A stretch of DNA of 64,000 nucleotides, from positions 620,001-684,000 of the forward strand of contig NZ_CP102096.1 of the NCBI RefSeq assembly GCF_024582835.1. The letters are read 5' to 3'. Positions 1 to 64,000 of this stretch are shown one piece after another. The DNA comes from Vibrio japonicus (GTDB lineage: Bacteria > Pseudomonadota > Gammaproteobacteria > Enterobacterales > Vibrionaceae). The notes under the pieces were generated by a model that was given only the letters and a program-made list of their open reading frames with translations, was not told where the DNA came from and did no database searches. How positions within the stretch are numbered: position 1 is the stretch's first letter; the number at the start of each line of letters is the position of its first letter. A program made the translations under genes and the position numbers.

Positions 1-240
1 AAAATAGCAGCTTAGCATTCGGCATATGTGAATAGAATCTAAGTAAATGATAGATATTATGATTGTGTATGCACATAAAAGAGATTTGACTCACAATGTG
101 GAGTGAATATTTGTTCAGTCTTATTGGAAACTGTGAACACGGCATTACTTTGTTAATGGACGGATGAGTATAATTGCGGTTGCTTTTTTAGCTCCATTTT
201 GTATCACGCCAATAATTAACATATAAGGAAGTCATAAACT

Positions 241-1503
241 ATGAGCCTGTTTATGAGCCTAGTCGGTATGGCAGTATTGCTAGGTATAGCATTACTACTG
301 TCTGATAACCGCAAAGCTATCAATCTAAGAACTGTGGGTGGCGCTTTTGCTATCCAATTTATCATCGGTGGTTTCGTTCTTTACGTACCATGGGGTCGTG
401 ACTTACTAGCGGGTTTCTCTGCTGGTGTACAAAACGTTATCGACTACGGTAAAGACGGTACGGGTTTCCTATTCGGTAGCCTAGTTAACTTCTCAGTTGA
501 CGGTATCGGCTTTATCTTTGCGTTCCAAGTACTTCCAACGCTAATCTTCTTCTCTGCGCTTATCTCTGTACTTTACTATGTTGGTGTAATGCAGTGGGTT
601 ATCAAGATTCTTGGTGGTGGTCTACAAAAAGCGCTGGGTACTTCACGTGCCGAGTCAATGTCTGCAGCGGCTAACATTTTCGTAGGTCAAACAGAAGCAC
701 CTCTCGTGGTTCGTCCGTTTGTTCCTAGAATGACTCAGTCTGAGCTATTTGCAGTTATGTGTGGTGGTCTAGCGTCTGTTGCTGGTGGTGTACTGGCTGG
801 CTACGCGTCAATGGGTGTACCACTAGAATACTTAGTTGCGGCATCATTCATGGCAGCTCCAGGTGGTCTACTGTTCGCGAAAATCATCAAGCCTGAAACA
901 GACACGCCAGATGAAGATCTAGGCAAAGACATCGACGGTGGTGACGACAAGCCTGCTAACGTGATCGACGCAGCTGCGGGCGGTGCATCAGTTGGTCTAC
1001 AACTGGCTCTAAACGTTGGTGCAATGCTATTGGCATTCGTTGGTCTAATCGCACTTATCAACGGTATCCTAGGTGGTCTTGGTGGCTGGTTCGGTATGCC
1101 TGAGCTAACTCTAGAGCTCCTACTAGGTTACCTATTCTCTCCTCTAGCATTCCTAATCGGTGTGCCATGGGAAGAAGCAACATTCGCGGGTTCATTCATC
1201 GGTCAGAAACTGGTTGTAAACGAATTCGTCGCTTACCTAAACTTCGTACCTTACGTTGGTGATGCTGCACAAGTGGTTCCAGCAACAGGTGCAGTAATGT
1301 CTGAGAAGACTCAAGCAATCATCGCATTCGCTCTATGTGGTTTCGCAAACCTTTCTTCTATCGCGATCCTACTAGGTGGTCTAGGTGGTCTAGCGCCAAA
1401 CCGTCGTCACGATATCGCTCGTATGGGTGTTAAAGCGGTGGCAGCGGGTACGCTATCTAACCTAATGGCGGCGACAATCGCTGGCTTCTTCTTATCTTTC
1501 TAA
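241..1503 (+). CDS. nupC: NupC-family concentrative nucleoside:sodium symporter
   Basis: Inner-membrane importer of nucleosides, 420 residues. The sequence closely resembles the V. cholerae transporter vcCNT, whose structure is known and which couples uridine uptake to sodium. The hairpin motif VGQTEAP (about residues 148-154) holds the substrate-contacting Gln, Thr and Glu. Many hydrophobic segments cover the chain and the C terminus ends in a hydrophobic helix (FFLSF). The ATG is preceded by a clear AAGGA Shine-Dalgarno. Its position beside deoC, deoA and deoB fits a role in supplying nucleosides for catabolism. Family is secure; sodium coupling and substrate range are inferred from vcCNT. 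Confidence 0.95.
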   Translation: MSLFMSLVGMAVLLGIALLLSDNRKAINLRTVGGAFAIQFIIGGFVLYVPWGRDLLAGFSAGVQNVIDYGKDGTGFLFGSLVNFSVDGIGFIFAFQVLPTLIFFSALISVLYYVGVMQWVIKILGGGLQKALGTSRAESMSAAANIFVGQTEAPLVVRPFVPRMTQSELFAVMCGGLASVAGGVLAGYASMGVPLEYLVAASFMAAPGGLLFAKIIKPETDTPDEDLGKDIDGGDDKPANVIDAAAGGASVGLQLALNVGAMLLAFVGLIALINGILGGLGGWFGMPELTLELLLGYLFSPLAFLIGVPWEEATFAGSFIGQKLVVNEFVAYLNFVPYVGDAAQVVPATGAVMSEKTQAIIAFALCGFANLSSIAILLGGLGGLAPNRRHDIARMGVKAVAAGTLSNLMAATIAGFFLSF

Positions 1504-1540
1504 TTAAGTAAGAGAAAGATTATATAGACGCCATTTTACA

Positions 1541-1579
1541 AAGCCCCGTAGTCACATGTTGTGTGCTACGGGGCTTTTT
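1541..1579 (+). terminator. Intrinsic terminator after nupC
   Basis: An 11-bp perfect stem (AAGCCCCGTAG / CTACGGGGCTT) with a 14-base loop is followed by a run of T. It separates the transporter from the downstream ERIC element and xapX. Confidence 0.9.
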
Positions 1580-1588
1580 CGTTTTCTG

Positions 1589-1702
1589 TATATTTAGCGC
1601 GATAGCTGCGTTAACATCGGTTTCTCACCCCAGTCACTTAGCGAACTAAGCTCCCGGGGATTCGAATCCTTGTTGCCTTGCTCTCACACTAACTATTTTG
1701 AA
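1589..1702. repeat. ERIC element (intergenic repetitive palindrome)
   Basis: The core from about 1625 to 1663 contains CTCACCCCAGTCACTTAG, then a short loop, CTAAGCTCCCGGGGATTC, and further on TTGCCTTGC. This matches the ERIC/IRU consensus, whose central arms read CTCACCCCAGTCACTTA and TAAGCTCCTGGGGATTC. The inner hairpin is CTTAG-CGAA-CTAAG, flanked by CCCC/GGGG arms. The outer ends are degenerate, so the limits are approximate. No coding capacity. Confidence 0.85.
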
Positions 1703-1771
1703 AACGGAGAGAACTTGGCTTTGATTTAGTTAAGTTCTCAAACAGTGTTTGTACTCGGTTCAGACAACCAA

Positions 1772-1801
1772 GCACATAACGTTTGTGCACATAACGTTTG
1801 C
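1772..1801. repeat. Two tandem 15-bp repeats
   Basis: GCACATAACGTTTG occurs at 1772-1785 and again at 1787-1800, a period of 15 bases. The unit includes the palindrome AACGTT. It lies about 130 bp upstream of xapX. Function unknown; it could be an operator pair or a replication slippage product. Confidence 0.6.
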
Positions 1802-1895
1802 AGTAGGATATGCCAGTGCAGACGTGGATAAGCCCCTTTTTTGAGATACAAACCGTTTGCGTTCTATGAGCAACTACAGTTCTGCGACAAATATC

Positions 1896-1901
1896 TATAA
1901 T
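1896..1901 (+). promoter_or_regulatory. Candidate -10 box for xapX
   Basis: A perfect TATAAT lies 31 bases before the xapX start. The -35 region (ACTACA at 1873-1878, 17-bp spacer) matches only partly, so the promoter call is tentative. Confidence 0.4.
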
Positions 1902-1932
1902 GTATATATCTATAGAAAGTAGGGTAAAACTC

Positions 1933-2103
1933 ATGAATGAAGTTATCCTCGCATTGCTCGCAGGTTTTATTGTTGGAGTCCTGTTTTCTGCTATCAAGTT
2001 ACCAATACCAGCTCCGCCAGTTTTGTCAGGTGTCATGGGTGTCGTAGGGGTTTACTTAGGTGGCATTGCTTATCAATGGATTATTGAGAAGTTTTTCAGC
2101 TAA
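1933..2103 (+). CDS. XapX domain small membrane protein
   Basis: A 56-residue protein starting MNEVILALLAG. It has two hydrophobic segments (about 3-20 and 30-50) separated by the proline-rich turn KLPIPAPPVLSG, which is typical of the XapX family. I chose the ATG at 1933 because AGGG lies 8 bases before it; the longer in-frame start at 1900 adds 11 non-conserved residues and overlaps the likely -10 box. The family takes its name from proximity to xanthosine/nucleoside genes, which fits this spot between nupC and deoC, but no function is established. Confidence 0.75.
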   Translation: MNEVILALLAGFIVGVLFSAIKLPIPAPPVLSGVMGVVGVYLGGIAYQWIIEKFFS

Positions 2104-2290
2104 CGCGAATGGATACATGGAGTATGATGAGTGTTGGCAGTGGGGAATTCCCCATACGTTAGACACCGCAATCGCAGATTGTTGTGCCATAGACCAAACT
2201 GGTACTGTGCGGTGACAAGGATAGCAATTGGTATATGTTTCGCTGTATATACCGAGTCTTCAAGGAACCAAGTCCGTTCATAAATGAATG

Positions 2291-2325
2291 CAGCCTTCAA
2301 CTAGAATTAAGGCTGTAACTTTTTT
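2291..2325 (+). terminator. Weak hairpin with T run before deoC
   Basis: CAGCCTT (2291-2297) pairs with AAGGCTG (2309-2315), and after TAAC there are six T. It lies only about 20 bases before the deoC start, so it could be the xapX terminator or an attenuator for deoC. Confidence 0.5.
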
Positions 2326-2346
2326 GAATATTGATCGGAGATAGAA

Positions 2347-3123
2347 ATGAGCGATTTAAAAGCAGCAGCACTACGTGCACTTAAGCTAATGGACCTAACA
2401 ACGCTGAATGATGATGACACTGACGCGAAGGTTATTTCTTTATGTCATGATGCAAAATCAGCGGTAGGTAACACAGCTGCAATTTGTATTTACCCTCGCT
2501 TTATTCCTATTGCTAAGAAGACACTTCGCGAGCAAGGTACACCGGAAGTTCGTATTGCAACTGTAACTAACTTCCCACATGGTAACGACGACATTGAAAT
2601 TGCAGTTGCAGAAACAAAAGCCGCTGTGGCTTACGGTGCAGACGAAGTAGACGTCGTTTTCCCATACCGCGCTCTAATGGCTGGTGATGAGAAAGTTGGC
2701 TTTGAGCTTGTTAAGCAATGTAAAGAAGCTTGTGGTGACATTCTTCTGAAAGTGATCATCGAAACGGGTGAACTGAAAGAAGAAGCTTTGATCAAGAAAG
2801 CGTCTCAAATCTGTATCGAAGCAGGTGCAGATTTCATTAAAACATCGACAGGTAAAGTGCCTGTAAACGCAACACCAGAATATGCGCGTATGATGCTTGA
2901 AGTGATTCGCGATATGGGTGTGGCTGAAACGGTTGGCTTTAAGCCAGCAGGTGGTGTACGCACGGCAGAAGATGCTGCGGCTTACCTAGCAATGGCTGAC
3001 GAAATCTTAGGTGATGATTGGGTTGATGCTCGTCACTACCGCTTTGGTGCGTCAAGCCTACTGACTAACCTATTAAATACTTTAGAAGTGACAGACGAAA
3101 CTGCTGATCCAGCAGCTTACTAG
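2347..3123 (+). CDS. deoC: Deoxyribose-phosphate aldolase
   Basis: Cleaves 2-deoxy-D-ribose 5-phosphate to glyceraldehyde 3-phosphate and acetaldehyde, the last step of deoxynucleoside catabolism in the cytoplasm. The 258 residues match the family's usual length. The Schiff-base lysine lies in FIKTSTGK (K165), with Asp102 (DEVDVVFP) and Lys199 (GFKPAGG) as the other active-site residues. CGGAG before ATG is a good ribosome site. First of deoC-deoA-deoB. Confidence 0.98.
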
Positions 3124-3129
3124 TTTTCT

Positions 3130-3248
3130 CGTCATATTTGACGCCGCAGCGTTGTTGACTGCGTAAGTTCATCCTAATCACATAGAACCTCTATGCTCAT
3201 AGGAATGAACTTACTTGTCGCCTAGCTACAACGGCAAATATTTAGAGA
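3130..3248. repeat. ERIC element inside the deo cluster
   Basis: About 119 bp between deoC and deoA follow the full-length ERIC plan: left end GTCATA with GCAGCGTTG and GACTGCG, a central palindrome with arms TTCATCCTA and TAGGAATGAA around CATAG-loop-CTATG, then CTTGTCGCCTAGCTACAACG and the terminal ATATTTAGAG. The core has diverged from consensus, but compensating arm changes keep the palindrome. It would be part of a deoC-deoA readthrough transcript. Confidence 0.8.
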
Positions 3249-3272
3249 ACTGATAAAAACAAAGTCTGTTTG

Positions 3273-3297
3273 GTGGAGCGGTGTTTTACCGTTCCAC
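3273..3297 (+). promoter_or_regulatory. Strong hairpin upstream of deoA
   Basis: GTGGAGCGGT and ACCGTTCCAC form a 10-bp stem (one G-T pair) around a 5-base loop, about 50 bases before deoA. No T run follows, so it is not an ordinary terminator. It may affect mRNA processing or stability. Confidence 0.5.
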
Positions 3298-3347
3298 GTT
3301 ACCTCTTTACCTTATAACCATCGCTACCTTTAGCGTGGGAGGCTCTA

Positions 3348-4676
3348 ATGTATTTACCACAAGAAATCATCCGTAAAAAACGCGACGGTGAAGTTCTTAC
3401 CACCGACGAAATCAATTTCTTTATCCAAGGTGTTGCGAATAATACCGTGTCTGAAGGTCAGATTGCCGCATTTGCAATGACCATCTTTTTTAATGAAATG
3501 ACGATGCCAGAACGTATTGCGCTGACCTGTGCTATGCGTGATTCAGGCATGGTAATTGATTGGAGCCACAAAAACTTTGGCGGTCCAATTGTTGATAAAC
3601 ACTCAACGGGTGGTGTTGGTGATGTCACGTCATTGATGCTAGGCCCTATGGTAGCGGCATGTGGCGGTTTTGTACCTATGATCTCTGGTCGTGGTTTGGG
3701 TCATACCGGCGGTACGCTCGATAAGCTGGAATCTATTCCTGGCTACAACATCACACCTACCAATGAAGTGTTTGGTGATGTGACCAAAGAAGCGGGTGTC
3801 GCGATTATTGGTCAAACGGGTGATTTGGCACCAGCTGACAAACGTGTGTACGCGACACGTGATATCACTGCAACGGTAGACAATATCTCACTCATTACCG
3901 CATCGATTCTTTCTAAGAAACTGGCAGCGGGTCTTGAATCTCTTGTGATGGACGTAAAAGTCGGTTCCGGTGCATTTATGCCAACTTACGAAGCGTCTGA
4001 AGAACTGGCGAAGTCTATCGTAGCGGTAGCCAACGGTGCGGGTACTAAGACAACCGCTATCCTGACGGATATGAACCAGGTGCTTGCTTCGTCAGCAGGT
4101 AATGCGGTCGAAGTACGTGAAGCGGTACGTTTCTTAACGGGTGAATACCGTAACCCTCGTCTACTTGAGGTGACATTAGCGTCGTGTGCTGAAATGCTGG
4201 TGCTGGGTAAATTGGCAGACAACACAGAAGACGCGCGTGCGAAACTGATGGACGTGCTGGACAACGGCAAAGCAGCAGAGTGCTTTGGCAAGATGGTGGC
4301 AGGCCTTGGCGGCCCGGCAGACTTTGTTGAAAACTACGACAACTACCTTGAGAAGGCAGAAATCATTAAGCCAGTTTTCGCGGAGCAAAGCGGCGTAGTT
4401 TCGGCGATGGATACCCGTGCTATCGGCATGGCGGTTGTTGCGATGGGCGGTGGACGCCGTGTTGCGACTGACAAGATCGACTACGCGGTGGGTTTCGACG
4501 GTTTCATCCGTTTAGGCGAAGAAGCAACGAGCGAAAAACCGCTGGCGATTATTCACGCGCGCAGTGAAGAGCAATGGCAAGAAGCGGCAGATGCACTGAA
4601 AAAAGCAATCACGATTGGTGGTGAGTACACACCAACCCCAGTGGTCTACCGCCAAATTCGCGCAGAAGATATTTAA
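3348..4676 (+). CDS. deoA: Thymidine phosphorylase
   Basis: Phosphorolysis of thymidine and deoxyuridine to the base and 2-deoxyribose 1-phosphate. The 442 residues are close to E. coli DeoA (440). The phosphate-binding signature KHSTGGVGD is at residues 84-92, and [16 protein letters not shown] lies a little downstream. GGGAGG lies 6 bases before the ATG. Its product goes to DeoB and then DeoC, both adjacent. Confidence 0.98.
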
Positions 4677-4736
4677 TTAGTTATAAATTAGGGCCTGCTA
4701 CACCTATGATTACCGAGTGGGCCGAAGGAACAAGCA

Positions 4737-5957
4737 ATGAAAAGAGCATTTATTTTAGTACTAGACTCATTCGGTATTGGTGCAACAGCAGACGCCGATA
4801 AATTTGGTGATGTTGGTTCAGACACACTAGGGCACATCGCAGAGCAATGTGCAAACGGCTTAGCAGATAACGCGGATCGCAGCGGCGCACTTAAGTTACC
4901 TAACTTATCTAAACTTGGCTTGGCGATGGCTCACAAAGAGTCGACGGGTCAGTTTGCGCCTGGTTTAGACGCAGATGTAGAAATCATCGGTGCTTACGGT
5001 CACGCAGCGGAGCTGTCTTCGGGTAAAGACACGCCTTCTGGCCACTGGGAAATTGCTGGCGTGCCAGTATTGTTCGATTGGGGTTACTTCACCGACAAAG
5101 CCAACAGCTTCCCTAAAGAGCTGACTGACCGCATCCTAGAGCGTGCAGGCCTTGACGGTTTCTTAGGTAACTGCCATGCATCAGGTACTCAAGTACTGGA
5201 TGATTTGGGTGAAGAGCACATGAAGACTGGCCTGCCAATTTTCTATACTTCAGCCGATTCAGTATTTCAAATCGCATGTCATGAAGAAACATTCGGTTTA
5301 GATCGCCTGCTTGAGCTTTGCCAAATTGCCCGCGAAGAGCTGGAAGATTACAACATTGGTCGTGTTATTGCGCGTCCATTTGTTGGTTCGGGTAAAGGTC
5401 AGTTTGAGCGTACCGGTAACCGCCGTGACCTGTCTGTTGAGCCACCGTCAGCAACTGTGCTGCAAAAGCTGGTTGAAGAGAAGCAAGGCGATGTTGTATC
5501 TATCGGTAAGATCGCTGACATCTACGCGAACTGCGGTATTACGAAGAAAGTGAAAGCGACAGGCATTCCAGCGCTGTTCGAAGCGACTCTAGAGCAGATC
5601 AAAGAAGCGGGCGACAACACCATCGTCTTCACTAACTTTGTCGATTTTGACTCTTCGTACGGCCACCGTCGTGATGTGGCGGGCTATGCCGCTGCATTAG
5701 AGTACTTTGATGGCCGAATCAACGAAGTATTAGAGTTGATGGAAGAGGACGACGTGTTGATTCTAACTGCGGATCACGGCTGTGACCCAACATGGCCAGG
5801 TACAGACCATACTCGCGAACACATCCCAGTGATTGTTTACGGTAAGAAAGTACCAGCAGGCTCGCTTGGTCTACGCGATACATTCGCTGATATCGGTCAA
5901 ACCTTGGCAAGCCACTTTGGTATTTCGCCAATGGATTACGGCAAGAATTTTCTATAA
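4737..5957 (+). CDS. deoB: Phosphopentomutase
   Basis: Interconverts (deoxy)ribose 1-phosphate and 5-phosphate, linking DeoA to DeoC. The 406 residues carry the alkaline-phosphatase-superfamily metal sites: the N-terminal LDSFGIG aspartate and the C-terminal [17 protein letters not shown]. It begins 60 bp after deoA in the same direction. A terminator follows within 50 bp, and no deoD-type purine nucleoside phosphorylase follows. Confidence 0.98.
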
Positions 5958-6003
5958 TTGAGTCTAGTTGATAAAGACTAGAACGCCCTTTGCATTTAAA
6001 AGT

Positions 6004-6034
6004 AAAACGCCTTGGCTACAAACCAAGGCGTTTT
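6004..6034. terminator. Bidirectional terminator between deoB and ytjB
   Basis: AAAACGCCTTGG / CCAAGGCGTTTT is a 12-bp perfect stem with a 7-base loop. The A and T ends allow termination in both directions between convergent deoB and ytjB. Confidence 0.9.
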
Positions 6035-6046
6035 CATTCTATTCGG

Positions 6047-6088
6047 CACAATATAAGAACTTGTTACCACAATATAAGGATTTGTTGC
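6047..6088. repeat. Two imperfect tandem 21-bp repeats
   Basis: Units at 6047-6067 and 6068-6088 both begin CACAATATAAG and match at 18 of 21 positions. They lie between the deoB terminator and the end of ytjB. Confidence 0.6.
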
Positions 6089-6092
6089 GTAG

Positions 6093-6698
6093 CTAGCTCA
6101 TCTCTTTAAGCAGTAGGTTTTCACCTTTTTTCTTTGGCTTTCTACGAATGACGATTGCTAAAAGCAGCCCAGAAATAAAGCTTATCGCCACCATGGTGTA
6201 CATGTACCGGTCGCTTTTACGATAGTAGTGATCGGAAAATGCCGTCAATTTACCGGTTTCAAACGTAATGCGGACAAAACCAATAACGGCATCATCGTAA
6301 ATAATAGGTTCGACGAGTTGCTGCTTTCCGATGCGGGCTGTTTCTAGCGGCGTATCCAATCCCAGTGTTTCCCTTACTGTCGTCGCGTTGTCGCTGGATG
6401 CCAGTCTTATACCTTCTGCGTCGTAGATCGCGGCATCGTATACCAAATTGTCTTGAGTTAACTGATTGGTTAGCTTAAGTAAGCGTTCTTGATCTTCGGT
6501 CGCAATGAAATCGCCAGCAGAAAGAGAGGCCTGCGTCACCAACACCTGAGTGAGGGTTTTCAGCTGGTTCTGCTGGATTTGCTCGTTACCCTTGGTGATT
6601 TTGACGCTGTTTACGCCGATTATCGCCACCATGGCTATCAGAGCCAAGATAGCAAGGGCTCTGACCGCGACTCGAAAAGAAAATAGAGAAGAATCCAT
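6093..6698 (-). CDS. ytjB: AhpA/YtjB (Smp) family membrane protein
   Basis: A 201-residue protein with an N-terminal membrane segment (about 12-30), a periplasmic stretch of about 130 residues and a second membrane segment (about 164-184), followed by a basic tail RRKPKKK. This topology and the divergent position next to serB match E. coli Smp/YtjB. Molecular function is not established. The ATG at 6698 has a GGGG purine stretch about 8 bases upstream. Confidence 0.85.
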   Translation of the reverse strand: MDSSLFSFRVAVRALAILALIAMVAIIGVNSVKITKGNEQIQQNQLKTLTQVLVTQASLSAGDFIATEDQERLLKLTNQLTQDNLVYDAAIYDAEGIRLASSDNATTVRETLGLDTPLETARIGKQQLVEPIIYDDAVIGFVRITFETGKLTAFSDHYYRKSDRYMYTMVAISFISGLLLAIVIRRKPKKKGENLLLKEMS

Positions 6699-6799
6699 GT
6701 GACCCCAAATAGTAATTATTTAGCAATACGCATATTGAGACTTGCGCTCTTAAATTGCAATAGGTTAACTTGTTGCAAGGTTTTCTAAGGATTATATAC

Positions 6800-7780
6800 A
6801 TGGAACGGTTAAAAACATTAAAGATTCGACGCCATATTCCACTTCTCAACCGATTATCTGAAGCTCGTCTATCAAACAATTTTGATATCGCTAAGGCGAA
6901 CTGGATTGTTTATGCCCCTTTTTTATCAGCAGGGCAATTTGAAGATATCGACTTTTTTACCGGATACTACAACGCGGTGGTTGAAGTCTGGAAGGTAGGA
7001 CAATACGAAGTCGCACTCATGGAAGGAGATTTAACGCCAGAGCATGAAGAGATTCTTCAAGCGCTACAGTTGGATTATGCGAAGTTGCAGGACTTACCTG
7101 AATTGACGAAACCGGGTGTCGTTGTCTTTGATATGGACTCTACAGCTATCCAGATTGAGTGTATTGATGAAATCGCCAAACTTGCTGGTGTGGGCGAAGA
7201 AGTCGCAGAAGTAACAGAACGTGCAATGTTAGGTGAACTGGATTTCGAACAAAGCTTACGTCAGCGAGTAAGTAAACTCGAAGGAGCGGATGAGTCTATT
7301 TTAGCAGAGGTAAGAAACGACCTACCGTTAATGCCGGATTTGCCAGAGCTTATCCAGACATTTAAGCAGTTTGGTTGGAAAACGGCGATTGCTTCAGGTG
7401 GTTTTGACTACTTTTCTGATTATTTAAAAGAGCAGCTTGAACTGGATTTTGCTCGCTCGAATCAGCTTGAGATCGTTAAGGGTAAATTGACGGGTAAAGT
7501 GTTGGGCGATGTGGTAAACGCTCAGACAAAAGCAGACATTTTGGAAGAACTTGCAGAGCGATACGATATTGAATCTCACAATACCATCGCTGTCGGTGAC
7601 GGTGCGAATGACTTAACCATGATGGGCGTAGCTGGTTTAGGGATTGCGTATCACGCAAAACCGAAAGTGGAGCAACAAGCTCAAGCTGCTATTCGTTATA
7701 GTGGCTTAGGCGGGGTGATGTGTATTCTCTCTGCTGTGCTGGTTAAGCAAAAGCGAGTCAGTTTTTCTCCGCTTCCCTAG
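6800..7780 (+). CDS. serB: Phosphoserine phosphatase
   Basis: Last step of serine synthesis: phosphoserine to serine. HAD-superfamily motif I is VVFDMDSTA (Asp111 nucleophile, Asp113), followed by SGGFDYF and GDGANDLTM. An N-terminal region of about 100 residues precedes the catalytic domain. I start at MERLKTL (6800) rather than the upstream in-frame codon at 6770 because TAAGGA lies about 9 bases before it. Length 326 residues. Divergent from ytjB. Confidence 0.96.
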   Translation: MERLKTLKIRRHIPLLNRLSEARLSNNFDIAKANWIVYAPFLSAGQFEDIDFFTGYYNAVVEVWKVGQYEVALMEGDLTPEHEEILQALQLDYAKLQDLPELTKPGVVVFDMDSTAIQIECIDEIAKLAGVGEEVAEVTERAMLGELDFEQSLRQRVSKLEGADESILAEVRNDLPLMPDLPELIQTFKQFGWKTAIASGGFDYFSDYLKEQLELDFARSNQLEIVKGKLTGKVLGDVVNAQTKADILEELAERYDIESHNTIAVGDGANDLTMMGVAGLGIAYHAKPKVEQQAQAAIRYSGLGGVMCILSAVLVKQKRVSFSPLP

Positions 7781-7799
7781 TGTAAGCAGATAATTGAAT

Positions 7800-7821
7800 A
7801 GGCGAACTGAGTTCGCCTTTC
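7800..7821. terminator. Terminator between serB and the PilZ gene
   Basis: AGGCGAAC-TGA-GTTCGCCT, an 8-bp perfect stem, is followed by TTTCTT on the plus strand. It lies between convergent genes and fits serB termination best. Confidence 0.75.
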
Positions 7822-7826
7822 TTATG

Positions 7827-10172
7827 CTACTTGGTCAGCTCTAATCGAATTAATACTTCTTCGGTGATGTCTGTTAACTCACTGTAGCCCACAATTCCCG
7901 TAATCTCTTTCTCTAAATTGCGCGCTTTGTGCAGACTAATTTGTCCAAGCTCTTCTAGGTCTTTTTGCATTAAGGCGGTCATTGCATCGAAAACGGGGGC
8001 GCTGGATACTCGTAACGCATAAAACTCACCCATTACTTGAGCCTTCTTAATAAAGGTGATTCGTTCTTTGACGTTACGGAACTCACTACTTAACTTGGAT
8101 TCCACTGATTGAATACGAGTGCCAAACTTGACGACCATCATGTAAAGCTCTTGAAACTGGGGTTTTGCACCTTCGATTCGCTTCATCGGTTGAGCAAGCA
8201 AGGTGTTCGTTCGGCCCTTAAATATGGGCTCCAACGAGTAGCTGTGACCGTCACCGAGTTTGGCGAGTAGCGCGACATGGGCAGCTAAAGGGTAATTGAT
8301 ACCGATGACTTTCGGTCTTAAGTTTGCGCCTTTCTTTTCTATGAAGATAGGAGAGCAAACGATCTTGTCCAACAAAATATCATGCAGCCCTTCAAGGAGC
8401 TGATTGCTGGGTAAAAGCTCAGTCTTCGTGATGAACTTATCCAGGTTATGGTTAATCAATCTACCAAAAAACGCACTGGTTCTGAGAGTGTAGCTCTCTT
8501 CAATAATGGCAAGCTGAACATCTTTTCCATCTGGACTTACTCGTACCACTTTGTAAGGAACAGCATCCAATAATACTTTCTTATCGTACAGCTGAAGCTC
8601 TCTATAGTTGAGTTCGCACGTGTCATCGGCTTTAAGTGAGCTCGGTTCAGATAGACGGATGCTCACACCATGCTTAGACAAATCCAACGTGACTCCAGTG
8701 TGAGCTTGGAATGTCTCTGTCGTGAGAACCACGGGCGATGAAAATCGGTATCGCGGTTCTTTGCGACGAGATTTTGCGTCAAAATAGAGGCATGTCGGAT
8801 TGTACTCTGGGTTACGAGGGTGCTTGAAACCATTCAGCTCACTGCTTGATAACCCTGGTTTGTCAGTCAGTAAATAGTCTTGATGACTGCTATGATCACC
8901 AATTTCCTGCAAAATACCACAATGTGTTAGAGAGTTTGGATCTAGATTGAGTTCTGTTGAGTGCTGAGACAGCTCTTGCTTCTCTTCTTTGGAAAGTTCA
9001 AATATTGAAAGACGAAACGCTTTCCAGCTGTTACGTTTCGCTCCAATGTGCCAGAATAGTTGTCTAACCTCTCTTTTCGCTTCTGGCATCATCATCGAGA
9101 AAAAGTGTTTCTTTCCTTTATGCTCGTGAGTAAAAGAGTAGAGGACATTGTTACTGCCCCTCATCCCCGGTGTAGTGAGGTGAGACATTCTCTGTGGGTT
9201 AAACAAGTTGCTTAATGTTTGTTGATTGCGCTCGTCATGCCAATATTGCCAGATGGGTTGGTTATGTTCTGTCATCAGAACCAGTTTGAGTTCATTTCCG
9301 CTAAAAAAGACAGGTAGGCAGTTGGTGTGCTTTAAGTAGCTGTGTTCGTATCCGCGAGTACGTGCGCGAATAATTTTATCTTGGTTGTCGTGCTTTGCTC
9401 TTTGGTTGTCGGTTTTTAAAAACTGTTCTATAACCGCGGCGAGTGTATCGTCATCCCCTAGCTTTAATAAGCGCAGGAACTTAACAGCATCGGTTTCGTA
9501 TGACTCGTCAATCCCGACAATTCGATAAGCGATAGGGCCCTGAAGGCCTTCCACATTGCTAGACTTTGCCAACTCGACAAAGCTGACCTCAATCACATCC
9601 CCTAATTTATACGTAAATGCTGATGGAACTTTGAATCTTGCGCCAGAAGGCGATAAATCGACTGTAACAGCATGAACGACGTGTCCATCAGGCAGTAAAA
9701 ATTCGATTTGGGATGAGATTTTAAAACGGTTTTCTTTACGCTTAAGGTCATAACCAAGATTGATCGCTTCGACCTCAAGAGGATTAAACTCATCATTTTG
9801 GTAAGAATTAAGAACAATGCCGTTCTTCTTCATGACGCGGAAGTTATTGTGGGTGTTGCAAAGAGCCTCCCAAACGCCTTCGGTATAGCCACCAAATTTA
9901 CGTGTCTTTTTATGGTAAGCATTAAAAGCAACGTCATCTAGCCAGTGTTTTCTTCCATCGAGTTTGTATTCTCGACACTCGCCCTTTACCCTGCCTCTTA
10001 AGTCCACACTTTTTGTGCAAGGTGCCATGATGCGGTTGAGCTCCATCTTAACCAATATTTTTACAGACGGCGCTTCGCCTTTCGTCATTTGGCTAAGTAC
10101 AACGTCGAAATCGTTAGATTGGTAGGCGGGAATCAGCTTTTCTGCTAAAGAAAGAATTTCTGGCTTTTGCAT
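7827..10172 (-). CDS. Large protein with two PilZ domains (PlzC-like)
   Basis: A 781-residue cytoplasmic protein with two complete c-di-GMP-binding signatures. Domain one has RKENR (R145-R149) and DLSPSG (172-177); domain two has RKEPR (470-474) and DLSKHG (497-502). The regions before, between and after them have no motif I recognise. By position between serB and radA it corresponds to V. cholerae VC2344, which I recall as PlzC. Expected role is a c-di-GMP receptor; the output is unknown. No signal peptide or membrane segment is visible. Confidence 0.85.
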   Translation of the reverse strand: MQKPEILSLAEKLIPAYQSNDFDVVLSQMTKGEAPSVKILVKMELNRIMAPCTKSVDLRGRVKGECREYKLDGRKHWLDDVAFNAYHKKTRKFGGYTEGVWEALCNTHNNFRVMKKNGIVLNSYQNDEFNPLEVEAINLGYDLKRKENRFKISSQIEFLLPDGHVVHAVTVDLSPSGARFKVPSAFTYKLGDVIEVSFVELAKSSNVEGLQGPIAYRIVGIDESYETDAVKFLRLLKLGDDDTLAAVIEQFLKTDNQRAKHDNQDKIIRARTRGYEHSYLKHTNCLPVFFSGNELKLVLMTEHNQPIWQYWHDERNQQTLSNLFNPQRMSHLTTPGMRGSNNVLYSFTHEHKGKKHFFSMMMPEAKREVRQLFWHIGAKRNSWKAFRLSIFELSKEEKQELSQHSTELNLDPNSLTHCGILQEIGDHSSHQDYLLTDKPGLSSSELNGFKHPRNPEYNPTCLYFDAKSRRKEPRYRFSSPVVLTTETFQAHTGVTLDLSKHGVSIRLSEPSSLKADDTCELNYRELQLYDKKVLLDAVPYKVVRVSPDGKDVQLAIIEESYTLRTSAFFGRLINHNLDKFITKTELLPSNQLLEGLHDILLDKIVCSPIFIEKKGANLRPKVIGINYPLAAHVALLAKLGDGHSYSLEPIFKGRTNTLLAQPMKRIEGAKPQFQELYMMVVKFGTRIQSVESKLSSEFRNVKERITFIKKAQVMGEFYALRVSSAPVFDAMTALMQKDLEELGQISLHKARNLEKEITGIVGYSELTDITEEVLIRLELTK

Positions 10173-10418
10173 ATCTGTTTCTTTATGTGCTCCATGCTAA
10201 ATGACGACTCCATATCACATCAACCTGCCTGGAACAGCGTCTAATTTCACAGAACTCTTCGCTGCGAAAGGAATTTGAGACAGGCGCTAAACCATGAAAA
10301 TTGAAGTTACTGAGTGTATCGACCTTGATATTCAGATCTTTAGTGATATGTTACCGGGAATCAAGCAAAATTAAGCGCTAAGCAATACCCAACTTCACAA
10401 TTTATAACTTGAGGCAAC

Positions 10419-11798
10419 ATGGCAAAAGCGAAAACAGCATATGTGTGTAACGACTGCGGTGCAGACTTTCCTAGATGGCAAGGGCAGTGTAATGCCTGTG
10501 GATCGTGGAACACCATCAGTGAAGTTCGACTAGCTGCGTCTCCTGCGGCTGCGCGAAATGAGCGCTTATCTGGCTATGCGGGTAACAGTGGTGAAACAAC
10601 CGTTCAAACACTGGCTGAGATTGATCTTCAGGAAGTGCCTCGATTTACCAGCGGCTTTAAAGAGTTCGACCGTGTTCTTGGCGGTGGCGTTGTGCCGGGA
10701 GCAGCAATACTGATAGGCGGCAACCCGGGAGCCGGTAAATCGACATTGTTACTTCAAACGATGTGTTTACTCGCGTCTAAAATGCCGACGCTGTACGTCA
10801 CAGGTGAGGAGTCTTTACAACAAGTTGCTATGCGTGCGTCGCGCCTTGGTTTGCCAAAAGATAACCTGAAAATGCTGTCTGAAACCAATGTAGATCGCAT
10901 TTGCCAAATAGCGGAAAAAGAGCAGCCTAAAATCATGGTGATCGACTCGATTCAGGTGATGCACGTTGCAGATGTTCAATCTTCGCCGGGCAGTGTAGCT
11001 CAGGTACGAGAATCCGCGACAGCACTTACCCGTTATGCCAAACAGAATAATGTTGCAGTATTTATCGTAGGGCATGTGACAAAAGACGGCACGCTTGCTG
11101 GGCCTAAGGTGCTTGAGCATATCATTGACTGTTCGGTACTTCTTGATGGTGGCGCGGATAGCCGTTTCCGTACATTGCGTAGCCATAAAAACCGTTTTGG
11201 TGCGGTGAACGAGTTGGGCGTATTTGCCATGACAGGGCAGGGGCTAAAAGAAGTGAGTAACCCATCGGCAATATTTTTGTCGCGTGGTGAAGAGGAAACA
11301 TCGGGTAGTTCGGTGATGGTGGTGTGGGAAGGTACGCGTCCATTGCTGGTGGAGATACAGGCGTTGGTTGATTACTCCCAGTTGGCCAACCCACGTCGTG
11401 TTGCCGTTGGTTTGGAGCAAAACAGGTTGTCGTTGCTTTTAGCGGTGCTACACAAACACGGTGGTTTGCAAATGGCGGATCAAGATGTGTTTGTTAATGT
11501 TGTTGGTGGTGTAAAAGTGACAGAGACCAGTGCTGACCTTGCTTTGGTCATGGCACTGCTTTCAAGTTTTCGTGATAGGCCATTGCCAAAAGATGTGGTG
11601 GTATTTGGAGAAGTGGGTTTGGCGGGTGAAATTCGTCCGGTCCCAAGTGGTCAAGAGCGCCTAAATGAGGCGTTTAAACACGGATTTAAAAAGGCGATTG
11701 TGCCTGCTGCTAACATGCCCAAAGGAGGCATTCCTGGAATGCAGATCCACGGTGTGAAGAAACTGTCCGAAGCGATAGAAGCCTTTGATGAACTGTAG
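10419..11798 (+). CDS. radA: DNA repair protein RadA
   Basis: RecA-like ATPase that processes recombination intermediates. The 459 residues show an N-terminal zinc finger (C10, C13, C24, C27), a Walker A motif GNPGAGKST (101-109), the RadA-specific KNRFG motif and a C-terminal Lon-protease-like domain without protease activity. TTGAGG precedes the ATG. All hallmark motifs are intact. Confidence 0.98.
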   Translation: MAKAKTAYVCNDCGADFPRWQGQCNACGSWNTISEVRLAASPAAARNERLSGYAGNSGETTVQTLAEIDLQEVPRFTSGFKEFDRVLGGGVVPGAAILIGGNPGAGKSTLLLQTMCLLASKMPTLYVTGEESLQQVAMRASRLGLPKDNLKMLSETNVDRICQIAEKEQPKIMVIDSIQVMHVADVQSSPGSVAQVRESATALTRYAKQNNVAVFIVGHVTKDGTLAGPKVLEHIIDCSVLLDGGADSRFRTLRSHKNRFGAVNELGVFAMTGQGLKEVSNPSAIFLSRGEEETSGSSVMVVWEGTRPLLVEIQALVDYSQLANPRRVAVGLEQNRLSLLLAVLHKHGGLQMADQDVFVNVVGGVKVTETSADLALVMALLSSFRDRPLPKDVVVFGEVGLAGEIRPVPSGQERLNEAFKHGFKKAIVPAANMPKGGIPGMQIHGVKKLSEAIEAFDEL

Positions 11799-11814
11799 TG
11801 TTCTGATGGAAAAA

Positions 11815-11837
11815 GAGCGAGCCTAATTGGCTCGCTC
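11815..11837 (-). terminator. Terminator after the cysteine desulfurase gene
   Basis: GAGCGAGCC / GGCTCGCTC with a 5-base loop. On the minus strand it is followed by TTTTT, so it mainly ends the panE operon; it also lies just after radA. Confidence 0.85.
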
Positions 11838-11849
11838 ACTATTTAAACG

Positions 11850-13061
11850 CTAAAGCATATCAACCGCTTTCTCGACAGCTTGAATGAAACGCTCCACATC
11901 GTCTTTGGTGTTATAGATACCGAAAGACGCTCTCACCGTCCCCTTAACATTTAATGCATCCATTAATGGGTGAGCGCAGTGATGACCGGCTCTCACCGCT
12001 ACGCCCTGCTGATCGAGTAAGGTGGCAATATCTTGGTGATGCACGCCATCAATAATGAATGAGAGCACAGACGCGTTTCTCTGATAGCCCAGAACTTGCA
12101 CATCTTCAATCGCAGTGAGTCGAGTATAGGCTTCTTCTACCAATGAATGGATATGCTCTTCAATCTCTTTTTGATCAAAAGAACGATACCAATTAATTGC
12201 TGTTTCTAATGCAATGGCTCCAGCTACGTTTGGAGTGCCCGCTTCAAATTTCCCTGGAAGCTCGCTGTAAGTCGTACCCGAAAAAGAGACCTTTTCGACC
12301 ATTTTCCCACCACCATGCCATGGCGGCATCTCATTGAGCAGTGTGAGTTTGCCATACAGAACGCCAATTCCCGCTGGCGCATACAATTTATGACCTGAAA
12401 AGACGTAAAAATCAGCGTCCAATTCACGTACGCTGACAGGCTCATGGACAATCCCTTGCGCACCGTCCACCACGACAATAGCACCCATTTGATGCGCTTT
12501 TTCAATCACACTTTCGATTGGTTGACGCGTACCAGTGACATTGGTGATATGAGCAAGGGCAACAATTTTTGTTTTCTCAGACAGCAAATTTTCAAAAGCA
12601 GTGAAGTCGAAGCGGCACTCGTGAGTCATAGGGATTTTCACCACTTTTGCCCCCGTCTGCTCCGCGACAATTTGCCACGGGACAATATTTGCGTGATGCT
12701 CCATTTCTCCGACCAGAATTTCATCTCCCGGTAGCAATGTGCTGCGAGCGTAAGTCTGCGCAATGAGATTGAGTGCTTCGGTTGCGCCACGAGTCCAAAT
12801 GATTTCTTTACTCGATTCTGCATCAATAAAGTCTGCGATTGTATCGCGTGCAGATTCAAACTGGCTGGTCGCTTTTGCTGTTAAACTGTGGCTGCCGCGA
12901 TGAACATTGGCGTTTTGCTGACTGTAGTAGGTAGTGATGGCATCAATGACGCACTGAGGTTTTTGCGTGGTCGCCGCACTGTCTAGATAAACCAAGTGTT
13001 GGTCATTGACGCTTTGCTTTAGCGCAGGAAACTGAGCAGTAATGTGTTTGATATCCAGCAT
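11850..13061 (-). CDS. csdA: Group II cysteine desulfurase (CsdA/SufS type)
   Basis: PLP enzyme taking sulfur from cysteine as a persulfide for Fe-S or thio-cofactor synthesis. The 403 residues include EMEHH (119-123), the PLP-lysine motif SGHKLYAP (K225) and the persulfide cysteine in RAGHHCAHP (C362), as in SufS/CsdA rather than IscS. No sufE/csdE partner is adjacent. Its ATG shares one base with the stop of the DJ-1 gene, so the two are translationally coupled. Choice of csdA over sufS is by inference. Confidence 0.85.
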   Translation of the reverse strand: MLDIKHITAQFPALKQSVNDQHLVYLDSAATTQKPQCVIDAITTYYSQQNANVHRGSHSLTAKATSQFESARDTIADFIDAESSKEIIWTRGATEALNLIAQTYARSTLLPGDEILVGEMEHHANIVPWQIVAEQTGAKVVKIPMTHECRFDFTAFENLLSEKTKIVALAHITNVTGTRQPIESVIEKAHQMGAIVVVDGAQGIVHEPVSVRELDADFYVFSGHKLYAPAGIGVLYGKLTLLNEMPPWHGGGKMVEKVSFSGTTYSELPGKFEAGTPNVAGAIALETAINWYRSFDQKEIEEHIHSLVEEAYTRLTAIEDVQVLGYQRNASVLSFIIDGVHHQDIATLLDQQGVAVRAGHHCAHPLMDALNVKGTVRASFGIYNTKDDVERFIQAVEKAVDML

Positions 13062-13660
13062 TATGCGTCACCAAATTTATGATAATGCAGTGTTGGAAGC
13101 GTCACCATCGGTTCTGCAACCGTCCAAGCATACTCTTTACCCGACAGATTAATAATGATCTCCATGGCAAACTCTAGAGCTGTGCCCGGACCTTGGCTGG
13201 TCAGAAGGTTATGGTTGATGTCATACGTCACACGTTTTACTCGCCAATTGTTTTCTGGGATATGGTCCTGGAAGCTTGGGTGACAAGTCATCAGTGCATT
13301 AGGGTATAGATTGTGATGTGCTAAAACCAATGCCGGTGCCGCGCAAATAGCCGCGACCAATTTCCCTTCATACGCCTGTTGTCGGACAATTTCGATTAAA
13401 ACGGTACTATCACGAAAGGTTTCTGCACCGACAACACCACCAGGAAGGATAACGGCGTCAAATTCATCATCGGCAATGTCTACTAGTTTACAATGGGCTG
13501 TTAACGTGACACCTCGTGATGCTTTCATGGTTAAATTGCCATCAAAATCCGCACTCGCCACGACGGTCTCATAACCAGCACGAACCATCATATCGATAAT
13601 AGTGACCGCTTCCATTTCTTCTGTACCTGGAGCGATAGGGACCAGTACTTTTTTACTCAT
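13061..13660 (-). CDS. DJ-1/PfpI family protein (YajL-like)
   Basis: A 199-residue single-domain DJ-1 protein. The reactive cysteine lies in the elbow motif AAICAAPA (C106), with a conserved Glu near residue 15 (GTEEMEA). YajL is linked to protein repair and oxidative stress protection in E. coli; here that is inference. It overlaps panE upstream by 4 bases and csdA downstream by 1, in a tight three-gene operon. Confidence 0.88.
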   Translation of the reverse strand: MSKKVLVPIAPGTEEMEAVTIIDMMVRAGYETVVASADFDGNLTMKASRGVTLTAHCKLVDIADDEFDAVILPGGVVGAETFRDSTVLIEIVRQQAYEGKLVAAICAAPALVLAHHNLYPNALMTCHPSFQDHIPENNWRVKRVTYDINHNLLTSQGPGTALEFAMEIIINLSGKEYAWTVAEPMVTLPTLHYHKFGDA

Positions 13661-14547
13661 GAGGATTTCCAGCTTTGTTCAATTCGTTTTATTTGTTCAT
13701 AGAGGGCAGCGTTGCTCGGAGCTGCAATGTTATGAGCTTTTGCTCTTTCCAGTAGGTATCCGGTGATGAAGTCTATCTCACTCGTTCGGTGATAAAAAAT
13801 GTCTTGCTGCATCGAAGAGTGGTTTTTGGCCGTCGCATTAATCACCTTATAAACGGTTTCTTTTAGTGTAGCCAATGACGTGGTTATCCCCTCAGCATTC
13901 ATTACTTGAGACACTTCATTTATCACACGATCTAATTCTTTGCTGTAGTTGTTAGAATTTAGCTCACCATTGGTTATTTGGTGGATCGCTGTCATGGGAT
14001 TAATCGCGCAGTTAATGGCGAGTTTATGCCATAGCGCTTCTTGAATGTTCGGGTTCCAACTTACATTAGGTAACGCGTGGTGCAAAACATCTTCTAGAAA
14101 CTGACACTGCTTTCCTTTCGCGTTGTAACCTCCAAGCTGAGTAGTCCCCAAACCTGTATGCAGAATAAGCGAGTCAGATTGTCGATATACGCCATGTGTT
14201 GTGGTTGCGAGTACTAATGGATTACCCGTCAGTATCTTAGAGGTAGGCTCAGCCGTCCCCATTCCATTATGCATAAGTAGGACAATGCACTCTGAATGGA
14301 GGTGTTTCAGTAATGGCTGTATTGCTTGAGTGACCTGAGGGGCTTTTACCGTAACCAGCAATAAATCGGCTTGTTCGAGTGCGGGGGTATCATGGTTAGC
14401 CAATACGATAGCGCGGCCGTCATCAACTTGGATGGTATGAGTGTGACCGTCGCTTCGAGACCAAAGAGACACAGAATGCCCAGCACAATGAAGTGAGTGT
14501 GCCCATAGTGAACCTATTGCTCCTGGGCCGAGTACCACAATGTTCAT
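13657..14547 (-). CDS. panE: 2-dehydropantoate 2-reductase
   Basis: NADPH-dependent reduction of ketopantoate to pantoate in pantothenate/CoA synthesis. The 296 residues open with a Rossmann motif (GPGAIGSLWA, 7-16), carry VKAPQ in the cofactor region, and have a C-terminal helical ketopantoate-reductase domain. First gene of the panE-DJ-1-csdA operon, with a 4-base ATGA overlap into the next gene. Confidence 0.93.
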   Translation of the reverse strand: MNIVVLGPGAIGSLWAHSLHCAGHSVSLWSRSDGHTHTIQVDDGRAIVLANHDTPALEQADLLLVTVKAPQVTQAIQPLLKHLHSECIVLLMHNGMGTAEPTSKILTGNPLVLATTTHGVYRQSDSLILHTGLGTTQLGGYNAKGKQCQFLEDVLHHALPNVSWNPNIQEALWHKLAINCAINPMTAIHQITNGELNSNNYSKELDRVINEVSQVMNAEGITTSLATLKETVYKVINATAKNHSSMQQDIFYHRTSEIDFITGYLLERAKAHNIAAPSNAALYEQIKRIEQSWKSS

Positions 14548-14610
14548 GCATAATTTGAGTGAGATGGGTTTTCCATGAGGATAAGGTTATCTATTGAGAA
14601 AGCAAATAAA

Positions 14611-14632
14611 AATGGCACCCGAAGGTGCCATT
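14611..14632 (-). terminator. Terminator after ompK
   Basis: AATGGCACC / GGTGCCATT, a 9-bp stem around a tetraloop, is followed on the minus strand by TTTATTT. Confidence 0.9.
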
Positions 14633-14655
14633 GTAAATCTGTAAAGCGACAACGA

Positions 14656-15432
14656 TTAGAAGTTGTATTGTACGCGGTAGATAACAAGATCTTGGTAATC
14701 TTTACGCGCTAGCTTGTTAACTGTGTAGCGGTATAGAACACCAGTTGACCAGTTCTTATCAAAGTTCCAAAGTAGGTTTAAGCTACCGTTTAGACCCCAG
14801 TTCTCTGAACCGTTACCGCTTGCAAAATCTGTACTTTGAACATCTGAGTATGCATCGTTACGTGCGAATTCCAGTTCGTTCCACGTTGCGAATGTGAAGT
14901 TTTCGCCAGCTAGATCAAAGTTGTAGTAACCTACGTAACCGAACATACCGCCATTATCGCCGCTGATCTCACCATTGTTGATTTGGTGTACGCCGATGAA
15001 TGGAGTCCATGCCCAACCGTCACCGCTAAGGCCAGTGTAACCCAGACCTAGAACACGGTTTTGCTCATGGAAACCTTTATCAGTATCTGTGTTGTACACC
15101 TGAGCGTATAGAGAAACACCAGAGTCTGTTAGGTTGTAGTGAATCGTACCTTTTGTTGATGCGCCACGGTCATCACCAGCACGGTCTACACCTTCGTAGT
15201 CGTAGAAACCGTAGATTTGACCCCAGTCAAATCCTGCACCACCTTCGATACCGATAACAAGTTGGTTACGATCATCAATCTCGTTACCAAAGTTATCCGC
15301 GTCATTACCGAAACCTTGATCCCATACTTGGTAGTCTGCATACATGCTGCCGAAACCGTAAAGATATTCTGCTTGTGCTGGCACTGCTGAAACTGCTGCA
15401 ACAGCACCAAGAGCTAAAAGTGATTTACGCAT
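14656..15432 (-). CDS. ompK: Outer membrane protein OmpK, Tsx-family channel
   Basis: A 258-residue precursor with a cleavable signal peptide (about 1-21, ending VPAQA) and a mature start EYLYGFGSMYADYQVWDQ typical of OmpK. The chain is rich in aromatic and acidic residues and ends in Phe (RVQYNF), as in beta-barrels. The family belongs to nucleoside-specific Tsx channels, and OmpK is the receptor for phage KVP40 in V. parahaemolyticus. An outer-membrane nucleoside route fits with the nearby nupC transporter. Confidence 0.93.
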   Translation of the reverse strand: MRKSLLALGAVAAVSAVPAQAEYLYGFGSMYADYQVWDQGFGNDADNFGNEIDDRNQLVIGIEGGAGFDWGQIYGFYDYEGVDRAGDDRGASTKGTIHYNLTDSGVSLYAQVYNTDTDKGFHEQNRVLGLGYTGLSGDGWAWTPFIGVHQINNGEISGDNGGMFGYVGYYNFDLAGENFTFATWNELEFARNDAYSDVQSTDFASGNGSENWGLNGSLNLLWNFDKNWSTGVLYRYTVNKLARKDYQDLVIYRVQYNF

Positions 15433-15874
15433 ACTGGTACTCTCTATTTGTTCAATGTTTAAATTTTTTATAGTTACTTATGTATAGCCATTTATTGATA
15501 TAGCCATCGGGCACAATCTGTGTCGTGCTTTCTTGATGCGCATAATAGCGATAAAAATCTCAATTTGAAGTGACGTAAGATGTAAAAAATCACAAACCTA
15601 GTGATCCAGATCTCGATAACAAATAAAAAACATAAATGTCTTGGAACTTTCATATTTTTGCATAAAAAGTGATAAGGGTAACGATTGCGTGAGTTCTCAT
15701 GTAAAGTTTGAACCTTGTCACACAAGTGGGCGATGTAAAATTAATGTATTGAGTTGTTGGTGTTGGGAGCTCTAGAGGAGTTTTTGTCTTAGTGTTGCGT
15801 TTTCTTAGAAACTTTTACGTAAGAAGAAAAGAAAGGCTTGGTGTCTGCCAAGCCTTATTAATGAGTGCATCAAA
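15433..15874. other. Intergenic region ompK-ampG
   Basis: About 440 bp of AT-rich sequence. It must contain the ompK promoter on the minus strand and holds the ampG terminator at 15833-15856. An inverted repeat ATCAC-N7-GTGAT lies near 15588-15604. I find no convincing gene or sRNA here. Confidence 0.5.
15833..15856 (-). terminator. Terminator after the AmpG-like gene
   Basis: AAGGCTTGG / CCAAGCCTT with a 6-base loop is followed by TTCTTTTC on the minus strand. Confidence 0.9.
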
Positions 15875-17266
15875 TTATGAACTTTGAACTTCTTGATTTG
15901 CACTTTCTTGTGCGTCACGTTCTCTTGCTTTGTCCAGCAAGCTAGTAAAATAATGACGCAGAGAATAGAGCATGATCAGACTTGGGATCACCATTAGCGA
16001 GGTGAGAATAAAGAACAATGACCAGTCATTGAGATAATCGGCCAATTCGCCACTGAATGAAGCCAGTGTTGTGCGCCCAAAGTTTCCAAGCGATGCCAGC
16101 AGGGCGTATTGCGTCGCTGAGAATGCTTGTCCGGTGAGTATGGTTAAGAAGGAGACAAAGGCGACGGTAGAGAAAGCGGTAGTGAAATTGTCTACGATGA
16201 TGGTCGCTAAGAATAGGTTCTCGTTAGGGCCTACTTTCGCAATCCAAGCAAACATCAGGTTACTTGCCGCCATTGCAACACCACCGATCATTAAACCTCG
16301 TACAATGCCAAACTTTACGTTGAACATACTGCCAACCAGAGTAAAGAAGATCGTTGCACCCCACCCGATCAGTTTGGAGTAATCACCAATTTGTTCGTTG
16401 CTAAAGCCCACTTCTTTGTAAAAAGCAATCGACATGCGGCCAAGGAAGGCTTCTCCAATCTTAAATAAGAAAACAAACAGCAGCAGCGTGATCGCAACTT
16501 GAACACCGTTGCGTTTGAAGAAATCGAGAAATGGCTCAATGACAGTCACACTTACCCATGCGAAAACCTTGTCACCCACCACTTTGTTATGTCTTTCTTC
16601 GGCTTCATGCTGAAGTGCCTCGCGGTTGGTTTTAGGCTCACCGACTAAAAGTGTAAACAGCATCAGTATCCCAACGACAAACGCCATTCCATAATAAACG
16701 CCATTCCAACCGATAGAATCTGCATTGATGAAGGCGAGGTAACCCGGAAGTGAGTAGCCCGTCCACCAACCAATCACAGCCATAGCAGACGCTTGTGGCA
16801 ACTTGGAAGATTGAGATTTAGGAAAAGTATCAATACGGAATGCATCTATCGCAATGTCTTGGGTTGCCGACGAAATGGCTACGCCAAGGGCTAGCATCGA
16901 CGTCAGCATCAAGTTATTCGCGGGATCAACACCAGCAATGAAAAGAGTGCAGACCAAAACAATCGATTGGCAGAAGAAAATCCAACTGCGTCTTTGCCCT
17001 AGAATGGCGTGCAGGACAGGAAGTTTTACGCGATCGACTAACGGAGCCCATAAAAAGTTGATCGCATACACCGCAAAAACACTACCAAAGTAGCCAATGG
17101 CTGCGCGTGTCAGTCCAGCATCTTTTAACCAGCCAGACATATTGGAACCAATCAGAACCCAAGGGAAGCCACTAGAGCAACCGAGCATGAAGACCCACAT
17201 CAGGCGTTTGTCCATATAACTGCGAATGGTTTCTCGCCAAGACATGGAAGAAGAATCAAATGACAT
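15875..17266 (-). CDS. ampG: MFS permease, AmpG-like muropeptide transporter
   Basis: A 463-residue inner-membrane protein with about 12-14 hydrophobic segments. The N-terminal part has MLGCSSGFPWVLIGSNMSGWL and GYFGSVFAVYAINFLWAPLVDR, characteristic of AmpG, which imports GlcNAc-anhydroMurNAc peptides for wall recycling and influences beta-lactamase induction where ampC/ampR exist. A hydrophilic loop at about 210-235 splits the two halves. Family is firm; muropeptide substrate is inferred. Confidence 0.85.
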   Translation of the reverse strand: MSFDSSSMSWRETIRSYMDKRLMWVFMLGCSSGFPWVLIGSNMSGWLKDAGLTRAAIGYFGSVFAVYAINFLWAPLVDRVKLPVLHAILGQRRSWIFFCQSIVLVCTLFIAGVDPANNLMLTSMLALGVAISSATQDIAIDAFRIDTFPKSQSSKLPQASAMAVIGWWTGYSLPGYLAFINADSIGWNGVYYGMAFVVGILMLFTLLVGEPKTNREALQHEAEERHNKVVGDKVFAWVSVTVIEPFLDFFKRNGVQVAITLLLFVFLFKIGEAFLGRMSIAFYKEVGFSNEQIGDYSKLIGWGATIFFTLVGSMFNVKFGIVRGLMIGGVAMAASNLMFAWIAKVGPNENLFLATIIVDNFTTAFSTVAFVSFLTILTGQAFSATQYALLASLGNFGRTTLASFSGELADYLNDWSLFFILTSLMVIPSLIMLYSLRHYFTSLLDKARERDAQESANQEVQSS

Positions 17267-17303
17267 ACACGATTCCTTGTTTGGAGTATCTGGTCAGCAA
17301 AAA

Positions 17304-17337
17304 AGGCTCTAGATCATCAGGATGACGACCAGAGCCT
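17304..17337 (-). terminator. Terminator after the cyclophilin gene
   Basis: AGGCTCT (17304-17310) pairs with AGAGCCT (17331-17337), with an inner GATCATC/GATGAC stem; on the minus strand six T follow. Confidence 0.85.
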
Positions 17338-17345
17338 AAAGTGGA

Positions 17346-17891
17346 TTAAGGTTGGAGTGTCACTTTTTTAATTATAATGGCTTCAACTGGGACATCTGCG
17401 TAACGGCCAACAGTGTGAGTCGGTTTGTTTGCCATTGCTTGGATTACATCAAAACCTTGAATCACCTGACCAAACACCGCGTAGCCTGGCGGGCGTTGGT
17501 CGTAGTCAAGGAAGTTGTTATCAACCAAGTTGATGAAAAATTGACGAGTAGCAGAGTTCGGATCATTCGTTCTCGCCATCGCAATCGATGCAGTCTGGTT
17601 TTTTAATCCATTTGATGCTTCGTTTTTGATTGGCGCGTAAGTTTGTTTCTGGTTCATGTTTGTATCAAAACCACCGCCTTGAGCCATGAACCCCGGAATC
17701 ACTCGGTGGAAAATGGTGCCTTCGTAGCTGCCATCTTCCACGTATTTCAAAAAGTTTTCAGCAGACACGGGGGCTTTTTCTTGGTTTAGCTCAACGGTAA
17801 AGGCACCGATGGTGGTTTCAAATTCTACCTTTGGTCCAGCAAATGCTAAGCTACTGACAAGCGCCAAAGAGGCCGTTGCAAATTTCCACAT
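17346..17891 (-). CDS. ppiA: Periplasmic peptidyl-prolyl isomerase, cyclophilin type
   Basis: A 181-residue cyclophilin with an N-terminal signal peptide (about 1-18, ending LAFA), so it should fold proteins in the periplasm. The active-site segment FHRVIPGFMAQGGGF and later RQFFINLVDN are present. The ATG overlaps the yajG stop by one base, so the two genes are coupled. The similar cytoplasmic PpiB lacks a signal peptide. Confidence 0.92.
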   Translation of the reverse strand: MWKFATASLALVSSLAFAGPKVEFETTIGAFTVELNQEKAPVSAENFLKYVEDGSYEGTIFHRVIPGFMAQGGGFDTNMNQKQTYAPIKNEASNGLKNQTASIAMARTNDPNSATRQFFINLVDNNFLDYDQRPPGYAVFGQVIQGFDVIQAMANKPTHTVGRYADVPVEAIIIKKVTLQP

Positions 17892-18460
17892 TAGAATCTC
17901 TCCTGCATGTAGGTTTGTAGCTCACGGTCTTTAGAAATCTCTTGTAGGACTAGCTGAACCACATCGTTAAGGACAACTTCGATATCTTGGTTAGATGCAC
18001 TCAGTGCCCCTGTACGTTTCGCTGTACCTGTATACGTTTTTACCAATTTCCCTTGTGGAGTTTCAGCCGTCACTTCAACGACCACTTTTCCATCCATGGT
18101 GTTTTCCATGACAGAATGCTTAACAGACACAAGCGCTTCCTGAACTTCTAGCTCTACGCTGTTTTCGCTATTAACCGTATTACGGAAACCTTGAGACTGA
18201 AGCTGCTCTAATAGGGCATTTTCGAATGAGATACGGACATTCTGTTTGGCGTGAATTGGCTCAATTTTGGAGCGACCACTATCGACTAATGCAACATACT
18301 GGGCTGAACGGACATCTTTACTGGTTAAAGTGAACGTCGCATCACGCACGATGTCGCTGTTACTTAATACCGCTTTAGGCATCAAGTTAATCTGCTGTTG
18401 CTGTGGTGCTGAACATGCAGTCAGTAGTGCCATGGATGCGGCTAGGAGCAGTTTTCTCAT
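17891..18460 (-). CDS. yajG: YajG-family lipoprotein
   Basis: A 189-residue putative lipoprotein. The lipobox LTAC puts the acylated cysteine at position 16, followed by Ser-Ala, which favours outer-membrane sorting. The remainder matches the YajG family (E. coli yajG is also next to ampG). Function unknown. It lies between rlmG and the cyclophilin gene on one strand. Confidence 0.85.
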   Translation of the reverse strand: MRKLLLAASMALLTACSAPQQQQINLMPKAVLSNSDIVRDATFTLTSKDVRSAQYVALVDSGRSKIEPIHAKQNVRISFENALLEQLQSQGFRNTVNSENSVELEVQEALVSVKHSVMENTMDGKVVVEVTAETPQGKLVKTYTGTAKRTGALSASNQDIEVVLNDVVQLVLQEISKDRELQTYMQERF

Positions 18461-18511
18461 TGATTTTTCCTTTGTTCGTCGCTCAAAATGTACAGGAGTG
18501 ATGATAGTGAA

Positions 18512-19639
18512 CTATTTAGTCGCTTGTAAAATAACAAACTTTTTGTTCGAAGCGATAAGTCTGACGTTATTTTTACCAAATAATCGAGATAGTTTTACAT
18601 CGTAGCCGAGGTGGCGGTTGCCGATAACTAATAATTGACCGCCTTGAGTAAGAACATGCTTCGTATCACAGAACATCTGCCAGGCGATATGATCGGTGAT
18701 TGCCTGCTGCTGGTGGAAGGGCGGATTGCACACCACGAGCTCTGCGCATTCCTTCTCAAAGCCATCAAGACAGTTATTAGCGGTACACTCAAAACGGAAA
18801 CCATCAGGGAGATTGTTCTCTAAGTTTTGCTTGGCAGACTCTACCGCCATAAAGCTTTCGTCTACACAGGTGATCTGGATGTCTGGATTGAGTTGCCCCA
18901 GTTTGACGGAAAGCACGCCGTTGCCACAGCCTAAATCAATGACTCGCTTGCTTCCTAGATCACTCGGTAAGTGTTCAAGTATAAAGCGAGCACCTAAATC
19001 GAGTTTCTCGCCAGAATAGACGTTGGCAAGATTGTCGAGGGTAATTTTGTGGTCTTCCAAATTCCAACGAGTGGAGGCTTCTATTTCAGTTAGGGCAGGG
19101 CTATCCGCTTGAGCAAACACTAAGCGATGTTTCTTCCATGCTAGGGATGTCGTTGTCGAGCCTAGGTACTTCTCAAACAATTTAAGGGTAGAGGAGTGAA
19201 TCTCTTTGGCTTTGTTGACAGCGATAACGGGAACTGAGGCGGAGAGCGCCCCGCGCAATTGAGCCAATTGCCAAACCAAATGACGGTTACTTCTAGGGAT
19301 TTGCATCAGAACCAGATCGATATTATCTGGAATGCTGTCCATGGTTGTGGCAAAAGTGATTTTTTTGCATTCATTTCGATGCAAGTTTGACAGCGTTCCT
19401 TTGTGTGTAATGAAGGAATCACTCATCATAGTGATGTCATGTTTTTCTGAAAACCAGCAACTCAGTGTGCCAAAGTTATCATTGAGAATAAGGATTCGCT
19501 TTCCCTCTAAACCAAGATCTTCTACGTGATTGATGAGGTACTCATCGCCAGCGTCCCATGCTTGGAGAGTTTCATTATTTCTTTTTGGGAATCGGTATAA
19601 AGAAAGGATCCGCTCATGTAGAGTAAGCTCGTTTTTCAT
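18512..19639 (-). CDS. rlmG: 23S rRNA (guanine1835-N2)-methyltransferase
   Basis: SAM-dependent methylation of 23S rRNA G1835. The N-terminal degenerate half shows LQAWDAGDEYL and ILNDNFGTLSC as in E. coli RlmG; the C-terminal catalytic half has VIDLGCGNGVLS for SAM and NPPFHQQQA as the active site. I place the start at MKNELTL (375 residues), which aligns with the family; an upstream in-frame TTG would add 11 residues. Neither start has a strong ribosome site. Confidence 0.92.
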   Translation of the reverse strand: MKNELTLHERILSLYRFPKRNNETLQAWDAGDEYLINHVEDLGLEGKRILILNDNFGTLSCWFSEKHDITMMSDSFITHKGTLSNLHRNECKKITFATTMDSIPDNIDLVLMQIPRSNRHLVWQLAQLRGALSASVPVIAVNKAKEIHSSTLKLFEKYLGSTTTSLAWKKHRLVFAQADSPALTEIEASTRWNLEDHKITLDNLANVYSGEKLDLGARFILEHLPSDLGSKRVIDLGCGNGVLSVKLGQLNPDIQITCVDESFMAVESAKQNLENNLPDGFRFECTANNCLDGFEKECAELVVCNPPFHQQQAITDHIAWQMFCDTKHVLTQGGQLLVIGNRHLGYDVKLSRLFGKNNVRLIASNKKFVILQATK

Positions 19640-19778
19640 AATTGGGGTGCTAGCAAGTGAACAAGAGCTCAAATTGTCGCAGATGCTAGGCTAACTGCAA
19701 ACTAAAACCTTTTTCTTTATGAGTATCGAGATTATTATCTTTACTTTGAAGCGGTTCATAATGAGATGGTGAGACACT

Positions 19779-20087
19779 ATGTTGCAAGAAGTGATTGAAA
19801 CCAAGTTGCATAATGCGCTTGATCCAGAACATCTGAAAGTAATTAACGAAAGCTATATGCACAATGTGCCAGCGGGTTCGGAAAGCCACTTTAAGGTGAT
19901 CGTTGTGAGTAACAAATTTGATGGTTTAAGGCTGATTGCTCGTCACCGCGAGGTCAACCAAGTGTTGGCAGATGAGTTAGCAGACCACATCCATGCATTG
20001 TCGATTCATACTTACACGCCACAAGAGTGGAAGGCTCAAAATGAGTCAGCGCCAGATAGCCCGATGTGTTTAGGTGGTTCAAAGTAA
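19779..20087 (+). CDS. bolA: BolA family protein
   Basis: A 102-residue BolA-fold protein with the core [14 protein letters not shown] strand (here [12 protein letters not shown]) and [13 protein letters not shown] helix. BolA proteins partner with monothiol glutaredoxins in Fe-S trafficking and can affect cell shape genes. Divergent from rlmG and followed by its own terminator, so it is monocistronic. Confidence 0.92.
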
Positions 20088-20098
20088 GACAAATGAGA

Positions 20099-20127
20099 AG
20101 AGGCAGCTATGGCTACCTCTTTTTTTG
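20099..20127 (+). terminator. Terminator after bolA
   Basis: AGAGG-C-AGC / GCT-A-CCTCT with one mismatch and a short loop is followed by seven or more T. Confidence 0.85.
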
Positions 20128-20521
20128 TTGAACTAACTTATTGTATTAACAATATAGAAACAAATTAATGAGTGGTTGAGTTGCAATCATGTATGTTTCA
20201 AAATATGAATAGTAATTAACCATGTAAATACTATGGAATAGTCTGACTGTGCGATGGTTCAAAATTATGACTATTCCTTGACCTTTAAACTCAAAACTCC
20301 CCAAATATCCACTCTAATCCTTCCATTGGTCATGGCATCCCATTCCCAAAAAATGCTAGACTACGGCACCTGATAAATCCCCTTCATTATTTGTTGGGAA
20401 TTTGTTAATAGGATGTTGCGATTTTGGTGCTTTAAACAGCGCCGAAACCGGACACTAGTGTCGTGTCTAAAAGTTACGCAATCAAAGAATCTTTTTCCCG
20501 ATAAAAGTAGTGCAAGTGCGT
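20128..20521. other. Intergenic region upstream of nqrA
   Basis: About 390 bp of mostly AT-rich sequence that should contain the nqr promoter. It has a perfect 9-bp inverted repeat, GGAATAGTC at 20235-20243 and GACTATTCC at 20269-20277, a GGTGCT/AGCGCC hairpin near 20427-20444, and the palindrome GACACTAGTGTC at 20451-20462. I cannot assign a promoter with confidence. Confidence 0.5.
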
Positions 20522-21862
20522 ATGATTACAATAAAGAAGGGTTTGGACCTTCCTATCGCAGGAACTCCTACCCAGGTGATTAATGATGGTAAGACCATCA
20601 AGAAAGTCGCCTTGCTTGGCGAAGAGTACGTCGGCATGCGTCCTACTATGCATGTTCGCGTAGGCGATGAAGTAAAGAAAGCTCAAGTTCTTTTTGAAGA
20701 TAAGAAGAACCAGGGTGTGAAATTTACTTCACCAGCAAGTGGTAAAGTGATCGAGGTTAACCGTGGTGCTAAGCGTGTGCTTCAATCCGTTGTGATTGAA
20801 GTGGCAGGTGAAGAACAGGTGACATTCGATAAGTTCGAAGCTGCTCAACTAGCAAGTCTTGACCGTGAAGCGGTGAAAACTCAGCTTGTTGATTCAGGCC
20901 TTTGGACAGCTTTACGTACTCGTCCGTTCAGCAAGGTTCCAGCAATTGAGTCTTCAACTAAGGCAATTTTTGTTACTGCTATGGATACAAATCCATTGGC
21001 AGCAAATCCTGAGTTGATCATCAATGAACAACAAGAAGCATTCGTTGCTGGCCTAGATGTGCTTTCAACTCTGACTGATGGCAAGGTTTACGTATGTAAA
21101 TCTGGCACCAGTCTTCCACGTTCTTCTCAGTCAAATGTAGAAGAGCATGTTTTTGATGGCCCTCACCCAGCAGGTCTTGCTGGCACCCACATGCATTTCC
21201 TATACCCAGTAAATGCAGAAAATGTGGCGTGGAGCATCAACTACCAAGACGTTATCGCGTTTGGTAAGTTGTTCCTAACTGGTGAACTTTACACTGACCG
21301 TGTTATCTCTCTGGCTGGCCCAGTAGTGAATAACCCTCGTCTAATCCGTACGACTGTAGGTGCTAGCCTAGAAGACATTACGGATAGCGAGCTAATGCCA
21401 GGTGAAGTTCGTGTGATTTCTGGTTCTGTACTGACAGGTACTCATGCAACTGGTCCTCACGCTTACCTAGGCCGTTACCACGTTCAGGTTTCTGTTTTAC
21501 GAGAAGGCCGTGAAAAAGACCTATTCGGCTGGGCAATGCCTGGTAAGAATAAGTTCTCGGTAACACGCTCTTACCTTGGTCATTTCTTCAAAGGTCAGTT
21601 GTTCAACATGACAACGTCTACGAACGGTAGTGATCGTTCAATGGTTCCAATCGGTAACTACGAACGCGTAATGCCGCTTGATATGGAACCTACTCTGCTG
21701 CTTCGCGATCTATGTGCAGGCGACTCTGATAGTGCTCAGGCACTTGGTGCGCTGGAACTGGATGAAGAAGATCTAGCATTGTGTACCTTTGTATGTCCTG
21801 GCAAATACGAGTACGGTCAACTACTTCGTGAATGCTTAGACAAGATCGAGAAGGAAGGGTAA
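20522..21862 (+). CDS. nqrA: Na+-translocating NADH:quinone reductase subunit A
   Basis: Cytoplasm-facing subunit of the sodium-pumping NADH:ubiquinone oxidoreductase. The 446 residues starting [14 protein letters not shown] match V. cholerae NqrA closely throughout. I prefer the ATG at 20522 to an in-frame GTG 12 bases earlier because it aligns with the known N terminus. First of six nqr genes; nqrB begins 5 bases after its stop. Confidence 0.98.
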
Positions 21863-21867
21863 TTTTC

Positions 21868-23112
21868 ATGGCTCTTAAAAAGTTTCTTGAAGACATCGAG
21901 CATCATTTTGAGCCTGGCGGTAAGCATGAAAAATGGTTTGCCTTGTACGAAGCTGTAGCGACAGTTTTCTACACACCAGGTTTAGTGACAAAAAAAAGCT
22001 CACACGTTCGTGATAGCGTTGACCTAAAACGCATCATGATCATGGTTTGGTTCGCGGTATTCCCAGCAATGTTCTGGGGTATGTACAACGCGGGTGGCCA
22101 AGCTATCGCTGCACTTACTCATATGCACGCTGGTTCTGAACTAGCATCAGTTGTTGCGGGTAACTGGCACTACTGGCTAACAGAAATGCTAGGCGGAACG
22201 ATTTCTGCTGATGCAGGTGTTGGCAGTAAGCTGCTACTAGGTGCGACTTACTTCCTACCTATCTACGCGACAGTGTTTATTGTTGGTGGTTTCTGGGAAG
22301 TGCTATTCTGTATGGTGCGTAAGCACGAAGTTAACGAAGGCTTCTTTGTAACTTCTATCCTATTCGCGCTTATCGTTCCACCAACACTTCCTCTATGGCA
22401 AGCAGCGCTAGGTATTACCTTCGGTGTTGTTGTAGCGAAAGAGATCTTCGGTGGTACAGGTCGTAACTTCCTAAACCCTGCACTTGCAGGCCGTGCTTTC
22501 CTATTCTTCGCTTACCCAGCGCAAATCTCGGGTGACGTAGTATGGACAGCTGCTGACGGTTTCTCTGGTGCGACGGCGCTTAGCCAATGGGCTCAAGGTG
22601 GTAACGGCGCACTAGTGAACACTGTAACTGGCGCTCCAATCACTTGGATGGATGCTTTCATCGGTAACATCCCAGGTTCAATTGGTGAAGTTTCAACACT
22701 GGCTCTAATGATCGGTGCAGCGTTAATCGTGTACATGCGAATCGCTTCATGGCGCATCATTGCGGGTGTATTGATCGGTATGATCGCAACAGCAACGCTG
22801 TTCAACGTTATCGGTTCTGAGACTAACCCTATGTTCAACATGCCATGGCACTGGCACCTAGTTCTAGGTGGTTTTGCATTCGGTATGTTCTTTATGGCGA
22901 CAGACCCTGTATCAGCTTCATTTACTAACAAAGGTAAGTGGTGGTACGGCGCACTAATCGGTGTGATGTGTGTACTAATCCGTGTGGTTAACCCAGCGTA
23001 TCCAGAAGGTATGATGCTGGCGATTCTATTCGCGAACCTGTTTGCACCTCTGTTCGACCACTTAGTTATTGAGAAGAACATCAAGCGGAGACAAGCACGC
23101 TATGGCAAGTAA
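21868..23112 (+). CDS. nqrB: Na+-NQR subunit B, covalent FMN and riboflavin subunit
   Basis: Integral membrane subunit of 414 residues with about ten hydrophobic segments. The FMN-attachment motif SGAT places the modified threonine at residue 236, the same number as in V. cholerae. The ATG at 21868 follows GAAGGG; the earlier in-frame codon lies inside nqrA. It overlaps nqrC by 11 bases. Confidence 0.98.
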
Positions 23113-23872
23113 TAACGACAGCATTAAAAAGACGCTGGGTGTTGTTATCGGGTTGAGCCTTGTTTGTTCAATCATCGTATCAACAGCAGCAGTAGGTCTA
23201 CGCGATAAGCAAAAAGCTAACGCTGTACTAGATAAGCAATCTAAGATCGTTGAAGTTGCGGGCATTGATGCTGAAGGCAAAAAAGTGCCTGAGCTATTTG
23301 CACAATACATCGAACCACGTTTGGTTGATTTTGAAACGGGTAACTTTATCGAAGGTGATGCAGCTAATTACGATCAGCGTAAAGCAGCAAAAGATCCTTC
23401 TCAGTCAATCAAGCTAACGGCTGAAGATGATAAAGCAAAGATCCTACGTCGTGCTAATCAAGGCATGGTATACCTTGTCAAAGATGGCGACGCAGTATCT
23501 AAAGTTATCCTACCTGTTCACGGTAACGGCCTATGGTCAATGATGTACGCATTCGTTGCGGTTGAAACTGACGGTAACACAGTGTCTGGTATCACTTACT
23601 ACGAGCAAGGTGAAACTCCTGGACTTGGTGGTGAAGTTGAAAACCCATCTTGGCGTGCTCAATTCGTAGGTAAGAAACTGTTTGATGAAAACCACAAGCC
23701 AGCTATCAAGGTAGTGAAAGGTGGTGCTCCAGCAGGTTCTGAACACGGTGTTGATGGCCTGTCAGGTGCGACACTAACTAGTAACGGTGTTCAACACACA
23801 TTTGACTTCTGGTTAGGCGAGATGGGCTTTGGTCCATTCCTAGCAAAAGTTCGTGACGGAGGTCTGAACTAA
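23102..23872 (+). CDS. nqrC: Na+-NQR subunit C, covalent FMN subunit
   Basis: A 256-residue subunit with one N-terminal membrane anchor (about 12-33) and a periplasmic FMN domain. The attachment motif SGAT (221-224) gives the flavinylated threonine at 224. The start at MASNND overlaps the end of nqrB by 11 bases, with GGAG in the preceding codons. Its stop shares one base with the nqrD ATG. Confidence 0.98.
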
Positions 23873-24504
23873 TGTCTAGTGCACAAAACGTTAAAAAGAG
23901 CATTCTAGCGCCAGTATTGGACAACAACCCAATCGCGCTACAGGTTCTTGGTGTATGTTCTGCGCTTGCAGTAACAACTAAACTAGAAACAGCGTTTGTT
24001 ATGACTCTGGCGGTAACATTTGTAACTGCATTGTCTAACTTCTCTGTATCTCTAATTCGTAACCACATTCCTAACAGTGTGCGTATCATCGTTCAGATGG
24101 CGATCATCGCATCTCTAGTAATCGTGGTAGACCAGATCCTAAAAGCTTACTTATACGATATCTCTAAACAGCTATCGGTATTCGTAGGTCTGATCATTAC
24201 TAACTGTATCGTAATGGGTCGTGCTGAAGCGTTCGCTATGAAGTCTGCGCCAGTGCCGTCTCTTATCGATGGTATCGGTAATGGTCTAGGCTACGGTTTC
24301 GTTCTAATCACTGTTGGTTTCTTCCGTGAGCTATTTGGCTCTGGCAAACTATTTGGTATGGAAGTACTGCCTCTGGTGAGCAATGGTGGTTGGTATCAGC
24401 CTAACGGTCTGATGCTACTAGCGCCATCTGCATTCTTCCTAATCGGCTTCCTAATTTGGGCGATTCGTACGTTCAAGCCAGCACAAGTAGAAGCGAAGGA
24501 GTAA
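23872..24504 (+). CDS. nqrD: Na+-NQR subunit D
   Basis: A 210-residue membrane subunit with about six hydrophobic helices. It belongs to the NqrD/RnfE family; with NqrE it forms a symmetric pair that holds the intramembrane iron centre in the known V. cholerae structure. TAATG coupling to nqrC. Confidence 0.97.
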
Positions 24505-24511
24505 GGACGTC

Positions 24512-25108
24512 ATGGAACATTACATTAGTCTGTTAGTTAAATCGATTTTTATCGAAAACATGGCTCTGTCTTTCTTTTTAGGTATGTGTACGTTCCTTGC
24601 GGTATCTAAGAAAGTTAAGACCTCTTTCGGTCTTGGTGTTGCGGTAGTAGTAGTACTAACCATCGCGGTTCCAGTAAACAACCTTGTTTACAACCTAGTT
24701 CTGAAAGAGAACGCGTTAGTTGAGGGTGTAGACCTTAGCTTCCTGAACTTCATCACCTTTATCGGTGTAATTGCAGCACTTGTACAGATCCTAGAGATGG
24801 TTCTAGACCGTTTCTTCCCACCTTTGTACAACGCGCTGGGCATCTTCCTACCGCTGATCACAGTAAACTGTGCAATCTTTGGTGGTGTATCTTTCATGGT
24901 ACAACGTGACTACAACTTTGCTGAATCTGTTGTTTACGGTTTTGGTTCTGGTGTGGGTTGGATGCTGGCAATCGTTGCTCTTGCAGGTATCCGTGAGAAG
25001 ATGAAGTACTCTGACGTTCCTCCAGGTCTACGTGGTCTAGGTATCACGTTTATCTCTGTAGGTCTTATGGCGTTAGGCTTTATGTCTTTCTCTGGTGTTC
25101 AACTGTAA
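24512..25108 (+). CDS. nqrE: Na+-NQR subunit E
   Basis: A 198-residue membrane subunit of the NqrE/RnfA family with about six hydrophobic helices, inverted relative to NqrD. AAGGA overlaps the nqrD stop and lies 4 bases before the ATG. Confidence 0.97.
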
Positions 25109-25141
25109 GTCGGGTAAACCGCAACAATTAAGGAATAGTCA

Positions 25142-26365
25142 ATGGACATTATTCTTGGTGTAGTGATGTTTACTCTGATCGTACTTGCATTAGTACTAGT
25201 GATTCTTTTCGCTAAGTCTAAGCTTGTACCAACAGGTGACATTACAATTTCTGTGAACGATGACCCGTCACTGGCGATCGTTACACAACCAGGTGGTAAA
25301 CTACTTGGCGCTCTTGCAGGCGCTGGTGTATTCGTTTCTTCTGCCTGTGGTGGCGGTGGCTCTTGTGGTCAGTGTCGCGTAAAAATTAAATCTGGTGGTG
25401 GCGATATCCTACCAACTGAGCTTGATCACATTACTAAAGGTGAAGCTCGTGAAGGTGAGCGTCTAGCATGTCAAGTTGCAATGAAAACTGACATGGACAT
25501 CGAACTTCCAGAAGAAATCTTCGGCGTTAAAAAGTGGGAATGTACGGTTATCTCTAACGATAACAAAGCGACGTTCATCAAAGAGCTTAAGCTGCAAATT
25601 CCAGATGGCGAATCAGTACCTTTCCGTGCTGGTGGTTACATCCAGATTGAAGCGCCAGTTCACCACGTTAAATACGCTGATTACGATATTCCTGATGAAT
25701 ACCGTGAAGACTGGGACAAGTTTAACCTGTTCCGTTACGAGTCTAAGGTAAACGAAGAGACGATTCGTGCTTACTCAATGGCGAACTACCCAGAAGAGCA
25801 CGGCATCATCATGCTGAACGTTCGTATCGCGACTCCGCCGCCAAACAACCCAGATGTAGCTCCTGGCATCATGTCATCGTACATCTGGTCTCTGAAAGAA
25901 GGCGACAAGTGTACGATCTCTGGTCCATTCGGTGAGTTCTTCGCGAAAGACACTGATGCTGAAATGGTATTCGTTGGTGGTGGTGCTGGTATGGCTCCGA
26001 TGCGTTCGCATATCTTCGACCAACTTAAGCGTCTAAACTCTACGCGTAAGATGTCTTTCTGGTACGGTGCTCGTTCTAAGCGTGAAATGTTCTACGTAGA
26101 AGATTTCGACGGCCTCCAAGCAGAAAACGACAACTTCGTATGGCACTGTGCTCTATCCGATCCAATGCCAGAAGATAATTGGGATGGTTACACAGGCTTC
26201 ATCCACAACGTATTGTACGAAAACTACCTGAAGGATCATGAAGCTCCTGAAGATTGTGAATACTACATGTGTGGTCCACCGATGATGAACGCGGCTGTTA
26301 TCGGCATGCTGAAAGATCTTGGTGTAGAAGATGAAAACATCCTACTGGATGACTTCGGTGGTTAA
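25142..26365 (+). CDS. nqrF: Na+-NQR subunit F, NADH dehydrogenase with 2Fe-2S and FAD
   Basis: Electron entry subunit of 407 residues: an N-terminal membrane helix (about 3-24), a ferredoxin domain with cysteines 69, 75, 78 and 110 for the 2Fe-2S cluster, and a ferredoxin-reductase-like FAD/NADH module (RAYSMANYP for [14 protein letters not shown] and CGPPMMN for nucleotide). All redox ligands are present. Last structural nqr gene; a terminator follows. Confidence 0.98.
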
Positions 26366-26387
26366 TCCATCTAAGTGATTGAAATCT

Positions 26388-26420
26388 ATGGCTGGCTCTT
26401 TTGAGTCAGCCATTCTTTTT
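26388..26420 (+). terminator. Terminator after nqrF
   Basis: ATGGCTGGCTC (26388-26398) pairs with GAGTCAGCCAT (26403-26413) with one mismatch, followed by TCTTTTTT. It may be partly read through into apbE. Confidence 0.88.
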
Positions 26421-26521
26421 TAAAAGCGTTCTTCAACGACAGTTGATATAGAAAATCGTTTTGGGTAGTTCTTGGTTTGAACCGATTCTCTATATCCATT
26501 TTTGATAATAGGAGTTAACAA

Positions 26522-27526
26522 GTGAAAAAGTGGCTTGTTGCGTTTGCTTCTCTATTGATTTTAGCGGGTTGTGAAAAGCCAGCTGAGCAAATACATCTTA
26601 CGGGTCCTACAATGGGGACTACGTACAATATCAAGTATATTGCCGCTGAAGGCATCCCGACTCCTGATGAACTACAAAAGGAAGTTGACCGTTTGCTGGA
26701 AGAAGTGAACGATCAGATGTCGACTTACCGTAAAGACTCTGAGTTAAGCCGTTTCAATCAGTATACTGAGTCTGATGCGTTTGAAGTGTCTCCTCAAACA
26801 GCAACGGTGGTGAAAGAAGCTATCCGATTGAATCATCTTACTATGGGTGCATTGGATGTGACTGTGGGTCCATTGGTCAACCTTTGGGGATTTGGTCCTG
26901 AAGCTCGTCCTGAAGTTGTACCGACAGATGAAGAACTGGAAGCTCGTAGAGTCAAAACAGGTATTGAGCATCTTCAAGTATCGGCAAATACACTGAAGAA
27001 AGACATTCCTAGCCTTTATGTGGATCTATCAACGATCGCCAAAGGGTGGGGAGTGGATGTTGTTGCTGATTACATCCAATCTCAGGGTGTAATGAACTAC
27101 ATGGTGGAAGTGGGTGGCGAAATGCGTCTGAAAGGTGTTAACCGTGAAGGTGTAGCATGGCGTATTGCGATTGAGAAGCCGTCAGTGGAAGAGCGTGCGA
27201 TTCAAGAAATTATCGAACCTGGTGATATGGCTGTGGCAACATCGGGTGATTACCGCAACTACTTTGAGCGTGATGGCGTTCGTTACTCGCACATCATCAA
27301 CCCAGAAACAGGTAAGCCAATTAACCACAAAGTGGTCTCGGTGACGGTGTTAGACAAATCTTCTATGACCGCAGATGGCTTGGCGACAGGTTTGATGGTG
27401 TTGGGGGAAGTCAAAGGTATGCAGGTCGCACAAGAGCACAACATTCCAGTTTTAATGATTGTTAAAACTGAAGATGGATTTGAAGAGTTGGTTTCAGAGG
27501 CTTATAAGCCATTTATAAACAAATAA
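26522..27526 (+). CDS. apbE: FAD:protein FMN transferase
   Basis: Attaches FMN from FAD to threonines of proteins such as NqrB and NqrC. The 334 residues begin with a lipoprotein signal (LILAGC, Cys17), so it acts on the periplasmic side. Conserved pieces include GPTMGTTYNIKY, AKGWGVD, VGGEMRLKG and SHIINPETGKP. Translation begins at GTG with AGGAG upstream. Its place right after nqrF matches its substrates. Confidence 0.96.
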   Translation: MKKWLVAFASLLILAGCEKPAEQIHLTGPTMGTTYNIKYIAAEGIPTPDELQKEVDRLLEEVNDQMSTYRKDSELSRFNQYTESDAFEVSPQTATVVKEAIRLNHLTMGALDVTVGPLVNLWGFGPEARPEVVPTDEELEARRVKTGIEHLQVSANTLKKDIPSLYVDLSTIAKGWGVDVVADYIQSQGVMNYMVEVGGEMRLKGVNREGVAWRIAIEKPSVEERAIQEIIEPGDMAVATSGDYRNYFERDGVRYSHIINPETGKPINHKVVSVTVLDKSSMTADGLATGLMVLGEVKGMQVAQEHNIPVLMIVKTEDGFEELVSEAYKPFINK

Positions 27527-27548
27527 TTACTTTAGTGAGCATGTCATT

Positions 27549-27782
27549 ATGAGTACATTTCTAATTACATTTGGTGTTTTTGTTGCGGTTATCGCGGCAA
27601 TGTCAATTGGTTACATTATCCAGAAAAAAGTCGTGAAAGGCAGCTGTGGTGGCCTTGGTGCAGTGGGTATCGAAAAGGTGTGTAACTGCCCTGAACCTTG
27701 CGACGCACGTAAAAAGCGTGAAGCACGTGAAGCTGCTCGTGCAGAAAAGCTAGCTGCATGGGAAAAAGACCGTATTGCTTAA
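27549..27782 (+). CDS. nqrM: Na+-NQR maturation protein NqrM
   Basis: A 77-residue protein (DUF539) with one N-terminal membrane helix (about 4-25) and four cysteines (33, 45, 47, 51) in GSCGGLG and CNCPEPC, then a charged helix. NqrM is required for NQR assembly, probably by delivering iron for the cysteine-ligated centre between NqrD and NqrE. It follows apbE by 22 bases. Confidence 0.95.
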   Translation: MSTFLITFGVFVAVIAAMSIGYIIQKKVVKGSCGGLGAVGIEKVCNCPEPCDARKKREAREAARAEKLAAWEKDRIA

Positions 27783-27811
27783 TCACTAAGCGTTCTACAT
27801 ATTATTATCCT

Positions 27812-27838
27812 AACCCGGCATTGGCCGGGTTATTTTTT
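27812..27838 (+). terminator. Terminator after nqrM
   Basis: AACCCGGC-ATTG-GCCGGGTT followed by ATTTTTT. Confidence 0.92.
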
Positions 27839-27929
27839 GCTGTGTATTCCGTGTGAACATTTTTGTTGTGGGAAACTAACTATACTCATCTCAATGAGCC
27901 ATCAGAATGAATCAAAGATTGGAGGCGTT

Positions 27930-28163
27930 ATGGAAATGCATCAACACGGTATGGTTGAACTTTTTCAGCAACTGGGGTTAGGAAGTTCAGAACAAGAGAT
28001 AAACACATTTATTCGTGAGCACAGACAGCGTCGAGACGCGGTTCTGCTTCATGAAGCCAGTTTTTGGACGGAGGCACAGGCGGCTTTCCTTAAACAGGCG
28101 ATAGATGAGGATGCAGACTGGGCTGAACTGGTCGATCAGCTCGATGTCATGCTGAGAGATTAG
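27930..28163 (+). CDS. DUF2789 family protein
   Basis: A 77-residue acidic protein starting MEMHQHGMVELFQQLGL and ending with DADWAELVDQLDVMLRD, the pattern of DUF2789. The ATG at 27930 has a perfect GGAGG five bases upstream; longer in-frame starts run into the nqrM terminator. No function is known. It lies between nqrM and dinB. Confidence 0.82.
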   Translation: MEMHQHGMVELFQQLGLGSSEQEINTFIREHRQRRDAVLLHEASFWTEAQAAFLKQAIDEDADWAELVDQLDVMLRD

Positions 28164-28233
28164 CAATAAGGCTTGTACCTCAGCATACTCTAGTGAATGC
28201 GATATGTTTGCTTCAATCTGGAACTGATTTATA

Positions 28234-28249
28234 CTGTTTTTTTAAACAG
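28234..28249 (+). promoter_or_regulatory. LexA (SOS) box upstream of dinB
   Basis: CTGTTTTTTTAAACAG fits the CTGT-N8-ACAG LexA consensus exactly, with the favoured TA before and TG after. It overlaps a likely -10 (TATACT, 28230-28235) and lies 20 bases before the dinB ATG. Confidence 0.88.
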
Positions 28250-28269
28250 TGCTTATTTGGGTTGAAGCA

Positions 28270-29333
28270 ATGCTTGAGCGAACACGGAAAATCATTCATG
28301 TTGATATGGACTGTTTTATGCAGCCGTAGAAATGCGTGACAACCCAAGCTATCGCGGTAGACCTCTTGCTGTTGGCGGTCATGAAAAGCAGCGTGGCGTT
28401 TTAAGTACCTGTAACTATGAGGCGAGAAAGTTTGGTATAAGAAGTGCGATGCCTACCGCGCGCGCGTTGCAGTTGTGTCCTAACTTGTTAGTGGTTCCTG
28501 GTCGGATGCAGGTTTACAAGCAAGTTTCTCAACAAATTCGCGAGATCTTCTCCCGCTATACCTCGCTTATTGAGCCTCTATCTTTGGATGAAGCCTACTT
28601 GGATGTCACCGACTCAACTCAATGTCATGGCTCTGCCACGTTGATTGCAGAGGCGATACGGCAAGATATCTGGAACGAACTTCAGTTGACCGCGTCGGCA
28701 GGTGTTGCTCCGGTTAAATTTCTCGCGAAAGTGGCATCGGATATGAACAAACCGAATGGCCAATATGTGATCCCACCTGATCGAGTTCAAGAAGAAGTAG
28801 ATAAGCTGCCATTGGAAAAAATCCCAGGTGTGGGAAAGGTGAGTTTGGAAAAGTTGCATCAGGCGGGCTTTTACACTGGTGCAGACATTAAGAATAGCGA
28901 CTATCGTGAGTTGCTGCTTAAGTTTGGTCGACTCGGCGCGTCTTTGTGGAAAAAAAGCCATGGTATTGACACTCGAGAAGTCGTCGTGACACGTGAAAGA
29001 AAGTCAGTGGGCGTTGAACGCACGTTCAGCCAAAATATCGTGACTTACGAAGAATGCTGGCAAGTGATTGAAGAAAAATTGTATCCAGAGCTAGAGAAGA
29101 GACTCGAAAAAGCCTCTCCAGATAAAGCGATCATAAAACAGGGCATTAAAGTAAAATTTGCTGACTTCCAACTCACAACCATTGAGCATATTCATTCCGA
29201 ACTCGAACTTGAGTACTTTAAGCAGTTATTGAGAGATATCCTCAAGCGACAAAAAGAGCGGGAAATCCGTTTGCTGGGCTTAAGTGTTATGCTTAAGCCC
29301 GAAGAGCAAACCAGACAGTTAAGCTTTTTCTGA
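28270..29333 (+). pseudogene. dinB: DNA polymerase IV with a one-base frameshift near the 5' end
   Basis: The ATG at 28270 opens the usual DinB start (MLERTRKIIHVDMDCF), but the frame stops at TAG 28327-28329. Adding one T to the TTTT run at 28314-28317 restores DCFYAAVEM and joins the rest of the gene (about 333 codons, 28332-29333) in frame. The remainder is intact, including SLDEAYLD with the catalytic acidic residues, the helix-hairpin-helix region and the C-terminal beta-clamp peptide (RQLSFF). The break cuts through the first metal-binding motif, so the downstream frame alone should be inactive. Either a real loss or a homopolymer sequencing error. The 3' end overlaps recQ by 15 bases, convergent. 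Confidence 0.9.
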
Positions 29334-31271
29334 TTGCTGTCTAGATGCCACCTTTTGTAGTACGTCAGAGTACGGAATAGACATCATCTTTCCAAACCCA
29401 GAAAGTGAGCGTGCCTTAAGTTTGGTTAATGCTGGTGTTGTGATGCCACAAAGAAATTTAGCTTTGAGGTGAGTGGATATGGCGTTTGCTGATTTTTGCT
29501 CTAATTCTGTTAGCCACGAATGTATTTGATCTTCATGAACCTCTGGTGGTTGGCTCATAGGCAAGGAAGCGATCGCTCCGCGACAGACACTGCAATGACC
29601 GCAGTTTTTAGGGGCTTTATTGTCACCAAAGTAGTTGGCAAGGTTATAGCTTAGACATTGGTCTGACTCAAAAAGGGCAAGCAGATTATGGATTCGGCCG
29701 ATGTCGCTATGTTCTTTATCTTTATACAGTTTCTCAAGGCGACGGCTGTACGTATCTAAGGAGTCAGCCAGCGGCTTAACTCGGTACACTTCCGTTATTA
29801 GTTTGCTTTCTAGCTCTATCCAGCCTTTCTCATGGAAATAGTCCAAAGCGGCGATGGCACGCTGTCTATCCCCTTTAAAATGGGTCCATAGCGTCTCAAA
29901 GTCGACTTGGCACCATGTCTTAGCTTGTGGTGAACAGTTAAACACAGCCGTGATAAAGTCTCTACGCTCTTCGTTAAAGTGGTCGATAATGGATTGCTTG
30001 TTCATGATGAACTTGAAGCGGTAGTCGGCAAAATAGCTGTACTGAGATTCGATGTGGCCTGCCATCTCCATATAAACCAACAGAGTCTTAAGTGGTAATT
30101 GCCTTATATTACTTTCCGTTGCTAAGCGGCTTAAGACAACCTCCCACTGAGGAGCAGCCTGATTCGCGAGTTCAACAATGTGTGTTATCTCGTCTAGTTC
30201 TGGGGTGTCACCATAGACAAAGTTTTCGAGCGTACAAATGCCATCTTTGTTGGCAAGTAAAACACATTGAGAGGTCTTTCCGTCTCTGCCCGCACGACCA
30301 ATTTCTTGTGCGTAGTTTTCAATCGATTTTGGCAGGTCATAGTGGATTACCCGACGAATATCAGATTTGTCGACGCCCATACCAAAAGCGATGGTCGCGA
30401 TAATGCAATCTATCTCTCCTTGCATGAAAGCGCGTTGGATTTGCTCTCTCAACTCATTCGCGAGACCTGCATGGTACGCTTGAGCATTAATCCCACTTTG
30501 TTGTAATAACTGGGCGACACTTTCCGCTGTACTTTGGAGTGTCACGTATACAATGGTAGGTTCCGTCGGATTTGGCGCTATGGTTGAAAGCAGTGCTTCT
30601 GCTTTGTCCTCTCCTTCACAAGGCGTCACAGAGAGATCGAGGTTTGGGCGATAAAACCCAGTAACGACCACATCAGATTCATTAATGGAAAACTTTTCCT
30701 GCATATCGTTAATGACATCTCTCGTCGCGGTCGCGGTGAGCAACAAGGTCTGAGGTATATTAAACTCTCGCAGATAGTGGGGAAGTTTAAGGTAGTCTGG
30801 TCGGAAGTTGTGCCCCCACTCTGAGATACAGTGCGCCTCATCCACAACCATCAACGAAATGGGTACTTGAGAGATAAACTGACGAAAACGTTCGTTCTTT
30901 AGTCTTTCCACAGAAATCATCAAGACTTTAATTTGTCCTTGCCTAGCGCTTTCCATTACCTGCTGGATTTGTTCTCGGGTGAGAGTGGAATCAATTGAGG
31001 CCGCTGGGATACCTTTACTATGTAAAAAATCCAATTGATCCTTCATTAGCGCCAGTAAAGGAGAGACCACCAAAGTTAGATGAGGAAGAATGACTGCGGG
31101 TAACTGATAGCAAAGTGATTTGCCTGAGCCAGTCGGAAAGATCGCCGCACATGAACGGTTATCTAATACAGTCTGGATCACTTGCTCTTGTCCTGGGCGA
31201 AGAACGTCGAACCCAAATGTCGAGCGTAATGTTTGGTAAAGATTGATCTCTTGATTGGAATTATTCATCAC
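29319..31271 (-). CDS. RecQ-family ATP-dependent DNA helicase
   Basis: A 650-residue 3'-5' helicase. Walker A is TGSGKS (47-52), DEAH is at 144-147 and is followed by the RecQ aromatic-rich loop as CISEWGHNFRPDY (canonical CISQWGHDFR). The zinc site has Cys-x16-Cys-x2-Cys-x2-Cys (CLSYNL to NCGHCSVC). The last 100 residues do not look like a standard HRDC domain. Vibrio genomes can carry more than one RecQ paralogue, so I do not assign recQ itself. Confidence 0.87.
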   Translation of the reverse strand: MMNNSNQEINLYQTLRSTFGFDVLRPGQEQVIQTVLDNRSCAAIFPTGSGKSLCYQLPAVILPHLTLVVSPLLALMKDQLDFLHSKGIPAASIDSTLTREQIQQVMESARQGQIKVLMISVERLKNERFRQFISQVPISLMVVDEAHCISEWGHNFRPDYLKLPHYLREFNIPQTLLLTATATRDVINDMQEKFSINESDVVVTGFYRPNLDLSVTPCEGEDKAEALLSTIAPNPTEPTIVYVTLQSTAESVAQLLQQSGINAQAYHAGLANELREQIQRAFMQGEIDCIIATIAFGMGVDKSDIRRVIHYDLPKSIENYAQEIGRAGRDGKTSQCVLLANKDGICTLENFVYGDTPELDEITHIVELANQAAPQWEVVLSRLATESNIRQLPLKTLLVYMEMAGHIESQYSYFADYRFKFIMNKQSIIDHFNEERRDFITAVFNCSPQAKTWCQVDFETLWTHFKGDRQRAIAALDYFHEKGWIELESKLITEVYRVKPLADSLDTYSRRLEKLYKDKEHSDIGRIHNLLALFESDQCLSYNLANYFGDNKAPKNCGHCSVCRGAIASLPMSQPPEVHEDQIHSWLTELEQKSANAISTHLKAKFLCGITTPALTKLKARSLSGFGKMMSIPYSDVLQKVASRQQSEKA

Positions 31272-31328
31272 TTACTATTCAGCTATCCTTTGGGCGCAAT
31301 GACATCTATTCTAGGGGGAATTGCATAG

Positions 31329-31823
31329 ATGGAACATGATTTTAGTATGAATAAATCTGATCTGCGCCAAAGCATTTTAGATGTTTTAGAGCAGAAATTA
31401 AAAGTAGCCCACCGTTCGATGAAACGAGCGATAGAATCTGCGACCGACGAAGAGACGATACCCGAGCACAAATACGATACTTTGGCATTAGAAGCGTCGT
31501 ACTTAGCACATGGTCAAGCAATGCGTGTGCAAGAGAGCGAAAAAGAGATTCGTCTATTCAGAGATTTGGTATTACCTGACGCGCCAGAAAAAGTCGTGCT
31601 GGGTTCACTTGTGACCCTGCTTGATTGCGATGAACAGCAGCAATTGTTTTTTGCAGCACCTTGCGAAGGTGGACTGAAGGTTTCTTTTGCTGATCAGACA
31701 GTGACGCTAGTGACGTTTGAATCGCCTTTAGGGAAGGCGCTCAAAGGCATGCAAGTCGGTGACGAGGTGCGCTACCAAGCGGGTGTAAATACATACTATT
31801 ACGAAATAGAAACCATAAGCTGA
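31329..31823 (+). CDS. GreA/GreB-like transcription elongation factor
   Basis: A 164-residue protein, close to GreA in length. An N-terminal helical hairpin carries an acidic tip (ESATDEET) like the coiled coil that enters the RNA polymerase channel, and the C-terminal domain ends SPLGKALKGMQVGDEV, the GreA/GreB FKBP-like signature. It is neither canonical GreA nor GreB. AGGGGG lies 10 bases before the ATG. Divergent from the recQ-like gene. Confidence 0.75.
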   Translation: MEHDFSMNKSDLRQSILDVLEQKLKVAHRSMKRAIESATDEETIPEHKYDTLALEASYLAHGQAMRVQESEKEIRLFRDLVLPDAPEKVVLGSLVTLLDCDEQQQLFFAAPCEGGLKVSFADQTVTLVTFESPLGKALKGMQVGDEVRYQAGVNTYYYEIETIS

Positions 31824-31872
31824 CAATGACTTATGGCTTGTTGGTATTATTGAAATAAATAGGCAAGGTGAG

Positions 31873-32622
31873 ATGAAGATGAAAAAAGTATTGTTGACAC
31901 TACCATTACTGCTGTCTGGCCCTGTTCTGGCTTCTCAGTGTAAGGTCGATATAAAAAATGAAATTCACTTAGATGGAGAGGCGGTTGAAATCTACCAAAA
32001 AGGTGGAGACACGGCTATTGTTGACGCAAATAACAATCTTCAGATTGCTGGAGAGAATGTTGCACTTACAACAGAGCAGAAGCAGTTGCTGTCTGACTAC
32101 CGAGAAAGTCTAAACGCGTATATTCCAAGAGTGAAACAAATGGCTCAGGATGGTTTAGAACTTGCCAATAATGTTATTGATGACGTTGCGGTGAGCTTTG
32201 ATGCTCCGGGAGCCTTTGATAACGTTAAAGATTCGATGAAAAAATTCTACGAAGATGTGGAGTCTCGTTACTACAAAAATGGAGATTTCATCTTGCCAGT
32301 AGATGGCGTTAGCTCAATGGCAGATACCTGGACACAAGATCTTGAAAAAGCGGGTGAACTGTTTAACGAAGAGTTCGTGATCAGTGCGTTTAACGCGATG
32401 TCTGAAAAGATGAAAGCGGAAGGTGGCATTAACTTGACTCAAATGGCAAACTCTATGACTGAATTAAAAGAGAGAGTATCGCAAAGTATTGCTGAGCATG
32501 AGAAAGATGTGATTGAGCAAGGCCAAGAGTTCTGTGACTCTTTAGGGGATATGGCAGATCAAGAGCAGAAATTGCATCAGAAGATACCTGAACTGAAGGA
32601 TTATCAAGTGTTTACCATCTAA
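31873..32622 (+). CDS. YggN-like DUF2884 periplasmic protein
   Basis: A 249-residue protein with a signal peptide (about 1-20, ending GPVLAS). The mature part starts CKVDIKNEIHLDGEAVEIY and is mostly predicted helical, with a long charged helix near the end. It matches E. coli YggN (DUF2884), of unknown function. GGTGAGATGAAG provides a modest ribosome site. Own terminator. Confidence 0.8.
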   Translation: MKMKKVLLTLPLLLSGPVLASQCKVDIKNEIHLDGEAVEIYQKGGDTAIVDANNNLQIAGENVALTTEQKQLLSDYRESLNAYIPRVKQMAQDGLELANNVIDDVAVSFDAPGAFDNVKDSMKKFYEDVESRYYKNGDFILPVDGVSSMADTWTQDLEKAGELFNEEFVISAFNAMSEKMKAEGGINLTQMANSMTELKERVSQSIAEHEKDVIEQGQEFCDSLGDMADQEQKLHQKIPELKDYQVFTI

Positions 32623-32936
32623 GATACTCCAAATAGATATCCCAAAGAGCGCAAAACGCGCTCTTTTTGTTTGTAGAATACAGACTCATCGAAAAACTCC
32701 GCCTTGCTTTCAGTATTTTGCCTACGCTATTTCTGAACACGGGCTTAGTATGGCCCGTTTAAAAGCGACATTTAAATTTTTTATAGAATAAAGGTGGGAT
32801 GTACGCGTAAATCTACACACGTAATACCTATTATATGGATTAACTGTCGAGTAAATAACCAGTCAGTTCTTGTTGTGTAGCGCATATTGCTATATTGTAC
32901 TAGTCAACTAGTTCATTGGTATCCTATGTTAGCAAT
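32623..32936. other. Intergenic region yggN-like to NSS transporter
   Basis: Holds the upstream terminator, a second hairpin (ACGGGC at 32739-32744, GCCCGT at 32753-32758) and a TATATT at 32891-32896 that may be a -10 box. The repeat ACTAGT-CA-ACTAGT lies just after it, near 32899-32912. No gene seen. Confidence 0.5.
32644..32671 (+). terminator. Terminator after the yggN-like gene
   Basis: AAAGAGCGC / GCGCTCTTT, a 9-bp perfect stem with a 5-base loop, followed by TT. Confidence 0.9.
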
Positions 32937-34301
32937 ATGACACAACAAACCTCTTCTCAGCCCCGCGAGCATTTTGGTTCTCGCTTAGGTTTTATCCTTG
33001 CTGCGGCAGGTGCGGCAGTAGGCCTTGGAAACATCTGGGGTTTTCCTACTCAGGCTGCAAGTAACGGCGGCGGTGCTTTTCTTTTGGTGTACTTGGTGAT
33101 GATTTTGGTGGTTGCATTTCCTATGCTGGTCGTAGAAATGGCAATCGGTCGTCATGGTCAAGCAAACCCAGTCGATAGCATGCGTTCACTCACATCAAAC
33201 GCGACTGGAAAAACATTGGGTGGGGCAGTTGGCTGGATAGGTTTGAGTGTGCCTAGCGCTGTTCTAGCCTTTTATAGCATCGTCGGTGGTTGGTTAATCT
33301 GCTTCTTACTTGGCGCGATTTGCGACGTGTTGGGTATGGAAACGGCAACCGCTTGGTTTAAAGGTTTTAGCGTAGAGCGCAACCTGTTTGGTACGATTAC
33401 GTTTTATGTGCTTACCGTCCTAATTGTTCAAGGGGGTGTTAAGCAAGGTATTGAGAAGTGGTCAACTCGCCTGATGCCAGCGCTATTTGTTCTGTTTGCT
33501 CTTTTGTTTGTGTACATTATGACGCAAACAGGTGCAATGGAAGGGCTTAAACACTATCTAGTGCCTGACTTTGAAAAGATCATGGATCGCAAATTGGTTC
33601 TTGCGGCGATGGGACAGGGCTTTTTCTCATTGACGATTGGTGGCTGTTCAATGCTGATCTACGGTTCTTACTTGAGCAAGAAAGAGAATTTGCCCAAAAT
33701 GGCGATGAATGTGACGTTAGTTGATACTGCGGTTGCGTTTATTGCTGGCTTGGTGGTGATGCCAGCCATGTTTGTTGCCATGCAAAAAGGTGTGCAGATC
33801 TACGCCGAAGATGGTTCGCTACTCAGCTCTGATACGTTAGTCTTTACTGTACTGCCATTGATGTTTGATAGTTTAGGGTTGCTTGGTCAACTGTTTGCAA
33901 TTGTATTCTTTCTACTTCTGACCATTGCTGCACTGACTTCTTCTATCTCTATGCTTGAATGCCCAGTGGCACTCGTAGGTGAGCGTTTCAATACCAAGAG
34001 AAGCACAACCAGTTGGGTGTTAGGTGGTGTTATCGCGCTCTTTAGTGTGGTGATCGTCTATAACTTTGGAGAGCTGTTTGGCCTTGTCGCAACGGTCGCT
34101 ACTCAGTATCTACAACCAACAGCGGCATTACTGTTCTGCCTATTTGGTGGTTGGGTATGGAGCCGACACTCAAAAATTAAAGAGTTGGAACAAGGTTTCC
34201 CTGAATTCTCGTTAGGCTGGTTTGGTAAGTTGTGGCCTGCTTATGTGAAGTTTGTTTGTCCAGTTTTGGTCGCCACAGTGATTTGGGCTTCCTTTGGATA
34301 A
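32937..34301 (+). CDS. Sodium-dependent transporter, NSS (SNF) family
   Basis: A 454-residue inner-membrane symporter with about 11-12 hydrophobic segments. The N-terminal signature RLGFILAAAGAAVGLGNIWGFP is the sodium and substrate site of the neurotransmitter:sodium symporter family; bacterial members carry amino acids. I start at MTQQTSSQ (32937) rather than an upstream TTG. No strong ribosome site for either. Substrate cannot be told from the sequence. Confidence 0.9.
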   Translation: MTQQTSSQPREHFGSRLGFILAAAGAAVGLGNIWGFPTQAASNGGGAFLLVYLVMILVVAFPMLVVEMAIGRHGQANPVDSMRSLTSNATGKTLGGAVGWIGLSVPSAVLAFYSIVGGWLICFLLGAICDVLGMETATAWFKGFSVERNLFGTITFYVLTVLIVQGGVKQGIEKWSTRLMPALFVLFALLFVYIMTQTGAMEGLKHYLVPDFEKIMDRKLVLAAMGQGFFSLTIGGCSMLIYGSYLSKKENLPKMAMNVTLVDTAVAFIAGLVVMPAMFVAMQKGVQIYAEDGSLLSSDTLVFTVLPLMFDSLGLLGQLFAIVFFLLLTIAALTSSISMLECPVALVGERFNTKRSTTSWVLGGVIALFSVVIVYNFGELFGLVATVATQYLQPTAALLFCLFGGWVWSRHSKIKELEQGFPEFSLGWFGKLWPAYVKFVCPVLVATVIWASFG

Positions 34302-34319
34302 CCGAACAAAGAAATAGCA

Positions 34320-34349
34320 AAAAGCCCGCATGTTGAATTGCGGGCTTTT
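34320..34349. terminator. Bidirectional terminator
   Basis: AAAAGCCCGCA / TGCGGGCTTTT, 11-bp stem with an 8-base loop, lies between convergent genes and can serve both. Confidence 0.92.
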
Positions 34350-34363
34350 CGTTTAGGGTTCGA

Positions 34364-35458
34364 TTACATTGATGGTGTGGTGATTTGTCCGGTTGTTAGA
34401 GGCTCTCGATCAGCATCAGTCACATCTTCAATAAACTCACCTACCGCTTGTTCGACTTCTTCGTCATCTTCTCTAAAGTAGGCTAAGTGGAACACGGCAT
34501 CCCCTTCATTGACCAAAGGCAATGTTTGCTGACCGATAACTATCCCGCTTTTGGGTGCGGTAAGCTCAATCTCACTATGGCCGAGCGGGGCACTGATGTA
34601 AGCCAGCACCTGACCCTTATCCACTTTGTCGCCCAACGTCACCAGCGTACGTAAAATGCCATCGTTCTCTGCTCGCATCCAGCTGGTGGATTTCGCGATA
34701 ACAGAGGAAGGCAACTTCTTACGACTTGCTCTTAGCATTCCAATTGCGCGCATTACGCGCTGAACACCTAAAAAGCCTGCATTGATGCAGATAGGTTCAA
34801 AGCGAAGTGCTTCACCTGCTTCATAAGTTAACACCGGTATACCGAGTTTTTCGGCTTCACTGCGCAGTGAACCATCGCGCAGTGGTGAGTCAATAATCAC
34901 TGGCGTTGCAAATGCTTGTGCAATCCTTAGCGATTCAGGGTTACTCAAATTTGCCCGGATCTGTGGCAGGTTGGTACGGTGAATCGCGCCAGTGTGCAAG
35001 TCCAAGATATAATTGCAACGTGTGGCTACCTGGTCAAAAAAGGTGTGTGCCATTCTGGATGCTAATGAACCTTTTTCGCTGCCAGGGAAGCATCGGTTTA
35101 AATCGCGGCGATCGGGTAGGTACCGGGATTTATGAATAAATCCAAATACGTTGACGATCGGCACGGCAATTAAAGTCCCTTTCAGTCTATCAGCATCAAT
35201 GGTGTTGATGAGATGACGGACAATTTCTACCCCGTTGAGCTCATCACCATGGATCGCAGCGTTAACCATAAGAACGGGGCCCGCGTATCTGCCGTTGACG
35301 ATCTCCACCGGAATAGAAAGCGGTGAATGGGTATAAAGTTTAGCTGCTTCCAGCTCCATCATTTTACGTGTCCCCGGTGAGATAGACTCACCGAGAAATT
35401 CGAATGCGCTATTGCGTTTAGCCTTTACCACGCGTTCTTGTCCTTTGGCTTGATGCAT
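34364..35458 (-). CDS. Succinylglutamate desuccinylase/aspartoacylase-family (M14-like) protein
   Basis: A 364-residue zinc hydrolase-like protein. The zinc motif is [13 protein letters not shown] (H70, E73), with a second histidine in [11 protein letters not shown]. The C terminus has a barrel-sandwich-like segment ([22 protein letters not shown]) and an acidic tail. The reading frame overlaps the rimK end by about 40-50 bases. Partnership with RimK suggests action on glutamate tails or related peptides, but that is inference. Confidence 0.82.
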
Positions 35459-36323
35459 TTTTCTCAATAAATGCGACGATCATCCCTGCAATGTCTTTTC
35501 CGGTTGCATGTTCAATGCCTTCCAGACCTGGAGATGAGTTTACTTCCATGACTAGTGGTCCACGCTCAGAACGAAGGAGGTCAACCCCAGCCACATTTAA
35601 TCCCATTATTTTTGCCGCTTCTACGGCTGTTCTGCGCTCTTGAGGTGTGATTTTCACCAAAGACGCGCTTCCGCCTCTGTGCAGGTTGGAACGGAATTCA
35701 CCTTCTGCACCTTGGCGCTTCATAGCTGCAATTACGCGGTCGCCAATCACAAAGCAGCGGATGTCCGCACCGCCCGCTTCTTTAATGTACTCTTGCACCA
35801 TGATGTTGGCTTTTAGCCCTAGGAATGCTTCGATAACACTTTCAGCTGCTTTGCGCGTTTCCGCTAGAACCACACCAATGCCTTGTGTACCTTCCAGTAG
35901 CTTAATAACAACTGGTGCGCCACCTACCATGTCAAGTAAGTCTTTAACGTCATCTGGCTTACTTGCAAAGCCTGTGATCGGCATTCCAATCCCTTTGCGT
36001 GAAAGCAGTTGCATTGAGCGTAATTTATCACGAGAACGCGTAATAGCGACAGATTCATTTACCGGGTAAACGTGCATCATCTCAAATTGTCGAAGCACCG
36101 CAGTACCATAGAAGGTCACCGATGCGCCGATACGTGGGATGATGGCATCAAAACCTGCTAACTCTTCACCTTTAAAGTGAATCTCAGGCTTATCCGAGTT
36201 GATATTCATATAACAGCGAAGGGCGTCGATGACTTTCACTTCGTGACCGCGCTCTTTACACGCTTCAATCAGACGACGGGTTGAATACAGCTTAGAGTTG
36301 CGAGACAGAATACCAATTTTCAT
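35418..36323 (-). CDS. rimK: RimK, ATP-grasp ribosomal S6 glutamate ligase
   Basis: A 301-residue ATP-grasp ligase, like E. coli RimK (300), which adds glutamates to the C terminus of ribosomal protein S6. Recognisable pieces are [23 protein letters not shown] (ATP loop), [19 protein letters not shown] and [14 protein letters not shown] (metal ligands). Its ATG shares one base with the stop of the upstream protease gene (TAATG). Confidence 0.93.
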
Positions 36324-36763
36324 TAATTACTTTCCTCGAAAGGGACTAAAAACGATTCGACCGGATCCACTATGATGCGATTGTGCATCGCGGTCCGGCC
36401 TAATAACATACGAAAAGCCATGTTTTCTCGGTTGGTCAGCGTTATTTCGATTGGCCAAGTTTCACCGCCAATCGCCAAGTCAGTTTTGATGACATAACGC
36501 ATTTCTTCATGACCACCAGAGTCGCGTACGACACGCTCATCGAGAACTTCAGCTTCGCACATAACTTCTACATCTGAGTTACGCTGAATCGGGTGAATCC
36601 AGAATCTCACCCAAAGAGTTTCGTCTTTCTCAAAGGCTTCTACTTTGAATGCGTGTAAACAAGAAGTTTTGGCTCCGGTATCGATTTTTGCGTTAATTTT
36701 TCTAATACCTAAATTTGGCAAGCTAAGAGCTTCACGCCAACCTACTAATAGTTTTTCTTTCAT
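36323..36763 (-). CDS. Retropepsin-like protease of the RimK operon (RimB-like)
   Basis: A 146-residue protein of the family formerly called ATP-dependent zinc protease. The aspartic protease-like motif is [14 protein letters not shown] (D28-T-G). The C-terminal [15 protein letters not shown] is also typical. Pseudomonas rim operons have a similar gene (rimB). First gene of the operon; immediate TAATG coupling to rimK. Confidence 0.82.
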
Positions 36764-37002
36764 TGCAGTAATAATCTTTTTAGAGAAGATGAAAGATGCT
36801 TGATGGAATTTAGCATCCCCAATGTAACTCGTTTGAGTATAGACGAGTCTGGCTTGAAGAAGGGTAAGGGACCCACCCCAGGGTGCTTCAAGAAGCGCGA
36901 ATTTAGCAACCTTAAGTAGGAGTGACTAACTAAAAAAGATCACCGTTACGACAAAATTAATTTATTGAGTGATAAGAATTATTTGGAAAAAAGAGCAATA
37001 AA

Positions 37003-37024
37003 AAGCCAGCGCTGAGGCTGGCTT
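37003..37024 (-). terminator. Terminator after pepD
   Basis: AAGCCAGC-GCTGAG-GCTGGCTT followed by TTTATT on the minus strand. Confidence 0.9.
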
Positions 37025-37054
37025 CATAGTGACTTTGTCGTTAAGAGAACGAGA

Positions 37055-38527
37055 TTATGCTTTTTCTGGAATTGCTTCGAGTAGCGCTACCATCTGATCC
37101 CAATACAGTGAAACTGTGTCGATTTTTACCTTCTCATCCGGAGAGTGTGGGAACTTAATAGTAGGGCCAAAAGAGACCATATCCATATTTGGGTAAGGTT
37201 CTTTAAACAAACCACATTCAAGGCCCGCATGAATCACCATAATGTTCGGCTTGTGACCGTAAATGCCTTCATACATATCACGGAAGATAGCCATGATTTC
37301 TGAGTCTGCATCAGGCTTCCAGCCAGGGTAAGCACCAGAGAACACAATCTTCGCACCAGCAAGTTCAGCAACAGAAGTCAGCATGCTTTCTACTTGATTG
37401 CGGCCAGAGTCAATCAGTGAACGAACAAGACATAAAACTCGAATCTTGTCTGCTTCTGTCGTGATAACACCAACGTTAAGTGATGTTTCTACCACGCCTT
37501 CGATTTCGTCACTCATGCGAACCACGCCGTTAGGGCAAGCGTTCAGAGCAGCAATGAAACGTTGTTGATCGGCAATAGCCAGTACTTGATCTTGTGTATC
37601 AATTGCTTTGTTGAATGAGACGATGTTTGTCTCAATTTTACCGAGTTCTTGAGTCAGCAGATTAGTGTAAAACTCAAACAACTCTGCCAGTTTAGCTTCG
37701 TTTTCAGCTGGAACCGCCACAGTAACGAATGCTTCACGAGGAATGGCGTTACGTAAGCTGCCGCCACGGAATTCAATTAGGCGTAGGTCGAGTTCTTGCG
37801 CGTGGCCAGCTAAAAAGCGCGCCACCAGTTTGTTTGCGTTGCCGCGACCCGTGTGAATATCACAACCAGAGTGGCCGCCTTTTAAGCCTTTTAGGATAAG
37901 CTGACGCGTCACGTAGCCTGTTGGAAGTGCTTCGCGTTTGATGTCGAATGTCATTTCACCATCAATACCGCCCGCACAGCCCATGTATACTTCGCCTTCT
38001 TGCTCTGAGTCAGTGTTAAGAAGGATGTCACCTTCCAACCAACCAGCTTCAAGGCCAAATGCACCAGTCATGCCTGCTTCTTCATCAATAGTGAGCAGAA
38101 CTTCAATCGGGCCATGCTTGATATCTTTTGATGCCAGTACAGCAAGGCAAGATGCCATACCAATGCCGTTGTCCGCACCGAGTGTTGTGCCTTTCGCTGT
38201 GACCCATTCGCCATCGATGTATGGTTGGATAGGATCTTTGGCAAAGTCATGCTCAGTGTCTTCGTTCTTTTGCGGAACCATATCGATGTGAGCTTGAAGA
38301 ACGACCCCTTTCTTGTTTTCCATACCTTGCGTCGCAGGCTTTTTAATAAAAACGTTGCCTGTTGGATCACGACGAACTTCTAAGCCTTGTTCTTTCGCCC
38401 ACTCGATAATGTATTGAGCTAATGCTTCTTCATGCTTAGAAGGATGAGGGATAGAACAGATCTTATCGAAGAACTGCCACAATGGGGCAGGGGATAAGTT
38501 GCTGATTTCAGAATGGAATTCGGACAC
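37055..38527 (-). CDS. pepD: Aminoacyl-histidine dipeptidase (peptidase D)
   Basis: M20-family zinc dipeptidase that hydrolyses Xaa-His dipeptides such as carnosine in the cytoplasm. Zinc and catalytic motifs include LQAHIDMVPQ, TTLGADNGIG, TIDEEAGMTGAFGL and HAGLECG. I start at GTG 38527 (VSEFHSEI, 490 residues), with AAGGAG 8 bases upstream; the longer frame adds 37 unconserved residues. Confidence 0.95.
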   Translation of the reverse strand: MSEFHSEISNLSPAPLWQFFDKICSIPHPSKHEEALAQYIIEWAKEQGLEVRRDPTGNVFIKKPATQGMENKKGVVLQAHIDMVPQKNEDTEHDFAKDPIQPYIDGEWVTAKGTTLGADNGIGMASCLAVLASKDIKHGPIEVLLTIDEEAGMTGAFGLEAGWLEGDILLNTDSEQEGEVYMGCAGGIDGEMTFDIKREALPTGYVTRQLILKGLKGGHSGCDIHTGRGNANKLVARFLAGHAQELDLRLIEFRGGSLRNAIPREAFVTVAVPAENEAKLAELFEFYTNLLTQELGKIETNIVSFNKAIDTQDQVLAIADQQRFIAALNACPNGVVRMSDEIEGVVETSLNVGVITTEADKIRVLCLVRSLIDSGRNQVESMLTSVAELAGAKIVFSGAYPGWKPDADSEIMAIFRDMYEGIYGHKPNIMVIHAGLECGLFKEPYPNMDMVSFGPTIKFPHSPDEKVKIDTVSLYWDQMVALLEAIPEKA

Positions 38528-38821
38528 GGATGGCTCCTTTTTCGAACAATGCCAGATCTTATAAAGCAAATATTGGGATTTGCTAGAACAAAAAACCAAA
38601 TCTGACTTATAAATTAGAGGAACTAAGAATAGCACCACCTGAGCCTAGGTAATAGTAAAAGCAGAAACGAAAATGGTCGAAGGCATCACAGAATTTGAAC
38701 TGAATCACACACGCTGATCCGCATGAAATCTTATGGTTAAGCTCAAAATATTCGTAATGTAGTAATAATTTTGTAATTTAATTACACGGTTCATTTGATC
38801 TTAGTCACTTTATGAACTTTA

Positions 38822-38837
38822 TGTGATTTGAGTCACG
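38822..38837. promoter_or_regulatory. CRP-like binding site
   Basis: TGTGATTTGAGTCACG matches the TGTGA-N6-TCACA consensus at 9 of 10 fixed positions and sits in AT-rich flanks. Its centre is about 50 bases before the expected transcription start of the small transcript. Confidence 0.75.
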
Positions 38838-38844
38838 ATTTTTC

Positions 38845-38872
38845 TTGTAATTTAATTTCTTTAAGTTATAGT
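38845..38872 (+). promoter_or_regulatory. Promoter of the small transcript
   Basis: TTGTAA (38845-38850) and TATAGT (38867-38872) with a 16-bp spacer, just downstream of the CRP-like site. Start expected near 38879. Confidence 0.6.
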
Positions 38873-38990
38873 GGTCACAACTTCGAAAGCGAAGACAAAA
38901 TGCTCAAAGGATGAGTCCGATTTGTCGCCTCCAGGGAACCGAGAAATCAGAATTTGTTATCTATTTAACTTGATTTAGAAGGTGATGTTT

Positions 38991-39077
38991 ATGAAAGGTT
39001 TACCAAGTGCAGCGTTCTGGATAAACAGCTCTGTTTACACTAGCAGCTTTGCATACCCAACAACTTTTGGTTACTAA
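38991..39077 (+). CDS. Small protein of 28 residues in the candidate dual-function RNA
   Basis: ATG at 38991 has AAGG 8 bases upstream, an ideal ribosome site. The peptide begins MKGLPSAAFW and ends PTTFGY; it is rich in Ser, Thr and aromatic residues and has no charged residue except Lys2. No clear membrane helix. If homologous to VcdP it would act on citrate synthase; from the sequence alone the function is unknown. Confidence 0.65.
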   Translation: MKGLPSAAFWINSSVYTSSFAYPTTFGY

Positions 39078-39164
39078 CCTAAAGCTTGTAACTCTCGAAC
39101 AGTTTTGTTCACCCCTATATATTGGAATTTATTTACAGCTCCTTTTGAGCTGACATGATTCAAC

Positions 39165-39194
39165 CGCCACTCATTCATTGAGTGGCGTTTTTTT
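39165..39194 (+). terminator. Terminator of the small transcript
   Basis: CGCCACTCA-TTCAT-TGAGTGGCG, a 9-bp perfect stem, followed by seven T. Typical Rho-independent sRNA end. Confidence 0.92.
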
Positions 39195-39490
39195 ATCTTA
39201 TCTTTTTGCGTTCATAATAGGCTCCGATCCTGACTTGAGGATCAAAGTTGTGTTTTATTCGCATAAACACATACAACCTTTCTTATCTCGAACAGATCAT
39301 CCGCTGAAAGTTTGCGACATGGTGCAAAAAAACATCTTTTAGAATTTTTATTCAAAAAAGTCGTTATCCATTGATTCTCTGCGCTTTTTCTTAACCCTGT
39401 GACGCTCTCTGCCATGTCTAAGTACTGATTACTAATAAAAATATTAGTTTTAGACCGAAATCCGTCTGGAATTTGATATTTGATGACTTT

Positions 39491-39496
39491 ATAATC
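39491..39496 (+). promoter_or_regulatory. -10 box of the purine permease promoter
   Basis: Perfect TATAAT, with the PurR box starting 16 bases downstream. The -35 is weak (TGGAAT, 39468-39473, 17-bp spacer). Confidence 0.55.
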
Positions 39497-39511
39497 CCCG
39501 CCAATCGATTA

Positions 39512-39527
39512 CGCAACCGTTTACCTC
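39512..39527 (+). promoter_or_regulatory. PurR operator
   Basis: ACGCAACCGTTTACCT agrees with the PurR consensus ANGCAANCGNTTNCNT at every specified position. It lies just after the -10 box and 20 bases before the permease ATG, a repressing position. Confidence 0.85.
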
Positions 39528-39547
39528 TCACCCTCTAGGATTCGATT

Positions 39548-40837
39548 ATGTTCGAAAAACTATTTAAACTCAGTGAAAACGGCACGAACGTGAAAACTGA
39601 GATCATCGCAGGTATGACAACCTTTTTGACGATGGCCTACATTGTATTTGTGAACCCAGCGATTTTGGCTGATACAGGTATGGACCGTGGCGCTGTCTTT
39701 GTCGCGACATGTTTGGCAGCGGCCATTGGCTGTTTCATTATGGGTTTTGTCGCTAATTACCCTATTGCTCAAGCTCCAGGTATGGGGTTAAACGCATTCT
39801 TTACGTATTCGGTTGTACTTGGCATGGGCTACACATGGCAAGTTGCATTGGCAGCCGTATTTTGCTCGGGTCTTCTTTTTATTCTTCTGAGCGTGTTTAA
39901 AATTCGTGAATGGATCATAAACTCGATTCCGCTATCGTTACGTACGGGCATTTCTGCGGGCATCGGTCTGTTCCTTGCGTTTATTGCACTGAAAAATGCA
40001 GGTATTGTTGTCGATAACCCAGCGACGCTAGTTTCTTTAGGTGCCATAACATCGGTGCCTGCTGTGCTTGCATCGGTTGGTTTCTTTATGACAATTGCTC
40101 TTGTTCATCGCGGTGTTAAAGGTGCGGTGATGATTGCGATTCTTGCGGTTACAGGCCTTGGTCTTTTGTTTGGTGATGTGCAATGGAACGGCGTGATGTC
40201 AACGCCACCAAGCATTGCGCCGACTTTTCTTCAGTTAGATTTTTCTGCTGTCTTTGAAGTTGGCATGATCTCTGTTGTATTTGCCTTCTTGTTTGTCGAT
40301 TTGTTCGATACCGCAGGTACGCTCGTTGGTGTGTCTCAAAAAGCGGGTCTAGTGGGCAAAGATGGCAAGATTCCTCGTCTTAATAAAGCGCTTCTGGCGG
40401 ATTCGACAGCAACTTCAGTCGGTGCTCTTCTAGGCACATCGAATACAACATCGTATATCGAGAGTGTTTCTGGTGTTTCTGCTGGTGGCCGCACAGGTTT
40501 GACCGCAGTTGTAGTTGGTATTTTATTCTTACTTGCACTATTCTTCTCGCCATTAGCAGGAATGATTCCAGCATACGCGACCTCTGGTGCTCTATTTTAC
40601 GTAGCTATTCTGATGCTTTCTGGCTTGGTAAGTATCGATTGGCGTGATTTAACAGAAGCGGCTCCGGTCGTAGTAACGTGTCTATTAATGCCACTGACGT
40701 TCTCTATCGCAGAAGGTATTTCTTTTGGATTTATTGCGTACGCTGCTATCAAACTGTTTAGTGGTAAAGGTCGCGGTGTATCTCTAAGTGTTTGGATTAT
40801 GTCTGCTATCTTTATCGTTAAATACATCGTCGCTTAA
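39548..40837 (+). CDS. NCS2-family purine permease (AdeP/GhxP group)
   Basis: A 429-residue inner-membrane transporter with about 12-14 hydrophobic segments. The N terminus reads TNVKTEIIAGMTTFLTMAYIVFVNP, and FLFVDLFDTAGTLVGV and GTSNTTSYIESVSGV mark the azaguanine-like NCS2 branch that carries adenine, guanine or hypoxanthine. The PurR box upstream and gpt downstream support purine base uptake. Which base is preferred cannot be told. Confidence 0.9.
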   Translation: MFEKLFKLSENGTNVKTEIIAGMTTFLTMAYIVFVNPAILADTGMDRGAVFVATCLAAAIGCFIMGFVANYPIAQAPGMGLNAFFTYSVVLGMGYTWQVALAAVFCSGLLFILLSVFKIREWIINSIPLSLRTGISAGIGLFLAFIALKNAGIVVDNPATLVSLGAITSVPAVLASVGFFMTIALVHRGVKGAVMIAILAVTGLGLLFGDVQWNGVMSTPPSIAPTFLQLDFSAVFEVGMISVVFAFLFVDLFDTAGTLVGVSQKAGLVGKDGKIPRLNKALLADSTATSVGALLGTSNTTSYIESVSGVSAGGRTGLTAVVVGILFLLALFFSPLAGMIPAYATSGALFYVAILMLSGLVSIDWRDLTEAAPVVVTCLLMPLTFSIAEGISFGFIAYAAIKLFSGKGRGVSLSVWIMSAIFIVKYIVA

Positions 40838-40914
40838 GTAGTTTTTAAAGGGTCTGTAATCCGGAGCTATTCTGGTTTACGGGCCCTCACAATTTTAGAT
40901 TTAGGTTAATAACA

Positions 40915-41379
40915 ATGAGCAAGAAATTCGTCATTACTTGGGACCAAATGCATGCATACTGCCGTGAGTTAGCAGCAAAACAGATGCCAGCAGAACAATG
41001 GAAAGGTATTTGGGCAGTAAGCCGAGGTGGTTTAGTTCCTGGTGCAATCCTAGCGCGTGAATTAGGTATTCGCTATGTAGATACCATCTGTATTTCTAGC
41101 TATGACCATGATCACCAACGTGATATGAGCGTTCTAAAAGCGCCAGAAGGCGATGGTGAAGGTTACCTTATTGTTGAAGATTTGGTCGATAGTGGTGATA
41201 CGGCTCGTCAGCTACGTGATATGTATCCTAAAGCGAAATTGATCGCAGTATGTGCGAAACCATCAGGTGCTGCGTTGCTTGATGACTATGTTGTGGATAT
41301 TGCTCAAGAAACTTGGATTGAACAGCCGTGGGATATGGCTATTCAGTACATTGAGCCTATCAATCGCAAGCAAAAATAA
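40915..41379 (+). CDS. gpt: Xanthine(-guanine) phosphoribosyltransferase
   Basis: Converts xanthine and guanine (hypoxanthine weakly) with PRPP to nucleotides. The 154 residues match E. coli Gpt in length; the PRPP-binding signature is [12 protein letters not shown] (85-96). It lies just after the purine permease, linking import with salvage. Confidence 0.95.
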
Positions 41380-41411
41380 CGAAACGTAGCGATAACTTTC
41401 AGTTTCTTGAT

Positions 41412-41440
41412 AAATGACCCTTCACTGGGTCATTTTTTTT
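41412..41440 (+). terminator. Terminator after gpt
   Basis: AAATGACCC / GGGTCATTT with a 6-base loop, followed by T run. Confidence 0.92.
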
Positions 41441-41478
41441 ATTACTATTGATTAAACAGCAATTATCCAGGTTCTCCT

Positions 41479-42726
41479 ATGTCCGAAGAAGTGAGCAAAA
41501 ATATCTCTGAGACTCTATTTGTTAAACACAAACAAGCAAGAGAAACTTCAGCTCTGATTCAATATATGCCGAGTAGTCAAACGTTTTTGGAAGAAAAGCG
41601 TGAGAAAGAAGGTTATCGATGGTATCGCAACCTGCGCCGAATGCAGTGGGCGTGGCAGGGGTTAAACCCCATTGAGATAGAGGCCGTTCTTGCTAAAATC
41701 GCGTCTTCCAAGCACTCCAGAACTCAGGAACAATGGCTGGACACAGTCATGGGATACCATAGCGGCAACTGGACGTACGAATGGATCAAGCTTGGCATGC
41801 TTCATCAAAAACGTTCGGGTGAACTAAAAGGAGAGGAAGCGGCGGATGAACTTTTTAATGCTTCCTTATGCTACAGCATTGCCGGTTATCCCCACCTGAA
41901 GAATGATAACTTAGCGCTACAGGCTAGGGTCCTTGCTAACAGTGCCTATGACGATGCGGCCAAAAAAACGAAGTACATTGTTAAGCGTATTGAAGTGCCT
42001 TATCAGAACAAAAAGATTATCGCGCATCTTCATTTAACGAACACAGATAAACCTCAACCAGTTGTGATGGTGAGTGCTGGGTTAGATAGCTTACAAACGG
42101 ATCTTTGGACGTTATTTAAAGACCATTTCGCAAAAAAAGACATTGCGATGCTCACTGTCGACATGCCTTCTATTGGACATAATACTCATTGGAACCTCAC
42201 AGAAGATACCTCATGTTTACACCAAGCGGTCCTCAACGAGCTTCACAATATTCCTTGGGTGGACCATTTTAGAGTAGGCTTAATTGGGTTTCGCTTTGGT
42301 GGTAATGCCATGGTGCGCTTGTCATTTTTGGAACAAGACAAAATTAAAGCTTGTGTTTCGTTAGGTGCACCTATTCATTCGGTACTTTCTTCACCTGAAA
42401 AGCTCAAGCAGATGCCTCAAATGTATTTAGATGTATTGGCCTCGCGTTTAGGCAAAAGTGCGGTCGACATTCATAGCTTAGCGAGTCAATTGAAGGCATG
42501 GTCGTTAAAGGTACAAGGCATTCTTTCTAGCCGGAAAACCAAAGTGCCAATCTTGGCGATGAGTTTAGAAGGGGATCCAGTTTCACCGTATAGTGATAAC
42601 CAGCTCGTTGCAATTTTTAGTGACTATGGTAAGGCAAAAAAAATCAGTTCCAAAACGATTACAAAAGGATATGAGCAATCCCTCGATTTGGCTATTCAGT
42701 GGTTGGAGGACGAGCTAACCAGGTGA
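41479..42726 (+). CDS. frsA: Esterase FrsA
   Basis: A 415-residue alpha/beta-hydrolase of the FrsA (DUF1100) family. The N-terminal helical cap region (to about residue 165) is followed by the hydrolase core; the position of the nucleophile elbow reads GLIGFRFGGNA. FrsA in Vibrio and E. coli was tied to fermentation/respiration balance by binding IIA-Glc; the catalytic role is disputed. It lies between gpt and crl, as in E. coli. Confidence 0.92.
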   Translation: MSEEVSKNISETLFVKHKQARETSALIQYMPSSQTFLEEKREKEGYRWYRNLRRMQWAWQGLNPIEIEAVLAKIASSKHSRTQEQWLDTVMGYHSGNWTYEWIKLGMLHQKRSGELKGEEAADELFNASLCYSIAGYPHLKNDNLALQARVLANSAYDDAAKKTKYIVKRIEVPYQNKKIIAHLHLTNTDKPQPVVMVSAGLDSLQTDLWTLFKDHFAKKDIAMLTVDMPSIGHNTHWNLTEDTSCLHQAVLNELHNIPWVDHFRVGLIGFRFGGNAMVRLSFLEQDKIKACVSLGAPIHSVLSSPEKLKQMPQMYLDVLASRLGKSAVDIHSLASQLKAWSLKVQGILSSRKTKVPILAMSLEGDPVSPYSDNQLVAIFSDYGKAKKISSKTITKGYEQSLDLAIQWLEDELTR

Positions 42727-42827
42727 CATACGGTACGATTTGGGGGACACTGAAACTAAGGGCACTGTAATAAAGCTTTAATTGTGCACCTGTAATAATA
42801 AATACAGTCATGAATACGGAGATTCAT

Positions 42828-43217
42828 ATGTCTGACTTAATAAAAAGTCCAACCCATTATCGCTTGCTTTCCTCACTTCGCTCGATTGGTCCTTATTTAC
42901 GTGAACCTCAATGTGTAGATGGGTCTTATCTTTTTGATTGTTTGTCTGTGTGTGTTAACGACAAAAAGTCACCGGAAAAGAGAGAGTTCTGGGGGTGGTG
43001 GTTAGAGCTTCAAAAACAAGGAACCTGTTATCAAGCTCTTTATCGAACTGGTCTATATGACACGACAGGGGATTGGCTGGACGAAGAGCTGCCGAAAAAT
43101 GTCGTAGGTGATGTGAATCGAACTCAGGAAGAGTTTCATAATAAGCTGGTTGAAACTATGAAATCTGAGTTTGATATACAGATAGAATTACACGAAGAAT
43201 CTGTTGAATTCGTCTGA
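42828..43217 (+). CDS. crl: Sigma factor-binding protein Crl
   Basis: Small regulator that helps RpoS bind core RNA polymerase. The 129 residues starting MSDLIKSPTHYRLLSSLRSIGPYLRE match the family. GGAG lies 5 bases before the ATG at 42828; the earlier in-frame ATG at 42810 lacks one. The C-terminal half is rich in acidic residues. Own terminator follows. Confidence 0.93.
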   Translation: MSDLIKSPTHYRLLSSLRSIGPYLREPQCVDGSYLFDCLSVCVNDKKSPEKREFWGWWLELQKQGTCYQALYRTGLYDTTGDWLDEELPKNVVGDVNRTQEEFHNKLVETMKSEFDIQIELHEESVEFV

Positions 43218-43246
43218 TTTACACCTGTTATATCTTTTCTCTACTA

Positions 43247-43270
43247 AAAAGGCGCCTTTTGGTGCCTTTT
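43247..43270 (+). terminator. Terminator after crl
   Basis: AAAAGGCGCC-TTTT-GGTGCCTTTT, a 10-bp stem with one G-T pair. Confidence 0.9.
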
Positions 43271-43399
43271 CTACTTGTGAATTTGTGCTTGGGTTGCTAA
43301 AACAACAGGTCTGGACGCCATTTTGCTATAACGCTGTAAATCCAACAGTTTGCTCAAATGGCTTAGAACCCTGTTTATTTTATTGATAGCAGAACGAGA

Positions 43400-44533
43400 A
43401 TGAATCAAGAATGCGGACAAATACTACAACCTAAAACGGTGGTAGTTAAACTAGGTACCAGTGTTTTGACTGGTGGTACGTTGGCGTTAGACCGTGCTCA
43501 TATGGTCGAATTAGCGCGTCAGTGTGCAGAGCTAAAAAAACTAGGCCATTCAGTGGTCATGGTATCGTCGGGCGCCATTGCTGCCGGACGTGAGCACCTA
43601 GGTTACCCCGCACTCCCCAACTCGATGGCGAGCAAACAGTTGCTTGCAGCCGTGGGTCAGAGCCAATTGATTCAAACTTGGGAAGCCTTGTTTGGCATCT
43701 ACGGCATTAAGATCGGTCAGATGCTGTTGACCCGTGCAGATCTAGAAGATCGAGAGCGTTTTCTCAACGCGCGTGACACTATCAATGCGTTGGTCGAAAA
43801 CGACATCATCCCAATTGTAAACGAAAATGATGCGGTAGCGACTAGCGAGATTAAAGTTGGTGATAACGACAACTTATCTGCGCTAGTGGGTATTTTGTGT
43901 GGCGCAGACAAGTTATTGCTACTGACCGACCAAAAAGGCCTGTTTACCGCCGATCCACGTAAAGACCCAGATGCGGAACTGATTAAAGAAGTCAAAACCA
44001 TCGACGATACGCTACGTAAAATTGCCGGCGGCAGCGGCACGACGTTAGGTACGGGTGGTATGGCAACTAAGCTTCAAGCAGCAGATATTGCACGTCGCGC
44101 TGGTATTGAGGTGATTATTGCCGCTGGCAGTGCGCCGAACGTGATTTTTGACTCGCTCGGTGATGAGCCACACGGAACTCGTTTCTTACCGTGTGAAGAA
44201 GCACTAGAAAACCGTAAGCGCTGGATTCTTGCTGGGCCAGCAACGTCCGGTGATATCGTTATTGACGAAGGTGCTGTCAACGCTGTGTTTGGCAAAGGAA
44301 GCAGTTTATTGGCAAAAGGGGTGACAAAGGTCAGTGGCGAGTTCGAGCGTGGTGACGTAGTCAGAGTGACTGACGTAAACGGTAAGCTCGTTGCTCGTGG
44401 TATCTCTAGTTACTCGAGCAAAGACATGGCCAAAATCATTGGCAAACACAGCAAAGATATTTTAGGAATCTTAGGTTATGACTATGGGAACGAAGTTCTT
44501 CATCGTGACGATATGGTTGTAATCCAAGAGTAA
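43400..44533 (+). CDS. proB: Glutamate 5-kinase
   Basis: First step of proline synthesis, phosphorylating glutamate. The 377 residues contain an amino-acid kinase domain ([12 protein letters not shown] near 13-25, [24 protein letters not shown]) and a C-terminal PUA domain from about residue 275, as in the long ProB form. Feedback inhibition by proline is expected. proA follows after 55 bp. Confidence 0.96.
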
Positions 44534-44588
44534 TACCAATCTCTATTTCTGCATTAAAAGTGATATTGGTATAAAAGAGGGAAGTATA

Positions 44589-45839
44589 GTGGAATTGAAT
44601 TTTATGGGTAAAGCTGCCAAAGACGCGGCTTTCCAACTTGCAACAGCTTCAACAGCACAAAAAAACAAAGCGTTGGCGATCATTGCCGATGAATTAGAAG
44701 CAAACGCGGCTGACATATTAGCGGCTAACAAGAAAGATATTGATTTGGGTCGTGAAGCGGGTTTAACCGACGCTTTACTTGACCGTTTATTGCTTAACGA
44801 AGCGCGTTTAAATGGCATCGCTAACGATGTACGTAATGTGATCAGCCTGAATGACCCTGTCGGTAGAGAAATTGACAGCAAGGTTCTGGAAAACGGCATG
44901 TCTTTGTCTCGTCGTCGCGTACCACTTGGTGTGGTGGGCGTGATTTACGAAGCGCGTCCAAATGTGACTATTGATATCGCGGCACTGTGTCTAAAGACGG
45001 GTAACGCAAGCATCCTGCGTGGCGGTAAAGAAACTTTCTTCTCTAACATGGAGTTGGTGAAAGTTATTCAATCGGCACTTGCAAAAGCGGATTTACCTGC
45101 TGCGGCTGTTCAGTACATAGAGAAACCGGATCGTGAGTTGGTATCACAACTGCTAAAGCTCGATGAGTATGTTGATATGATCATTCCACGAGGCGGTGCT
45201 GGCTTACACAAAATGTGTAAAGAAAACAGCACTATCCCAGTGATTATTGGTGGTTTCGGTATCAGCCATATTTTTGTGGATGAAAGCGCAAACCTTGATA
45301 AATCACTGGATGTGGTGGAAAACTCAAAAGTTCAACGTCCTTCGGCGTGTAATTCACTCGATACTTTGCTTGTGCATGAAAAAGTCGCGGCTGAATTTTT
45401 GCCGAAACTGGCTGAGCGCATGAATGACAAAGTCACCTTTGTTGCTGAAGCAAAAGCGAAGTCTCTGATGAGTAATGCTAAAGAGATACGCGACGCAGTT
45501 GATGGTGATTTTGATACCGAATGGTTGAGCTACACATTGGGCGTTAAAGTTGTCGCAGATGTGAAAGAGGCGATTGACCATATGCGAGTTCACAATGCCA
45601 GCCATTCCGATGCCATCATGACAAACAGCTTAGAAAACTCTGAATTGTTTATTAACTCGGTAGGTTCGGCGGCAGTCTACGTGAACGCTGCGACCCGTTT
45701 TACTGACGGCGCACAATTTGGTTTAGGTGCGGAAGTGGCGGTATCAACACAAAAACTGCATGCACGCGGCCCGATGGGGCTGGAAGAGCTAACCAGTTAC
45801 AAATGGGTTGGTAAGGCGAATTACTTATCGCGTAGTTAA
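44589..45839 (+). CDS. proA: Gamma-glutamyl phosphate reductase
   Basis: NADPH-dependent reduction of glutamyl phosphate to the semialdehyde. The 416 residues are of the aldehyde dehydrogenase fold with the catalytic cysteine in [12 protein letters not shown] at 44589 is chosen because GAGGGAAG lies about 5 bases upstream; an ATG 15 bases later is possible. In an operon with proB; a terminator follows. Confidence 0.95.
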
Positions 45840-45862
45840 CAAAAACGTGTGATGGGTTGATT

Positions 45863-45886
45863 AAAAGGGGCTGTTCGGCCCCTTTT
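45863..45886 (+). terminator. Terminator after proA
   Basis: AAAAGGGGC-TGTTCG-GCCCCTTTT followed by GCTTTTC. Confidence 0.9.
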
Positions 45887-45942
45887 GCTTTTCTTAGCTT
45901 TGTTAAATCCGCTACACTAACTGGCATTATTTTGGAGGTGAT

Positions 45943-46392
45943 ATGCATTGTCCTTTTTGTTCAGAAAATGATACTAAGGTAATTGACTCCCGTTTGGTTG
46001 CTGATGGTCATCAGGTTCGTCGTCGTAGGCAGTGTCTGGCGTGCAACGAACGTTTTACCACGTTTGAAACCGCAGAGTTAGTGATGCCTAAAGTGATAAA
46101 ATCCAACGGTAACCGTGAACCATTTAATGAAGATAAAATGGTGGGCGGTCTGCAAAGAGCGTTGGAAAAGCGTCCTGTCAGTGCCGACGCGGTAGAGTTA
46201 GCGATCAGCATGATTAAATCTCAGCTACGAGCAACGGGTGAGCGAGAAGTGCCGAGTGAAATGATCGGTAACTTGGTGATGGATCAGCTTAAAGAGTTGG
46301 ATAAAGTCGCCTATATCCGTTTTGCATCGGTTTATCGCAGCTTTGAAGATATTCGAGAGTTTGGCGAAGAAATCGCGAAACTAGAAGATTAA
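45943..46392 (+). CDS. nrdR: Transcriptional repressor NrdR
   Basis: Represses ribonucleotide reductase genes when dATP is high. The 149 residues have an N-terminal zinc ribbon (C3, C6, C31, C34) and an ATP-cone ([16 protein letters not shown] onwards). GGAGG lies 6 bases before the ATG. First of a compact run with ribD only 12 bases downstream. Confidence 0.97.
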
Positions 46393-46404
46393 TGGTCACG
46401 CTCA

Positions 46405-47511
46405 ATGTCTGAATTCACTTCTCTAGATTTTCAAATGATGTCGCGAGCCATCGAGTTGGCAAAAGGCGGCATCTATACTACTCCTCCAAACCCGAATGTC
46501 GGTTGTGTTATTACGCGTGACGGTGAAATTGTCGGAGAAGGTTTCCATTTTAGGGCTGGTGAGCCTCACGCCGAAGTGCACGCATTGCGTATGGCTGGAA
46601 ACCAAGCCGAAGGTGCAACGGCTTATGTAACGTTAGAGCCTTGCTCTCATTACGGAAGAACGCCACCTTGCGCTGAAGGATTAATTAACGCCAAAGTTGC
46701 CAAAGTCATTTGTGCGATGCAAGACCCGAACCCGCAAGTCGCGGGGCGTGGTATTCAAATGCTGCGTGAGGCGGGGATTGAAGTACAGGTAGGCTTGCTT
46801 GAACAAGATGCCAATGCTCTGAACCCAGCGTTTATCAAACGCATGAAAACGGGTATGCCATATGTGCAGCTGAAAATGGCGGCGAGCCTAGATGGACAAA
46901 CCGCGCTTGCTAATGGCCAGAGTCAGTGGATAACCTCCCCGCAGGCACGACAAGATGTGCAGAAGTACCGTGCGCAAAGTGGTGCGATTCTCTCGACCAG
47001 CAAAACAGTAATTGATGACAATGCATCGCTGAATGTTCGTTGGGCTGACCTTCCTAAGAGTGTTCAAGCTAGTTATTTGGAACAGGGTTTACGTCAACCT
47101 GTTCGGGTCATTCTTGATAGACAAAATCAGCTCACACCTGAACTTAAACTGTTTCACACAGGCGGTGACAAGATAATCGTATCTGAGCAAGGGAATCTGA
47201 CTCCCAAGATAAACCATCAACAACAGATTGACTTGAGAGAGACGTTGGCAGATCTAGCAAACTCTCACAATATTAATCATGTTTGGGTAGAAGCAGGCGC
47301 GACACTAGCGAGTAGCTTAATACAAGCAGAGCTGGTGGATGAGCTTATCCTTTATCTAGCACCTAAAATAATGGGTAGTGATGGCCGAGGTCTACTCGGT
47401 GCGTTAGGGTTGGATTCTATGGCTGACGTTATTGAGTTAGACATAAAAGATGTAAGACAAATTGGTAAAGATATCAGAATCGTTGCCAGTTTATTGAAAA
47501 AAGAAATGTAA
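46405..47511 (+). CDS. ribD: Bifunctional riboflavin deaminase/reductase RibD
   Basis: Two consecutive steps of riboflavin synthesis. The N-terminal deaminase has the zinc site HAEVH (H55, catalytic E57) with C80 and C89 (EPCSHYGRTPPC); the C-terminal half is the NADPH-dependent reductase (LKMAASLDGQTAL, GSDGRGLLGALG). 368 residues, the normal fused form. Two bases from ribE. Confidence 0.97.
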   Translation: MSEFTSLDFQMMSRAIELAKGGIYTTPPNPNVGCVITRDGEIVGEGFHFRAGEPHAEVHALRMAGNQAEGATAYVTLEPCSHYGRTPPCAEGLINAKVAKVICAMQDPNPQVAGRGIQMLREAGIEVQVGLLEQDANALNPAFIKRMKTGMPYVQLKMAASLDGQTALANGQSQWITSPQARQDVQKYRAQSGAILSTSKTVIDDNASLNVRWADLPKSVQASYLEQGLRQPVRVILDRQNQLTPELKLFHTGGDKIIVSEQGNLTPKINHQQQIDLRETLADLANSHNINHVWVEAGATLASSLIQAELVDELILYLAPKIMGSDGRGLLGALGLDSMADVIELDIKDVRQIGKDIRIVASLLKKEM

Positions 47512-47513
47512 TC

Positions 47514-48167
47514 ATGTTTACAGGTATTGTAGAAGCAGTCGGTACTTTGGCTGCAATTACGCCCAAGGGCGAAGATATTAGCGTAACGGTCGAAGTCGGC
47601 AAATTGGACATGTCAGACGTAAAGCTGGGTGACAGTATTGCGACCAACGGTGTGTGCCTAACTGTAGTGGCGTTTAGTCAAACGAGCTATACCGCAGACC
47701 TTTCGCTTGAGACACTGAAAAAAACAGGCTTTGCGGATTATGAAGCGGGCGATAAAGTCAATTTAGAAAAAGCGATGTTGCCGACGACCCGCTTCGGTGG
47801 ACACATTGTGTCTGGTCATGTTGATGGCGTGGGCGAAATTGTTGAGCGCAACATGGTTGGGCGTGCGATCGAATTTTGGGTTGCGATGCCAAGTGAAATA
47901 GCCAAGTACGTTGCCGAAAAAGGCTCAATCACAGTGGATGGCATTAGCTTAACGGTAAATGCGCTGCGTAAGGGGGCTTTTAAGCTCACTATCGTTCCTC
48001 ACACAGGGGAAGAGACCACGATTGCTGACTTCCACGTTGGGCGCAAAGTGAACTTAGAAGTTGATGTACTTGCACGTTACATGGAACGTCTATTGACGGC
48101 GCAGAATGAAGAACAACCAGAGTCCCGTATTACGATGGACTTTTTACGACAAAATGGATTCGCCTAA
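47514..48167 (+). CDS. ribE: Riboflavin synthase, alpha subunit
   Basis: Dismutates two lumazine molecules into riboflavin and the pyrimidine precursor. The 217 residues contain two lumazine-binding repeats beginning MFTGIVEAVG and FGGHIVSGHVDGVG. Named ribC in E. coli. The ATG lies two bases after the ribD stop. Confidence 0.97.
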   Translation: MFTGIVEAVGTLAAITPKGEDISVTVEVGKLDMSDVKLGDSIATNGVCLTVVAFSQTSYTADLSLETLKKTGFADYEAGDKVNLEKAMLPTTRFGGHIVSGHVDGVGEIVERNMVGRAIEFWVAMPSEIAKYVAEKGSITVDGISLTVNALRKGAFKLTIVPHTGEETTIADFHVGRKVNLEVDVLARYMERLLTAQNEEQPESRITMDFLRQNGFA

Positions 48168-48228
48168 GCAAAGGCAATCTGGGCTACATAAAACAATTCG
48201 CCGCTAGAAGCTGAGATAGGAAAAAAAG

Positions 48229-49338
48229 ATGCCAATTAGTACGCCAAAAGAAATTATTGAAGATATTCGCCTTGGAAAAATGGTCATTCTGATGGATGAC
48301 GAAGACCGTGAAAATGAAGGTGATTTGATCATGGCTGCGGAGCATATCACTCCGGAAGCGATAAACTTTATGGCAACTCATGGCCGCGGATTGATTTGTC
48401 TAACGATGACGAAAGAGCGTTGTGAAATGCTAGGCCTACCACCTATGGTGCAAGACAACAACGCCCAGTACACGACAAACTTTACCGTTTCAATCGAAGC
48501 GGCTGAAGGGGTAACGACCGGTATTTCGGCAGCCGATCGCTCTCGCACAGTACAAGCAGCGGTAGCCAAAGATGCTAAAGCCGCAGATTTGGTTCAACCA
48601 GGACATATTTTTCCATTGGCAGCGCAAGAAGGCGGTGTCTTAACTCGTGCTGGTCACACAGAAGCAGGTTGTGACTTGGCTCGTCTGGCGGGGCTAGAAC
48701 CAGCGGGTGTGATCGTAGAGATTCTGAATGATGACGGTACAATGGCACGCCGCCCAGATCTCGAAGTGTTTGCTGAAAAACACGACATTAAACTGGGCAC
48801 GATTGCCGATCTGATTGAGTACCGCAACAATACAGAAACGACGATTGAACGTGTTGCAGAGTGCAAACTGCCTACAGAGTTTGGTGAATTCGACTTGGTT
48901 ACCTATCGTGACACAATAGATAACCAGGTGCACTACGCACTGTGCAAAGGAGAGTTAAAGGATGCTGCGCCATTAGTACGTGTTCATCTGCAAGATACAT
49001 TTACCGATTTGCTTCGCAGTGACCGAAATGCAGAGCGTAGTTGGACGCTGGATAAAGCGATGAAGCGTATCGGTCAAGAGGGCGGGGTACTGGTTATTCT
49101 GGGCAATGAAGAATCGACGGATCTACTTATCCACCGCGTGAAGATGTTTGAAGCACAAGATAAAGGCCAAGCACCGACGTTGGCGAAAAAACAAGGTACT
49201 TCACGTCGTGTTGGTGTCGGCTCACAAATTCTGGCGGATTTAGGTGTTCACGATATGCGCCTTCTATCATCGACAAACAAAAAATATCACGCATTAGGTG
49301 GTTTTGGCCTGAATGTAGTGGAATATGTCTGCGAGTAA
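48229..49338 (+). CDS. ribBA: DHBP synthase with a degenerate GTP cyclohydrolase II-like domain (RibBA)
   Basis: Makes 3,4-dihydroxy-2-butanone 4-phosphate from ribulose 5-phosphate. The N-terminal RibB domain is complete ([11 protein letters not shown] at 23-33, [22 protein letters not shown]). From about residue 210 the chain resembles GTP cyclohydrolase II, but the zinc cysteines (the ECLTGD and RCDCG segments of RibA) are replaced by QDTFTD and DRNAER, so it should not bind zinc or open GTP. A separate RibA is therefore expected elsewhere. 369 residues. Confidence 0.93.
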
Positions 49339-49365
49339 TCGCTAAATCATATGAAATAGCCGGAG

Positions 49366-49398
49366 GGGTAAGCGGTCGAATAAGCGTTTGCCCTTTTT
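49366..49398 (+). terminator. Terminator-like hairpin after ribBA
   Basis: GGGTAAGCG (49366-49374) and CGTTTGCCC (49385-49393) form a 9-bp stem with two G-T pairs, followed by TTTTT. The left arm overlaps a GGAGGGG that can pair elsewhere. Confidence 0.7.
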
Positions 49399-49404
49399 AC
49401 ATCC

Positions 49405-49424
49405 CCTCCTTTAGTGAAGGGAGG
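49405..49424 (+). promoter_or_regulatory. Second hairpin in the ribBA-ribH gap
   Basis: CCTCCTTT-AGTG-AAGGGAGG, an 8-bp stem with one G-T pair and no T run. Its left arm also pairs with GGAGGGG at 49362-49368, so the two structures exclude each other. Confidence 0.6.
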
Positions 49425-49461
49425 AATACGAAATTTCCATTAGATATTGCTCACAATTCTA

Positions 49462-49470
49462 TGCTAGAAT
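49462..49470 (+). promoter_or_regulatory. Candidate extended -10 promoter for ribH-nusB
   Basis: TGCTAGAAT is an extended -10 about 42 bases before the ribH ATG. No good -35, so only tentative. Confidence 0.45.
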
Positions 49471-49511
49471 CCGGCGATTCTCACTTGATGAACATAGTTA
49501 AAGGAAAGCTT

Positions 49512-49982
49512 ATGAAAGTGATCGAGGGTGGCTTCCCAGCGCCAAACGCAAAAATTGCTATCGTTATTTCTCGTTTCAACAGTTTTATTAACGAAAGTCT
49601 ATTGTCTGGTGCAATCGATACTTTAAAGCGTCATGGACAGGTTAGCGAAGAAAACATTACTGTAGTTCGTTGTCCTGGTGCAGTGGAATTACCTCTTGTT
49701 GCTCAGCGTGTAGCAAAAACAGGTAAGTTCGATGCGATCGTGTCTCTAGGTACAGTAATTCGTGGTGGTACACCACACTTCGACTATGTTTGTAGTGAAT
49801 GTAACAAAGGTCTTGCGCAAGTTTCTCTGGAATACAGCCTTCCAGTAGCATTTGGCGTCCTGACTGTTGATACAATTGACCAAGCTATCGAGCGCGCAGG
49901 AACCAAGGCTGGTAATAAAGGTGCAGAGGCTGCACTGAGCGCACTTGAGATGATTAACGTTCTTTCAGAAATTGATTCCTAA
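49512..49982 (+). CDS. ribH: 6,7-dimethyl-8-ribityllumazine synthase
   Basis: Condenses the pyrimidine from RibD with the RibB product to give lumazine; the family forms large capsid-like shells. The 156 residues start MKVIEGGF (ATG 49512, with AAAGGAAAG upstream) and contain [14 protein letters not shown] and [14 protein letters not shown] with the catalytic histidine. The stop shares one base with the nusB ATG. Confidence 0.96.
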
Positions 49983-50449
49983 TGGGGGCCAGTGTGAAAC
50001 CAGCCGCACGTCGTAATGCACGTCGATTCGCTCTACAAGCGATCTACTCATGGCAAATTACCAAAGAGAATGTTGCCACTATTGAAGAGCAGTTCTTATC
50101 TGGTGGTAAGTATGATGAAGAAGAGCATCATGCCGCAGAACCAGCACTTGCAGCTCCAGAAACTGACGTTGCCTACTTCCGTGACCTACTAACAGGTGTT
50201 GTGCTAAGTCACACAGAGCTAGACAGCAAGATTCGTCCTTATACTGCACGTCCAATGCAGGATCTGGACATGATGGAGCTAGCATTGCTTCGCCTTGCTA
50301 TGTATGAAATGACACGTCGTGAAGACGTACCTTACAAAGTGGTTATCAACGAAGCGATTGAACTTGCAAAAGTATTCGCAGCTGAAGACAGCCACAAATT
50401 CGTGAACGGTGTGCTTGATAAAGCAGCACCTCACGTACGTAAGAAGTAA
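49982..50449 (+). CDS. nusB: Transcription antitermination protein NusB
   Basis: With NusE (S10) binds boxA RNA for rRNA antitermination. The 155 residues start with [17 protein letters not shown] and include [16 protein letters not shown] and [13 protein letters not shown], family hallmarks. TAATG coupling to ribH, the usual gammaproteobacterial arrangement. Confidence 0.97.
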
Positions 50450-50463
50450 TAGATTTCAAAAAT

Positions 50464-50492
50464 AAAAAGGTCAGCAATCGCTGACCTTTTTT
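50464..50492 (+). terminator. Terminator after nusB
   Basis: AAAAAGGTCAGC-AATC-GCTGACCTTTTTT, a 12-bp perfect stem. It separates ribH-nusB from thiL-pgpA. Confidence 0.95.
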
Positions 50493-50521
50493 ATTCGTAC
50501 TCAACAATCTGTGGAATTCCT

Positions 50522-51487
50522 ATGTCTGGTGAATTTAATCTGATTGATAAATACTTTGTTGGCAGACAACAGCAGCGTAAAGATGTGCTGTTAGCGGCAG
50601 GTGATGACTGCGCATTGGTTCAAGTGCCACAAGGTTTATCTGTCGCCATCAGCACTGATACCTTAGTTGCTGGCACTCACTTTCTTCCAGAGGCTAATCC
50701 TTCTTGGGTGGCACACAAAGCACTCGCGTCGAACATCAGTGATCTTGCTGCAATGGGGGCTACTCCTTCATGGGTTTCTTTTGCGCTCACTATGCCAGAG
50801 CCGGATGAAGAATGGTTAGCACCGTTTTGCGATGCATTTTTCCAGCTTGCCGATTATTTTGGCATCCAGTTGATTGGCGGAGATACCACAAAAGGGCCTT
50901 TAAGCTTAACACTGACGGTCCAAGGGCTGGTTGACCCTGCAAAAGCACTGCGACGAAATGGTGCTCAAATTGGTGATAGAATTTATGTCACGGGTGAATT
51001 GGGTGACAGTAAAGCAGGCCTTGATGTTATTCTGAATCGAGATCTTTCACAGAAACCTTTTGCCAGTGAACTTGAGCTGAGGCATTACCTATCCACTCCG
51101 CGCGTTTTAGTCGGTCAGGCTCTATTAGGGTTGGCGAGTTCGGCGATTGATATTTCAGACGGGCTGATTTCTGACGTGAAACATATTTTACAACGCTCGA
51201 ATGTCGGTGCCAGTATTGATGTTTCCAAGCTTCCTGTGTCTAATGAGTTAGTCCAGTTTGTTGGCGATCGAGAAACTGCGCTCCAGTACGCTCTCACGAG
51301 TGGAGAGGAATATGAGCTTTGTTTTACCGTGCCTGAGCAAAACCAAGGTGCGTTAGAAAGTGCATTAGCTCACTGCGGCGCGAAGATAACGTGTATCGGG
51401 CAGATTAGACCTCAAGGTACGTTTGATCTTCACTCTCAGGGCGAAGCGCTTAATTGGTCACTGAGTGGCTATGATCATTTCAAATAA
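50522..51487 (+). CDS. thiL: Thiamine-phosphate kinase
   Basis: Phosphorylates thiamine monophosphate to the active diphosphate. The 321 residues have the PurM/ThiL fold with metal-binding AAGDDCALV, SNISDLAAMGATP, GGDTTKGPLSLT and AIDISDGLISD. Translation begins 30 bases after the nusB terminator; pgpA begins 12 bases after its stop. Confidence 0.96.
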   Translation: MSGEFNLIDKYFVGRQQQRKDVLLAAGDDCALVQVPQGLSVAISTDTLVAGTHFLPEANPSWVAHKALASNISDLAAMGATPSWVSFALTMPEPDEEWLAPFCDAFFQLADYFGIQLIGGDTTKGPLSLTLTVQGLVDPAKALRRNGAQIGDRIYVTGELGDSKAGLDVILNRDLSQKPFASELELRHYLSTPRVLVGQALLGLASSAIDISDGLISDVKHILQRSNVGASIDVSKLPVSNELVQFVGDRETALQYALTSGEEYELCFTVPEQNQGALESALAHCGAKITCIGQIRPQGTFDLHSQGEALNWSLSGYDHFK

Positions 51488-51499
51488 ATAGACAGCAGT

Positions 51500-52003
51500 A
51501 TGACAAACCCATTATCTCGAATTTCACTGAAAAACCCTTGGCACTTGCTTGCAACGGGTTTTGGTAGTGGCTTATCTCCGATCATTCCTGGCACGATGGG
51601 CACGCTCGCAGCGGTTCCAGTGTACTTATTACTTGCGCAGCTACCGCTCTTTTTGTACATGCTGGTGGTTATTGTTTCTTGTGTGGTGGGGATTAAGATC
51701 TGTCAGGTAACATCTGATGATATGGGTGTTCACGATCACGGTTCTATTGTGTGGGATGAATTCGCTGGGCTATGGATTACAATGTTGGTTGTACCATGGT
51801 TTGGTTTGTCAGCATTTGATTGGAAGTGGCTTCTGATAGGGTTTGTCTTGTTCAGGTTTTTTGATATGGTCAAACCTTGGCCTATTGGCTGGCTAGATAA
51901 GCGTGTACACGGCGGCTTAGGAATCATGTTAGATGACATCGTCGCAGGTGTCATGGCCGGGGTGTCACTCTATTTAGTGGGTCTGTATTTAGGCTGGCTA
52001 TAA
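51500..52003 (+). CDS. pgpA: Phosphatidylglycerophosphatase A
   Basis: Dephosphorylates phosphatidylglycerophosphate in the inner membrane. The 167 residues contain GFGSGLSPIIPGTMGTL, the acidic site HDHGSIVWDEFAG, RFFDMVKPWPIGW and LDDIVAGVMAG, all PgpA signatures, with about four membrane segments. In an operon with thiL. Confidence 0.95.
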   Translation: MTNPLSRISLKNPWHLLATGFGSGLSPIIPGTMGTLAAVPVYLLLAQLPLFLYMLVVIVSCVVGIKICQVTSDDMGVHDHGSIVWDEFAGLWITMLVVPWFGLSAFDWKWLLIGFVLFRFFDMVKPWPIGWLDKRVHGGLGIMLDDIVAGVMAGVSLYLVGLYLGWL

Positions 52004-52018
52004 ACACTGACTATAAAT

Positions 52019-52042
52019 AAAGGCTTCCAAGTGGAAGCCTTT
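52019..52042. terminator. Bidirectional terminator between pgpA and yaeH
   Basis: AAAGGCTTCC-AAGT-GGAAGCCTTT, a 10-bp perfect stem between convergent genes. Confidence 0.92.
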
Positions 52043-52062
52043 TACGTTTTTATACAGTGTTA

Positions 52063-52446
52063 CTATTTTAGTTTTTCTAGATCCGCTTCGATTTCAGCGA
52101 TCTTACTTGCCACTACTTTTTCTAAATGACGTAAGTCTGACAGAATTTTCTGTTTAACATCTGTCTCAACCACGGTTTCTGGCTTGGTAATTTTGTTCAG
52201 CTCATCAATAACTAATGTTAGGTTACGGTTGATCTCGGTGACTTCTTTGTATTTGTGACTGCCACTATCAACCAAAACATTCTTCACTTGACGTGGGTAT
52301 TTGAATTTAACGCTTTTCGCAAACAACTCACCTTTCTGCTTACGAAAATAGATTTTTAACACGTCTTTGTGCGCTTCTTGGCGGAGTGAATAGCGCTCAA
52401 TCTGCTTAGGATCTTGAATGCCTAAACCGGTGAGGTGTGGGAACAT
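52063..52446 (-). CDS. yaeH: UPF0325/DUF3461 protein YaeH
   Basis: A 127-residue soluble protein that aligns along its length with E. coli YaeH ([40 protein letters not shown]). The C-terminal 45 residues are predicted coiled coil. Function unknown. In E. coli yaeH also sits near glnD and map. Confidence 0.92.
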
Positions 52447-52563
52447 AGGCTACCTCTTTAACTGTGTCTAGTTTTTAATTAGTTCAATAGTTAATGTAGC
52501 AGCCTATTTATGTTGTAGACAGAGGATTTTTCAAGCAGAGCAGTAACTTGTGGTCAAGATCGC

Positions 52564-55185
52564 TTACGGAGCGAGCTTAGCCACGTTTTCCGTTATAAGC
52601 TGCCTTAGATCGTGCTCTTCTTCTTCTGTTAGTTTACCGCCATTGTCACTGGTGAGGATAAACAAGTCTTCTGCTCGTTCTCCGATTGTCGTGATTTTTG
52701 CAGCGTGTAAGTTAATACCCAAATCCGCAAACGTTGCACCAACGGTCGCAAGCAACCCCGGTGTATCTAAGGCGACAAATTCCATTAACGTACGCTTTTT
52801 GCTTTTAGTCGGCAAAAAGTCAACTTGCGTTTTCACCTTAAAATGTTGCAGCTTTCGAGGTATACGACGAGTTTTTATTTTAGTGGGACGCCCATCTTGA
52901 AGAACGTGCACCAAATGTTTACTTATCGCCTTGTGACGGTTCTCATCAATCACGTCACCATGCTGGTCTAACACCATAAATGTATCGAGAACATAGCCGT
53001 CTTTACTTGTCATAACTTGCGCGTCATGCACATTGAGATTGCGACGGTCTAGCTCAGCGACGACAGTGGCAAAGAGGGCATGTTGATCTTTACTGTAGAC
53101 AAAGACTTCAGTGCCGCCTCGTGTCGCTTTCTTGGAAATCAAGATGAGCGGTTTCGAATGGTCTTCATGACGGAGAAGATGAGAGCAGTGCCACGCAATT
53201 TGCTTGTGACTATGACGAAGGAAGTAATCGGCTTTAAAGCGCTGCCAAAGTACCTCGATTTCACGCGCACTAAACCCTTCTTTGCGTAACAGTGCTGACG
53301 CAAGTTGTTGGTTATGGCGAATGCGCTCACGTACATCGACCGGGTTTTCTAATCCTCTACGAAGCGCTCTCTGGGTCGAGTAGAACAATTCAGCAAGAAG
53401 TGTCCGTTTCCAGCTATTCCAAAGTTCTGGGTTAGTCGCGCAAATATCTGCGACAGTAAGGCAAACGAGGTATTCAAGCCTTTCTTCGTCTCGGACCTGT
53501 TTTGCAAATTCGGTGATCACCTCGGGATCATAAATATCACGTCTTTGTGCGGTGACTGACATTAACAAATGATTGCGAACCAGCCATGAAACAAGCTTCG
53601 CTTCAGGTTTTGAGAAGCCGTGTTGAATACAAAAATCATAGGATTCTGTCTCACCGATTTCTGAGTGATCGCCACCACGGCCTTTACCGATATCGTGGAA
53701 AATTGCCGCTATGATGAGTAGCTCTTTTTTCTGAATTCGAGGATATACTTCGCAACAGATAGGGTGCTTATCGTGATTTTTCGCGTAACTAAAAGTGTTG
53801 ATATGCTTTAAAAGTCGAATACTGTGCTCGTCCACCGTGTAAACATGGAAAAGGTCGAATTGCATTTGGCCGACGATCTGGCTCCACTGCGGTAGGTATG
53901 CGGCAAGCACGCCGAGTTTGTGCATCAAACTAAATGCTTTATGCAGCGCATTTGGATGACGGCAAAGCTCGATAAATTTTTCTCTGGCCGCTGGAATGGT
54001 ATGTAAAAACTTATTTAGCCTGCGTCTGGCGGTGCGAAGTTGTCGCATCGTAGGTGGTGCAACGCCTTCAATCGTCGAGTCATTGGCGATATGTAGGAAC
54101 ATATCGAGAATGGTTTCAGGACGAGCTTGAAACAGGGCTGGTTTTCTTGCTTCGATTAAATGGCCACGACGCAAAAAGTCATCACTGATGATTTCCGGTT
54201 CGCTTTCGATGCCATTTTCCAAAATGGCTTGATCAAACAGCTTTAACAACATTTTATTGAGTTCAGCCACACGCCTCAGTGTGCGGTAGAACTCTTTCAT
54301 CATTTTTTCGACCGCCTGATTGCCTTCTCCTTGAAAACCAAGGCTCTCTGCGACTTGAGCTTGATGAGCAAACGTCAGTCGGTTGTCGTAACGTTTCAGC
54401 TGTAAGTGCAATGCAAAGCGAACGCGCCAAAGAAAGTTTTGGCACTCAACAAGTTCACGATATTCAGCGTCGGTTAAGAAACCAAAGTGGCTCATTTCGA
54501 GCAGAGAAGTGGCACCGAAATGACGTCTGGCGACCCAACTGAGCGTATGGATATCGCGCAGACCACCCGGCGTCGACTTTATATCAGGCTCGAGATTGTA
54601 GGTCGTATCATGATAACGAGCATGGCGATCACGTTGCTCTTTAACCTTCGCTTTGTAGAAAACGTCGCTTGGCCAAAAGGATTCGGAATGTATGAGGACT
54701 TTTAGCTGGTGGAATGTATCTTCACAGCCACACAGGAGGCGTGCTTCCTGTAAGTTTGTAGCAACGGTTAAATCCTCTTTGCCAATCTTAGCGCACTCTT
54801 CAATACTGCGAACAGCGTGGCCAACCTCAAGCTTCAAGTCCCACAGTAGAGTAATAAACTCACTGACTTTAGCTGCGAGGTTTTCTGGCAGGGATTTACG
54901 AGAAATAATCAGTATATCGATGTCCGATAAAGGGTGGAGTTCACCGCGACCATAGCCTCCAACCGCGACCAAACTAATGTTCGGCAGCTCTGAAAAACCA
55001 AAGTGAGACCATAATCGGTTTAGCATCAAATCTATGTACTCGGCTCGGCCTAAAACCAAGTCGGCAATCGGATGATGGTTGAGAAATTCTCTCTTTTGGT
55101 AGTCAGCGAATTGTTCTAATTGATTTTTTAGCTCACTAATGGTGATTTGGTCTTTTTCTAAAGCCAGAGGTGATTGAAAGCTCAT
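52564..55185 (-). CDS. glnD: Bifunctional uridylyltransferase/uridylyl-removing enzyme
   Basis: Nitrogen sensor that uridylylates PII when glutamine is low and reverses this when it is high. Order: nucleotidyltransferase (GGYGRGELHPLSDIDIL, 76-92), PII-related linker, HD domain (IFHDIGKGRGGDHSEIGE, around 510) and two C-terminal ACT domains (FVYSKDQHALFATVV and LVALDTPGLLATVG-like). I start at MSFQSPLAL (873 residues), which matches V. cholerae GlnD; an upstream TTG would add 12. Confidence 0.96.
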   Translation of the reverse strand: MSFQSPLALEKDQITISELKNQLEQFADYQKREFLNHHPIADLVLGRAEYIDLMLNRLWSHFGFSELPNISLVAVGGYGRGELHPLSDIDILIISRKSLPENLAAKVSEFITLLWDLKLEVGHAVRSIEECAKIGKEDLTVATNLQEARLLCGCEDTFHQLKVLIHSESFWPSDVFYKAKVKEQRDRHARYHDTTYNLEPDIKSTPGGLRDIHTLSWVARRHFGATSLLEMSHFGFLTDAEYRELVECQNFLWRVRFALHLQLKRYDNRLTFAHQAQVAESLGFQGEGNQAVEKMMKEFYRTLRRVAELNKMLLKLFDQAILENGIESEPEIISDDFLRRGHLIEARKPALFQARPETILDMFLHIANDSTIEGVAPPTMRQLRTARRRLNKFLHTIPAAREKFIELCRHPNALHKAFSLMHKLGVLAAYLPQWSQIVGQMQFDLFHVYTVDEHSIRLLKHINTFSYAKNHDKHPICCEVYPRIQKKELLIIAAIFHDIGKGRGGDHSEIGETESYDFCIQHGFSKPEAKLVSWLVRNHLLMSVTAQRRDIYDPEVITEFAKQVRDEERLEYLVCLTVADICATNPELWNSWKRTLLAELFYSTQRALRRGLENPVDVRERIRHNQQLASALLRKEGFSAREIEVLWQRFKADYFLRHSHKQIAWHCSHLLRHEDHSKPLILISKKATRGGTEVFVYSKDQHALFATVVAELDRRNLNVHDAQVMTSKDGYVLDTFMVLDQHGDVIDENRHKAISKHLVHVLQDGRPTKIKTRRIPRKLQHFKVKTQVDFLPTKSKKRTLMEFVALDTPGLLATVGATFADLGINLHAAKITTIGERAEDLFILTSDNGGKLTEEEEHDLRQLITENVAKLAP

Positions 55186-55306
55186 TCCGCAAGTCCGTGC
55201 AATGTACCTGATGACTTTCAATCTACCAAAATAGGGTAGTAACCTAAATAAATAATTAGTTTTGGTGTGTACGGATATGTTTGGTGCTGGGAAGGATGCA
55301 ATAAAA

Positions 55307-55330
55307 ATATCCCCGCCTGAGCGGGGATAT
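55307..55330 (-). terminator. Terminator after map
   Basis: ATATCCCCGC / GCGGGGATAT with a 4-base loop, followed on the minus strand by TTTTATT. It separates map from glnD, which therefore probably has its own promoter. Confidence 0.92.
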
Positions 55331-55344
55331 GAGAAAAGCTGAGA

Positions 55345-56223
55345 TTATGCGTTGTTCATAATACGTGGGATTGTGTCATCGCTACGTAGTGTGAATACTT
55401 CACAACCCGTTTTTGTTACTACGATAGTGTGCTCGTACTGCGCCGATTTTTTGCCATCGCCCGTGTAAACTGTCCAGTCATCTTCAGCGTCAACACTCAC
55501 ACCAAATTTACCAGCGTTAATCATTGGTTCGATGGTAAAGCACATGCCTTCTTTAAGAACGCGACGGTCGCTGTTTTTGTAGTGAACGATTTGTGGTTCT
55601 TCATGGAACTCGTTTCCGATACCGTGGCCACAGAAATCTTTTACAATAGAGAACTTATTGCGTGGGTTCTTTTTGTTGTTTTCTTTGATGTATTTTTCGA
55701 TTGCAGCACCGATTTCACCAACGGTAGAGCCATCTTTAACCGTGCGCATACCCACGTAAAGTGCTTCTTTTGTCACCATACATAGGCGCTTGTCAGCAGG
55801 GTTTACGTCACCTACGAAGAACATTTTTGATGTGTCACCGTGGTAGCCTTCAGGACGTACAGAAAGGTCAGCATTTTCGTCATTTGGTACGATTACAGTA
55901 ATGTCGATGTTGATGATATCGCCATTTTTCAGTACTGCTGGCTTAACTTGACCGTTGCTGCCTGTTTCGTCTTGTGACGCAGGAATGCCGTGACACACGA
56001 TATGGTTGATCGATGTACAGATTGATTTAGGGAAACCATGGTAATCAAGTGGAGCAGAGTAGGCTCCTTTCTCTAGAGCGTAATCGTGACAGATTTGGTT
56101 AAGCTCATCCGTCGTCACCCCTTCTTTGATATAAGGTTCAATCATCTCTAGAATTTCAGCGGCTAAAGCACCCGCTTTGCGCATACGTTCGATTTCTTCA
56201 GCTGTTTTTATCTTGATTGACAT
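55345..56223 (-). CDS. map: Type I methionine aminopeptidase
   Basis: Removes the initiator methionine. Metal ligands are seen in NIDITVI (Asp), GYHGDTSKMFFVG (Asp), GHGIGNEFHEEPQ (His), FTIEPMI (Glu) and YEHTIVVT (Glu). At 292 residues it exceeds E. coli Map (264); extra residues fall after ASQDETGSNGQVKPAVL and as VPNDENADLSVRPEG between the first two metal aspartates. Divergent from rpsB, as in many relatives. Confidence 0.95.
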   Translation of the reverse strand: MSIKIKTAEEIERMRKAGALAAEILEMIEPYIKEGVTTDELNQICHDYALEKGAYSAPLDYHGFPKSICTSINHIVCHGIPASQDETGSNGQVKPAVLKNGDIINIDITVIVPNDENADLSVRPEGYHGDTSKMFFVGDVNPADKRLCMVTKEALYVGMRTVKDGSTVGEIGAAIEKYIKENNKKNPRNKFSIVKDFCGHGIGNEFHEEPQIVHYKNSDRRVLKEGMCFTIEPMINAGKFGVSVDAEDDWTVYTGDGKKSAQYEHTIVVTKTGCEVFTLRSDDTIPRIMNNA

Positions 56224-56411
56224 CGGCTTTCTCTACTTTCTTCAATTGCACCCATTGGTGCGATTCGGCGCATTCTAACAGGAAGATGTCAGAATGTGTA
56301 ATTGTGGCTGTGCTTGGTACCCATTGGAGTGATGGAGCGTAGAGTCTTTTTTAAGTTTAAGTCAAACCCGCCTAGCCGTTTTTTTACTAGCCAGATACCT
56401 TGAAAATATGG

Positions 56412-56417
56412 TATAAA
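56412..56417 (+). promoter_or_regulatory. Candidate rpsB promoter -10
   Basis: TATAAA followed at once by GCGCGCC, a GC-rich discriminator typical of promoters under stringent control. The -35 is weak. This would give a leader of about 175 bases. Confidence 0.5.
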
Positions 56418-56514
56418 GCGCGCCGGAATGTGGCTGTTCTCTCTGCTAGCATTATCGCAATGCGGCGAAACTGTTTACTTCCAACTAAACTTATATCTTT
56501 AAATCACACACATT

Positions 56515-56598
56515 CCGTCACATGTTCCGGGGTGCTGAGCAGAAGCTTAGTCGGAGTTATGGGGGATGTGGAGGCCTAACCCCATAGAGGATTTTAAA
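56515..56598 (+). ncRNA. Ribosomal S2 (rpsB) mRNA leader, t44-type
   Basis: The stretch with GTTCCGGGGTGCTGAGC, TTAGTCGGAG and GGATGTGGAGGCCTAACCCC just before the rpsB ATG resembles the gammaproteobacterial S2 leader. GGGG near 56560 can pair with CCCC near 56581. Autoregulation by S2 is expected by analogy. Limits are approximate. Confidence 0.6.
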
Positions 56599-57327
56599 AT
56601 GGCAACTGTATCAATGCGCGATATGCTGAAAGCTGGTGTTCACTTCGGTCACCAAACTCGTTACTGGAACCCAAAAATGAAGCCATTCATCTTTGGTGCT
56701 CGTAACCGCGTTCACATCATCAACCTAGAAAAAACTGTACCAATGTTCAACGAAGCTCTAGCTGAACTAGCTAAAGTTGGCGAGAAGAAAGGTAAAGTTC
56801 TATTCGTAGGTACTAAGCGCGCTGCATCTGAAGCTGTTAAAGAAGCTGCAATCGCAAGCAACCAGTACTACGTAAACAACCGCTGGTTAGGCGGCATGCT
56901 TACAAACTACAAAACTGTTCGTCAGTCAATCAAGCGTCTAAAAGATCTTGAAGCTCAAGCTCAAGACGGTACTTTTGACAAACTAACTAAGAAAGAAGCT
57001 CTAATGCGTACTCGTGAAATGGAGAAGCTAGAGAAATCTCTTGGTGGTATCAAAGATATGGGCGGCCTACCAGACGCTCTATTCGTAATCGACGCTGATC
57101 ACGAGCACATTGCGATTAAAGAAGCTAACAACCTAGGTATTCCAGTATACGCTGTGGTAGATACTAACTCTAACCCAGACGGCGTTGACTACATCATCCC
57201 AGGTAACGATGACGCGATCCGCGCGGTACAACTATACCTAAACGCTGCTGCATCTTCAGTAACTGAAGGTCGCAACAAAGACGTTGCAGAAGTTGCTGAA
57301 AAAGACGGTTTCGTAGAAGCTGAATAA
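56599..57327 (+). CDS. rpsB: 30S ribosomal protein S2
   Basis: The 242-residue S2 protein begins [27 protein letters not shown], the universal S2 start, and contains [19 protein letters not shown] and [27 protein letters not shown]. Start at ATG 56599, with AGAGGA upstream; an earlier in-frame codon lies in the leader. Codon use is that of a highly expressed gene. Confidence 0.98.
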
Positions 57328-57396
57328 TAGCGGCTCTGTGTCACACTTAGTCTATGTGAAACCTTGTTGTAGCATGGACTAAGTTATAGTTAGCAT

Positions 57397-57427
57397 CAGG
57401 GGCCGACAATGTAGGCCCCTGTTTTTT
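57397..57427 (+). terminator. Attenuator-like terminator between rpsB and tsf
   Basis: CAGGGGCC / GGCCCCTG with a 9-base loop, followed by six T. tsf is normally cotranscribed with rpsB, so partial readthrough is likely. Confidence 0.9.
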
Positions 57428-57457
57428 ACCTTATTCGAATCAAACGAGGAATAGAGA

Positions 57458-58303
57458 ATGGCAACTGTAACTGCTGCTCTAGTTAAAGAACTTCGCGAGC
57501 GCACTGGCGCTGGCATGATGGAATGTAAGAAAGCGCTTGTAGAAGCAAACGCTGATATCGAACTAGCAATTGAAAACATGCGTAAATCAGGCGCAGCGAA
57601 AGCAGCTAAGAAAGCTGGTAACGTTGCAGCTGAAGGCGCAATCATCATTAAAGAAGAAAACGGCGTTGCTGTTCTTCTTGAAGTTAACTGCCAAACTGAC
57701 TTCGTTGCTAAAGACGCTAACTTCACAGCTTTCGCTGAGAAAGTAGCAGCAGAAGCACTAGCATCTAAAGTTGCTGTTGAAGAACTAGTAGCTAAATTCG
57801 AAGAAGAGCGTGTTGCTCTAGTTGCTAAGATCGGCGAAAACATCAACATCCGTCGCGTACAATACGTTGAAGGCGCTGCAATCGCTTCTTACCGTCACGG
57901 CGAGAAAATCGGTGTAGTTGTTGCTGGTGAAGGCGACGCAGAAACTCTTAAGCACGTTGCTATGCACGTAGCTGCTTCTCGTCCAGAGTACGTAAACCCA
58001 GAAGACGTACCAGCAGACGTAGTTGCTAAAGAGAAAGAAGTTCAAGTTGAAATCGCTATGAACGAAGGCAAGCCTCAAGAGATCGCTGAGAAGATGGTTA
58101 TCGGCCGTATGAAGAAATTCACTGGCGAAATCTCTCTAACTGGTCAAGCGTTCATCATGGAGCCTAAGAAAACTGTAGGTGAAATGCTGAAAGAAAAAGG
58201 CGCTTCTGTTTCTACGTTCGTTCGCCTAGAAGTAGGTGAAGGTATCGAGAAAGGCGCAGAAATGAGCTTCGCTGAAGAAGTTGCACTAGCTCAAAAAGGT
58301 TAA
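57458..58303 (+). CDS. tsf: Elongation factor Ts
   Basis: Nucleotide exchange factor for EF-Tu. The 281 residues start [27 protein letters not shown], with the TDFV motif in [11 protein letters not shown] that contacts EF-Tu. GAGGAA lies 9 bases before the ATG. Highly biased codons, as in rpsB. Confidence 0.98.
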
Positions 58304-58327
58304 TCCTTAGAGACTTAGTGAGTATTA

Positions 58328-58354
58328 GACCGTAGCTCAGGCTGCGGTCTTTTT
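58328..58354 (+). terminator. Terminator after tsf
   Basis: GACCGTAGC-TCAG-GCTGCGGTC, a 9-bp stem with one G-T pair, followed by TTTTT. Confidence 0.9.
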
Positions 58355-58448
58355 ACGACTATCGATTAGCCGTGATCAATAGATACCAATGATTTGTGTC
58401 TATTGATGACTGTTAATCAAAAAAACTCTCTTTTGGAAGGTAAAGTCC

Positions 58449-59180
58449 ATGACTACAAACCCTAAACCTGCATATCAACGTATTCTGTTAAAATTGAGTG
58501 GTGAAGCACTTCAAGGCGAAGATGGCTTTGGCATCGATCCAGCGATCCTTGATCGCATGGCACAAGAAGTGAAAGAACTGGTTGAACTAGGCGTTCAGGT
58601 TGGTGTAGTTATCGGTGGTGGTAACCTGTTCCGTGGTGCTGGTTTGGCTGAAGCGGGTATGAACCGCGTAGTGGGTGACCATATGGGCATGCTGGCTACA
58701 GTAATGAACGGTCTTGCAATGCGTGATGCTTTGCACCGTGCTTACGTAAATGCACGCGTAATGTCTGCGATCCCCCTAAAAGGCGTATGTGATGACTACA
58801 ACTGGGCAGACGCAATCCGCGAACTTCGTCAAGGCCGCGTTGTTATCTTTTCTGCAGGTACTGGTAATCCATTCTTTACAACGGATTCAGCTGCGTGTCT
58901 ACGCGGTATCGAAATTGAAGCAGATGTTGTTCTTAAAGCAACAAAAGTAGATGGCGTATTTACGGCAGACCCAGTAGCAAACCCAGACGCAGAGCTGTAT
59001 GATAAGCTTACTTTTACTGAAGTTCTTGATAAAGAATTGAAAGTGATGGATTTAGCAGCGTTCACACTAGCTCGTGATCACAAGATGCCAATCCGCGTAT
59101 TTAACATGAACAAGCCAGGCGCACTACGTCGCGTGGTTATGGGTGAAGCAGAAGGCACGCTAATTAGCACTGCTGAATAA
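58449..59180 (+). CDS. pyrH: UMP kinase
   Basis: Converts UMP to UDP; essential and hexameric in bacteria. The 243 residues carry [37 protein letters not shown] and the C-terminal [15 protein letters not shown] lies about 8 bases before the ATG. Confidence 0.97.
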
Positions 59181-59285
59181 TAGAATTCAACCGCAGCAAG
59201 GTATTTAATCTTTGTTGCGGTATTGCCTTTTGAAGAATCCAGCTTAGGTTTTCTTCGAGAAGAATTACATATTTAAGGTGATATT

Positions 59286-59843
59286 GTGATTAACGAAATC
59301 AAAAAAGACGCTCAAGAGCGCATGGAAAAAAGCGTAGAAGCGCTAAAGAACAACCTTTCAAAAGTGCGTACAGGTCGTGCACACCCAAGCCTACTTTCTG
59401 GTATTTCTGTAGAGTACTACGGTGCGCCTACTCCTCTAAACCAAGTAGCAAACGTTGTAGCGGAAGATGCGCGTACGTTAGCAATCACAGTGTTTGACCG
59501 TGAACTGACTCAGAAAGTTGAGAAAGCGATCATGATGTCTGATCTTGGTCTAAACCCAATGTCTGCAGGTACGATCATTCGCGTTCCTCTTCCACCGCTA
59601 ACGGAAGAGCGTCGTAAAGACTTAGTGAAAATCGTTCGTGGCGAAGCTGAAGGTGGCCGTGTTGCAGTACGTAACATCCGTCGTGACGCAAACGGCGACT
59701 TAAAAGCGCTACTGAAAGACAAAGAAATCTCTGAAGATGAAGATCGTAAAGCACAAGACGAGATTCAAAAACTGACAGATGCTGCAGTGAAGAAAATCGA
59801 CGAAGTTCTTGCTGCTAAAGAAAAAGAGTTGATGGAAGTTTAA
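59286..59843 (+). CDS. frr: Ribosome recycling factor
   Basis: Splits post-termination ribosomes with EF-G. The 185 residues match the family length; [12 protein letters not shown] and the helix-rich C terminus [17 protein letters not shown] are typical. It starts with GTG (59286), AAGG about 8 bases upstream. Confidence 0.97.
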
Positions 59844-59869
59844 TTCCGCTACAACTCCTCTTTTAGAAA

Positions 59870-59898
59870 ACGCTGTGCTCGCAGTACAGCGTTTTTTT
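59870..59898 (+). terminator. Terminator after frr
   Basis: ACGCTGT (59870-59876) pairs with ACAGCGT (59886-59892), followed by six more T. Confidence 0.88.
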
Positions 59899-59940
59899 AT
59901 GCTACCCTCTATCCTTTGCTGATAACCTATCAACTTCTTT

Positions 59941-60696
59941 ATGCAAAACTCTCAACTCTCACCAGATCAACTTCCTCAACATATTGCGATCATAATGGAT
60001 GGCAACGGCCGATGGGCGAAAGAGCAAGGTAAGCCTCGCGTATTTGGCCATAAGAATGGTGTTGCAGCAGTAAGAAAATCCATATCCACCTCCGCTAAGT
60101 TAGGCATTAAAGCCATTACTTTATTTGCTTTTAGCAGTGAAAACTGGCGTCGTCCTGAAGAGGAAGTCGGTGTGTTAATGGAGTTGTTCATTTCTGTACT
60201 GTCTACAGAAATAAAAAAACTGCATAAGAATAACTTACGCTTAAGAATTATTGGTGATACGTCACGGTTTAATGACAGATTGCGAAAAAAAATAGCGCAG
60301 GCTGAGGCGCTGACAGCAAACAATACGGGCATGGTGATCAATATCGCTGCAAACTACGGCGGTAAATGGGATATCACACAAGCGACAAAAGTGTTGGCTG
60401 AAAAAGTTGCGAGGGGAGAGTTGCAACCAAGCGATATCAATGAAGACTTGATTACTCAGCATTTAACTATGGCAGATTTGCCTGAAGTCGATCTCATGAT
60501 TCGTACGAGCGGTGAGTGCCGAATCAGCAACTTTTTATTGTGGCAAATGGCTTATGCAGAAATGTATTTTACGCCAATTTATTGGCCAGATTTCGATGAG
60601 AATAGCTTAATTGAAGCAGTGACTTGGTTTGTTAACCGTGAAAGAAGATTTGGTTGTACTGGTGAGCAAATCAAGGCATTGATGGAAAGCGAATAA
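59941..60696 (+). CDS. uppS: Undecaprenyl diphosphate synthase (isoprenyl transferase)
   Basis: Makes the C55 lipid carrier for wall synthesis. The 251 residues have [17 protein letters not shown] (catalytic Asp20), [11 protein letters not shown], and [20 protein letters not shown], the cis-prenyltransferase signatures. cdsA starts 11 bases after its stop. Confidence 0.97.
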
Positions 60697-60707
60697 AGGA
60701 TCCAAGT

Positions 60708-61550
60708 TTGAAACAAAGAATAATAACAGCCCTCATCCTTGCGCCGTTGGTGATTTTAGGGATTTTTAAACTCTCATTAGCAATGTTTATCCTCGCCATT
60801 GCAGCCATTATGTTGATTGGCTACTGGGAATGGACTCAATTTGTTGAGGCAAAATCTCGTTTTACAGCTTTGATCCCTGCTGTAGCTTTGAGCGCACTAA
60901 GCCTTGTTGTCATACCGTTTGATGCGCATAGCCTGAATTCAGTTTTAGAACCTCATTATCTTATATTGGGCATAGGGTGCGCATGGTGGGTAGCGGCAAG
61001 TTCATTGGCGATTACGTACCCTAAATCTTCCGCCTTGTGGCAAAACTCTTCACTATTACGTCACGCTTTTGGTTTATTAACGCTTTTACCGTTTTTTTGG
61101 AGTGTCATTCTTCTACGTGCTGAAGGTATCGACGATGACGCATACCATGGTGCTAAACTAGTATTGTATGTTTGCTTTATCGTTTGGGCTGCAGATAGCG
61201 GCGCTTACTTTGCTGGAAAGAGCATGGGTAAACGAAAAATGGCACCCAATGTTAGTCCTAACAAAACGATTGAAGGTTTGATTGGCGGGATTATTACAGC
61301 CCTTCTCGTTGGATGGGGAACATCAGTTTGGTTTGATATCGAATTTTCTAGCCCTATCACGATGATTGCGATTACTTTGGTTACGGTTGTTATTTCAGTA
61401 TTAGGTGATTTGGTAGAGAGTATGTTTAAGCGTGTCTCTGGAATCAAAGACAGTAGCAATATCATTCCAGGGCATGGTGGTGTCTTAGATCGTATCGACA
61501 GCCTTACCGCAGCATTCCCTGTTTTTGCATTTCTTTACTTCATCCTTTAG
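60708..61550 (+). CDS. cdsA: Phosphatidate cytidylyltransferase
   Basis: Makes CDP-diacylglycerol for phospholipid synthesis. The 280 residues are largely hydrophobic with about 7-8 membrane helices, and the C-terminal signature SMFKRVSGIKDSSNIIPGHG continues GVLDR. It starts with TTG (60708), AAAGGA upstream. Follows uppS tightly. Confidence 0.96.
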   Translation: MKQRIITALILAPLVILGIFKLSLAMFILAIAAIMLIGYWEWTQFVEAKSRFTALIPAVALSALSLVVIPFDAHSLNSVLEPHYLILGIGCAWWVAASSLAITYPKSSALWQNSSLLRHAFGLLTLLPFFWSVILLRAEGIDDDAYHGAKLVLYVCFIVWAADSGAYFAGKSMGKRKMAPNVSPNKTIEGLIGGIITALLVGWGTSVWFDIEFSSPITMIAITLVTVVISVLGDLVESMFKRVSGIKDSSNIIPGHGGVLDRIDSLTAAFPVFAFLYFIL

Positions 61551-61591
61551 GCAGGCTTCGGCTTGCCTGAATCACATATCGGTTTCTTGCT

Positions 61592-62800
61592 ATGCGTAAC
61601 TTAACAATCCTTGGTGCAACCGGTTCTATTGGTGCCAGCACTTTTAAAGTTATCGAACAAAACCCAGAACAATTTTCGGTTGTTGCATTAGCGGCAGGAC
61701 GCAATGTCGAGAAAATGCGCCAGTTATGCCAGAAGTGGCAGCCACGATTTGCTGTTATGGCTTGTGACTCTGCGGCCATGCAGCTTAAGCAGCAGCTTAA
61801 AGAATTAAAAATCAATACGGAAGTGCTATCGGGCGTTGACGCTATGTGTCATGTATCCTCCATGGATGAAGTGGATACGGTTATGGCTGCAATCGTTGGT
61901 GCTGCTGGTTTACTGCCGACGATGGCAGCGGTAAAAGCAGGAAAGCGCGTTCTATTAGCCAATAAAGAAGCCTTGGTGATGTCGGGTCAGCTGTTTATCG
62001 ATGCTGTTGCCCAATCGGGTGCCGAGCTTCTGCCAGTGGATAGTGAACATAACGCGATTTTTCAGTGCCTACCAAGTGACATTCAGATTAACTTAGGGCG
62101 ATGTGACTTAAATGAGAAGGGCATTCAGCATATTTTGTTGACGGGCTCAGGTGGTCCATTCCGATATAGCGACATTAATGATTTAAGCTATGTAACTCCA
62201 GAACAAGCGATTGCTCATCCTAACTGGTCGATGGGGCCTAAAATATCCGTAGATTCAGCCACAATGATGAATAAAGGCTTAGAATACATTGAAGCTAAGT
62301 GGTTGTTTAATACATCGCGAGAGCAGCTTAAAGTACTTATTCATCCTCAATCCGTGATTCATTCGATGGTTCAGTTTAAGGATGGGTCTGTGCTGGCACA
62401 AATGGGTGAGCCGGATATGGCGACACCGATTGCATTGACCCTGTCTTACCCTAATCGTGTTTCTGCGGGCGTTGCGCCACTCGATTTTACAAAAGTCGGA
62501 GAGCTAACGTTTTTAGAACCGGATTACAGCCGTTATCCATGTCTAAAGCTAGCGATTGATGCTTGTTATGAAGGTCAGCATGCTACGACGGCGCTGAATG
62601 CGGCCAATGAAATTTCGGTCAATTCTTTCTTAAATAGAGAACTTTCCTTTACAGACATTGCTACAGTCAATGAGCTCGTTCTGTCTAAAGTGTGTGCTGT
62701 CTCGACTCCCTCGACTTGTAACGACTTGGAAAGCATTCTCGAGCTAGATAGAATGGCGAGAGAAATGGCGACTGCATTTATAAGTGAGCGTAAGTTATGA
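61592..62800 (+). CDS. dxr: 1-deoxy-D-xylulose 5-phosphate reductoisomerase
   Basis: Second step of the MEP isoprenoid pathway, giving MEP from DXP; its products supply UppS. The 402 residues contain [10 protein letters not shown] (8-17) for [29 protein letters not shown] and [17 protein letters not shown]. Stop and rseP start overlap as ATGA. Confidence 0.97.
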
Positions 62801-64000
62801 CAGGCATTCTATGGAACTTTGTTTCATTTATTATCGCCTTAGGCATTTTGGTAGCAGTGCATGAGTTTGGCCACTTTTGGGTTGCTCGTCGTTGTGGCGT
62901 GAAAGTTGAAAAATTTTCAATCGGTTTCGGCAAGTCCATTTGGAGCAAAATAGGGAAAGATGGGACAGAGTACAGCCTGTCTGTGATCCCTCTTGGTGGC
63001 TATGTAAAAATGCTAGATGGCCGCGTGGATGATGTTCCTGAATCTGAGCAGCAATTCGCATTTGATAAAAAAGCCCTTTGGCAACGCAGTGCTATAGTGG
63101 CAGCTGGACCCGCCTTTAATTTCCTTTTTGCCATCGTTGCCTATTGGTTGGTATTTATCATTGGCGTACCCGCAGTAAAGCCTGTAGTTGGAGAAGTAAC
63201 GCCTTATTCTATCGCCGCAGAAGCCGGATTAGAAAAAGGAATGGAACTTAAATCCATTTCTGGCGTCAAAACCGCAGACTGGGAATCAGTTAACATGGGA
63301 TTAATTTCTCATATTGGTGATGAGCGGCTAACGATGACAGTTACACCAACGGATGGTGTGGGGGTTGAACAAACAATTACGTTAGATTTGGCGGATTGGA
63401 ACTTCGATCCCGAGCAGCAGTCAGCGATGTCGGCGCTTGGTTTTGTTCCTTTTACACCTGAAATATCCACAACACTGGTTAATATCTCGAAAGGCAGCGC
63501 GGGTGAAAGAGCTGGGCTACTTGCAGGAGATAAACTCGTCGCTATTGAAGGGAAACCACTCGATGGCTGGCAACAAGTTGTGGCATCTATTCAGCAACAT
63601 CCTAATACACCATTACAAATGGAAGTGTTGAGAGATGGCGAACGTATAGAAATAACCATTATTCCTGATAGCCGAGAGCTGAAAGGTAAAGGCGAAGTAG
63701 GCTTCGCTGGTATTGCACCAGAAGTGGCAGAATGGCCTGATAACTATCGCTTTGACTTACAATTTGGAGTCGTTGAATCTGTAGGTAAAGCGGTTGAAAA
63801 GACAGGTCAAGTGATTGGTTTAACAATCAGTATGTTGAAGAAACTGATTGTTGGTGATGTAGGATTGAATAACCTGAGTGGGCCAATTTCAATTGCAAAA
63901 GGAGCTGGAACAACGGCCGACTACGGCTTAGTTTACTTTCTTGGCTTCCTAGCACTAATTAGCGTCAACTTAGGGATCATTAACCTTGTGCCGTTACCTA
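62797..64000 (+). CDS. rseP: Site-2 protease RseP, truncated by the window end
   Basis: Membrane zinc protease that cuts RseA to release sigma E. The first 401 codons are present of about 450. The zinc motif HEFGH is at 22-26 in the first membrane helix. Two PDZ-like regions follow (about 120-200 and 215-300). The sequence stops in NLVPLP, right before the conserved LDGG that supplies the third zinc ligand. No frameshift seen. ATG overlaps dxr by four bases. Confidence 0.95.

Follow-up and report, generated by a model that had tools for sequence, protein, structure and literature searches.

The interval 38822-39194 of the window (the whole 64-kb stretch of Vibrio japonicus DNA analyzed here) is, with a probability that we put at about 97% from sequence comparison, the vcdRP gene, an ortholog of the dual-function RNA published for V. 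cholerae and not a new RNA. We regard it as a well-supported new member of a known RNA, and the assignment goes beyond the VcdRP-likeness claimed in the earlier note to the ortholog itself because synteny, the order of parts and the sequence agree. The orthology, the coding ORF, the seed, the terminator and the CRP site of V. japonicus are all shown by sequence, and by analogy with V. cholerae it is quite likely that both activities, that of the RNA and that of the peptide, are present in V. japonicus too.

The locus is flanked upstream by pepD (37055..38530, start approximate, minus strand; TIGR01893 605 bits, above the cut-off; PRK15026 722 bits, below the cut-off of 991) and downstream by a permease of the Xan_ur_permease family (39548..40837, plus strand; PF00860 182.8 bits), which bears out the position between pepD and a purine permease given in the earlier note. 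In the V. japonicus genome vcdRP is single-copy, with one place recovered in a whole-genome search with the 381-base interval, and a vcdRP elsewhere in the genome, which the earlier note had named as a refuting outcome, was not found. We take vc2279 of V. cholerae to be pepD. Published vcdRP sits between vc2278 and vc2279 (PMC8672173), and the same type of position, with pepD and a PF00860 permease on the two sides, is found in V. japonicus as in V. harveyi, V. anguillarum and V. splendidus, which are among the seven Vibrio species in which vcdRP has been aligned (PMC8672173). The loci of these three species share their neighbors, leader motif, ORF and CCCC with V. japonicus, and identity to the predicted V. 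japonicus transcript, gaps left out, amounts to 82% in V. harveyi (252 aligned columns), 86% in V. anguillarum (246), 89% in V. splendidus (303) and 94% in V. nereis (313). Our locus set comprised 110 Vibrionaceae loci from the better peptide matches, with 111 ORFs and two loci each from two genomes; pepD upstream and the permease downstream recur at 106 of the 110, the exceptions being two loci where the permease was not found (L066, L068) and two that lie at a different genomic place (L067, L071). Beyond the permease, at 40915-41379 of the window, is a xanthine phosphoribosyltransferase gene (333 bits against the Tet(34) model, cut-off 345), probably an ordinary housekeeping gene.

The V. 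cholerae RNA, formerly named Vcr082, is described as 306 nt long; its ORF of 29 codons occupies nt 104-193, and four cytosines close a conserved region (PMC8672173). VvdRP, the V. vulnificus ortholog, is expressed (PMC9737408). V. cholerae was absent among the 70 named loci from a narrower peptide-alignment scan, and our comparison with that species is by published description. The published coordinates suit six related loci whose ORF encodes 29 aa: an ORF beginning at nt 104 places the transcription start just after the -10 box and the ORF end at nt 193, and the T-runs of these loci end at nt 303 to 323. Rfam scans of the interval gave chance-level matches only, with no described RNA family matched.

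The predicted CRP site, TGTGATTTGAGTCACG (TGTGA-N6-TCACG, 38822..38837), departs at 1 of 10 positions from the consensus TGTGA-N6-TCACA and lies, as in published vcdRP, upstream of the -35 box (TTGTAA, 38845..38850, plus strand), which is kept in the leader alignment. A 16-bp spacer separates the latter from the -10 box (TATAGT, 38867..38872, plus strand), and the transcription start is predicted near 38879 from the sequence, the 29-aa-ORF loci and the published ORF coordinate nt 104. Both the near-perfect CRP site and the -35/-10 pair had been described in the earlier note, and both stand. CRP sites with ≤2 mismatches were present in 70/85 related loci vs 2/85 mononucleotide-shuffled ones, and were poorer (5/12) in the VcdR-only loci described below. 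In V. cholerae, CRP is reported to repress vcdRP (PMC8672173).

The vcdP ORF, MKGLPSAAFWINSSVYTSSFAYPTTFGY, extends from ATG 38991 to TAA 39077 (38991..39077, plus strand; 28 codons plus stop), and a conserved Shine-Dalgarno (SD) sequence, AAGGTG (38979..38984, plus strand), stands 6 nt before the ATG, in keeping with the 28-codon frame and ribosome site claimed earlier. It belongs to a Vibrionaceae peptide family under purifying selection: for 49 distinct MKGL-type ORFs of Vibrionaceae, pN/pS is 0.37 in frame vs 1.28 and 0.87 when the frame is shifted, and 1/100 column shuffles gave a value as low; conservation of the frame across Vibrio, which had been suggested as a check, is therefore observed. 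The internal residues F20, Y22 and G27 are invariant in 32 aligned peptides. At a lenient E of 10, 170/197 Vibrionaceae genomes gave a peptide match, weak and probably false ones included. Weaker matches outside the four families considered here, some with internal stops, were taken for chance. In published vcdRP, too, a conserved small ORF of 28-29 codons lies midway along the RNA, V. cholerae VcdP being compared by description; that peptide binds citrate synthase and activates it (PMC8672173).

The V. japonicus RNA folds better than 100/100 dinucleotide shuffles (z = -3.51). Downstream of the ORF, on the plus strand, its minimum-energy fold has a GAAC/GUUC hairpin (39097..39110) before the seed, followed by the VcdR pairing region GUUCACCCCUAUA (39107..39119), with CCCC at 39112-39115, in agreement with the published seed description. 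The strong terminator of the earlier note is an intrinsic one, CGCCACTC/GAGTGGCG plus 7 T (39166..39194, plus strand; read from the sequence and similar in 36 sequences), so that V. japonicus has the vcdRP arrangement of four cytosines 3' of the ORF and then a Rho-independent terminator. CCCC follows within 167 nt of the stop in 107/111 ORFs vs 29% of shuffled stretches, a range that in L079 meets it only beyond the terminator. The invariance of CCCC inside alignment A4 is partly built in, because its 3' regions were chosen for having CCCC.

VcdR represses ptsG, nagE, treB and ptsHI in V. cholerae (PMC8672173). In V. japonicus, this published PTS link is clear for nagE only, because the pairing of the other targets is undistinguished from a background of 57 longest-ATG ORFs of the window. 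The translation start of nagE (TIGR01998, 687 bits) carries UAUAGGGGGAAC, which is complementary to GUUC-A-CCCCUAUA of VcdR; the duplex of -25.2 kcal/mol was matched by 0/57 window genes and fell to -14.9, weaker by 10.3 kcal/mol, upon an in-silico change of the seed. The same change weakened ptsH by 4.8 kcal/mol and did not weaken ptsG, and pairing as good was found in 12/57 background genes for ptsG, 11/57 for ptsH, 5/57 for the sucrose/trehalose-type IIBC of L235 and 31/57 for mtlA. No clear treB was identified in the genome. We also noted GAACGGGGAAC just before the start of mtlA (L236, mannitol PTS), which could pair with GUUC and CCCC of VcdR, with a duplex energy not above background.

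HexR-type palindromes form a second set of candidate promoter elements. The upstream copy, TGTAATTTAATTACA (38772..38786), is a perfect TGTAAT-N3-ATTACA and the sole one in the window; the second, TGTAATTTAATTTCT (38846..38860), has 2 mismatches and overlaps the -35 box, the spacing between the two being 74 bp. TGTAATTAAATTACA has been predicted as the motif that HexR recognizes in V. parahaemolyticus (PMC11906056). In the whole genome of 4.2 Mb, a perfect copy stands at three places vs none for the backwards control, and a hexR gene is present (546 bits). Over 76 Vibrionaceae loci, sites with up to 2 mismatches averaged 1.66 per locus vs 0.05 in dinucleotide shuffles, with a site of ≤1 mismatch in 67/76 and two or more of ≤2 mismatches in 50/76. 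When 18 loci were inspected with up to 3 mismatches, the two palindromes were 72-75 bp apart in 12, and 53, 64 and 84 bp apart in three, the remaining three having no pair. VcdR-only loci retained a site with ≤1 mismatch in 9/12 cases, and among the loci of three further families (f2, f11 and f25, see below) such sites were absent from f2 (0/9) and f25 (0/9) and present in 1/2 of f11. We consider it probable, judging from these sites, that HexR binds the vcdRP promoter. The second perfect palindrome of the genome (C1:556860; L270 ~1961) lies between gltB (partial in the piece read) and a divergent ORF, and the third (C2:20879; L271 ~1980) is several hundred bases ahead of an ORF predicted to be lipoprotein-like. 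The gltB-side copy is in line with the HexR regulon of Vibrionales, which is predicted to include glutamate biosynthesis (PMC5343134).

Neither these palindromes nor the GGA-hairpin leader, the most conserved part of vcdRP, was mentioned in the earlier note. On the plus strand, the leader comprises a 5'-terminal hairpin (CUUCG/CGAAG, 38881..38894; from the minimum-energy fold, with similar CUUC/GAAG repeats noted by visual inspection of numerous relatives), hairpin 1 (38902..38916), with GGA 38909-38911 in its loop, and hairpin 2 (CUC-CAGGGAACC-GAG, 38929..38943), with GGA 38935-38937; its consensus reads GCUC-loop-GAG(U/C), then CUCCANGGAACYGAG. Mean pairwise identity over 75 representative loci (L099 left out) was 0.785 for 41 nt of leader vs 0.628 for the ORF. 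The hairpin-2 unit reached 0.932, compared with 0.590 in the peptide and 0.326 in the part of the leader between the element and the SD. The strict CUCCANGGAACYGAG precedes 109/111 ORFs, with L034 (one base shorter) and L099 as exceptions, and a relaxed hairpin-2 motif matched 110/111 loci. Thirteen of the 15 hairpin-2 positions are invariant in 49 sequences located with the relaxed motif, and such invariance inside alignment A1 is partly built in because its elements were chosen by that motif, a reservation from which the 109/111 count is free. Covariation is uninformative for hairpin 2 because its stem never varies. Hairpin 1, which is absent from the single-sequence minimum-energy fold, covaries: 98.5% of cells are paired, with 14 double changes vs 3.4 in shuffles (0/500, relatedness uncorrected), and its GGA is present in 75/75 loci.

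The leader thus has two GGA motifs in adjacent hairpin loops (38902-38916 and 38929-38943, the former via covariation), a feature of CsrA targets. CsrA of V. cholerae requires a pair of neighboring GGA stem-loops, and positive control is consistent with an SD that lacks GGA (PMC11633198); CsrA recognizes GGA loops, and ymdA and moaA of E. coli are CsrA-activated leaders (PMC7652899). A csrA gene is present in the V. japonicus genome. Across 76 Vibrionaceae leaders, ANGGA occurs 1.92 times per leader on average vs 0.72 expected, and 1.87 vs 0.36 when counted in hairpins; singly, 45/76 Vibrionaceae leaders beat 95% of their own shuffles in GGA hairpins, as do 4/9 of f2, 2/2 of f11 and 9/9 of f25. 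Eight Vibrionaceae leaders have one hairpin ANGGA and no other, mostly because their hairpin 1 is GCUCAGGA or similar. Some Photobacterium-type leaders have a third GGA unit. Such a unit occurs in the leaders of L076, L078 and L095, and in L110, where it falls outside a hairpin by the criterion used.

A GUCGCCU stretch of the leader (38924..38930, plus strand) is complementary to the SD region AGGUGAU (38980-38986), with a duplex of -9.5 kcal/mol, and over 86 leaders a leader and its own SD pair at -8.12 kcal/mol on average vs -7.72 when swapped (0/5000 permutations as low, relatedness uncorrected), with just -2.8 kcal/mol in 3/20 leaders inspected. The SD is paired with the leader GCC(U/C) stretch in 4/10 folded leaders (L066, L094, L095, L156) and not in the other six, including V. 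japonicus, in which the SD and the beginning of the coding sequence pair in the minimum-energy fold. From the evidence of the GGA hairpins we incline to the view that CsrA binds the vcdRP leader, and we give activation of VcdP synthesis, rather than repression, a chance somewhat below even. The part of a CsrA paper covered here (PMC7858070) does not mention VC2278 or VC2279.

Ranked second is the explanation that the conserved leader is a metabolite-binding riboswitch and not a CsrA site, as might be expected from a nearly invariant hairpin 2 (the 13/15 positions above, in sequences located by the relaxed motif) and from a leader that can pair with the SD, a common riboswitch layout. However, in the f25 leaders (9 read of 12 fetched) a hairpin-2-like unit stands before the hairpin-1-like unit, the reverse of the order in Vibrionaceae, and the former is doubled in 8/9 loci (single in L148). 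Together with the third GGA unit of Photobacterium-type leaders, this repetition and reordering fits an array of repeated protein-binding sites and hardly an aptamer, and the absence of an Rfam match also speaks against a riboswitch, which we judge unlikely.

We find it less likely still that the leader provides, with its GCCUCC, a second trans-acting seed for the SD regions of other mRNAs. CCUCC is conserved in the leader and resembles the 16S anti-SD, both of which would suit such a seed. On the other hand, terminal segments of 156 and 87 nt are enough for the four targets examined in V. cholerae (PMC8672173), and the motif is absent from the 12 VcdR-only loci and kept by VcdP loci that have no seed.

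The distribution of the parts among Vibrionaceae was examined with a leader model (R1) and a seed-plus-terminator model (R2), which matched 161/197 and 147/197 genomes, respectively; because R2-negative genomes of g3 and g10 often retain C-rich seeds, the absence of an R2 match does not equal the absence of a seed. A VcdP-like ORF follows the leader in 16/16 R1 loci fetched beyond the 110, a divergent one in L242. Twelve genomes, all of g1, the genus of V. japonicus, have R2 without R1 or a convincing peptide match. All 12 of these VcdR-only loci (L258-L269) have the pepD and permease neighbors and CCCC, and in the 12/12 read there was no strict leader motif and no accepted VcdP-like ORF. L259 has a weakly matching VcdP-like frame (E 0.0057) that lacks an ATG and continues into the start of the permease, and we rejected it as chance. 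At L099, the ORF is cut short by an early stop and the GGA of hairpin 2 is lost, the seed and terminator being kept and R1 still matching the genome (E 2.2e-6). L063 has leader, ORF and terminator and no CCCC, as do second vcdP-like copies that lie elsewhere in two g8 genomes (L067 in G146, L071 in G022), and L062 (G170, ~2483-3023) shows tandem leader-plus-vcdP units and then one shared seed and terminator. From the VcdR-only, seed-less and tandem loci, we conclude that the leader accompanies the peptide at nearly every locus read and that the seed can exist without either, which suggests that the two functions of vcdRP are separable modules with further control elements. Published work reports seed and ORF as conserved in all species tested (PMC8672173).

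Considering that such states exist, namely the 12 VcdR-only loci, L099 with its early stop and retained seed and terminator, and the seed-less L063, L067, L071 and nine f2 loci, the RNA or the peptide might be the sole functional part in V. japonicus as well. The ORF, leader, SD, seed and terminator are, however, all intact in this species and agree with the conserved forms, and we hold a single function to be very improbable. That the ORF and the terminator lie between pepD and the permease by chance and form no gene, for which the short length alone would speak, is refuted by conservation, selection, synteny and covariation.

Beyond Vibrionaceae, VcdP-like peptides with GGA-type leaders are predicted from their sequences in three further families, f2, f11 and f25, where f2/g14 as Shewanella and f25/g47 as Aeromonas are guesses of ours. 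Among 295 genomes of the order, R1 also matched 11 genomes of f2/g14 and 2 of f11/g23, figures that are counts of matching genomes and not shares. In the nine f2 loci read, the VcdP-like peptide ends in KFTYPRHxGY and the terminator is not preceded by CCCC. A peptide such as MQGIYCDLFWNRRGIYTGNFVYPREFGY is encoded at both f11 loci, which also carry a GUUCAUCCCUA stretch. The peptide profile, run over 394 genomes of the order, matched 21 genomes of f25/g47 (E 1e-5 to 0.06, weak singly). In the nine f25 loci read, a CRP-like site is present, the leader is the reordered one, and the peptide is of the type MSGSNSTYWFAQSLYTQGFSYPNPYASRR. Of the loci checked for neighbors, pepD adjoins the two of f11 and all five of f25, and was not beside the five of f2 (within about 1.5 kb either side). 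In a class-level draw, the V. japonicus genome alone matched (1/369) at E 0.001, a limit that would miss most f25 matches too.

Overall, the explanation that we consider best, and very likely, is a vcdRP gene with the regulation known from V. cholerae, to which we add the HexR and CsrA readings. By inference from the V. cholerae work, cAMP-CRP would repress vcdRP, and with glucose-type sugars plentiful an RNA of about 316 nt would be made; its CCCC region would pair with PTS mRNAs, here most clearly nagE, lowering sugar uptake, and the 28-aa VcdP would bind citrate synthase and raise its activity. In addition, HexR may control the promoter via the palindrome pair, of which one copy sits over the -35. 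CsrA may bind the two GGA leader hairpins and control VcdP synthesis, perhaps by freeing the SD region that pairs with the leader GUCGCCU. We give even odds to a broader evolutionary reading. In it, VcdP would be an old small-protein module within the order, made up of a leader gated by CsrA and a peptide that tunes citrate synthase, and found in Vibrionaceae and three other families, sometimes alone or duplicated; VcdR would be a second module able to persist alone, and vcdRP would join both under CRP, HexR and CsrA, one transcript thereby reading three carbon signals (cAMP, the HexR ligand and the Csr system).

Compared with known systems, V. japonicus vcdRP shares its position, its CRP site and the order of ORF, CCCC seed and terminator with VcdRP of V. 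cholerae and differs in host species; the predicted transcript is about 316 nt vs 306 nt and the peptide 28 vs 29 aa (PMC8672173). The V. cholerae transcript of ~306 nt is Hfq-bound and processed by RNase E. SgrS/SgrT of enteric bacteria is likewise a dual-function RNA with an ORF upstream of the pairing region and represses PTS mRNAs, and differs in the action of its peptide and in transcriptional control (PMC8672173). Like the vcdRP leader with its two putative sites, ymdA and moaA of E. coli (PMC7652899) and toxR of V. cholerae (PMC11633198) have at least two CsrA sites, and the SD of ymdA and moaA is thought to be sequestered (PMC7652899), as proposed for vcdRP, whose link to CsrA is, in contrast to these three, predicted only. 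The HexR regulon of Vibrionales shares the TGTAATTAAATTACA-type palindrome and the connection to central carbon metabolism, and differs in that no small RNA is named as a HexR target in the portion of the PMC5343134 text examined. According to the main vcdRP study, the RNA contains several elements of high conservation (PMC8672173), and its alignment figure may for that reason show the leader; the portion of its text covered here contains no CsrA, HexR, GGA, Photobacterium, Shewanella or Aeromonas. No published link between VcdRP and CsrA was found in the texts of an open-access literature collection, and the putative CsrA reading of the leader, the HexR-type sites, the modular loss and gain, and the apparent wider distribution go beyond what we found in print.

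Here, our results confirm that one of the dual-function RNAs known from bacteria has a counterpart in another species. They also add natural dissections of vcdRP, with RNA only, peptide only and tandem forms, to the joint conservation reported for all tested species (PMC8672173). The leader and the promoter yield testable predictions for separate control of the peptide and the RNA, by CsrA on the former and by HexR on the latter, and the VcdP-like peptides of other families provide material for finding the residues that contact citrate synthase.
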